Shown here: positions 1-35,382 of the stretch, piece after piece | Layout of the letters: every line of letters starts with the position of its first letter | Position numbering within the stretch: position 1 is the first letter of the stretch | Source of the DNA: Phormidesmis priestleyi Ana | GTDB taxonomy: Bacteria; Cyanobacteriota; Cyanobacteriia; Phormidesmidales; Phormidesmidaceae | DNA: 35,382 nt | Reading direction: 5' to 3' | Assembly (NCBI GenBank): GCA_001314865.1 | Contig: LJZR01000039.1 | Span: 1 to 35,382 of the forward strand | Program-made: the position numbers and the translations under genes | The notes under the pieces: model-generated | Database searches by the model: none | Told to the model about the DNA's origin: nothing | Seen by the model: the letters and a program-made list of their open reading frames with translations, nothing else

Positions 1-136
1 TTAGTTTGCTCTGGCGCTATTCTGCGCTGGACAGCCTCTTCTTGTTTGCCTGTCTGTAGTGGGATGCCAGCAGCCAGCGTGATACAGAGCAGCCGAGTAG
101 CGCGGCTGAATCCACGGGTGGGCAGAGGTCATCTAG

Positions 137-334
137 GCAGGACTGGCAGCAGCAAGAGCCAGAGGGCACAAAGGCGGTAGGAAGAAAAGTATCATTGAAG
201 GACAGAAGTTAGAAGCAAAGTGCCTTGCCGAAGCAGGTGAGCTAAGCATTACAGACATCTGCATGAAGGGCGGCATCAGTCGCACTAGCTACTATCGCCT
301 AGTCGCTCCCGAGACAGCTTACCAAGGTGTCTAA
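137..334 (+). pseudogene. Serine recombinase (resolvase/invertase) C-terminal remnant
   Basis: An open stretch of 65 codons ending in TAA, with no start codon, reads like the C-terminal tail of a serine resolvase/invertase. It begins AGLAAARARGHKGGRKKS and ends with a helix-turn-helix of the form ELSITDICMKGGISRTSYYR, the DNA-binding part of that family. An in-frame stop lies immediately before it, where the family normally has ERTRAGL, and no catalytic N-terminal domain is visible upstream. I read it as a decayed mobile-element gene. Positions 1-136 hold nothing I recognise. Confidence 0.6.
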
Positions 335-337
335 TAC

Positions 338-1003
338 TTACACTGTGCGACTCTCCATGCCAATAACGCGCTGAATTTTGAAGCAGGCAACGAAACGCTG
401 CACAGACTCCCGATTTGACTTGACGCGCTTTTTCATGACTTTGTAGCGTTTGAGCAGGGCTCGGTCGCCAACCGGTTCAAAAACAGCAAACATACCAGAA
501 AACCCATTGAATTGAGTGTATGGCAGCAAGCGGGTAAAAATAACATAACCAGGCTTGGCTGTCTTGCTCAAGTTGATATTGAGCACAGTCAGGGTTTCGT
601 TAGAGGGGTTGAGCAAGTCGCTGAGTGTAAGCGACATTTCTTCGGGCTGTGTGGCAATTACCTTAAAGAGCGACGTGTAAGAGTTTTTCCCGGCGTCAAG
701 GTATTCGATAATTAGCGAATCGGCATCCGGGTGATCTTCTCGATAGCGCTCCAACAGCGTTTGGCCATTTTCTTCATACTCATGGAAGAGAAAATCCATG
801 ATGAAATTAAGTTCTTCATCTGATTCCATCACGATGTTTTTACCCTGCCTAATACCTAAGACCCGAGTGATTTCTGGGATAGCTTTCTCTAAACCGTAGG
901 CTTGTGGAATCTCTTCACTGAGCCGCTTGCCAAGATCACGCAGTTGAGTGTAGTGCTTATAAAAGGGGCTTTTCTTCTCGGGTTGACGACTAAGTCTAAA
1001 CAT
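338..1003 (-). CDS. Conserved hypothetical protein, 221 aa
   Basis: This is a 221-residue soluble protein starting with ATG, with no signal peptide, membrane segment or catalytic motif that I recognise. The N-terminal third is basic and helical, the centre is acidic (a run around NFIMDFLFHEYEENG), and the C-terminal third looks beta-rich. Its stop lies four bases from the stop of the recombinase remnant on the other strand, and a transposase relic lies upstream, so it sits in a mobile-element graveyard. Composition and length suggest a real gene, but I cannot assign a function. Confidence 0.6.
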   Translation of the reverse strand: MFRLSRQPEKKSPFYKHYTQLRDLGKRLSEEIPQAYGLEKAIPEITRVLGIRQGKNIVMESDEELNFIMDFLFHEYEENGQTLLERYREDHPDADSLIIEYLDAGKNSYTSLFKVIATQPEEMSLTLSDLLNPSNETLTVLNINLSKTAKPGYVIFTRLLPYTQFNGFSGMFAVFEPVGDRALLKRYKVMKKRVKSNRESVQRFVACFKIQRVIGMESRTV

Positions 1004-1125
1004 TGATAATGGATGCGATCACATCTAATTGACGTCTATAACCGCCATTCTAAAATACGTTTCTGGTTTTCCTAACTGGACAGTGGGAAGTTTTTCTTTT
1101 TATTGAGCACAAGCGTTAAGGGTAA

Positions 1126-1161
1126 CGAACATTCCCATACCCAAAGGGCAAGGAATGTTCG
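1126..1161. repeat. Inverted repeat upstream of the 221-aa gene
   Basis: Two perfect 10-bp arms, CGAACATTCC (1126-1135) and GGAATGTTCG (1152-1161), are separated by 16 nt. There is no T-run, so it is not an intrinsic terminator. It lies between the minus-strand gene start at 1003 and the transposase relic at 1198, and could be an operator or part of an old element end. Confidence 0.4.
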
Positions 1162-1197
1162 AAACTGGTTGAATCACAACAAACAACCCGTTCAATT

Positions 1198-1389
1198 ATG
1201 GAACTTTACGCCCGCATTGAGCAAATTCTAAAAGGACTACGCCCCGCTTTCAGCCGAGAAGTCCCATTTGAATGATTTGTGCTGTTGATGTGGGGTTTGC
1301 TATTGAGCCATCAACCAGCAGCAGTGACGAGCTATGTGAATGTCCCAGACAGATCGGAATTTAGTGCCTCTCTCCTGGCAAGGGTTTGA
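1198..1389 (+). pseudogene. Transposase N-terminal relic
   Basis: From ATG at 1198 the frame reads MELYARIEQILKGLRPAFSR, then hits an in-frame TGA where a tryptophan is expected (VPFE-stop-FVLLMWGLLL), and continues through SHQPAAVTSYVN to another stop at 1387. The pattern matches the N-terminus of DDE transposases of IS701/IS4-like elements. No DDE core follows. From 1390 to 1599 I see nothing recognisable. Confidence 0.5.
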
Positions 1390-1599
1390 GGCATATCTTT
1401 AGTGTTAAGAGCCCAGCAAAAGGGGTTCGATTTCGCACTTGTGGGTCAACGATCCACTATCTTTTTAGCTCATCCAAAAGGGCTAACCCCCTTGATTTAT
1501 ATAAGGCACTAATTTTAGATCTATCAAACCATCCCCACCAAAGCAAGCCAAGGCGAAAAGCTATTGTTTGACCTGCTCAAAGCGCGATTGCTTGATAGC

Positions 1600-3030
1600 T
1601 CACGCCTCAAAGGTTAGCTGCTTGAGATGAGCTAGGGAAACACTGCGGATAAGGTTGTGCTGTTTGAGCAACAGTTCAGTATCTTCAATCATTTCTTCAA
1701 CGAGATAGCGATCGCGCAACACATCCAACGCCATCATTGATTGATTGTCATCCTGCTGCCAGTCTTCTAAATGACTAAGCCACCAAGCTTCAGGAACCGG
1801 ACACCGGTAAACGGCAGTCTCGCACAGCAAAATATAGGCATAGCGAGCATCCTGGTGCAAACGTTCAAACGTTTTTTCTAGCCTGTGCTGTACGTTTCGG
1901 CGTAGCGCTCGGGTAAAGCGTTCAAGTTGCCATTTATCGTCTGCACCTGCGGTATTGCCTGCGGCGGCTTCGGCAATTGATTGCTCAACCGATTCAATTT
2001 CTTGGCCATAGCGTTTCCAATAGGCCCGAACATTACCAAAGAAAGGGCGATCGCCGATCTCGCCCAAAATCGTCCGCAAGGCCAATGGATGACCTTCGTA
2101 TGCCTTACCAATCCTGGCTAAATCGTGGTCAGCAGCAAACCCTGTTTTTTCAAAGAGTGCCTGTTGCTCTGCTGTGCTCAGACCACCAATAGGCTGACGG
2201 TGCCAGAGATTGAGATATCTAGAACCCGCTTCTACCAGTTGTGCGGGTAGCTCTTGCGACGTCAGAACAAACCGGCTTTGAAAGGTTTCACTGGCCAAAA
2301 CAGCCTGAAAGAACGTGACAAAATTTGGATCTATGAACTCACTCCAGCCAGTTTGTTCATCGCCCTGCAAAATTTGTTCAAGAGAATCTATCAGAATGAG
2401 CGTGGGCGTTGTTTGCAAATGGGCCACCAAGCGACGGGTGAGCTGACCGCTTTGGCTGCGCTCTTCGGGTAATACCGGTTGACCGCAGCCTTCTAGCAAA
2501 CGCACTGCAAAGCTACCAAAGTCTGCGGATAGTTCTTGATTGTCGAAGTTTTCTCGCAGCAGTCGGTAGCGATTGTGAATTTGTAGCTCTGTGCTTAAAC
2601 GCTCTGAGAGTGCTGTTTTACCGATGCCAGCAAGACCCGTGAGCAGCAGTAGACGACAGTTTTGGGCGAGTTTTTGAGTGAGCGTCGCAATGAGTGAATC
2701 GCGTCCGACCCATAAGGGATCGTAAGCAAAAAACTGGATGCTCTCAGGCGCATCAAAAGGCAGAGCGTTAGCAGAGGGGCTTGCACTGGCATTTTCGCTA
2801 GTTTCATCCGGTAGCGACAGCATCACTGCTTTGGGTTCTAGGTCGAGAGCCTCACAGAGTTGCTCAAAGTTGGCAATAGAAATGCGAATGCCTCGAAAAA
2901 AGCGGCTGACGGTAGAGAGCGCAATCAGCGTATTGGCGGCCAAATCGCCCTGGGTCAGAAAACCTTGGCGTGCTAAGGCCGAAGTGACGGTAGCGCGATG
3001 GTCAGGATGGACGCAAATAGAACGAGGCAT
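1600..3030 (-). CDS. HTH plus NB-ARC/STAND-type ATPase regulator
   Basis: The predicted product is a 476-residue signal-sensing ATPase with an N-terminal helix-turn-helix (residues about 24-48, with LSTVSRFF). Walker A is GLAGIGKTA near residues 132-140 and Walker B LILID near 211-215; the C-terminal half is helical. The frame stays open upstream to 3180, but I chose ATG at 3030. Cyanobacterial members of this family characteristically start MPRS, and the longer N-terminus would only translate a tandem DNA repeat. It is divergent from the RT-Cas1 operon, so control of adaptation genes is a reasonable inference. It lacks the C-terminal sensor repeats of larger STAND proteins, unless one of the separate TPR proteins plays that part, which is speculation. 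Confidence 0.75.
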   Translation of the reverse strand: MPRSICVHPDHRATVTSALARQGFLTQGDLAANTLIALSTVSRFFRGIRISIANFEQLCEALDLEPKAVMLSLPDETSENASASPSANALPFDAPESIQFFAYDPLWVGRDSLIATLTQKLAQNCRLLLLTGLAGIGKTALSERLSTELQIHNRYRLLRENFDNQELSADFGSFAVRLLEGCGQPVLPEERSQSGQLTRRLVAHLQTTPTLILIDSLEQILQGDEQTGWSEFIDPNFVTFFQAVLASETFQSRFVLTSQELPAQLVEAGSRYLNLWHRQPIGGLSTAEQQALFEKTGFAADHDLARIGKAYEGHPLALRTILGEIGDRPFFGNVRAYWKRYGQEIESVEQSIAEAAAGNTAGADDKWQLERFTRALRRNVQHRLEKTFERLHQDARYAYILLCETAVYRCPVPEAWWLSHLEDWQQDDNQSMMALDVLRDRYLVEEMIEDTELLLKQHNLIRSVSLAHLKQLTFEA

Positions 3031-3085
3031 AAGCGGAGCGCAGCCAATGAATCGACTTAATTTTATAACGCACTGGGCTGTCATC

Positions 3086-3133
3086 TGAACTGATGTATGA
3101 ACTGACTTACCAACTGACTTACCAACTGACGCA
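3086..3133. promoter_or_regulatory. Four 12-bp tandem repeats between regulator and RT-cas1
   Basis: Four head-to-tail 12-bp units occupy 3086-3097, 3098-3109, 3110-3121 and 3122-3133: TGAACTGATGTA, TGAACTGACTTA, CCAACTGACTTA and CCAACTGACGCA. Degenerate half-units continue to about 3152. All share the core AACTGA. They lie in the 182-bp gap between the divergent starts at 3030 and 3213, where iteron-like operators would be expected. Which protein binds them is unknown; the HTH/NB-ARC protein is the obvious candidate. Confidence 0.5.
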
Positions 3134-3212
3134 AGTGACGCATGAGCTGACATAGGCGCTTGAGAGTATGAATTTGTCAACGAAACAGGTTCTACTCAAG
3201 GAGACATCACGA

Positions 3213-5183
3213 ATGCAAGTTTATCCAGAACACTTACAAGCCGCCTGGGCGCTGGTGCAGCGGGGAAGTCCGGCAGCGGGGGTAGATGGCATTACCACTG
3301 ACTTATTTGTAGGGGTAGCGAATGAACAACTGGCGCAAATGCATAGGCAGCTGCGCCGTGAGGTGTATGAAGCCAGCCCAGCAAAGGGGTTTTATGTACC
3401 CAAAAAGAACGGCGGGCAGCGATTGATTGCGCTTTCTACGGTACGAGATCGGATTCTTCAGCGCTACTTACTTCAGTCTATTTATCCTCGGCTGGAAAAA
3501 GCATTTACCGACAGTACTTTTGCCTACCGCCCTGGCCTTTCTATTTATGGCGCAGTAGATCGGGTGATGGCAATTTATGCGCCGCAGCCTACCTGGGTGA
3601 TTAAGGCGGATATTCAACAGTTTTTCGACAACCTTTCTTGGGGGGTGCTGCTCAGCCAACTAGAGCGGCTGAAGGTTGCGCCCGCGCAAGTGCGGCTAAT
3701 TGAGCAGCAGCTTAAGGCCGGGTTGATTCTTCAGGGGCAATTTTATCGGCCTAACAAGGGGGTATTGCAGGGCGGCATTTTGTCGGGGGCGCTGGCGAAT
3801 CTGTACCTGAGTGAGTTTGACCGGCTGTGCCAGGAGGCTGAGATTCCACTCGTGCGCTATGGGGATGACTGCGTGGCGGTGTGCCATAGCTACCTTCAAG
3901 CGAATCGTTTTTTGGCGATGATGCAGGGCTGGCTAGAAGACATTTACCTGACGCTAAATCCTGACAAGACTCGGATTGTGGGGCCGGATGAGGGGTTTGT
4001 GTTTTTGGGGCATATGTTTGCCAAGCAGCGGGTAATTGCGCCGGAGCGGAAGTGGGTGCAAGCGGGCAAAAAGCCAAAGGTGGCAAGGCCAATGTACGGG
4101 CCACCGAAGGCTTGCAGCATTGTGCCACTGCCAAAGGTGAAGACAAAAAAATCAACTGATGAATATTGGAGAGATGGCATGACGACATTGTATGTGACGG
4201 AGCAGGGTGCGTATTTACGGGTGCGGCATAGTCAGTTTCAGGTGTTTCACGAGCAGGAACTGCGCATTAGCATTCCGGCCAACAACATTACCTTTGTGGT
4301 GATGTTTGGGGCTTGCACCGTGAGCCACGGGGCCGTGCGGCTGGCGCTGCAACGGCGAATTCCGTTGCTGTACTTGTCCAATAAGGGACGTTACTTTGGG
4401 CGGCTGCAAACGACGGGCCAAGCGAAGATTGAATATCTGGTGGCGCAGGTAACGAAGTCGCAAGATGAAGACTTTGTGCGGCGACAGGCGATGAATGTGA
4501 TTGTAGGGAAGCTACATAATTCTCGCAAGCTATTGATGCGGCTGAATCGAAGGCGTAAAACAGATCTGGCGACAAAAGCCGTAAAAGAAATTGCGGTACT
4601 GATTAAACAGGTACAGCAGGCCGAAACGGTGGAGTCAATGCTGGGCTACGAAGGCCAAGGAGCAAGCCTGTATTTTCGGGCATATGGCTCGCTACTAAAA
4701 GGTGAGTTTGGGTTTGATAAACGGACGCGCCGCCCACCCACCGATCCGACCAATAGCTTGCTGAGTCTGGGCTATACCCTGCTGTCGCAGAATGTACATG
4801 CGATGACGGAGGCGGCAGGCTTGCATACGCACTTTGGCAATTTACATGTGCCACAGTCGCATAGACCCTCACTGGTGTGTGACCTGGTGGAAGAGTTTCG
4901 GGCGATGGTCGTTGATTCGCTGGTGGCCTATTTGATCAATTCCAACATTTATACCCCAGAGGACTTTACCCCACCGGATGGGCGCGGCGGTGTGTATTTG
5001 CATACGGATGCGATGAAGCGATTTTTGAAGCACTGGGAAGAAAAGCTGCAATCCGAAACGGTGCATCCGCATACGGGATACAAGGTTAGCCTGCGGCGAT
5101 GCTTTGAGCTGCAAGTGTGGGAGTATGCGGCCTGCATTAGTGGTGAGCGAGAAGAGTATAGGCCAATGGTGTGGCAGAAATAG
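3213..5183 (+). CDS. cas1: Reverse transcriptase-Cas1 fusion
   Basis: This is the spacer-integration enzyme of the locus, a 656-residue fusion. Residues about 1-290 are a group II intron-like reverse transcriptase: GVDGIT near 23-28, motif A with Asp133 in KADIQQFFD, motif GVLQGGILSGALANLYL near 183-199, and the catalytic YGDD at 216-219. From about 323 (MTTLYVTEQGAYL) it is Cas1 with the metal-binding set Glu480 (GYEGQGAS), His545 (FGNLH) and Asp557/Glu560 (CDLVEEFR), so both activities look intact. There is no N-terminal Cas6 domain, unlike some RT-Cas1 proteins. I chose ATG 3213 over ATG 3168 because AAGGAG at 3198-3203 sits nine bases ahead. Such fusions can take up spacers from RNA as well as DNA. 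It heads the adaptation operon. Confidence 0.95.
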   Translation: MQVYPEHLQAAWALVQRGSPAAGVDGITTDLFVGVANEQLAQMHRQLRREVYEASPAKGFYVPKKNGGQRLIALSTVRDRILQRYLLQSIYPRLEKAFTDSTFAYRPGLSIYGAVDRVMAIYAPQPTWVIKADIQQFFDNLSWGVLLSQLERLKVAPAQVRLIEQQLKAGLILQGQFYRPNKGVLQGGILSGALANLYLSEFDRLCQEAEIPLVRYGDDCVAVCHSYLQANRFLAMMQGWLEDIYLTLNPDKTRIVGPDEGFVFLGHMFAKQRVIAPERKWVQAGKKPKVARPMYGPPKACSIVPLPKVKTKKSTDEYWRDGMTTLYVTEQGAYLRVRHSQFQVFHEQELRISIPANNITFVVMFGACTVSHGAVRLALQRRIPLLYLSNKGRYFGRLQTTGQAKIEYLVAQVTKSQDEDFVRRQAMNVIVGKLHNSRKLLMRLNRRRKTDLATKAVKEIAVLIKQVQQAETVESMLGYEGQGASLYFRAYGSLLKGEFGFDKRTRRPPTDPTNSLLSLGYTLLSQNVHAMTEAAGLHTHFGNLHVPQSHRPSLVCDLVEEFRAMVVDSLVAYLINSNIYTPEDFTPPDGRGGVYLHTDAMKRFLKHWEEKLQSETVHPHTGYKVSLRRCFELQVWEYAACISGEREEYRPMVWQK

Positions 5184-5203
5184 GCTGATTGATTAGGAAG
5201 GAT

Positions 5204-5230
5204 GGGGGGATGGGGGATGGGGTGGCTGGG
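5204..5230 (+). other. Putative G-quadruplex between RT-cas1 and cas2
   Basis: In the 78-bp gap between RT-cas1 and cas2, runs of six, five, four and three G are separated by AT, AT and TGGCT on the coding strand. This fits the usual G4 pattern (four G-runs of three or more, loops up to seven). It would form in the operon mRNA just before the cas2 ribosome binding site (AGAGGAAGG, 5251-5259). Confidence 0.4.
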
Positions 5231-5261
5231 ATATTTTCTTGTTCTTTTTTAGAGGAAGGTA

Positions 5262-5540
5262 ATGTTTTATCTCGTTTGTTACGACGTAGTGGTGGACAAA
5301 CGCCGCACTAAGGTTGCTCACATTCTTGAAGGGTATGGTTTGCGGGTGCAAAAGTCTGTTTTTGAATGTGTGCTGACACCCGATCAGCGAGAAATGTTGA
5401 ACAAGAAGCTGGCGAAGTTTATTAACGACGAAGAGGATCAGGTGCGATTTTATCCGATGTCGCCACGCTATCGAAAGAGGGTGGCGGTGATGGGGATGCA
5501 GCCGGAGCGAGAGGTGGATGATGTGGCGTTTATTGTTTGA
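5262..5540 (+). CDS. cas2: Cas2 adaptation protein
   Basis: A 92-residue protein of the usual Cas2 length. It opens MFYLVCYDVVVDKRRTKVA, with the first beta strand followed by the conserved Asp8, then the amphipathic helix, and continues with RVQKSVFECVL, the second conserved Cas2 segment. Cas2 dimers bridge Cas1 dimers in the integration complex. A good ribosome binding site (AGAGGAAGG) precedes the ATG. It lies 78 bp after RT-cas1 and 71 bp before the four-helix-bundle gene, in one apparent operon. Confidence 0.95.
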   Translation: MFYLVCYDVVVDKRRTKVAHILEGYGLRVQKSVFECVLTPDQREMLNKKLAKFINDEEDQVRFYPMSPRYRKRVAVMGMQPEREVDDVAFIV

Positions 5541-5611
5541 CGCACGAAAAAGACGACAAGTTTACAAACAACAAGTTTAGAGACAGCAAGTTTTTTAGGA
5601 GAATAACAATC

Positions 5612-6028
5612 ATGGGACAGAATTTTGCGACTGCTTATGCCATGAACTATCAGCCGGAGGGCTACAAGGATCTGATTGCATATCAGCTGGCTTTTAATGA
5701 GTCGATGCGGCTGTATTGGGTGCTGCCTATGTTGCCGGACGAGGAAGATAGCCTGCTGGCCGCGAAGCTAGTAGAGGGTTCTCGGTTGGTATGCAGCTAT
5801 CTGGCAGAGGCTTGGGAGAATCGACGAAGCCGGGAGCTGTTTGTCGCGAAGCTGAATACGGCTGAGGCTAAGGTGGCGGCGATGCAAACCTGGATTGCGT
5901 TTGCGGTGGAATGCGGATATTTGCCTGTGGAAGATGGACAGATGCATTGCGACTTGTATGGCGATGTGTTGGTGGAAATTGGTCGGCTGGTGCAGACGGC
6001 GGCGGTTGTTGTTAATTTGGCGGGGTAG
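5612..6028 (+). CDS. Four-helix-bundle protein (IVS/Avd-like)
   Basis: A 138-residue helical protein of the 23S rRNA intervening-sequence (IVS) four-helix-bundle family. The hallmark opening YKDLIAYQLAF is followed by LVEGSRLVCSYLAEAWENR (compare RAavSipaNIAEG in the family), a third helix with KLNTAEAKVAAMQTW, and a closing GRLVQTAAV helix. The frame is open from 5537, but ATG 5612 has AGGAGA at 5597-5602 nine bases upstream. The same fold is used by Avd, the partner of the reverse transcriptase in diversity-generating retroelements. Sitting two genes after RT-Cas1, it is a good candidate RNA- or RT-binding partner. That role is inference; no such function is shown by the sequence itself. 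Confidence 0.8.
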   Translation: MGQNFATAYAMNYQPEGYKDLIAYQLAFNESMRLYWVLPMLPDEEDSLLAAKLVEGSRLVCSYLAEAWENRRSRELFVAKLNTAEAKVAAMQTWIAFAVECGYLPVEDGQMHCDLYGDVLVEIGRLVQTAAVVVNLAG

Positions 6029-6033
6029 GGCTG

Positions 6034-6693
6034 ATGAATCGATTGCAACAGATTAGCTGGAGGCGTTTGTTAAGTGGGCTTTTTCGGCGGGCGCGAAAGG
6101 AAAATGATGCGCTGGTACAGCGGTTGGCGATGTTGCGGGCTGATTATAACCAGCTACGGCAGGATACGCATGTGCTGCTGAACCAGGCGGATCGGGATAT
6201 GGAGGCACTAAGGGAGACGAATGCGGGGCTGGCAAAGGAGTTTGATGATTTGCAGCTACGGGTGTGGGAGCTAGAGCAGCAGGTGAAGGAGCTGTTGCTC
6301 TATATCGCGAGGGTGATGGGCACCGCTGATTCAAATGAGGCGGCGGGTGAAGCAGTGCCTAACCTGTCTTGGGTGAGGCTGGCGCTGGTCGGCGGACATC
6401 CGGCGACACAGCGGGAGGTGATTAATGAGCTGGCACTGATACATGGGTTGCAGCGGTGGGTTATAGTACCGCCCTCGCGGGAGTGTAGCTTTAAGAAGGC
6501 GGTGCTGAAAGGAAAGCTAGAGGGGTGCGATTTGATTGTGATTATTACGGGGTATATGAACCATTCGCTGACGCAGGCGGTATTTGGGCTAAAGAATTCG
6601 GGGGCACTGAAGGGCAAGGTGGTGCTGTTGAACTTTAGGGGGAAGACCGGTGTAGTGAGGGAGGTGTTAAGGCAGGTGGCTCTGCTAAAGTAG
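6034..6693 (+). CDS. Coiled-coil DUF2325 protein
   Basis: A 219-residue protein in two parts. Residues 1-20 are basic and aromatic (RRLLSGLFRRARK), about 22-95 form a long heptad-like coiled coil, and about 114-219 are a DUF2325 domain. That domain has LALVGGH at its start, GCDLIVIITGYMNHSL as the central strand-turn with the family's conserved His, and a final KVVLLNFRGKTG strand. DUF2325 is a Rossmann-like domain of unknown biochemistry. The start is five bases after the four-helix-bundle stop, so the two are co-transcribed. The 3' end of this gene exists in a second, broken copy ahead of array 2 (29660-29846), which ties the gene physically to the CRISPR leader. Confidence 0.8.
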   Translation: MNRLQQISWRRLLSGLFRRARKENDALVQRLAMLRADYNQLRQDTHVLLNQADRDMEALRETNAGLAKEFDDLQLRVWELEQQVKELLLYIARVMGTADSNEAAGEAVPNLSWVRLALVGGHPATQREVINELALIHGLQRWVIVPPSRECSFKKAVLKGKLEGCDLIVIITGYMNHSLTQAVFGLKNSGALKGKVVLLNFRGKTGVVREVLRQVALLK

Positions 6694-6705
6694 GGCTGAC
6701 GCACT

Positions 6706-6761
6706 AAATATCGCTGAAACTATTGTGAAAAGGTAGTTTCAGCGATATTTAATTCTTTTTT
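6706..6761 (+). terminator. Intrinsic terminator of the adaptation operon
   Basis: Perfect 17-bp arms at 6706-6722 (AAATATCGCTGAAACTA) and 6734-6750, with an 11-nt loop, are followed by AATTC and six T. It closes the RT-cas1 operon 12 bases after the DUF2325 stop and insulates the CRISPR leader from read-through. Confidence 0.85.
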
Positions 6762-7054
6762 CAATCATTTGAGTTGCGACATTGTGTCAAAAAGAATGAA
6801 GATAGTGCTTTATCCATCGACATCCATTAATATTAACGGTAGTATTAGCTAAAGCTTCCAAATTCATGGGGGTTTACGGAACCTTGAAAACCTCATTATT
6901 TCGTTGACCCTAGAGAATCAATTGCTGTGCAAGGCGTTCAGCCCCTTTAGCACTATCTCTATCGAGATTTATTCTCAATTACAGGGTCGCATTTTAGACC
7001 CCCGCGAATTTGGCCTCCAGGAGCCCCTTTCCGCATGGCTTCCAGAGGCTGGGG
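6762..7054 (+). promoter_or_regulatory. Leader of CRISPR array 1
   Basis: This AT-rich, non-coding stretch lies between the terminator and the first repeat. Three elements are shared with leader 2. First is an inverted repeat with arms CCAAATTCATGGGGGT (6858-6873) and ACCCCCGCGAATTTGG (6998-7013). Second is a well-conserved block after the left arm (GGAACCTTGAAAACCT). Third are two 14-bp imperfect palindromes at 7012-7025 and 7037-7050, whose centres are 25 bp apart, four bases short of the repeat. Sequence between these elements has diverged. I see no convincing -35/-10 pair. The conserved end next to the first repeat is where Cas1-Cas2 recognition would be expected. Confidence 0.75.
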
Positions 7055-9448
7055 GTTCAAATTCCATTACCCCGCAAGGGGACGGAAACAAGAGAACTTG
7101 TCTAGTTTGGCAAGCTTGCCACCCTATGTTCAAATTCCATTACCCCGCAAGGGGACGGAAACAAGGATAATGTGGGTCTTTCCGTTCTCACAAATTGGTT
7201 CAAATTCCATTACCCCGCAAGGGGACGGAAACCAGGCGCCAGATCTCTCCGTGGGGCGTCCGTCCCCGTTCAAATTCCATTACCCCGCAAGGGGACGGAA
7301 ACACATCCCAAATACCGAGTGGAAAGGTTGCATGATTGGTTCAAATTCCATTACCCCGCAAGGGGACGGAAACTAGGATATTGGCCATTTCAGGCATTTT
7401 TCCATAGGTTCAAATTCCATTACCCCGCAAGGGGACGGAAACGGTCCCCTCTGGAACCAATCACACAGAAGCAGCTAGTAAGTTCAAATTCCATTACCCC
7501 GCAAGGGGACGGAAACCTCCGGCAAGACTTCTGCCAGAAGACAGAACCACCCGTTCAAATTCCATTACCCCGCAAGGGGACGGAAACTTCCCTTCTTTAT
7601 GTGCATCTTCTACAGTCTCTTTGGTTCAAATTCCATTACCCCGCAAGGGGACGGAAACAGTGATTTATCTCCAAACCACTGCCACTTGCCTCTGGTTCAA
7701 ATTCCATTACCCCGCAAGGGGACGGAAACGACTCCGTTCATCTTGAGTGACTTGGTCACCCATCTCTAAGTTCAAATTCCATTACCCCGCAAGGGGACGG
7801 AAACCGCAGGCTGCGACCCCCATAAACATCAATGGAGCGAGTTCAAATTCCATTACCCCGCAAGGGGACGGAAACAGGGACTCCCCTGGACAAACCCTGT
7901 CTACCCAGGGTTCAAATTCCATTACCCCGCAAGGGGACGGAAACAGTAAATACGCCGCATAGGTGCGATGATCATGACCGGTTCAAATTCCATTACCCCG
8001 CAAGGGGACGGAAACCTCGCGTACTTAGGGGAAAACCCCTGAGTATCGGTTCAAATTCCATTACCCCGCAAGGGGACGGAAACGCTCGGGCTGGGGCCCG
8101 CAACCCCACATCATCAGGATCGTTCAAATTCCATTACCCCGCAAGGGGACGGAAACACGTATGCCACAGCCGGGCTCCAACCCTCTGACAGAATCGTTCA
8201 AATTCCATTACCCCGCAAGGGGACGGAAACTTTGTCTCCTCGCCCTACTTGCAGGTAGGTTTGATCGCCGTTCAAATTCCATTACCCCGCAAGGGGACGG
8301 AAACCTCCTCCTTGCTCCTAGGAGTGAGTTTTTTTTCGACTAGGTTCAAATTCCATTACCCCGCAAGGGGACGGAAACTCGTTGGGTTCGAGGGTGTAGC
8401 CCAAAGGGCTACGAGCGTTCAAATTCCATTACCCCGCAAGGGGACGGAAACCTTCTCATCTGGAAGGAGTACTGCTGCCTTTGGAGAGATTGTTCAAATT
8501 CCATTACCCCGCAAGGGGACGGAAACACCCGAGTTGACCCTTGGGGTCTCCACCCTTCCACCTTGTTCAAATTCCATTACCCCGCAAGGGGACGGAAACA
8601 GCTTCGAGAGCGGCGACAGTGTTGTTATCACCCGTTCAAATTCCATTACCCCGCAAGGGGACGGAAACTCACCTCCACACTTACCGACAGACTTCATAGC
8701 AGCAGTTCAAATTCCATTACCCCGCAAGGGGACGGAAACCAACCTTCCACCTTAGGAGGAGAAACGGGAGTGGCAGTTCAAATTCCATTACCCCGCAAGG
8801 GGACGGAAACTTCCAGGTCATCTCGACTCCGCACGCATTGTTTTCAGCAATGTTCAAATTCCATTACCCCGCAAGGGGACGGAAACCTAACGCCTGATGT
8901 GTTTCTGGCGAGTGCAACTGGGTTCAAATTCCATTACCCCGCAAGGGGACGGAAACTATCCGTGTAGATGTACTTGAATACAGTTTCCAGTTCAAATTCC
9001 ATTACCCCGCAAGGGGACGGAAACCTTGGCCGTTGAGCAGGGTAACGCAGAGATCCAGAGTTCAAATTCCATTACCCCGCAAGGGGACGGAAACACGCTT
9101 CTACATCTTCCTCAACCGCAACTTCAGTAAGCGTTCAAATTCCATTACCCCGCAAGGGGACGGAAACTAAGGTTACGCTCTAAAAAGCGAGTATTGCCCA
9201 TTGTTCAAATTCCATTACCCCGCAAGGGGACGGAAACCCTTAGCAGTTTCAGAAGGCAGTACATACGTCGAGATTCAAATTCCATTACCCCGCAAGGGGA
9301 CGGAAACCCAAGCTGACGGTATTCATCTCCTGCAGCTTTTGGTTCAAATTCCATTACCCCGCAAGGGGACGGAAACGACTTGACGTCTGTGCTGTCCACA
9401 ATAGTGCCGTCGTGTTCAAATTCCATTACCCCGCAAGGGGACGGAAAC
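7055..9448 (+). CRISPR. CRISPR array 1, 34 repeats and 33 spacers
   Basis: Thirty-four copies of a 35-nt repeat starting GTTCAAATTCC and ending ACGGAAAC are separated by 33 unique spacers of about 33-41 nt. The centre of each repeat is a hairpin, CCCC-GCAA-GGGG, with a GNRA-type loop. It is followed by exactly eight nucleotides (ACGGAAAC), the expected type III crRNA 5' handle after Cas6 cleavage at the hairpin base. The only variant I saw is the copy at 9273, whose first base is A, near the distal end. That and the conserved leader place the leader on the left and transcription on the plus strand. Several reading frames stay open across the array; they are repeat artefacts. Many spacers hold strong inverted repeats. 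Confidence 0.97.
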
Positions 9449-9673
9449 TGAATTTTTCTCTTTCTGCGGACACATGTAGAAAAGGCATGAACGAAGAATA
9501 TCTGTGAAAATTGCTTAGAATGTAGTAATACTACTCCCGACACAGCCAAAGTAACTACCCTGTTTGCTGCCGCAAAATCAATGACCTTAAACGACTATCT
9601 CAACCATAGAAATTCAAACTGTATCAATCCAACACCACGATAATCGCACCTTGCCGATAACAGCCGCCATAGT

Positions 9674-11950
9674 ATGGATCGCAGGACGGTAGCAAAATTG
9701 ACTCAACCACTCACGCCCCCACCCTTGCCCCTCTTAAATCAACTCGGCATCGCACCCTCGCGAATTTGCCACATACAACCCAGCTTGCGTCGAACCCACA
9801 GCCGTGCCATCGTAAACTGGCTAACCAGATACCGCCCAACACCTAAAGCAACAAACCTAGAACAAGTAAAAGGCTACATAGAAGCCTTTTATCACCTTTG
9901 TGAAATAGAAGAATGGGAGCGAGCATTCACCCTGATTTCTACCCAACTCAATACACCCACAAACGAAACCCTACACTACCAGCTTAGAATCTGGGGCTAT
10001 TTTCAAGAACGTACAGACTTGTACAACGCCTTAGCCAATAAAGTCAACCATCGAGGCAACGAAAACTGGAACGCGAGAGTACTTCAGTTCTTAGGAGAAA
10101 GCCACTACAGCCAAGGCAACTACGCTCAGGCCAAAGCCTGCTACGAAAGCAGCCTAGCCTTGTTTAGGAATATCGGCACCGCTGCTGATGTCGGCATGTT
10201 GCTCAGCGCTATCGGCGAGCTTTACTACGCCCTAGGCGACTACAACAAAGCCATTGATTATCAAACACAATGGTTAGAAATTGCTAGAAAATCAGCGCTT
10301 GTATATGGAGAAGGTGTCGCCCTCGGTAGCCTCGGCAACATCTACGAATCCAAAGGCGACTATCCCAAAGCCAAAGACTATCATCATCAGCATTTAGAGA
10401 TCGCCCGCCAACTTAACGACCTCGAAATGGAAGGCTCTGCCCTCGGCAACCTAGGCTGCTGCTGCCATGCCATGGGCGAGTACCTCCAAGCCAAAACCTA
10501 TCACGAGCAGCATTTAGAGATCGCCCAAAAAATCGGTAGCCGTCAGGGTGAAGGCAACGCCTTAGGCGGACTAGGCAGCGTCTGCTATAGCCTAGGCGAC
10601 TACGCCACCGCACAACAGTATTTTGAACAACAGCAAGCCATCGCCAAAGACATCGGCGACCTGCTCGGCGAAGGCAACGCCCTCGGCGCCCTTGGCAACG
10701 TCTGTCTGAGCATCGGCGACTATGCCGGTGCTAAAGCCTGCCACCAGCAACACCTTGCCATCGCCCAAACCCTCGATAACAAACAAGGCATCCTCCACGC
10801 CCTCGGCAACCTGGGCAACGTTTACAACAGCACTGCCGACCCAACCCAAGCCACCCACTACTATCAGCAGCAACTGAGCCTCGCCCAAACCATTGGCGAT
10901 CGCCTAGGCGAAGGACTCGCCTATGGCAACCTAGGGGTGATCGCTCATTTTTTAGGCAACTACGACGACGCTTTAGACAAGCTGAACCGTCAGCGAGCCA
11001 TCCTACAACAAATTGGCGATGGCGAAGCCTTCCAAGGGAATCGCACCCGAGAAGGCCAAACTCTTAGCAACCTTGGCAACGTACACCACTCCATCGGCAA
11101 TCTCGCCCAAGCCAAGCAGCTCTTTCATCAAGCCTTATCCATCGCCCAAGAAACCGGCGACCAACAGACAGAATCCAACACTCTTGGCTATTTGGGAGAC
11201 CTTTACGACTCACTCAGCGAGTTTCAGCTAGCACTGAACTATCAACAACAGCATTTAGCACTTAGCCAAAAACTCGGCGACATTCCTGGCGAAAGCAGAG
11301 CCCTGCAAGCACTCGGCAATACGCACTTGACCCTTGGCAACTACGATACAGCCCTCGACTATTATCAGCAGACCCTAGCGCAAGTGAAACAACTCGGCGA
11401 CATTGCGGGTGAAGGCGCTGTGCTAGGCAGCATTGGCAACCTGTACGACAACCTGCACGACTATGCAAAAGCCGTGACCTACCACCAGCAAGATTTAGCG
11501 ATCGCCCGCCAAACCCAACAAAAATCCGCTGAAGAAGCGGCCTTAGTGAATTTAGCCAACGCCCAAAGCGAGCTAGGCGATTACGATACCGCCGTGGGTC
11601 ATTATCGGCAGGCACTTGCGATCGCCCAACACATCGGCGATCGCCGAGGCGAAAGCCTAACCCTCGCTAACTTGGGTGAAACCCTCACAAAACTCGGGCA
11701 ATACGAGGATGCCTTAGCCATGCTAAACGCCGCCCTCAATAGTCTGAAAGCACAAGCCGCACCTACCACTGAAACCTCAATCTATAAGTATTTAGGAATG
11801 CTACATCAAGCCATCGGAGAGCTGAACTTGGCAGATCAATATTTTGAAAAGGCCATTGATTTGGCAACAGCGCTAGGTACGCCGCTAGCCGCAGAATGTG
11901 CTCACTTGAGATCGCAGCTATGGGGTTCAGGAAATAGCCCTCAAAGCTGA
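9674..11950 (+). CDS. Long TPR-repeat protein next to array 1
   Basis: A 758-residue protein made almost entirely of tetratricopeptide repeats of the roughly 40-residue class (ALGNLGNVYxxxGDYxxAxxYHQQxLxIAxxIGDxxGEG), about fourteen or fifteen units from about residue 130 to the end. The N-terminal module (about residues 40-110) has VNWLTRYRPTP and EQVKGYIEAFYHL, which is shared with the TPR protein beside array 2. No catalytic domain, signal peptide or membrane segment is visible. It starts 225 bp after the last repeat of array 1; I see no gene or terminator in that gap. Such proteins are interaction scaffolds. A role in CRISPR immunity is suggested only by position and by the paired arrangement. 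Confidence 0.85.
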   Translation: MDRRTVAKLTQPLTPPPLPLLNQLGIAPSRICHIQPSLRRTHSRAIVNWLTRYRPTPKATNLEQVKGYIEAFYHLCEIEEWERAFTLISTQLNTPTNETLHYQLRIWGYFQERTDLYNALANKVNHRGNENWNARVLQFLGESHYSQGNYAQAKACYESSLALFRNIGTAADVGMLLSAIGELYYALGDYNKAIDYQTQWLEIARKSALVYGEGVALGSLGNIYESKGDYPKAKDYHHQHLEIARQLNDLEMEGSALGNLGCCCHAMGEYLQAKTYHEQHLEIAQKIGSRQGEGNALGGLGSVCYSLGDYATAQQYFEQQQAIAKDIGDLLGEGNALGALGNVCLSIGDYAGAKACHQQHLAIAQTLDNKQGILHALGNLGNVYNSTADPTQATHYYQQQLSLAQTIGDRLGEGLAYGNLGVIAHFLGNYDDALDKLNRQRAILQQIGDGEAFQGNRTREGQTLSNLGNVHHSIGNLAQAKQLFHQALSIAQETGDQQTESNTLGYLGDLYDSLSEFQLALNYQQQHLALSQKLGDIPGESRALQALGNTHLTLGNYDTALDYYQQTLAQVKQLGDIAGEGAVLGSIGNLYDNLHDYAKAVTYHQQDLAIARQTQQKSAEEAALVNLANAQSELGDYDTAVGHYRQALAIAQHIGDRRGESLTLANLGETLTKLGQYEDALAMLNAALNSLKAQAAPTTETSIYKYLGMLHQAIGELNLADQYFEKAIDLATALGTPLAAECAHLRSQLWGSGNSPQS

Positions 11951-11953
11951 ACC

Positions 11954-13405
11954 TTATCTACGGTCAAAACAGTTGTAATGGCTCAACTCCGCCTCAGATT
12001 CTTGATGCATTTGTTGCCGTAATGCTAGCGGTGCAATCACTTCTCCAGCGGGTCTCCAATCGCGTAACCGCATTACGATATTAATATCTCCAACCCTAAT
12101 CCAAGCTCGATAGTAAGCATCGTTCGGATCTCGGCTAGAGAGAATATGGAGCACAGCTTTCCTCGCTTTAGCGTCGGTTATTTCCTGCTTTATCAACGCT
12201 GGCAACTGTTTATAAGCAATCGGTTGAAAGGTCGCATGGCGATCGCTCTGATGCACATACCACTGCGCAAAGTCGGGTGGAAATCGCATTATGAGCAACG
12301 CACGAGGCAAATAAAAGTTAAATCCCCAGGCTTCTGTTAACGCCTCACTCACCGCTGCTGACGTGGGTAGCTTGCCCGCTTTGTACTGATTTTTCAAGGG
12401 CTTTGGCACTTGCGAGTCGGCCCAATCAACCATCGTTAGCCGCTCAGAAACAATGCGATCTAAGCGATAGTTGTGCCAGCCCAAAGCGCCTTCTGGGTCA
12501 GGGCCATAGGCGCTGAGATATTTAGCACGTCGGGCATAGTGCAAGCAAACGGGATAAACCGTCATACGCTTTTCGCTGGTCTTGAGAGAATAGTCAAACT
12601 GAATAATGCCGCTGCCGTCACGCCACAACTGCTCGACTTGTTCTTGCAAGGTATCAACATGCTCTTGCATAGACTCCGACAAAATATAGTCTAAATGAAC
12701 AAAGATGCGTCTTTCAGGCTCTGCATAAGCATTCTTTTGGAGTGGAACAGCGAGCTGATCCCATAGAGATTGAATAATTACTTCTAGGTTGGGCTGAACA
12801 AAAGCAATCGATTCGAGCGCGCGCAACACTTCCCAGGTTTGAGAAACCGATAGGCTGCTCAAGGGTGCCTGCGATCGCCCTGACAATGGCTCTGATAATG
12901 GCGGCCAATCTTGAGATCGCACCGTACAAAACCGACCCGATCCTTCCCGATTGAGCCAGCCCAACTCAGCAAGATGAGCTAAATCATCTCGAATAGAGCG
13001 ATGTACCGTAGCAAAAGGAGATTGCTTGAGCATCCGGCTCAATGCCTGGGGCTCAATATGGGTGAGCTTTATAACTTGCTGTTGCCAGTCCGCGACAGAA
13101 TAAGGCAGAGCGCTTTCTGTAAGCCAAGTTTCTAGTGATCGCTGACAAATGCAGGTGCGATCGCAATTGGCTGACAAGACTTCAACGCCTGCTGTTTCAG
13201 TGCGACCATGAGTAGTGGCAAAGAGGCGATCGCGCACATGTGCATAGCGAAAAGGCTGCGGCAACCCGTGTGCCCAATGAGTCTCCCCGTACAGTCGATG
13301 TAACAAAACCCACAACCGTACGCAGCGCTGTAGCCGATCGGCCAAGCGTCCTTTCGCGAGGCTGTTGAGTACCTCGGGTGAAGGCAATTGGTTAAACATC
13401 ACCAA
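11954..13405 (-). CDS. WYL-type CRISPR-associated regulator (TIGR03985-like)
   Basis: A 483-residue protein matching what I know of the TIGR03985 family, found beside type III cas genes in cyanobacteria. It opens with LAKGRLADRLQRCVRLWVLLHRLYGE, followed by FRYAHVRDRLFATTHGR. A cysteine pair sits in CDRTCICQR, a winged-helix-like part in LAHLAELGWLNREGSGRF, and the C-terminal half has WYL-like features ending in HNYRLDRIVSERL and a long strand-rich tail. WYL proteins are usually ligand-sensing transcription regulators. The gene converges on the TPR gene with a 3-bp gap and is divergent from csx3 with only 42 bp between start codons, so it probably controls the csx3/effector promoter region. 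That regulatory role is inferred. Confidence 0.75.
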   Translation of the reverse strand: MVMFNQLPSPEVLNSLAKGRLADRLQRCVRLWVLLHRLYGETHWAHGLPQPFRYAHVRDRLFATTHGRTETAGVEVLSANCDRTCICQRSLETWLTESALPYSVADWQQQVIKLTHIEPQALSRMLKQSPFATVHRSIRDDLAHLAELGWLNREGSGRFCTVRSQDWPPLSEPLSGRSQAPLSSLSVSQTWEVLRALESIAFVQPNLEVIIQSLWDQLAVPLQKNAYAEPERRIFVHLDYILSESMQEHVDTLQEQVEQLWRDGSGIIQFDYSLKTSEKRMTVYPVCLHYARRAKYLSAYGPDPEGALGWHNYRLDRIVSERLTMVDWADSQVPKPLKNQYKAGKLPTSAAVSEALTEAWGFNFYLPRALLIMRFPPDFAQWYVHQSDRHATFQPIAYKQLPALIKQEITDAKARKAVLHILSSRDPNDAYYRAWIRVGDINIVMRLRDWRPAGEVIAPLALRQQMHQESEAELSHYNCFDRR

Positions 13406-13447
13406 AACTTTAATAAAGGAATATTGAATTGAAGCCCCCTCTTCTAA

Positions 13448-14467
13448 ATGATATGCATAATGAGTAAAGCTTTATGCGAAAGCCTCACACTGTTTCATAT
13501 TTTGCGATCTAGCCTGCTGGGAGAATTACCTGTGGCCAATGCCCCAATTCAATTGACCCTTAGCCATCATGAAACCACCGAGGGATTGACCTATCAGCAG
13601 TTAACCATTGCGCTGATGAGCCGCGATCGCATTATCTCTCCTCAGGATTTAGCCAACCTACGCTTGCCCGCTGGACTAGACCCTCGCAAAGGGGTTGTGA
13701 TCTCAGGCCGCGCACCGGTATGGCTATATGTGTATCTTGCACATGAATGTCACCCTACGCTGTGGGTGGCCTGCTTCGATCCGCGTTTGGGCGCTGTCGT
13801 GACCCTGACGCACTCCCATGCGTTCCAGGTAGGCCAAGTGATCTCCTTGGAAGAACTCAATTTAGAGATGCCTTCAATTCAGCCTGCTAAGCTAGGCTCA
13901 GCGCTGCTGGTTGTCGGCCCACCCGACAGCGGCAAAAGTGTTTTTTCGCATCTGCTCTTTAGCACCCTAATCCAAGACTATCCGGATATCTATTTACAAA
14001 GAGCGCATTGGGATGGGGAGGGCAACTGGATTTTAGAACTGCCTGAGGGGGCTAGCAATGATGAACGTGAAGCCTTTAAGCTCGCCAACAAAGGCACCCT
14101 AACCGAACACTTTTTTCCTTATCAAAAGGAAGCAATCCTTAATTTAAGACAACAGAAAGCCTTAGTCATCGTCGATGCAGGCGGCATGGTACAACCCGAG
14201 AAGCAATCTATTCTAGAGGCTTGCACCCACTATGTAATCATCAGCTCAAACCCAGAAGAAGTCGAACCCTGGCACGACTTCTGTGGAAAACAAGGAAATT
14301 TGCAGCCCATTGCAGTCATTCATAGTACGTTAGAAAATACATTGGAGATTTTGCCGCATGAACCGCTTTTGGAGATTCGCTGTGGGCCATGGATACAGGA
14401 ACAGGTAGAAGAGATGCCACCTGCACTGCTCGAAAAAACAAAGCTATTGCTCAATTCAATAAACTAG
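13448..14467 (+). CDS. csx3: Csx3 (Crn3) ring nuclease fused to a P-loop ATPase
   Basis: The N-terminal 135 residues are Csx3: IISPQDLANLRLP, GVVISGRAPVWLYVYLAHECHP and ACFDPRLGAVVTLTHS. The residues that matter in Archaeoglobus Csx3 (His60, Asp69, Arg71) correspond in spacing to His102, Asp111 and Arg113 here. Csx3/Crn3 degrades the cyclic tetra-adenylate made by Cas10. The C-terminal part is a P-loop ATPase-like domain with Walker A GPPDSGKS (157-164) and Walker B LVIVD (239-243). This fusion is known from cyanobacteria, but the ATPase part has no settled role. Alternative start ATG 13460 is possible; neither has a clear ribosome binding site. It lies directly upstream of the effector operon. 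Confidence 0.9.
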   Translation: MICIMSKALCESLTLFHILRSSLLGELPVANAPIQLTLSHHETTEGLTYQQLTIALMSRDRIISPQDLANLRLPAGLDPRKGVVISGRAPVWLYVYLAHECHPTLWVACFDPRLGAVVTLTHSHAFQVGQVISLEELNLEMPSIQPAKLGSALLVVGPPDSGKSVFSHLLFSTLIQDYPDIYLQRAHWDGEGNWILELPEGASNDEREAFKLANKGTLTEHFFPYQKEAILNLRQQKALVIVDAGGMVQPEKQSILEACTHYVIISSNPEEVEPWHDFCGKQGNLQPIAVIHSTLENTLEILPHEPLLEIRCGPWIQEQVEEMPPALLEKTKLLLNSIN

Positions 14468-14570
14468 CGCAACAGTCCGCTCTGGTATTTGATTGCCTCG
14501 CTTATAGCTGATATACCTCTAGTCATACATATTGTTAAAAAGGTTAGCTGCTTAGCTAAGATTATTTGTA

Positions 14571-17030
14571 ATGTCTAATCTGCTGGATAATTCATCATTT
14601 CAGAGTGCGATCGCCTGGTGCTTAGCTTGGGGCAGTAACCTCGAACCGCAATACTCTATTGAGAAGTTCAAGAACTGGCGCGAAACAATCTCCCAAGGGC
14701 AAACGCCTCTCGATCCCGAATGGCAGCAAGCTTTAAAGCAAGCAGAAACCTTAACCCAGTTCTCAGAAAAAGCGGCAGATTCTGCTATCTCTGACATTGC
14801 CGCGTTCGTTGCGAAGCATCCCCTACTTTGGGAATCTCAGGTTGGTCTGGTGTATGGGGGCGTTACCAAAGTCAAAAACTACGTTTTTGAATCAGCAGAC
14901 TTGCAGGAAATCCGAGGCGCTTCTGCCCTGCTAGATCGAATTAACTTAGTTGATTTGCCAGCGTTTTTTCATGCTGAAGACTCCGAGCGCTATCCCTTAT
15001 GTCAGCAGGCATCGCAATACTGCAAACAAGTCCGAAGCCGTGCGTTTAAATTGGCAACCTCACCCGATAAAGAATTCCTACTTTCAAATGCCCTTATCCC
15101 AAACCTGATTGTTTACGCAACTGGCGGCAAAATTTTGGCGTTTTGCCCAGCGGCTTTCACCGACCAGCTGGCTAACGCAATAGAAAGGCGCTACACCTTA
15201 GAAACTCTGACAGCCAATTCCTGTGCGGTTGGCTCCAGCTTTCGACCTTTAGAAATCTATTTAGGACTGCTAAAAGACCCGATTGAAAAAACGATTTGGC
15301 ATGACGCGATTTTCACCAATCATAAAGGCAATCAGGCTCTCCAGGCTTACTTTGGCTTTGCCGCCGATGCTTCTCAGCAAGCGATTAAAACCGCCTTTAG
15401 CAATAGAAAGAACTTTGGGGAGCTCGTGGGTAGGCTCGCCAATATGTTTGAGCAGCGACGCAGTGGATGTGATATTGCCTCTGTGGCGATGACTGCGCCT
15501 AATCGCCCTAGTCGTCGCTACCCGCCCATGTTTGAAACGCATCCTTATCTACAGCGCGACGATAGTGATGTGCGTTCTACCGTAGTAAAAGTAACGGCTG
15601 ACAGACTTCCTGATGAGCCAAAGCTTTCGGAGCCAACAGCTCGTAAGCGGCGAGTAGGGCAAATTACTAAAAGAGACCATGCGGGCGGCACCTGGTATAA
15701 GGATTGCGGGTTTCAAGATCTGTGGAATCCACACCCTCAGGACAAAGATGAAGTCACTTTTCAAAGTTGGGTTGATAAGTTTGAAAAGTTCTTGAAAAAA
15801 GCAGATCGGGTAGACGACTACGACGCAAATAGGGTGCTATTTAATAGCCAAGGTAATATTAAAGACCCATTTAAACGAGAAGCCAGGTCGCTGCATGAAA
15901 TAGGCGATAGCAGCAATGGCTATGTTGCCTACATCTATGCTGATGGCAACAGCATGGGACAACACATTCGCGAGCAAATTAAAACACCTGCGGAGTATCA
16001 GCAGTTTAGCGAAGATGTTTTTAAAGCAACGCAGGAGTCTGTGTATCATGCGATCGCTGATCACATCGTGCCATGCTGCTATAAACCCGATGCAAAATCA
16101 TCCCGGCAGGACAAAGAAGCAGTATGGATTCACCCTTTTGAGATTATTACCATTGGTGGCGATGATGTACTGCTCATAGTGCCTGCCAACAAAGCGATGG
16201 AAGTGGCTCAGGCAATTGGAACACACTTTGAGGCGCTGCTTGTCAAAACAGGTCGGTATGCTATCCCAAATCCAACTTCTGTAGCCGAACAGCAGCAAGC
16301 GCATCGCTACCACTCGGCATCTTTAGCAGAATCGCAGTGCTGCTTAAGTACATCTAGTGGAGTATTAATTACCGCTGCCGATACACCTATTTACTATGCT
16401 GATAAGCTGGTTACTCAACTGTTGAAGTCTGCTAAGCAGCATCTTAAAACGCTTCAACAGTACGGCTATTATGGCGGCACTGTTGACTTTTTGGTACTAA
16501 AAGCGGTCACTATGATCACCTCAAACATTGCAGCTTTTCGAAAAGAAGGGCTGACCACTTCGCCGCCAAAGCGTCAGCATACTCTCCAGCTATATGCGGC
16601 CCCCTATACGCTTTACGAATTAGCCGGACTCATAGGAACCGTAAGAGCCTTCAAACGCTCTGGATTTCCAAAGTCTCAGCTATACCAAATCCGCAGCCTG
16701 CTAGAGCGAGGCAAAAGAACCGCGATTCTTAACTATCGCTACTTCCGTGTGCGGCTAGCTACCGATAAACGCGCCCTTATCGAAACTCATTTTGAACAAG
16801 CCTGGTGCAACGCGGCTACCAACAGTGGCAACATAGCACCGTGGCTAACGACCCAACAATCAGATGTAACAGATGGAAGCGACACACCAACAGTGTATGA
16901 AACAATCTGGCGAGAGTTGGTAGATCTAGAACCGTTTATTGAGGAAGCCAATGAACCTTCTGAACCCAGTAACCCGTCTAAGTCCGCTTTGGGCTCATCT
17001 CAGACACAACCGCAGCGGAGGCCTTCATGA
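14571..17030 (+). CDS. cas10: Cas10, type III effector large subunit (no HD domain)
   Basis: An 819-residue Cas10. The first palm domain carries YGGVTKVKNYVFESADLQEIRGASALLDRIN (about 95-125) and a degenerate ATGGK turn (183-187). The second palm has YADGNSMGQ (456-464, metal-binding Asp458) and an intact GGDD (529-532) in TIGGDDVLLIV, so cyclic oligoadenylate synthesis is expected. The N-terminal 85 residues contain no HD pair, so Cas10-based DNA cleavage is probably absent. The C-terminal tail (about 780-819) is low-complexity, rich in Ser, Pro and Gln. A 6-bp hairpin (14544-14559) sits 11 bases ahead of the ATG, which has no clear Shine-Dalgarno, so translation may be modulated. The stop overlaps the next start (ATGA). 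Confidence 0.93.
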   Translation: MSNLLDNSSFQSAIAWCLAWGSNLEPQYSIEKFKNWRETISQGQTPLDPEWQQALKQAETLTQFSEKAADSAISDIAAFVAKHPLLWESQVGLVYGGVTKVKNYVFESADLQEIRGASALLDRINLVDLPAFFHAEDSERYPLCQQASQYCKQVRSRAFKLATSPDKEFLLSNALIPNLIVYATGGKILAFCPAAFTDQLANAIERRYTLETLTANSCAVGSSFRPLEIYLGLLKDPIEKTIWHDAIFTNHKGNQALQAYFGFAADASQQAIKTAFSNRKNFGELVGRLANMFEQRRSGCDIASVAMTAPNRPSRRYPPMFETHPYLQRDDSDVRSTVVKVTADRLPDEPKLSEPTARKRRVGQITKRDHAGGTWYKDCGFQDLWNPHPQDKDEVTFQSWVDKFEKFLKKADRVDDYDANRVLFNSQGNIKDPFKREARSLHEIGDSSNGYVAYIYADGNSMGQHIREQIKTPAEYQQFSEDVFKATQESVYHAIADHIVPCCYKPDAKSSRQDKEAVWIHPFEIITIGGDDVLLIVPANKAMEVAQAIGTHFEALLVKTGRYAIPNPTSVAEQQQAHRYHSASLAESQCCLSTSSGVLITAADTPIYYADKLVTQLLKSAKQHLKTLQQYGYYGGTVDFLVLKAVTMITSNIAAFRKEGLTTSPPKRQHTLQLYAAPYTLYELAGLIGTVRAFKRSGFPKSQLYQIRSLLERGKRTAILNYRYFRVRLATDKRALIETHFEQAWCNAATNSGNIAPWLTTQQSDVTDGSDTPTVYETIWRELVDLEPFIEEANEPSEPSNPSKSALGSSQTQPQRRPS

Positions 17031-17878
17031 TTAGACTCGCAGACATTGTTCAACCCACTGTTTCACAACCACAAACAGAGCGCATTGCGTTAACAGCCAT
17101 TGTTAATACGGCTTTGTGCGTAGGGGCTGGTGGTTCGTCAGGCTCATTGGCCGATAAGCCCATCTTGAAAAATGCAGAGGGGCGTTTAGTAATCCCCGCC
17201 TCACAGCTCAAAGGTCGGCTCAGGCATGAATGCGAGAAGCTAGTAAGGGCTTTAGGATGGCCTGTGTGCGAGTCGCCATCGGCTCAAAAAATGTGCCCTC
17301 AGCGAGCCGGACTTTCGGAGACAGAAGAAAACGAATTTCATCGAGCTAGCTACCAGCTAAGGCCAGGACCGGGGCAGTCTCATGGTGACTATCAGCACCA
17401 TTGCTTGGTCTGTCAGCTATTTGGCAACCCTTCGCTTCCGGCTCGGCTACAGTTCAGCGATTTGGTCTGCACTGAACCTGAAGAGAGCATTCCTGAAGTG
17501 TTGCGCCCTGGGGTGAGCATTAACCGACGACGGCGGACAGCAGAAGAACAAAAGCTTTACTTTTTAGAGACTTCTCCGGCTAACGCTGGGCTTAGGTTTG
17601 AAGGGGCTCTCCAGCTACAGCCGCCATGGGCCACTATAAATGAAGCAAATGAAGCACCGAATGAAGCCGCTTTCCCTTTTGAGAAGGCGCTGATATTGAC
17701 CGGGCTAAAACATATTTACGCGCTAGGAGGAGGGAAATCGGCAGGCTTGGGCTGGCTAACCTGGGAGATTAGGCATGACGAAACGACTGTGCCGGAAGAG
17801 GCTTGGGCTAGGTTAGGTAACGGTGCAAAATCGCCCGATAAAACCGAGTCAGGCAACCCCAAGGAAGGCACCTTATGA
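17027..17878 (+). CDS. cas7: Cas7-like RAMP, type III-D, with Cys quartet
   Basis: A 283-residue RAMP of the Csm3/Cas7 group. ADKPIL places Asp43 where Csm3 has its catalytic Asp, and VIPASQLKGRLRHECEKL is the family's P-x-S-x-h-K-G segment. Four cysteines (C81, C90, C126, C129) frame an insertion and could bind zinc, as in other Csm3 proteins. A glycine-rich ALGGGKSAGLGWL closes the fold at the C-terminus. The protein would form part of the crRNA-binding backbone and cut target RNA. The start overlaps the cas10 stop by 4 bp, and the stop overlaps the csx10 start by 4 bp. The tail after about residue 255 is Lys/Glu-rich and probably disordered. Confidence 0.88.
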   Translation: MIRLADIVQPTVSQPQTERIALTAIVNTALCVGAGGSSGSLADKPILKNAEGRLVIPASQLKGRLRHECEKLVRALGWPVCESPSAQKMCPQRAGLSETEENEFHRASYQLRPGPGQSHGDYQHHCLVCQLFGNPSLPARLQFSDLVCTEPEESIPEVLRPGVSINRRRRTAEEQKLYFLETSPANAGLRFEGALQLQPPWATINEANEAPNEAAFPFEKALILTGLKHIYALGGGKSAGLGWLTWEIRHDETTVPEEAWARLGNGAKSPDKTESGNPKEGTL

Positions 17879-19137
17879 AAAAGATTGATCTAACCATTAC
17901 AGCGCTTTCTCCTTTGGCAATTGGGCAGCGAAAACCCGGTGGGTCGGTGAGTGAAGCGCTTAGTTATATTCCAGGAAGTGTGATTCGAGGTGCGATCGCT
18001 AAGGAAATTCTCAATTATGCTGAGGAAGAGCCTTCGGGAGACGACGACTTTTACAAGCTGTTTTTAGCTGAACGAGCAGCTGTTTTTTGCAATGCCTATC
18101 CTGCGATCGCCCAGCCCAGTCCAGGGCAATATTTTGCCAGTGAGAGCGATATCCGAGTATTACCCATGAGTGCTCTAAGCTCCAAAGCTAAGCCCGGATT
18201 CAAACCTGAAAAGGCAGGCGTTTTTGATAGCCTAATTGATAGCTTTTGCGCTAGGGAGCAAGGTCATTTTTATGTGCCAAACAATATTGCTGATGGCGAG
18301 CTAGTCGAACCCTGTCGTGGATTTTATAGCCAAAGTCAGCAGCGCTACTACACTCATGCTGTTAGTAAAAGATTGCTGACACGAGTGGGCATTAATCGCA
18401 GACGGGCGACCGCTCAAGATGAGATTCTGTACAGCATTGAGGTAATCAACGAATCTCAGGGTAAGCCGGAGCGGGTGCCAACGGTTTTTAAAGGAAGTAT
18501 TTTAGTGCAAGATTCTGATGGGCTGGCCGGTCAGTTGTATGCGTTTTTGAGCCAGCAATGCAGGCAAATTCGGATCGGCGGATCGGCTTCTCGGGGTTTA
18601 GGCAAGATATGCCTAGAAGCTGCTAAGCCCTCAGAAGATAAAACCAATCAGCGGGTGAATTCTATTGAGCAACGCATCAACAAGTTTAACGAACAACTTA
18701 AGGATCGCTGGGGCTGGTGGAGTGTATTAGGTGATGCCGACGAAAATCCGACTGATCGTCGGTCTTTTTTCTCGTTAGGGCTACAGTCTGACGCTATTTT
18801 GACTGAAAACTGGCGCCGAACCACGGTGGTTTCTCCCGAAATACTAGCGCCGCGCATTGGGATAGAAGCTGCTGATATTACCTTGCATATGGCTTACACC
18901 AGTCATGACTATCGGTCGGGATGGAATGCGGCTTGGGGTTTGCCCAAGGATACGGAGCTGATAACCAATATGGGAAGTGTGATGCTGTTTAGCATTCCAA
19001 AGGGTGTGCAGAGTAAGTGCTATAAATCACTCGCTGAGCTGGAGGCAGTAGGGATAGGGAGCAGATGTTCAGAAGGGTACGGTCAGGTAAAGGTGTGTGA
19101 TGAGTTTCATCAGGTAGTTAGGGAGTGCTCGGTATGA
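17875..19137 (+). CDS. csx10: Csx10, RAMP subunit of type III-D
   Basis: A 420-residue RAMP recognised as Csx10 by its C-terminal signature SGWNAAWGLPKDTELITNMGS (about 355-375) and closing GIGSRCSEGYGQV. The N-terminal half has SYIPGSVIRGAIAKEIL, the RAMP P-G-S-x-h-x-G segment. A glycine-rich RIGGSASRGLGKI lies near 233-245. Csx10 replaces Csm4/Cmr3 as the Cas5-like subunit that grips the crRNA 5' handle beside Cas10, and it defines subtype III-D. It overlaps both neighbours by 4 bp, which argues for coupled translation within the operon. Confidence 0.9.
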   Translation: MKKIDLTITALSPLAIGQRKPGGSVSEALSYIPGSVIRGAIAKEILNYAEEEPSGDDDFYKLFLAERAAVFCNAYPAIAQPSPGQYFASESDIRVLPMSALSSKAKPGFKPEKAGVFDSLIDSFCAREQGHFYVPNNIADGELVEPCRGFYSQSQQRYYTHAVSKRLLTRVGINRRRATAQDEILYSIEVINESQGKPERVPTVFKGSILVQDSDGLAGQLYAFLSQQCRQIRIGGSASRGLGKICLEAAKPSEDKTNQRVNSIEQRINKFNEQLKDRWGWWSVLGDADENPTDRRSFFSLGLQSDAILTENWRRTTVVSPEILAPRIGIEAADITLHMAYTSHDYRSGWNAAWGLPKDTELITNMGSVMLFSIPKGVQSKCYKSLAELEAVGIGSRCSEGYGQVKVCDEFHQVVRECSV

Positions 19138-19628
19138 GTGAGGCAGTGAGTGTAATGGCCGTGAATAAGAATGCAAATGAGAACGCAAGTGAGAAGGAAA
19201 ATGAACCCAATAAGCAAAAAATTGAGCTGTTGATTCAAAAGGGCATCAGACAGGTTGAAGATGATATCGTTATTGCTATTGAAGATGCGTTAGATAAATG
19301 CGACTATCCACGAAATGGCCGCGATAAGCTAGAAGCCTCCCAGTTTAGAAATTTGGTGCGAGTTGCCGATACGACAGAAAGTGCAGAAGTCGTCAAAAAC
19401 TTTTTGCGCTATCAAGTGGGTAGAGAGAAAAAGTGGGGACGTGGTAAGAACTCACTTGCAGAGCGCATTGTTGGAGATATTGACGGTCAGCTAAAAACCT
19501 ACGCTAGCGAGATTTCAAAAATGGCAGGGGGCGCGGATGTTAAGCGCGTCAGAATGGAGCTAATTCGTCGATATCTAGGCTATGGGTCTCGTCGCCTGAG
19601 ATTTTTAAGTTCTTTGCAGGAGGGATAG
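19134..19628 (+). CDS. cas11: Cas11 small subunit (Csm2-like)
   Basis: A 164-residue helical protein. After a charged, probably disordered 30-residue N-terminus it shows the small-subunit pattern: LEASQFRNLVRVADTTESAEVVKNFLRYQVGRE, a charged helix, and MELIRRYLGYGSRRLRFL at the end. Cas11 subunits line the belly of the type III complex next to Cas10. A GTG nine bases upstream is possible, but ATG 19134 overlaps the csx10 stop as ATGA, like the other joints in this operon, and has GGGAG upstream. It ends three bases before the next cas7 start. Confidence 0.85.
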   Translation: MSEAVSVMAVNKNANENASEKENEPNKQKIELLIQKGIRQVEDDIVIAIEDALDKCDYPRNGRDKLEASQFRNLVRVADTTESAEVVKNFLRYQVGREKKWGRGKNSLAERIVGDIDGQLKTYASEISKMAGGADVKRVRMELIRRYLGYGSRRLRFLSSLQEG

Positions 19629-19631
19629 GCC

Positions 19632-20528
19632 ATGTTTGATGTATTTAAAAATCGCCTTGAGCTAACCGGGACACTGACCACGGTGACTGCTTTGCGCATT
19701 AGCCAGGGACGCTCTACTGAACCCATCGGGTCGGACTTGCCGGTGATGAAAGATGCGCTAGGTCAGCCATTGATTCCAGGGAGCAGCTTTAAGGGGGCAT
19801 TGAGATCGCGTTTGGAAAGCTTTCTTCGGGGCATTGATCCTGCTCTGGCGTTAGACCCTTCAGAGCTAGTTAGCACTCACATGAATGAGCGTGTTGCAGC
19901 AATTAAAAAGCAGTATAAAGACAACGATGAACAACTCACTGCTGAGCTTAATAAAATTACAGACGCAGTCTCTAAAGTGTTTGGGACGCCCTGGCAGGCC
20001 AGCAAATTTCAGGTACGTGACTTAACCGTGAAACCGGATAGCTGGTTTGGTCAGTATCAAGAGCGAGATGGCGTTTCGATTGATAGAGACACAGAAACTG
20101 CGGTAGATGGTCGCCTATATGACTTCCAGGTGGTTCCGGCAGGTGTGGAGTTTGAGTTTAAGGCTATTTTTGAGAATGCCGAAACGACACAGACCGAAAA
20201 CTCAGAGAGCGGTTACTGGGAGCTAGGTTTGCTGGTGATGGGTTTGCAGCAGTTTAAGATGCAGCAGATTCCTTTGGGGGGTGCCAACTCAAGAGGCTTG
20301 GGCGTAGTACAGCTAGATATCGACAAGGTCATGTGGGTAGATCCAGAAGGCGACCCTTCTGCATTACTCACCTACATGCAGCGCCTAGCTAACGATGACC
20401 TCAGTCACTATGAGCGCGATGTTAGCCATTTTGAAGCGCTAAAAGAAGAATGGACGAGCGCCTTAGTGTATTACCTTTCTTCAACGATGCGTGTGACCGC
20501 AGGTTCATCAGCGGCTGTGGAGGCTTAA
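19632..20528 (+). CDS. cas7: Cas7-like RAMP (Csm3/SSO1426 type)
   Basis: A 298-residue Csm3-type RAMP. IGSDLPVMKDALGQPLIPGSSFKGALRS (about 32-59) gives the catalytic-position Asp35 and the P-G-S-S-h-K-G motif. VRDLTVKPDSW and DGVSIDRDTETAVDGRLYDF match the central segment typical of SSO1426-like RAMPs. IPLGGANSRGLGVVQL is the C-terminal glycine loop. It would be a crRNA-binding and target-RNA-cutting backbone subunit. The last 50 residues are outside the usual RAMP core. It follows cas11 by three bases and is 14 bp from the next RAMP. Confidence 0.9.
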   Translation: MFDVFKNRLELTGTLTTVTALRISQGRSTEPIGSDLPVMKDALGQPLIPGSSFKGALRSRLESFLRGIDPALALDPSELVSTHMNERVAAIKKQYKDNDEQLTAELNKITDAVSKVFGTPWQASKFQVRDLTVKPDSWFGQYQERDGVSIDRDTETAVDGRLYDFQVVPAGVEFEFKAIFENAETTQTENSESGYWELGLLVMGLQQFKMQQIPLGGANSRGLGVVQLDIDKVMWVDPEGDPSALLTYMQRLANDDLSHYERDVSHFEALKEEWTSALVYYLSSTMRVTAGSSAAVEA

Positions 20529-20542
20529 AAAGAGTTGTTCTT

Positions 20543-21517
20543 ATGCATAAACGATTTGTTAATCAATGTACGCTCGATATTCGCCTTGCGCCCAAAGGGC
20601 CGGTGCTAATTAAGTCAGGCAGAGAGGGTGCTGACCCAACTAAGCCTGATATGGAATTTGTAGAAACCTACCATGCGGGTGGTCGCTCTATTTACTTTCC
20701 AGGTAGCTCGCTTAAGGGCGCTATTCGTGCCCATGCCGAACGGATTGTACGCACGATTGGTTCTGATCAGCGCCCGGATAATTTAGATTTCTCGGAAGGG
20801 GAATCTAGTCCGCTATGGGCAAGCGATCCGTTGAACCGAGACAGCTTTAGATATATCGAGAAAGAGAAAGATTCTCAAAAGGTTTATCGCTGGTCATCGT
20901 TTACCGATCAGCTCTTTGGCAGTGTGGCGATCGCCAGCCGCCTGAGAATTGAAGATGCCTATCCGGTAGATGTAAAACAGGTGAAAACGGAAGAACGGAA
21001 CGGCGTCGCAATTGATCGAGTATTTGGCTCGGTTGCGGTCGGCCCTTTTAACTATCAGGTATGTACTGCTGGGGAGTTTCATACCAAAATTCACCTAAAG
21101 AACTTTACCCTGGCGCAGCTTGGACTATTGGGCCTGGTGCTACGCGATTTGAACGATGGCTGGTTTGGCTTGGGCTTTGCCAAGTCTCGCGGAATGGGGC
21201 TCGTAGAAGTAAAGCTGACTCAAGCAACCGTTGACTATCCGGGATGCGTGCTGAAAGATAATCGTATTGTTGCGCTTGGGAGCGATCGCCAATGGCCCCA
21301 TACCGAACTCATTGGTGCAGGGGCTTTTCTTGCTGACGACGAGCGACAAGGCTATGGTTTCCCGGCAAACGATACGCAGTCTACACCAGTTGCAGGCCAA
21401 GAAATGGCTTACGGCTTAGGGGTGCAGCTAGTGTGGAATGAAGGGCAAGTAGACGATCTCTTTACTAGAGCTGTGCGGTCATGGCGATCGCGATTGATGG
21501 AGGGCGTTGCGACATGA
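20543..21517 (+). CDS. cas7: Cas7-like RAMP, third in the operon
   Basis: A 324-residue Csm3-type RAMP. KPDMEFVETYHAGGRSIYFPGSSLKGAIRAHAER gives Asp36 at the catalytic position and the P-G-S-S-L-K-G motif. VAIDRVFGSVAVGPFNYQV is the central family segment and LGFAKSRGMGLVEV the glycine loop. The frame is open upstream into the previous gene, but ATG 20543 follows AAAAAGAG at the right distance and gives the normal RAMP N-terminus. Its stop overlaps the csx19 start by 4 bp. Two consecutive Cas7-like subunits with their own Asp imply separate cleavage sites on the target RNA. Confidence 0.9.
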   Translation: MHKRFVNQCTLDIRLAPKGPVLIKSGREGADPTKPDMEFVETYHAGGRSIYFPGSSLKGAIRAHAERIVRTIGSDQRPDNLDFSEGESSPLWASDPLNRDSFRYIEKEKDSQKVYRWSSFTDQLFGSVAIASRLRIEDAYPVDVKQVKTEERNGVAIDRVFGSVAVGPFNYQVCTAGEFHTKIHLKNFTLAQLGLLGLVLRDLNDGWFGLGFAKSRGMGLVEVKLTQATVDYPGCVLKDNRIVALGSDRQWPHTELIGAGAFLADDERQGYGFPANDTQSTPVAGQEMAYGLGVQLVWNEGQVDDLFTRAVRSWRSRLMEGVAT

Positions 21518-21969
21518 GTGAAGCGTTTGTAGGCGTTACGTTAGCCCCGATTGACTTAGATGCGTTGAAGGCTACTATCAAGCGCTGCGTAAGCGGTAGC
21601 GGGTGGCAGTTTTTGCGATGGCCTCATCGGGTTAAACTACTGCCGGTGAATGCCCCGTGCGAGGGTTTTGACACTTGCCCGGAGGGGCAGGCTTTTGATG
21701 AGAATCGAGAGCTGCGTTGGAAACGAAAAGGCAGTGGTTACGAGGTGCTGTTGCTCTCTAATACGGGCGGCGATACGGAACTCTCTGCGATTGGGCAGGA
21801 GTGGGAGACTAAGGCTTTGGCGGCTAAAGCCTTTTCTAAAACAGAAACTCGGTTTCCTAGAAAAATTGAGATTCCAGGTGATCTTGACTTGGGACAGCGA
21901 TATTTTATTGATGCTGAAACAGCAAGCGTACAGTTCATAGCTTTGAGGGTGATGCAGCATGGCTCCTAG
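21514..21969 (+). CDS. csx19: Csx19, type III-D accessory subunit
   Basis: A 151-residue protein fitting the Csx19 family of type III-D loci. It has WQFLRWPHRVKLLP, then FDENRELRWKRKGSGYEVLLLSNTGG, then TRFPRKIEIPGDLDLGQRYFIDAETASVQFIALRVM, a pattern of short strands ending in an RYFID motif. Its role in the complex is poorly defined; it is a dedicated III-D component. ATG 21514 overlaps the preceding stop (ATGA) and has GGAGGG upstream, so I prefer it to the earlier in-frame ATG at 21481. It overlaps the next RAMP by 11 bp. Confidence 0.8.
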   Translation: MSEAFVGVTLAPIDLDALKATIKRCVSGSGWQFLRWPHRVKLLPVNAPCEGFDTCPEGQAFDENRELRWKRKGSGYEVLLLSNTGGDTELSAIGQEWETKALAAKAFSKTETRFPRKIEIPGDLDLGQRYFIDAETASVQFIALRVMQHGS

Positions 21970-22996
21970 TAGACCCACTCGACCCATAGGGCGCTCGGCC
22001 AGTACCGAGGATCTACCTGATAAGCCTTACGAGCTGGTTTCTTTCCCGAGGAAGAGACCTGCTTTAAAAGCGCCTGTAGGGCATCATCGCTATACCAAAA
22101 CGGACTATCACGGCAAGCTGTATCTTTCGCTGCGGGTGAAAACAGCGCTACATGTTTCAACCGGGATTACGGCGATGGGCAGCGATGTTGCCAGTCGGGT
22201 GCCGTTGATTAAAACCATGACTCAAGGACACAGCAACCAGCTTGTGATTCAGGGCAGCTCTCTTAAAGGCTGTGTGCGAGCCATCTATGAGGCGATTACC
22301 AATAGCACCCTAGCAGTAGTGAGTAATCGCTACCGTCAGCAAATGCCGAGCGACCGATTGCCCTGCCGAAAAAAAGACAGTTTGTGTCCGGCGAGTCAGG
22401 TGTTTGGTGCTTTGGACTGGCAAGGGCTGGTTCACTTTACAGATGCTCGCTGTATGCAGGCTAAGTCGGCGACGGGATTCATGCCTTCGCTGTATCAGCC
22501 AAGGCCAGAGCGGAAAGCCTATTTTGAAGAAAATGGTAAGGCCGCAGGTCGCAAGTTTTATCACCATGCCAGAGAAGCGATAGATGGTGGAAACCGAGGA
22601 ACGCCTGTTCAGCAAGCGGGGACTGAGTATGGGTTCAAAACTGAGCTACAGTTTTTGAATTTGTCTCAGGCTCAGCTGGGTACTTTGTTGATTTCGCTGG
22701 GTCAGGATGCAGATTATCCCATGGCATTGAAGCTAGGGGGGGGAAAGCCAGTGGGCTTGGGGACAGTAGAGGTCACCGTTACTGAAGCTGAAGTATCGCA
22801 GAATGTGCGCGATCGCTACACTCAATATGAAATCCCTGAAGCTGCAAAACTTAAAGGTGATGCTTTGGCTGCTTTTATTCAGGACGGTGTAAAAGCGGCG
22901 CACCGTGAAAAGCTAGTAGAAGAAGATCAGCTTTCGCAGTTGCATGATGTATTGAAATGGCCGACCAGTCGTGAAGCGCCCACAGGAATGTACTGA
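21959..22996 (+). CDS. cas7: Cas7-like RAMP, fourth and terminal
   Basis: A 345-residue RAMP. It has a 50-residue basic, proline-rich N-terminal extension, then LRVKTALHVSTGITAMGSDVASRVPLIKT (Asp76 near the catalytic position) and LVIQGSSLKGCVRAIYEAI. CRKKDSLCPASQVFG holds two Cys, with further Cys in the region, and LKLGGGKPVGLGTVEV is the glycine loop. An 80-residue helical tail follows. It probably occupies the crRNA 3'-side position held by Csm5 in III-A, but that is inference. The stop and the next start share one base (TGATG). Confidence 0.85.
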   Translation: MAPSRPTRPIGRSASTEDLPDKPYELVSFPRKRPALKAPVGHHRYTKTDYHGKLYLSLRVKTALHVSTGITAMGSDVASRVPLIKTMTQGHSNQLVIQGSSLKGCVRAIYEAITNSTLAVVSNRYRQQMPSDRLPCRKKDSLCPASQVFGALDWQGLVHFTDARCMQAKSATGFMPSLYQPRPERKAYFEENGKAAGRKFYHHAREAIDGGNRGTPVQQAGTEYGFKTELQFLNLSQAQLGTLLISLGQDADYPMALKLGGGKPVGLGTVEVTVTEAEVSQNVRDRYTQYEIPEAAKLKGDALAAFIQDGVKAAHREKLVEEDQLSQLHDVLKWPTSREAPTGMY

Positions 22997-23652
22997 TGAT
23001 AGCAACGAACACACTCACCGATAGACAGCTTGATGGACAACTTACGGATGCGCAATGGCAAATTGCTGATGCGATCGCCCGACAGATGGTGTTGGATGGC
23101 GCTGATATCAATGAATTGCGAAAGGCAATGGCCTACTTACGAGAGACCGTAAATAGAGAAGATGCTGGCAAGAAGTTTTTTGACTATCTCAAAACGCTGG
23201 TGCGGCATGGCAACACAATTGGCCATAGTAAGCGAACGGTTGAATACTATCGCAGCCTAGATGTGATATGCAGCCAGTATCTGACAGATTATCAGGACGA
23301 TGCACCGAGGATGTTGTTTTTGCTCGGTTGGGCTGCTCGGCTGGTGAAGTACTACAAAGATGGTTCGCCAACAGGTGAGCTAACAGTTCCTGAAATTAAG
23401 TCAGAGCGCGAAACTGAGCTTAAGGCTGTCGCCGAGGAGAATGCTTTTGAAATAGGCCAAGTCTTAGATGCGAAAATCACCTCCATAAAAGGGAACAAGG
23501 TGACCTATGAGATTTTAGATACAATTAGATTGACTCAAAAAGAACCAAAGCTTTTAAAAACATATACTTTGGCAGAAGGTCAAGTAGTGAAGATTGAGAT
23601 TTCTACATTGAAAGATGATGGTTCGATCAAAAAGCTTAGAGCCTTCTTGTGA
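22996..23652 (+). CDS. Unassigned last gene of the III-D operon, helical plus OB-like
   Basis: A 218-residue protein I do not recognise by family name. Residues about 15-125 are all-helical with positive patches (FFDYLKTLVRHGNTIGHSKRTVEYYRSL, LLGWAARLVKYYK). Residues about 148-218 look like five short strands (EIGQVLDAKITSIKGNKVTYEIL, then EGQVVKIEISTLKDDGSIKKLRAF), which resembles an OB/S1-type nucleic-acid-binding fold. It is translationally coupled to the last cas7 gene (TGATG) and ends the operon, so it is very likely a functional part of this system. Candidates are an extra complex subunit or an RNA-handling factor. Neither is shown by a catalytic motif. Confidence 0.7.
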   Translation: MIATNTLTDRQLDGQLTDAQWQIADAIARQMVLDGADINELRKAMAYLRETVNREDAGKKFFDYLKTLVRHGNTIGHSKRTVEYYRSLDVICSQYLTDYQDDAPRMLFLLGWAARLVKYYKDGSPTGELTVPEIKSERETELKAVAEENAFEIGQVLDAKITSIKGNKVTYEILDTIRLTQKEPKLLKTYTLAEGQVVKIEISTLKDDGSIKKLRAFL

Positions 23653-23669
23653 GGCACCCCCATTAAAAA

Positions 23670-23691
23670 TTATCTACCGCTAAGTAGATAA
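23670..23691 (+). other. Perfect 8-bp hairpin after the effector operon
   Basis: Arms TTATCTAC (23670-23677) and GTAGATAA (23684-23691) with a 6-nt loop lie 17 bases after the last stop of the operon. No T-run follows, so it is a weak terminator candidate or an mRNA 3' stabiliser. A better terminator lies beyond the IS at 25353. Confidence 0.4.
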
Positions 23692-23756
23692 GTCTGAAAG
23701 GCTGCACGAAAGTAACAAAAATTTAAGTTTTGCTGACAAGTACCAAAAAGATGTAT

Positions 23757-23866
23757 ATTATTTGACTCAGTTCTCGAAAGGGAATAGAAACGTTAGCTTC
23801 TTAGCGATGACTGAAACTTTTACTAGTTTCCAAAGTCTTCGTTCTTCCCCGTAAGGGGACACAATG
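23757..23866 (+). repeat. Two degenerate CRISPR-repeat-like units
   Basis: The 20 nt at 23772-23791 (TCTCGAAAGGGAATAGAAAC) match the last 20 nt of the array 2 repeat at 15 positions. All five differences are transitions, and the hairpin (with GAAA loop) and the 8-nt GAAAC-type handle are kept. At 23847-23860, CCCCGTAAGGGGAC repeats the hairpin core with another GNRA-type loop. The two hairpins are 75 bp apart, one repeat-spacer period, leaving a spacer-sized gap. The 15 nt before each hairpin do not match. I read this as a relict mini-array or divergent repeats; chance similarity cannot be excluded. Confidence 0.4.
23855..23865. repeat. Left target-site duplication of the IS
   Basis: The 11 bp GGGGACACAAT here are repeated exactly at 25342-25352, immediately outside the other end of the element. 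The site overlaps the 3' half of the CCCCGTAAGGGGAC hairpin, so the element inserted into the repeat-like unit. Confidence 0.9.
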
Positions 23867-25341
23867 ATGCCTGTACAAGTGCTAATTTTTGCGAGCTAAA
23901 AGCTTAGCTGTCGAGACGTGAGGCTGTTTAGGGTCAGCCACTAGCGTCTTTTTCTTTTTCTTCTTTTTTTTCGGTTGTTTGAGAAAACGTCTTAAGTCGA
24001 CCTGCGCCGCCCAGTCCGTCAGTAGCGTGGCTAAGTCGGGCAACGCCATCTCTCTAAAAATGTGCCACTCAGTGGGGGGAATGGCAATCATCATGCCGCG
24101 ATACGTGCCTTGTAATTCATCGACCACATAGAAGTCAGAGAGCGCCGCTTCAATCTTGCCAACACCATGAACGCTGGCCAAGGCCGCTCTCAGTGTGGCT
24201 AAGATGTTGTAAGACATCAGCGCCAACGTAAAGCTGAATAGCGCCGCTTTGGGATAGGCCAGCGTGTCAATTTCCCCTTCAAAGTTCTGTGTCACTGTCA
24301 AAAATAACTTTTCAATTTGCCAACGCTGCCGATACATCTGCACAACCCGTACCGCATCGGCAGCCGTCGTCGGCAGATTAGTCAGTACGACGATTTCGTT
24401 ATCTCCGTGGCGTGTGGGTTTAGCCAAGCGCAGCACCGCTCGGCGTAAGCGTAAGGGCGTGCCATCGAATTGAATCTCAATGGTTTGCTCAAACACTTCA
24501 CCCGCCTCGACTTGGCCGACTTTTTGTAGCTCACTCACAGCCTGCCAGAGTAAATTCTGGTGTGCTCGAATGAGGAAGGTTGACTGCCGCTTAGCAATAC
24601 CACAGAGAAATCCCAACGTACACATGTTGCGGTCTGCTATCCACAGCTCTTGGGGCTGGACTGTCGCTAGTACCTGCTCAAAAAAGCGTCGTTCTTGGGC
24701 ATGGCCATCTTCACAGGGAAAGATGTCAACCGCTAGCCGCAGCGCCGGATCTAAAACCACCAGGGACTTTCCTGGCAGGGGCGCTGAGGCGACTGAGCGC
24801 AGCACCTTCAGCCGTCGTTCAGTCGCGGCTAAAGCGTTACCGTCAAGAATTCGCACTTGATAGCCTTCGAGCAACGGCGGTTGACCGCCGCCCATCTGAG
24901 CAACCAGCTCTCCCAACTCAGCCGTCGTGGTTCTGAGCAACGCAGCGCTCACTGCTGGTTCGACCCCATTGAGTTTGGCGTAGATCGCGTTACGAGTCAC
25001 ATTCAGGTCTTCGGCTTTGGCTTTGTAGGCCGCATTCACCGATGGATGGATGCCGCAAACGACCAGACTAAGCAGGTCTACTAAGCTCGAAAATAGGAGC
25101 TCTCGGGTGTACTGTTCCTGCGCATTATGCTCGAATATCTCATCTAGCCGCTCAGGCCGAAACACTCGCTCCATCACGCCTCGAAGCATCACGCTAACGG
25201 GACTCGCTGCGATGAATGCATTGAAGATATTCGCTAACATTAGGTGGTCTCCTTTGCTGAGATGACGACCTTTTAAACTTAGCGCTCATGGCCTATAGCG
25301 ATCGCTTTTCCTAGACTCGCACGCTCACTTGTACAGGGATC
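23866..25341 (-). mobile_element. IS4-family insertion sequence, 1476 bp
   Basis: The ends are near-perfect 16-bp inverted repeats, GATGCCTGTACAAGTG (23866-23881) and the complement of GATCCCTGTACAAGTG (25326-25341), 15 of 16 matching. They are flanked by an exact 11-bp target duplication. One complete transposase gene fills the element. Intact ends, target duplication and open frame indicate a recent insertion. It lies between the last effector gene and the operon's likely terminator at 25353. Confidence 0.93.
23882..25240 (-). CDS. IS4-family DDE transposase
   Basis: A 452-residue transposase with the DDE set of the IS4 family: Asp133 (RILDGNAL), Asp203 (LWIADRNMC) and Glu310 in YRQRWQIEKLF, the Y-x2-R-x3-E signature. 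The lysine usually found seven residues later is a threonine here. The C-terminus has a run of eight lysines encoded by an A-rich tract, a potential slippage site. Length and both conserved blocks are complete, so it should be functional. Confidence 0.93.
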   Translation of the reverse strand: MLANIFNAFIAASPVSVMLRGVMERVFRPERLDEIFEHNAQEQYTRELLFSSLVDLLSLVVCGIHPSVNAAYKAKAEDLNVTRNAIYAKLNGVEPAVSAALLRTTTAELGELVAQMGGGQPPLLEGYQVRILDGNALAATERRLKVLRSVASAPLPGKSLVVLDPALRLAVDIFPCEDGHAQERRFFEQVLATVQPQELWIADRNMCTLGFLCGIAKRQSTFLIRAHQNLLWQAVSELQKVGQVEAGEVFEQTIEIQFDGTPLRLRRAVLRLAKPTRHGDNEIVVLTNLPTTAADAVRVVQMYRQRWQIEKLFLTVTQNFEGEIDTLAYPKAALFSFTLALMSYNILATLRAALASVHGVGKIEAALSDFYVVDELQGTYRGMMIAIPPTEWHIFREMALPDLATLLTDWAAQVDLRRFLKQPKKKKKKKKTLVADPKQPHVSTAKLLARKN

Positions 25342-25352
25342 GGGGACACAAT
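25342..25352. repeat. Right target-site duplication of the IS
   Basis: GGGGACACAAT is identical to 23855-23865. Joining the two sites restores the pre-insertion order: hairpin core, ACACAAT, then the terminator beginning at 25353. Confidence 0.9.
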
Positions 25353-25386
25353 AAAAAGCACCTTTACTTTAGCAAAGGTGCTTTTT
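25353..25386. terminator. Bidirectional intrinsic terminator
   Basis: Arms AAAAAGCACCTTT (25353-25365) and AAAGGTGCTTTTT (25374-25386) pair perfectly over 13 bp with an 8-nt loop and carry A- and T-runs on either side, so it can act in both directions. Before the IS inserted it would have lain about 230 bp after the effector operon's last stop. It now also terminates the small minus-strand ORF at 25422. Confidence 0.8.
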
Positions 25387-25421
25387 GTGATTAGCTTTTA
25401 CTGATGCTGAGATTCAATTTT

Positions 25422-25736
25422 CTACAGTCGTGTGAGCACTGTAAGTAGAGTTTCAACAATATCTAGGAAAAATATCCACCTACGATAGACGAATTTTAGA
25501 AGCGATGAAATGACTTCTAAAATTGTCGGCCAGGAGCGGTAAATCATTTTAGCAAGCTGGAAGCTTGTATATATGGTTTTGACAATGCCCCAATAATTGA
25601 CCTTAGTTTGTTTTAGCCTCCTAACGACTTTTTTGAACCTATTGAAACCGTAGTTTTTTAGCGATCGCGTAACTTTAACTATGAGTTGGGCCTTTTTCCT
25701 AGATGGTTCTCGGCCCTTGGCTTTATGATGTATCAT
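25422..25736 (-). CDS. Small basic hypothetical protein, 104 aa
   Basis: The frame encodes 104 residues, very rich in Lys and Arg in the first half (AKGREPSRKKAQ, RFKKVVRRLKQTK) and hydrophobic and aromatic in the second half (SWPTILEVISSLLKFVYRRWIFFLDIVETLL), which could be a membrane-interacting helix. A purine-rich stretch (GAAGAAGAAAA) precedes the ATG, and a terminator follows the stop by 35 bp. I recognise no family. It may be a real small gene or a decayed one. Confidence 0.35.
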   Translation of the reverse strand: MIHHKAKGREPSRKKAQLIVKVTRSLKNYGFNRFKKVVRRLKQTKVNYWGIVKTIYTSFQLAKMIYRSWPTILEVISSLLKFVYRRWIFFLDIVETLLTVLTRL

Positions 25737-26184
25737 TTTTCTTCTTCAAGAAAGACATTTATTCTGCACCCTCTATAAAATACATACTCGCTCTACCTGT
25801 GTAATAAAGGAGTAATCCTCAAATAGTGGCATAGATGCAGCGTAGGCTAGTGTACGGAAGCCCGATCACTGAGTATGGCGGTTATTACGGAGCTTTGTTT
25901 GCAAAAAGGGGTAGAGTCCTTCAATTGACCTTCATTGGAAGATGGATCGAGTTAATTTGATCTGTGATCGCTATAAGCAACAGAAGAGAGCCGAAATTAA
26001 GTAACCTACCGATGTAGGGGCTTAGCAGTCTTGTGCCCAGTGCAATAAGCTTTACTGTCAATGGTATCTTTATTAAATGCACCTCTCTAAGCAGAATCTA
26101 TCACCGCATCCATCAAGCTAACGGATTCATTTTCTGGGTCATAGTAAAAGTTCAAAGGAACCTAAGCTTTGTAGGATTGAGGAA
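25737..26184. other. 448-bp gap without a recognisable gene
   Basis: There is no full open frame. On the minus strand a run of about 22 codons reads LNFYYDPENESVSLMDAVIDSA before a stop, followed by further short broken stretches, which suggests decayed coding DNA. I cannot name the source, and I see no promoter or repeat I trust. Confidence 0.3.
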
Positions 26185-27105
26185 TCAAGATGTTTTATGT
26201 TGATCTGCTTCTCGGGCTCCTTTTGCGACGTAAGCGCCATCCGCAGTATTGCCGACGACTGTGATAGGGCTGTTCGCAGCAAGAATATATCGATTGTCAG
26301 AGTCTATACCACCTAAGAAAGGCTGACTATTGACGTATACAATCAAAACTGATGATTTCGGAAAGTTCTTTAATATTTCATCTAATATGGGTTTCGCTAT
26401 TCTGTCCCGGTCTTGTTTAGAAAGTTCTTTAAACTTTTCTCCTGTTTCTGTTGAAAAGTGTATAAGATCTAAGACTAAAACATCACTATTTTCTGGTATT
26501 AGATCACTTGTACCTATCTTGGTGAAATACTGAACATCCTTAAATTCTCTTGCTCTTAGGAGCTCAACTTCCTTCGGTTTTTCCGTAGAGTTTGACATTC
26601 CACCAGGGAGATAATAGTCAATGCTTGTAGAATTAATGACTTTTTCTCTCTGTAGAATTCTTTGTACGTTCTCAACTTCATTACGTACTATTCCTCTTAC
26701 TTCACCATCAATTAAATAAGAGATATCTCTTTCTGCCTTTTGCCGAATTGATTCTATAGCTTTTTTGATTTCGGCTTCAGAAGACTCATGAATTCTCTCT
26801 ATTTTTTCTTCAGAAGCTTTACTTATATCGCGAACGTTTTCTTTGGCAAAATCTTGAAATTCTTTAAAGCTTTTGCCAAAAAAGTAGGCAGCAATACTTC
26901 CCGAAATGCCTAAAAATCCTAAGAAGGCAGTGTTCATTTTAAGAACAAACTCTAGTTGTCTAGCGAGTAGTTCACTATTGACATTTGTAACTTGCCCTAA
27001 AGCAGGTGGTAAAGAGACTGAAAAATACAGCACGCCATTTATCAGGAAACCCAACAAAAACAAAGGGCCCCATCTGCCGAGTTGCTTTTTGGTTTGCGAT
27101 CGCAT
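26185..27105 (-). CDS. Two-TM coiled-coil protein with unassigned alpha/beta domain
   Basis: A 306-residue membrane protein. Hydrophobic segments lie at about 13-37 (GPLFLLGFLINGVLYFSVSLPPALG) and 59-76 (TAFLGFLGISGSIAAYFFG). A charged coiled coil follows at about 77-150 (SKASEEKIERIHESSEAEIKKAIESIRQKAERD). The C-terminal domain, about 185-300, alternates strands and helices (SDVLVLDLIHF, DRIAKPILDEILKNFP, SSVLIVYVNS, SPITVVGNTADGAYVAKG), like a Rossmann-type sensor fold. The gene is clearly more AT-rich than its neighbours, which suggests separate acquisition. A membrane anchor, stalk and nucleotide-fold layout would suit a defence effector, but no nuclease or CARF motif is visible and the link to the CRISPR system is positional only. 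Confidence 0.65.
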   Translation of the reverse strand: MRSQTKKQLGRWGPLFLLGFLINGVLYFSVSLPPALGQVTNVNSELLARQLEFVLKMNTAFLGFLGISGSIAAYFFGKSFKEFQDFAKENVRDISKASEEKIERIHESSEAEIKKAIESIRQKAERDISYLIDGEVRGIVRNEVENVQRILQREKVINSTSIDYYLPGGMSNSTEKPKEVELLRAREFKDVQYFTKIGTSDLIPENSDVLVLDLIHFSTETGEKFKELSKQDRDRIAKPILDEILKNFPKSSVLIVYVNSQPFLGGIDSDNRYILAANSPITVVGNTADGAYVAKGAREADQHKTS

Positions 27106-27182
27106 ATTTTCATAACTCCATCTAAAGTCAACCTACAGTTGAAAATCATACGACAATTGAGGTGGCAGGTGCATTCCGATAA

Positions 27183-27280
27183 TTAGTCTGTCTGCCGTGC
27201 CTTCTTTTACGACTCTTCGCGCCAGTTTGGAGCAGGTTTTAGTAGTTTCGTCGCCTAAGTCCATGTCTTGCGCGATCGCA
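27183..27280 (-). pseudogene. Relic of the cas6 3' end
   Basis: The minus strand reads AIAQDMDLGDETTKTCSKLARRVVKEG, which aligns with the C-terminal helix-turn-helix of the intact Cas6 encoded at 28284-29624 (AIAQDMDLGYETAKTYSKLARRALREG). The similarity also holds at DNA level over roughly 70 bp with few mismatches and reaches the stop region, where a small insertion shifts the frame. Nothing of cas6 is visible on the far side; unrelated sequence begins near 27281. The rest of the 27106-27378 gap holds no gene. Confidence 0.75.
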
Positions 27281-27378
27281 TGATTGTGCTAAATCATAGG
27301 TTGGCTATATTGTCGATACGTTGCGCTTATAATTCGTTAAAATGAGCACATATTCTTCTCTTTTGAGTACAGCAGTCG

Positions 27379-28263
27379 ATGTTTCCTTTCATCAATCCTA
27401 AAACTGACTTTGCTTTCAAGAAAATTTTTGGCTCACCTCAAAGCCAAAAAATCCTGATCAGCTTTCTTAATGCCCTTTTGTATGAGGGCGAATCTACCAT
27501 TCAAGATCTGACCATCATTGACCCCTACCAAGCTCCTCGCATTGAAGGCATCAAAGACTCATACCTAGACGTAAAAGCCAAGCTAGTAGATGGTCAAACG
27601 GTGATTATCGAAATGCAGGTACTCAATGTGCTCGGCTTCAAAAAGCGGGTGCTTTACAACGCAGCCAAGGCATTTTCTACTCAGCTAGAAGTCGGTGACG
27701 ACTACACATTGCTCAATCCAGTGATTGCCCTTACCATTACCGACTTTGAAATGTTTGAGCACAGCGAGCAGGTAGTCTCGCGCTATCGACTCAAGGAAAA
27801 GAGCACTTTTAGCGATTACAGCGACGATATTGAACTTGTCTTTGCAGAGCTACCCAAATTCACACTGGGTATTGATGAACTCACGACGCTAACCGACAAA
27901 TGGCTGTACTTTTTAAAAGAAGCAAACCATTTACAATCTGTTCCTGCTAGCTTAGGTCAAGAAAGCGCCATTCACGATGCCTTTGAAGTCGCTCGTCAGA
28001 GCCATCTTACCCGTGAGGAAATGGAGACTTTGGATCGGCAGGCCATGTTCATTCACGATAGTCGAAACGCTGTGCTGCTAGGTGAGGCAAAGGGCATAGA
28101 AAAAGGCATAGAAAAAGGCATAGAAAAAGGCATAGCACTTGGCAAGCGGGAAGAAAAGCAATCAATCGCCCGTTCTCTTCTCAATCGACTATCTGTGGAA
28201 GAAATTAGTCAGATTACGGGGTTAAGTGCATCGGAGGTAGAGCAGTTACAGTCCGAACGCTAG
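27379..28263 (+). CDS. Rpn-family PD-(D/E)XK nuclease
   Basis: A 294-residue member of the Rpn/PDDEXK transposase-like nuclease family. It opens with FINPKTDFAFKKIFGSPQSQKILISFLNALL, followed by SYLDVKAKLVDGQTVIIEMQVLN, which holds the Asp and the E-x-Q catalytic element. Rpn proteins are recombination-promoting nucleases. Near the C-terminus three exact 12-bp DNA repeats plus a partial one encode a GIEK-type tandem (28093-28135), typical of length-variable Rpn tails, followed by a short helix-turn-helix-like end (VEEISQITGLSASEVEQL). It lies between the cas6 relic and intact cas6, so its arrival may be tied to that duplication. Confidence 0.85.
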   Translation: MFPFINPKTDFAFKKIFGSPQSQKILISFLNALLYEGESTIQDLTIIDPYQAPRIEGIKDSYLDVKAKLVDGQTVIIEMQVLNVLGFKKRVLYNAAKAFSTQLEVGDDYTLLNPVIALTITDFEMFEHSEQVVSRYRLKEKSTFSDYSDDIELVFAELPKFTLGIDELTTLTDKWLYFLKEANHLQSVPASLGQESAIHDAFEVARQSHLTREEMETLDRQAMFIHDSRNAVLLGEAKGIEKGIEKGIEKGIALGKREEKQSIARSLLNRLSVEEISQITGLSASEVEQLQSER

Positions 28264-28283
28264 AGGCGGCTATATGGAATTTT

Positions 28284-29624
28284 TTAGTCTGTTTTGCCTT
28301 CTCTCAAAGCTCTTCGCGCCAGTTTGGAGTAGGTTTTAGCAGTTTCATAGCCTAAGTCCATATCTTGCGCGATCGCCGCTAGCCCATCGCCTTGCTCTCG
28401 CCTTGCCAGTATCGTCGCCCATATTTCAGCCGTGTTTCTCGCCCGACTACCCCCCTGTCGTTTTTTCTGAGTCAAAAACAGCATCGTGAGTTCTTCTATC
28501 CGCTCCGCCAGCACTCGTTGCGCTGAAGGCACCTGAACCTCAGCCTGTGAGCCACGCCAACCCAGATGCGTTTCACCCAGGCCAAAAGTGGTTTTGTGGC
28601 CAGTGCCACAGTAGGGTGCCAGCTCACAGAGCACATAAAACATGGCTACATAGTCAGGACGCTCTGCCGCTAGGCGGTCGAGCGCGTAGGTGATAGAGCC
28701 AGTAAATCCCGTAACCGAACCTTGCTTGCCTGCCACCACTTTAAGCGAGGCGAGCTGATGGCTCTGAATAATCACATGATCATCTATCCAGTCGAGAAAG
28801 TCGGTGGGTTCTGTAGGGGTTCTGGCAAAGTGATTCCAGCGGCGCAAATAGCTGTGGAATACATTCTTGGGCCAGGGGAGAGGCAGGTGATGGCCTTTAC
28901 GCCGAAAGCTGGTAGGGCTCGTAAAGCTAAGGCTAACTGCTTTAGCCTCTATTTGTTGGGCTTTGCCTTGATTTAGCAATTTTGTATAGGTCGTCGCCGG
29001 ATGAGCGAGTTGAACAGCTTCAATCGTGAGGGGCGCACCTTGAAGCTCTAAGGTCTGGGGGAGTTGTTTTAGCCAGGTGGCAATACCCTGAGTAACACGC
29101 CCCGAAAGGCTGTTTAGTCGCCACTGATAGGCATTTTCAGCTTTAAGCTGGAGTGACTGGCTGTGGCTTGTAAACTGGCCATTGAGTCCGGTGAGGCTAA
29201 AAGGTTTTTCAGACTCGCCATTATGAAGATAGGCAGAGAGTTCAGGATCAAAGTCGCGAATTTGATGAAGGAACCAAGCGTGGAGCCCGATGGTGTATTG
29301 CGGGTAAAGCTGACAGTCGGCCAGGGGACGTAAGGAAAATTCTAGGCTGACCAGTTCTGTTGTTTTTGGCCAAAATGTTTTAGCTGAAAGGTTCAGGACA
29401 TGACTTGTTTTTTGAACAGTATGCTTTTTCGGTGCCATCTGCTTACTGCCTTTTTGTTTAGGGATCGCCTTTTTAGTGACAGAAGATGCTTTAGCCAAAG
29501 TTGAATTTGTTGATTTTGCTTTTGTAGGGGCTGTTGCAGCTTTTGTTTTCGCCCGAGCCGCCGTTGTCGTTGGGGTCTTTTTTCTAACAGAAGACTGCGC
29601 TGGTTTTTTAGAACTTGTAGGCAT
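28284..29624 (-). CDS. cas6: Cas6 pre-crRNA endonuclease with extra tails
   Basis: This is the only Cas6 in the window, 446 residues. The RAMP core runs from about 88 to 356: LVSLEFSLRPL at the start, LSFTSPTSFRRKGHHLPLPWP (about 231-251), and the C-terminal glycine loop YCGTGHKTTFGLGETHLGW (338-356). It would cut at the 3' base of the repeat hairpin. Two additions stand out. A 75-residue Lys/Thr/Ala-rich N-terminal tail resembles a histone H1 tail. A C-terminal helix-turn-helix (LAAIAQDMDLGYETAKTYSKLARRAL, about 415-440) has a form I associate with cyanobacterial Cas6. An internal start, Met63 at 29438, would remove most of the N-terminal tail, so the true start is uncertain. It is convergent with the rpn gene, 20 bp apart. 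Confidence 0.9.
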   Translation of the reverse strand: MPTSSKKPAQSSVRKKTPTTTAARAKTKAATAPTKAKSTNSTLAKASSVTKKAIPKQKGSKQMAPKKHTVQKTSHVLNLSAKTFWPKTTELVSLEFSLRPLADCQLYPQYTIGLHAWFLHQIRDFDPELSAYLHNGESEKPFSLTGLNGQFTSHSQSLQLKAENAYQWRLNSLSGRVTQGIATWLKQLPQTLELQGAPLTIEAVQLAHPATTYTKLLNQGKAQQIEAKAVSLSFTSPTSFRRKGHHLPLPWPKNVFHSYLRRWNHFARTPTEPTDFLDWIDDHVIIQSHQLASLKVVAGKQGSVTGFTGSITYALDRLAAERPDYVAMFYVLCELAPYCGTGHKTTFGLGETHLGWRGSQAEVQVPSAQRVLAERIEELTMLFLTQKKRQGGSRARNTAEIWATILARREQGDGLAAIAQDMDLGYETAKTYSKLARRALREGKTD

Positions 29625-29659
29625 GGATGAGGAAGGAAGAATGAGAGGCTAGGTAGACA

Positions 29660-29846
29660 ATGAATTTGTGATTGGATGGTGATTATCACAGGATACATGA
29701 ATCATTCTTTGACACGGGCGGTATTTTTTTTGAAAGGAATTTGGGGACTGTAGGGAAGACGTGATGAAGACGTGGCAATACTGAATTTCCCGAGGAAAAG
29801 CGGTATGGTTAGGGAGGTTTTGCGACTGATGGGGCGGCTAGCGTAG
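29660..29846 (+). pseudogene. Relic of the DUF2325 gene 3' end
   Basis: Starting near 29660 and in frame from 29679, the plus strand reads VIITGYMNHSLTRAVFFLKG, then a broken stretch with a stop, then VAILNFPRKSGMVREVLRLM and a TAG at 29844-29846. This aligns with the last 50 or so residues of the intact DUF2325 protein (VIIITGYMNHSLTQAVFGLK and LLNFRGKTGVVREVLRQV). As at array 1, the stop is followed by about 350 bp of leader and then a CRISPR array. Confidence 0.85.
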
Positions 29847-30196
29847 GTATTTCGCTGTAATCCTTGTCTTGAGAGGGTTTTGAGTACAGCGACTGAGCCA
29901 ATGAAAGGGGGCGAGTTGCTGTATTTTGTCAAAAAAGGTTAAGAGAGTGCAAAATTGATCGCTATTCATTAATCTGAGGCTTATTATTAATAAAAGCTTC
30001 CAAATTCGTGGGGGTTTTTGGAACCTTGAAAACCTGATTCTTTCGTCAACCCTAGAGAATCGATTGCCCTGCAACGGTTTGAGCCTTGTCAGAGGGCAAT
30101 TTATTAGGACTAATTCTCATTTTCAAAAGCGCTTTTTAGACCCCCGCGAATTTGGCTTCTGAAAGCCTCTTTCCGTATGGCTTCTAGAAGCCAGGG
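29847..30196 (+). promoter_or_regulatory. Leader of CRISPR array 2
   Basis: This is a second copy of the array 1 leader. The inverted-repeat arms are CCAAATTCGTGGGGGT (30000-30015) and ACCCCCGCGAATTTGG (30140-30155), spanning 156 bp exactly as in leader 1. The block GGAACCTTGAAAACCT follows the left arm. Two palindromes, GGCTTCTGAAAGCC (30154-30167) and GGCTTCTAGAAGCC (30179-30192), are again 25 bp centre to centre and four bases from the repeat. The strong terminator present ahead of leader 1 is not conserved here. Confidence 0.75.
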
Positions 30197-33013
30197 GTTC
30201 AAATTCCATTACCCCGAAAGGGGACGGAAACTTTCCTCTGTCAGGGAGTACTGTATAGTACCCTCCATGGTTCAAATTCCATTACCCCGAAAGGGGACGG
30301 AAACAACCATTGGTCAAGTTCCCCGCCCGCACCGAAGAGCGGCTGGTTCAAATTCCATTACCCCGAAAGGGGACGGAAACTACCCCTGTGGGGGGCATGG
30401 TCCAGACCTCTCCGTGTTCAAATTCCATTACCCCGAAAGGGGACGGAAACCTCCCATTTTTGGTACAGCTCTTGAGATGTCTCAGGAGTTCAAATTCCAT
30501 TACCCCGAAAGGGGACGGAAACTTCAAGTGCAGCTCCGGCAGTAGACCAAGCAACGATGTTCAAATTCCATTACCCCGAAAGGGGACGGAAACCCGTCAA
30601 TCGCACCACCAACATTCAAAGCGGACTGGCTAGCCGTTCAAATTCCATTACCCCGAAAGGGGACGGAAACCCACCGCCAGACATATGGTCGGCTGCCTTT
30701 TGAGCGGTTCAAATTCCATTACCCCGAAAGGGGACGGAAACGAAAAGGCTTAGGCCCTTCATGGTCGCCCTCTTGTAGTTCAAATTCCATTACCCCGAAA
30801 GGGGACGGAAACCGAAGCTCGCCCCCCCCTGGTAAGGGGATAACAGCCCCGTTCAAATTCCATTACCCCGAAAGGGGACGGAAACAATATTTTGAGGGCA
30901 ATTAGCCCTCTCACTATTATTGTTCAAATTCCATTACCCCGAAAGGGGACGGAAACTGAAGAGGGAGGCACCCCTCTTCAATAAGATCCCTTTCCAGTTC
31001 AAATTCCATTACCCCGAAAGGGGACGGAAACCCCTCAGGCTGCGCAAGGGCTGAATGGGACCCGATAATGTTCAAATTCCATTACCCCGAAAGGGGACGG
31101 AAACTTCAAGAGGGTTGGATACCTCTGGGACTTCTTGAGCGAGTTCAAATTCCATTACCCCGAAAGGGGACGGAAACGATTCTTGGCAATAGCCAGAATC
31201 CATTGAGCAGCATTAGTTCAAATTCCATTACCCCGAAAGGGGACGGAAACCCAATATAGGCCTCCCCGGCGGTTCCTGTGTAGAGTTGTTCAAATTCCAT
31301 TACCCCGAAAGGGGACGGAAACACGACTGAACCTGGGTACCAGTCGTTGCTACAGTGGTTCAAATTCCATTACCCCGAAAGGGGACGGAAACATCATGGC
31401 AAACACCACTACTACAATCAGAAAGGCAAGTTCAAATTCCATTACCCCGAAAGGGGACGGAAACCTGCCTGTGCCTTTGCCTCTAGCGGCGAAATCGTCT
31501 GTTCAAATTCCATTACCCCGAAAGGGGACGGAAACCTATTCTAGTATTTGTAAAACAACTACATTACCTTCACGTTCAAATTCCATTACCCCGAAAGGGG
31601 ACGGAAACCCGACATCTCCCCAGCAATACCAGAGGGTATAAGCGTTCAAATTCCATTACCCCGAAAGGGGACGGAAACCTGAGCCGGAAGTAGAAACCAC
31701 CACAGCTTGGCCATTGTTCAAATTCCATTACCCCGAAAGGGGACGGAAACCTTTTGCTATGTACAGGTCAGTTAGAACCTTTTCTGGTTCAAATTCCATT
31801 ACCCCGAAAGGGGACGGAAACTCATTGAACATCCAAGTTGCGTCTTGGTTGTACCGCATGTTCAAATTCCATTACCCCGAAAGGGGACGGAAACTTTTTA
31901 CAGCAAAAGAAAAACTTAATCAGTTGATTGTTCAAATTCCATTACCCCGAAAGGGGACGGAAACAGGGAACTACTTTCTCGTCCCCTGCTTGGATTGGCG
32001 TTCAAATTCCATTACCCCGAAAGGGGACGGAAACAGGAATAATTCCCTGAGCGGCATACCGGTTGTAGACCTGTTCAAATTCCATTACCCCGAAAGGGGA
32101 CGGAAACGTCTTTCACAGAAAGCCCCTGAGCTACTAACTCCTGGTTCAAATTCCATTACCCCGAAAGGGGACGGAAACGTACCTATCCACGGGAGTACGT
32201 GGACGGATGCTACAAGTTCAAATTCCATTACCCCGAAAGGGGACGGAAACGTCATGCCCAGCAGCACAACTGCAGCATTCATGAGGTTCAAATTCCATTA
32301 CCCCGAAAGGGGACGGAAACCCAGGTAGCGCACGGCCGGGGGCGAAGTTGATATCGTTCAAATTCCATTACCCCGAAAGGGGACGGAAACGAGTTGTGGC
32401 TCTTGTGCAGAAACCTGACCTGAAACGTTCAAATTCCATTACCCCGAAAGGGGACGGAAACTTTTGGTAACATCAGTCACATCAGTCACATCAGTGTTCA
32501 AATTCCATTACCCCGAAAGGGGACGGAAACGAAGACGAGATTGCCGAGGATGCAGTGGATGCATCGTTCAAATTCCATTACCCCGAAAGGGGACGGAAAC
32601 CCAATTACGACATATGACTGTCGCCGCATCAGGGTGTTCAAATTCCATTACCCCGAAAGGGGACGGAAACAGCAGGGCCGTGGAGATCGCGATACTCTTT
32701 TCCAGCCTGTTCAAATTCCATTACCCCGAAAGGGGACGGAAACCGCGGTAGATGTACTGCTGGCGCAAGTGCGCCCCAGTTCAAATTCCATTACCCCGAA
32801 AGGGGACGGAAACACTTGGGATGACGTAAACATCTCTGAGCAGTATGGTGTTCAAATTCCATTACCCCGAAAGGGGACGGAAACGAAGGTTTAGGCCGGA
32901 AGTGAAACCGTCCTCATGTTCAAATTCCATTACCCCGAAAGGGGACGGAAACTTAAACTCGACATATCCGCCGTGGATGACTCCTGGGTGTTCAAATTCC
33001 ATTACCCCGAAAG
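30197..33013 (+). CRISPR. CRISPR array 2, 39 full repeats plus one truncated
   Basis: Thirty-nine full 35-nt repeats and a fortieth cut after 24 nt (32990-33013) enclose 39 unique spacers. The repeat differs from array 1 at a single position, 21, where C becomes A, giving CCCC-GAAA-GGGG. The hairpin and GNRA-type loop are kept, so the same Cas6 should process both. The leader is on the left. The last repeat breaks off abruptly into unrelated sequence, which continues to the stop of the TPR gene at 33163. The spacers are even richer in strong inverted repeats than those of array 1. One spacer (32462-32495) is built of three near-identical CACATCAGT-type units. Confidence 0.97.
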
Positions 33014-33162
33014 CGATTATGGTTGCTGCCAAGAGTAATGGCCTGAAAATAAAAGGATGTGATTGCGAAAATGCTTCACTGGCAAACACCGTCGCTGCCG
33101 GTTCTGTGACTTCACTATATGTGGCTAAGACAGACTTGACTTATCTTTTTCTTCATCCCTTC

Positions 33163-34698
33163 TCATTCGGCCTGCTCCCACGCCACCAAACACGCTACCA
33201 TCGTCGTGACTATCTCCTGCCCATACTCTTCTGACATCTCAGCCAAAGGTACTTCCCATATCGACCAAATCCGATCAGCCGTTACGGGTTGATCTAAAAA
33301 AGTGCAATCTACCGCATGACAGAGGTACCCGAATAGCGCCCTCACCACAGTCTGCACCCGAGATTCTAGCTCAATTTCTGTAAACACCATCAAACTCCGC
33401 AGCCAACAGCCAAATACATCCTCTGTTTCACCCAAGGCCACCATTACCCCACCCAAATTAAACAACGCCAGTCCCAAATTTGGCTGATCGCCTATCGATT
33501 CAAACAGCGAAATCGCTTCAACTTCATACTCAATCGCCGCCTCGTAGTCTTGCAAAGAGACTGCTATCTGGGCCAATAACTGCACCATCTGCGCCTTCAG
33601 CCCCTCACTTTGCAACCCTTGCACTATCACCCAAGCTTCCTGAGCGACCCCTTGTGCCCGCTTGCTCAGGCCCATCGCATTATGCGCTAGCGCCAAGCCC
33701 ATCAGCGCCACCGCTTCACTTCGTCGCTGCCCCATCTCCCGCGAGATCGTTAGGCAACTGTCATAGGCCACAATGGCTTCATCAAAATGCCCTAACAGCC
33801 TATACACATTACCGATTCCGCTTAAGGCACCACATACTCTGACGCGATCGCCCGCTTCCTCAGCCAATGCTTGAAGCTGCTGGTAAGTCGAGATCGCCCG
33901 GTCAAACCTGCCTAGTGCCTGATCAACATGCCCCAAACTCCCTAGTGCCGATCTCATTTGCATACCGTCATTGAGTTGGACACTCAATGCAAGTTGTTCT
34001 TCATGACAGGTTCTGGCTGTGGCATATTCACCTAAAGAATAGTACGCAACGCCCAGATCGCCCATTGCATAGGCCTGCTCTTTGCGATCGCCTACGCGCT
34101 GACTCAAAGCTAACCGCTGATGATGAAATTTAATCGCTTTGTCGAATGCGCCCATCGCATGATGCGTGATCCCTAGAAGACCCCATAATCGGCCCCATAG
34201 CCTATCGTCATCCAGCTGTTCCAACACTTTTTGGTAGCGATCACAATCTCTGAGCACTGCTGCATAGTCGCCTAACCCGTGATGCGTATGTCCCAGCCCA
34301 TCAAGCAACCGCATTTCCTGGTTTAACGGTAACTTTCCTAACAATCCCTCATATAAAGCTAGTCGCTCAACCCAATGGCCCCAGAGTCCCAGCAGCTCAT
34401 GCAAAGGCTCACTTCCAGCAATATTATTGGCTAACGGCGGCGACACCCATAAAATTTCGTAGGCCAGCCCATAATTTTCTAATGCTCGCAAGTGGTAAGC
34501 TGCCTCCAACCACCCTTTCACTTGCATAATGTTTGGGGAGTTGGGCTTAGCCCGGTATCGCCGTAACCAATTCACAGCAGCTAGATATTGCGATCGCTCA
34601 AACGGAGAAAGCTGCGCAGGCGACTTGGCCGATTCTAAGCAACGCGGTTGTTTTCCCAACGTATCTTTGATCGTCTGCACAATTTCAATTTCCCTCAT
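33163..34698 (-). CDS. TPR-repeat protein next to array 2
   Basis: A 511-residue protein built like the one beside array 1 but shorter. An N-terminal module has VNWLRRYRAKP and MQVKGWLEAAYHL (compare VNWLTRYRPTP and EQVKGYIEAFYHL), followed by about eight TPR units (LGHTHHGLGDYAAVLRDCDRYQ, MGDLGVAYYSLGEYATARTCHEEQLALS and so on) and a more divergent helical C-terminus. No catalytic motif is seen. It faces array 2, its stop being 149 bp after the truncated repeat; I recognise nothing in that gap. The shared N-terminal module and matching position suggest the two TPR genes belong with the arrays. Their function is unknown. Confidence 0.85.
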   Translation of the reverse strand: MREIEIVQTIKDTLGKQPRCLESAKSPAQLSPFERSQYLAAVNWLRRYRAKPNSPNIMQVKGWLEAAYHLRALENYGLAYEILWVSPPLANNIAGSEPLHELLGLWGHWVERLALYEGLLGKLPLNQEMRLLDGLGHTHHGLGDYAAVLRDCDRYQKVLEQLDDDRLWGRLWGLLGITHHAMGAFDKAIKFHHQRLALSQRVGDRKEQAYAMGDLGVAYYSLGEYATARTCHEEQLALSVQLNDGMQMRSALGSLGHVDQALGRFDRAISTYQQLQALAEEAGDRVRVCGALSGIGNVYRLLGHFDEAIVAYDSCLTISREMGQRRSEAVALMGLALAHNAMGLSKRAQGVAQEAWVIVQGLQSEGLKAQMVQLLAQIAVSLQDYEAAIEYEVEAISLFESIGDQPNLGLALFNLGGVMVALGETEDVFGCWLRSLMVFTEIELESRVQTVVRALFGYLCHAVDCTFLDQPVTADRIWSIWEVPLAEMSEEYGQEIVTTMVACLVAWEQAE

Positions 34699-34753
34699 CG
34701 CTCTTCTCGCAAAATGAACTATTTCAAAAACGCTAAAGAGTTTATAAAAATAA

Positions 34754-35044
34754 CTTGAACTAATACTCGTTCTTCGAATTGTTCATCTAGGCTCAGCAGA
34801 TACATCCGGTACGAATTTAGAGGAACTGCAACCGCTTAAAACAAGTTTTCTAAATGAAACAATCCCAAAAAGTATAACTTATTTACAGAATCCTACCGAT
34901 GGGTTCTTTTTGATCAACGAACTAAACTCAACGCAAAAGTGGCAACACTATCCAGATATTCTAGTTGAGGCACTTTCCCAATCGGTGAAGGTAATCTCTC
35001 GCACTTTGGAGATGCCCATTCGATATGCTGGCCCTGGCGAATGA
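34754..35044 (+). pseudogene. Open fragment without a start codon
   Basis: Ninety-six codons stay open between TAA at 34751 and TGA at 35042, reading in part LEELQPLKTSFLNETIPKSI and LVEALSQSVKVISRTLEMPI. There is no ATG or GTG near the beginning, so it looks like the 3' part of a gene whose 5' end was lost. I do not recognise the family. Its stop overlaps the next small frame as ATGA. Confidence 0.35.
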
Positions 35045-35220
35045 AGCATTTTCGATTTTTCGATAGGCCGCAAAGCTACAGCCTCATTTTCGGTAGCACG
35101 GTGGCCTTTCCTGGCATTCATGAATGGTGCCTGTTTACAGAACGCATTGCGAACGTTAACAGAGGAACTGTCTATTCACTGCTGACAGCTCGCTCAGATA
35201 ACCGTCGCCCGCTCCTCTGA
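35041..35220 (+). CDS. Small ORF of 59 codons, unassigned
   Basis: ATG 35041 overlaps the preceding stop (ATGA) and the frame runs 59 residues to TGA 35218: a basic start (MKHFRFFDRPQSY), then SLIFGSTVAFPGIHEWCLFTERIANVNRGTVYSLL. The composition looks like protein, but the length, unknown family and truncated neighbour make it as likely a remnant of a decayed operon as a functional gene. Confidence 0.3.
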   Translation: MKHFRFFDRPQSYSLIFGSTVAFPGIHEWCLFTERIANVNRGTVYSLLTARSDNRRPLL

Positions 35221-35289
35221 GAACGTAACCAGGTCGATATCCTGCTGATGGATAGCGTATAATGCTAACAACTGACTCGTTATCTATCT

Positions 35290-35382
35290 ATGAACGACTC
35301 TCAAACTGAGCAACGGCTAAACGACATAGACCAGCGCCTTGATCGGCTCAGTGGAGCCGTCGATACCTTAGTGACGCAGTTC
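35290..35382 (+). CDS. Start of a coiled-coil protein, cut by the window edge
   Basis: From ATG 35290 the frame reads MNDSQTEQRLNDIDQRLDRL and on to the last base of the window without a stop. The heptad pattern suggests a short coiled-coil N-terminus, common in small cyanobacterial proteins with a C-terminal membrane segment. Only 31 codons are visible, so no function can be given. Confidence 0.55.
   Translation, partial: MNDSQTEQRLNDIDQRLDRLSGAVDTLVTQF

What the first reader, a model, noticed from the sequence alone, without database searches (positions are those of the whole stretch)
3213..6693. RT-Cas1 operon carries an IVS/Avd-like four-helix bundle and a coiled-coil DUF2325 protein
The operon order is RT-Cas1, Cas2, four-helix bundle (5612-6028), DUF2325 (6034-6693). 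The four-helix fold is that of Avd, which binds the RT and template RNA in diversity-generating retroelements, and of proteins encoded in rRNA intervening sequences. Its presence next to an active-site-intact RT-Cas1 suggests a dedicated RNA-delivery or priming factor for RNA spacer acquisition. The DUF2325 protein would be a second unexplored partner. The role is inference; the adjacency and fold signature are seen.
Basis: partly seen in the sequence, partly recalled or inferred. Interest (0 to 1): 0.75.

Follow-up and report, generated by a model that had tools for sequence, protein, structure and literature searches.

The report
Reverse-transcriptase CRISPR operon with acidic helper
A cyanobacterial CRISPR operon that may record RNA carries two extra genes whose counterparts sit in the same place in its close relatives; one is a cousin of the RNA-binding helper of another reverse-transcriptase system but has lost most of its family's conserved positive charges, so it more likely joins proteins than carries RNA.

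Summary
RT-Cas1 (3168-5183), Cas2 (5262-5540), a four-helix protein (5612-6028) and a coiled-coil DUF2325-like protein (6034-6693) lie in operon order beside type III-D-like effector genes. The four-helix protein is a true 23S-rRNA-IVP/S23 family member (PF05635); its model matches S23 structures, then Avd. The last gene is a swappable slot: DUF2325-like in 10 of 15, DUF7682 zinc-ribbon/ParE-like in 5 of 15, never both or neither. Operonic IVPs (20 in the tree) separate from 33 stand-alone cyanobacterial IVPs at 100/100. They are mostly acidic (23 of 24 computed under pI 7, one at 9.5; stand-alone median 8.9) and lack arginines invariant in the stand-alone set, but keep a basic motif near helix 3. 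This weakens 'RNA delivery like Avd'; I favour a protein hub linking RT-Cas1-Cas2 to a swappable partner. An IVP-adaptation-module association is already listed in a figure legend (PMC10910872); clade restriction, charge change and partner swap were not in the passages I saw.

The parts
3168..5183 (+). RT-Cas1 fusion, YGDD and Cas1 motifs intact
5262..5540 (+). Cas2
5612..6028 (+). acidic four-helix-bundle protein of the 23S rRNA IVP/S23 family (operonic subfamily; pI 4.5)
6034..6693 (+). predicted long helix/coiled coil (residues 2-100) plus small Rossmann-like DUF2325-like domain (about 110-219)
7055..9448 (+). CRISPR array 1: 33 exact repeats (and at least one variant repeat), directly downstream of the operon
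29667..29755 (+). broken copy of part of the DUF2325-like gene, upstream of array 2
29913..30231 (+). second leader with the start of array 2 (76% identical to 6771-7089)
30197..32952 (+). CRISPR array 2: 39 exact repeats

Best explanation
This is an RT-Cas1 adaptation operon beside type III-D-like effector genes. In one branch of cyanobacterial RT-Cas1 such operons carry an IVP-type four-helix protein that forms its own subfamily: mostly acidic, without most of the family's conserved basic positions, often duplicated. It is paired with one last gene that is either the coiled-coil DUF2325-like protein or a zinc-ribbon/ParE-like protein. Most likely mechanism (inferred): the IVP, perhaps a ring-like oligomer like its relatives (2gsc and 2rld each hold five chains; oligomer state recalled), is a protein-protein hub. 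It docks on the basic RT-Cas1-Cas2 and holds the usually basic third protein, which would supply nucleic-acid or nucleotide recognition, or gating, for spacer capture. Shown: gene order, family, predicted fold, clade-wide linkage, partner exclusion, charge change, purifying selection. Inferred: complex formation, the hub role and any effect on RNA or DNA spacer capture.
For: Linkage in 15 of 15 assessable loci, including 2 of 2 that were new in a later search of the window's order; none in 42 other cas2 neighbourhoods. Partner slot: DUF2325-like in 10, DUF7682-ParE in 5, never both, never neither. Operonic IVPs are one side of a 100/100 branch. Charge shift and loss of basic columns. Complementary charge: 6 of 6 DUF7682-ParE proteins are +20 to +29, 7 of 10 DUF2325-like proteins have pI about 9 or more; RT part of the branch +10.5 (13 rows) against +3 outside (31 rows). 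Fold: S23 Z 16.7 and 15.0, Avd 13.9-14.4.
Against: No interaction was tested; only single chains were folded. One of the four IVPs from the two later loci (L211a) is basic, pI 9.5. Operonic IVPs keep R71/R72 (R72 lost in P. galeata) and are more basic than stand-alone ones in the loop and helix 3 (+1.4 against +0.3), so a moved nucleic-acid surface is possible. Three of ten DUF2325-like proteins are not basic, among them L092 and L094, the window's two nearest relatives with the gene. Cas1 charge does not differ inside and outside the branch. P. galeata's DUF2325-like protein lacks the coiled coil. L139 has IVP-DUF7682-ParE behind an RT-less cas1-cas2. Charge comparisons ignore relatedness; the RT-Cas1 tree was a quick one; long branches were flagged in the IVP tree.
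Confidence: 0.4

Rival explanations
1. Avd-like RNA cofactor: the IVP binds RNA and the RT and delivers or primes template RNA for spacer capture.
For: Same fold as Avd (Z 13.9-14.4), weak bAvd profile matches in 12 of 22 family members, an RT in the same operon, R71/R72 kept and helix 3 segment slightly more basic, one basic member (L211a).
Against: Most operonic IVPs are acidic and lack the arginines at 54, 55 and 69 that all 33 stand-alone ones have; no operonic IVP in the 42 other cas2 neighbourhoods.
Confidence: 0.22
2. Regulatory or toxin-antitoxin-like pair carried in the cas operon: the acidic IVP neutralises a basic, possibly toxic partner (ParE-like or DUF2325-like) and so controls or stabilises the adaptation genes.
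For: ParE_like domain (PF24732, 76-86 bits in the three proteins scanned) in the partner slot of five branch loci; 6 of 6 such proteins strongly basic; a small gene that looks RelE/ParE-like and an HTH gene follow cas2 in 21 and 23 other RT-Cas1 loci; overexpression of Marme_0671 in the Marinomonas operon was toxic (PMC5576922, passage), though it was not compared with these genes.
Against: DUF2325 is not a toxin family that I know of (recalled); PF24732 is common in cyanobacteria (101 of 386 genomes) and 0 of 30 loci looked at had an IVP or cas gene within about 1.5 kb.
Confidence: 0.2
3. Passengers: IVP genes are mobile-like and have landed beside RT-Cas1 with no role in it.
For: Stand-alone-type IVPs do lie antisense beside RT-Cas1 in L094, L095 and L130, and a distant one between cas1 and cas2 in Anabaena PCC 7122.
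Against: Operonic IVPs are a separate set, always in sense after cas2, under purifying selection where tested, and tied to a partner slot.
Confidence: 0.05

Closest known systems
RT-Cas1/Cas2 type III-B adaptation genes of Marinomonas mediterranea (PMC5576922, passages read)
   Different: That RT is in branch 1 of the RT tree in PMC5513706 (passage); the window's RT was not placed on that tree, and Marme_0670/0671 were not compared with the genes here. Effector here is type III-D-like
Avd of diversity-generating retroelements (PDB 4dwl, 8ub7, 8ub8)
   Same: Four-helix fold, encoded beside an RT
   Different: 13% identity over the aligned part; operonic IVPs mostly acidic, whereas Avd is basic and RNA-binding (recalled)
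23S rRNA IVP / S23 four-helix bundle family (PF05635, TIGR02436)
   Same: Passes both curated cut-offs; closest solved folds 2gsc and 2rld
   Different: In a cas operon; arginines 54/55/69 of the stand-alone cyanobacterial members lost
[quoted passage not shown] 6B legend and text passages)
   Same: An IVP-adaptation module association is listed
   Different: The figure and supplements were not available; the passages seen do not describe the IVP locus, so whether it is this one is unknown
DUF2325 (PF10087)
   Same: C-terminal domain of the fourth gene matches weakly; own-genome paralogue passes the cut-off
   Different: Below the cut-off in the window protein; joined to a coiled coil

Membership tests
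23S rRNA IVP / S23 four-helix bundle (PF05635) | profile score over the curated cut-off | tested here: met
   38.4 bits against 33.8; TIGR02436 27 against 24; 22 of 22 aligned members match PF05635 at E up to 0.1
23S rRNA IVP / S23 four-helix bundle (PF05635) | four-helix fold | tested here: met
   pLDDT 89 model; 2gsc Z 16.7 rmsd 1.8 over 115, 2rld Z 15.0 rmsd 2.5 over 111
stand-alone cyanobacterial IVP subfamily | RR pair (window 54-55) present in all 33 stand-alone rows | tested here: not met
   operonic rows basic at 54 in 0 of 20 and at 55 in 4 of 20; window has V and E. A subfamily trait, not a condition of PF05635 membership
DGR accessory protein Avd | same fold | tested here: met
   8ub8 Z 14.4 rmsd 2.1 over 110; 4dwl Z 13.9 rmsd 2.5 over 108; best unrelated helical bundle 12.7, so the margin is modest
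DGR accessory protein Avd | encoded beside a DGR reverse transcriptase | tested here: not met
   the RT is fused to Cas1; its best NCBIfam RT model is group II intron RT/maturase, below that model's cut-off
DGR accessory protein Avd | template/variable repeat pair and target gene nearby | not tested
   no dedicated search was made
DGR accessory protein Avd | basic, RNA-binding surface (recalled) | tested here: inconclusive
   net charge about -8, basic columns lost but R71/R72/R74 present; binding not testable
RT-Cas1 type III adaptation module | RT fused to Cas1, Cas2 beside it, CRISPR array and type III genes nearby | tested here: met
   Cas10/Cmr2, Csx10 (III-D), Csx7 and Cas6 over their cut-offs
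RT-Cas1 type III adaptation module | capture of spacers from RNA | not testable with these tools
   needs an acquisition assay
DUF2325 (PF10087) | profile score over the curated cut-off | tested here: not met
   19.4 bits against 33.6; linked through homologues, hence 'DUF2325-like'
type II toxin-antitoxin | toxic partner neutralised by the neighbour | not testable with these tools
   ParE_like profile only, in the alternative partner

The most novel reading that the evidence does not exclude
Reverse-transcriptase CRISPR systems independently took up the fold that diversity-generating retroelements use as Avd, stripped most of its conserved basic surface, duplicated it into a two-paralogue hub, and use it to plug in interchangeable nucleic-acid- or nucleotide-sensing subunits that decide what RT-Cas1 captures: a new kind of multi-subunit adaptation complex.
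Probability: 0.28. Interest if true: 0.8.

Novelty: new variant of a known kind. Interest (0 to 1): 0.6.

Why it matters
How RT-Cas1 complexes choose and load RNA is open, and most work rests on few systems (my recall). A branch-fixed extra subunit with a known fold, altered charge and a swappable partner gives defined genes to delete and a defined complex to reconstitute. It would also show that the IVP/Avd fold was taken up by more than one reverse-transcriptase system, perhaps with a different job in each.

Tried and rejected
Passenger idea: rejected for the operonic IVPs because they separate from stand-alone IVPs. A general link between stand-alone IVPs and RT or cas genes: of the 29 loci of the phylum survey read besides the window's own (about 1.5 kb each side), only L020/G229 had one. 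DUF2325-like domain function by fold: Foldseek best E 1.6e-3 (a putative nucleoside deoxyribosyltransferase), VIA-align best Z 9.9, rows spread over unrelated Rossmann-like proteins, Ago MID domains among them at 7.5-7.6; I draw only 'Rossmann-like'. Spacer targets: both arrays gave no match in the phage collection. Effector type: I first took it for III-B; one search gives Csx10 (type III-D, 395 bits, cut-off 177) with a Cmr2-type Cas10, so I now write III-D-like. Literature: searches listed no paper whose title, abstract start or read passages join IVP or DUF2325 with RT-Cas1, other than the legend entry in PMC10910872. Most listed papers were seen as listings only; the library lacks most subscription papers; supplements were not available.

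Rows left out. RT-Cas1 scan: 84 relatives, the best 80 kept, 76 loci. IVP tree: without the L133 IVP (broken into three frames), two distant IVP-like frames (L091, 26 bits; L098 1187-1576, 28 bits), L020 (same locus as L130) and the later L211/L212 genes; the 20 operonic rows include L139. The 33 stand-alone rows are 28 survey loci and 5 plasmid loci (two rows identical), start codons picked by rule; other places listed got no locus. Branch loci L093, L095, L099 and L127 end too soon and were not counted, nor were L102 (ends 480 bases after RT-Cas1) and L149. L105, next to the branch in the tree, has cas2 followed by an array and no IVP. L131, L139, L211 and L212 are not in the RT-Cas1 tree; L131 (74%), L211 (72%) and L212 (64% identity to the window) are counted as branch members by identity. 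The 42 outside neighbourhoods include one with 548 bases downstream, two with about 1.4 kb, near-copies such as L088/L090, and several distant or non-cyanobacterial ones. Of the 13 matching genomes, 11 appear to be the window or loci already seen; 2 were new. dN/dS figures are pairwise NG86. Charge p-values ignore relatedness.
Full report
1. The observation. The window is one whole contig (35,382 bases) of a genome of 5.93 Mb; its nearest RT-Cas1 relatives are cyanobacterial. RT-Cas1, Cas2, a four-helix protein and a coiled-coil protein follow each other on the + strand, the last two 5 bases apart, and a CRISPR array with 33 exact repeats starts about 360 bases further on. Families: RVT_1 and Cas_Cas1, CRISPR_Cas2, 23S_rRNA_IVP (38.4 bits, cut-off 33.8), DUF2325 (19.4 bits, cut-off 33.6). 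The DUF2325 assignment stands on relatives: 8 of 8 aligned homologues match it at E up to 0.1, and a 317-aa coiled-coil paralogue elsewhere in the same genome scores 43 bits; hence DUF2325-like. The effector genes further along are type III-D-like: Cas10/Cmr2, Csx10 and Csx7 models over their cut-offs, plus Csx3 and Cas6.

2. Fold. AlphaFold2 on 22 aligned IVPs gives pLDDT 89. The best solved matches are the S23/IVP proteins 2gsc (Z 16.7, rmsd 1.8, 115 aligned) and 2rld (Z 15.0), then Avd: 8ub8 (14.4) and 4dwl (13.9). The best unrelated row is 12.7, so the margin of Avd over it is modest. By sequence profile only 2rld and 2gsc are found; the Pfam bAvd model matches 12 of 22 members weakly. The DUF2325-like protein is predicted as a 100-residue helix plus a four-strand Rossmann-like domain (pLDDT 82, pTM 0.46), with no telling structural match.

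3. Linkage. In a sample of 386 genomes of the phylum, IVP-like genes are in 41 (E up to 1e-6), RT-Cas1-like matches in 17 (E up to 1e-120, some places of them Cas1 alone), DUF2325-like domains in 5 (E up to 1e-4). An RT-Cas1 scan of the genome collection gave 76 loci (84 relatives, best 80 kept); with plasmid and survey loci I scanned them for cas2, IVP and DUF2325-like genes. IVP genes lie directly downstream of cas2, in sense, in the window, L005 (Pseudanabaena galeata plasmid), L092, L094, L096, L097, L098, L100, L101, L103, L126, L131 and L133. Those long enough for the RT-Cas1 tree (69 rows, quick method) fall in one branch (SH-aLRT 83 with P. galeata, 96 without it). A later search of the window's order (63 genomes, 13 with a match) added two assessable loci, G407 and G428, and both have the module. 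That makes 15 of 15 loci with enough sequence downstream of cas2. Of 58 cas2 neighbourhoods examined together, 14 hold an operonic IVP (13 of the branch, and L139 with an RT-less cas1-cas2), 2 branch members end within 100 bases, and the other 42 hold none. In L098 RT-Cas1 is interrupted by one stop, and in L133 RT-Cas1 and the IVP are each split over frames.

4. A partner slot. Ten of the 15 loci end in the DUF2325-like gene. The five others (L098, L100, L101, L133, G428), and L139, carry in its place a protein with a DUF7682 zinc-binding and a ParE_like domain: Pfam matches over cut-off in the three scanned (L098, L100, L101), own-profile matches in the rest. No locus has both or neither. 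Nine of the 15 have two IVPs in tandem; the window has one. In P. galeata the DUF2325-like protein lacks the coiled coil. Many RT-Cas1 loci outside the branch have, after cas2, a small gene that looks RelE/ParE-like by eye (21 loci; one member gave a ParE_toxin match under the cut-off) and a small HTH gene (23 loci).

5. Charge. In a tree of 20 operonic, 33 stand-alone and 3 antisense RT-Cas1-neighbouring IVPs, the operonic ones are one side of a branch at 100/100, and the antisense ones fall among the stand-alone ones; three operonic rows are long branches. Operonic: pI 4.5-7.0, median 5.4. Stand-alone: 6.6-9.95, median 8.9 (Mann-Whitney p 2e-9, not corrected for relatedness). Four IVPs of the two later loci: 5.9, 5.1, 5.9 and, against the pattern, 9.5 (L211a). 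Column by column, stand-alone IVPs have R at window positions 54, 55 and 69 in 33 of 33 and K/R at 46 in 33 of 33; operonic ones are basic there in 0, 4, 0 and 4 of 20, and in 0, 1, 0 and 2 of the 4 later ones. The four with R55 in the tree set are L098b, L100, L101 and L139, all from ParE-partnered loci, as is the later one (L212b). Against a plain loss of basic surface: R71 is in 20 of 20, R72 in 19 of 20, position 74 gained charge, and the loop plus helix 3 is more basic in operonic IVPs (+1.4 against +0.3). The RT part of the branch is more basic than outside (+10.5 against +3; 13 and 31 rows), the Cas1 part is not (+9.4 against +10.4). DUF7682-ParE proteins are +20 to +29 in 6 of 6; DUF2325-like proteins are basic in 7 of 10.

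6. Selection. Window against P. priestleyi: dN/dS 0.24 (IVP) and 0.29 (DUF2325-like), higher than RT-Cas1 (0.07) and Cas2 (0.02) but well under 1: working, faster-evolving accessory proteins.

7. Meaning. The proposed RNA-delivery role does not follow from the fold: most basic residues that stand-alone IVPs keep are gone, though a basic motif near helix 3 stays. A protein hub that joins RT-Cas1-Cas2 to a swappable third protein fits the charge change, the duplication and the partner swap; it is an inference. An antitoxin-like role of the IVP toward a basic partner is the other main alternative.

8. What is known. [quoted passage not shown] PMC5513706 describes a cyanobacteria-specific RT-Cas1 branch and the module's horizontal spread (passages); the terms helix, DUF, S23 and accessory gave nothing to the point there, nor in PMC5541045. 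PMC5576922 reports two genes of unknown function in the Marinomonas operon (passages).

Noticed in passing
window 29667-30231: A broken piece of the DUF2325-like gene (75% identical to 6526-6614) and a second leader (76% identical to 6771-7089) precede array 2, so array 2 seems to have arisen by duplication of the gene's 3' part with leader and first repeat; its repeat differs by one base.
   Followed up: partly
L094:4-408, L095:12012-12404, L130:9453-9848: Stand-alone-type IVP genes lie antisense beside RT-Cas1 in three lineages, and a distant IVP lies between cas1 and cas2 in Anabaena PCC 7122 (L091:13970-14317). A rough estimate from the survey density expects about 0.01 such cases in 94 loci; no reason known.
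   Followed up: partly
L086:678-8354 (Scytonema NIES-4073 plasmid); L082, L083, L084: The same DUF2325-like domain ends proteins of about 728-741 aa (TPR-like matches, under cut-off, in the three scanned); on the Scytonema plasmid it follows DpdJ-like helicase and DpdK-like PLD genes, suggesting a wider defence role of the domain.
   Followed up: partly
L088, L091 and about 20 other RT-Cas1 loci: In other RT-Cas1 branches cas2 is followed by a small RelE/ParE-like-looking gene (21 loci) and a small HTH gene (23 loci).
   Followed up: partly
window 1600-3180 (-): The longest frame of a divergent HTH + AAA/STAND-type ATPase gene overlaps the start of RT-Cas1; NB-ARC or AAA ATPase genes also lie upstream of RT-Cas1 in Gloeothece and P. 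galeata.
   Followed up: no
window 13448-14467: Csx3 (Crn3) with a C-terminal part that holds a P-loop-like motif by eye; WYL and TPR genes lie between array 1 and the effector genes.
   Followed up: no
window 7055-9448 and 30197-32952: 32 and 38 distinct inter-repeat intervals (one holds a variant repeat) with no match in 50,697 phage records, in line with the enigmatic spacers reported for Arthrospira RT-Cas1 arrays (PMC5513706, passages).
   Followed up: partly
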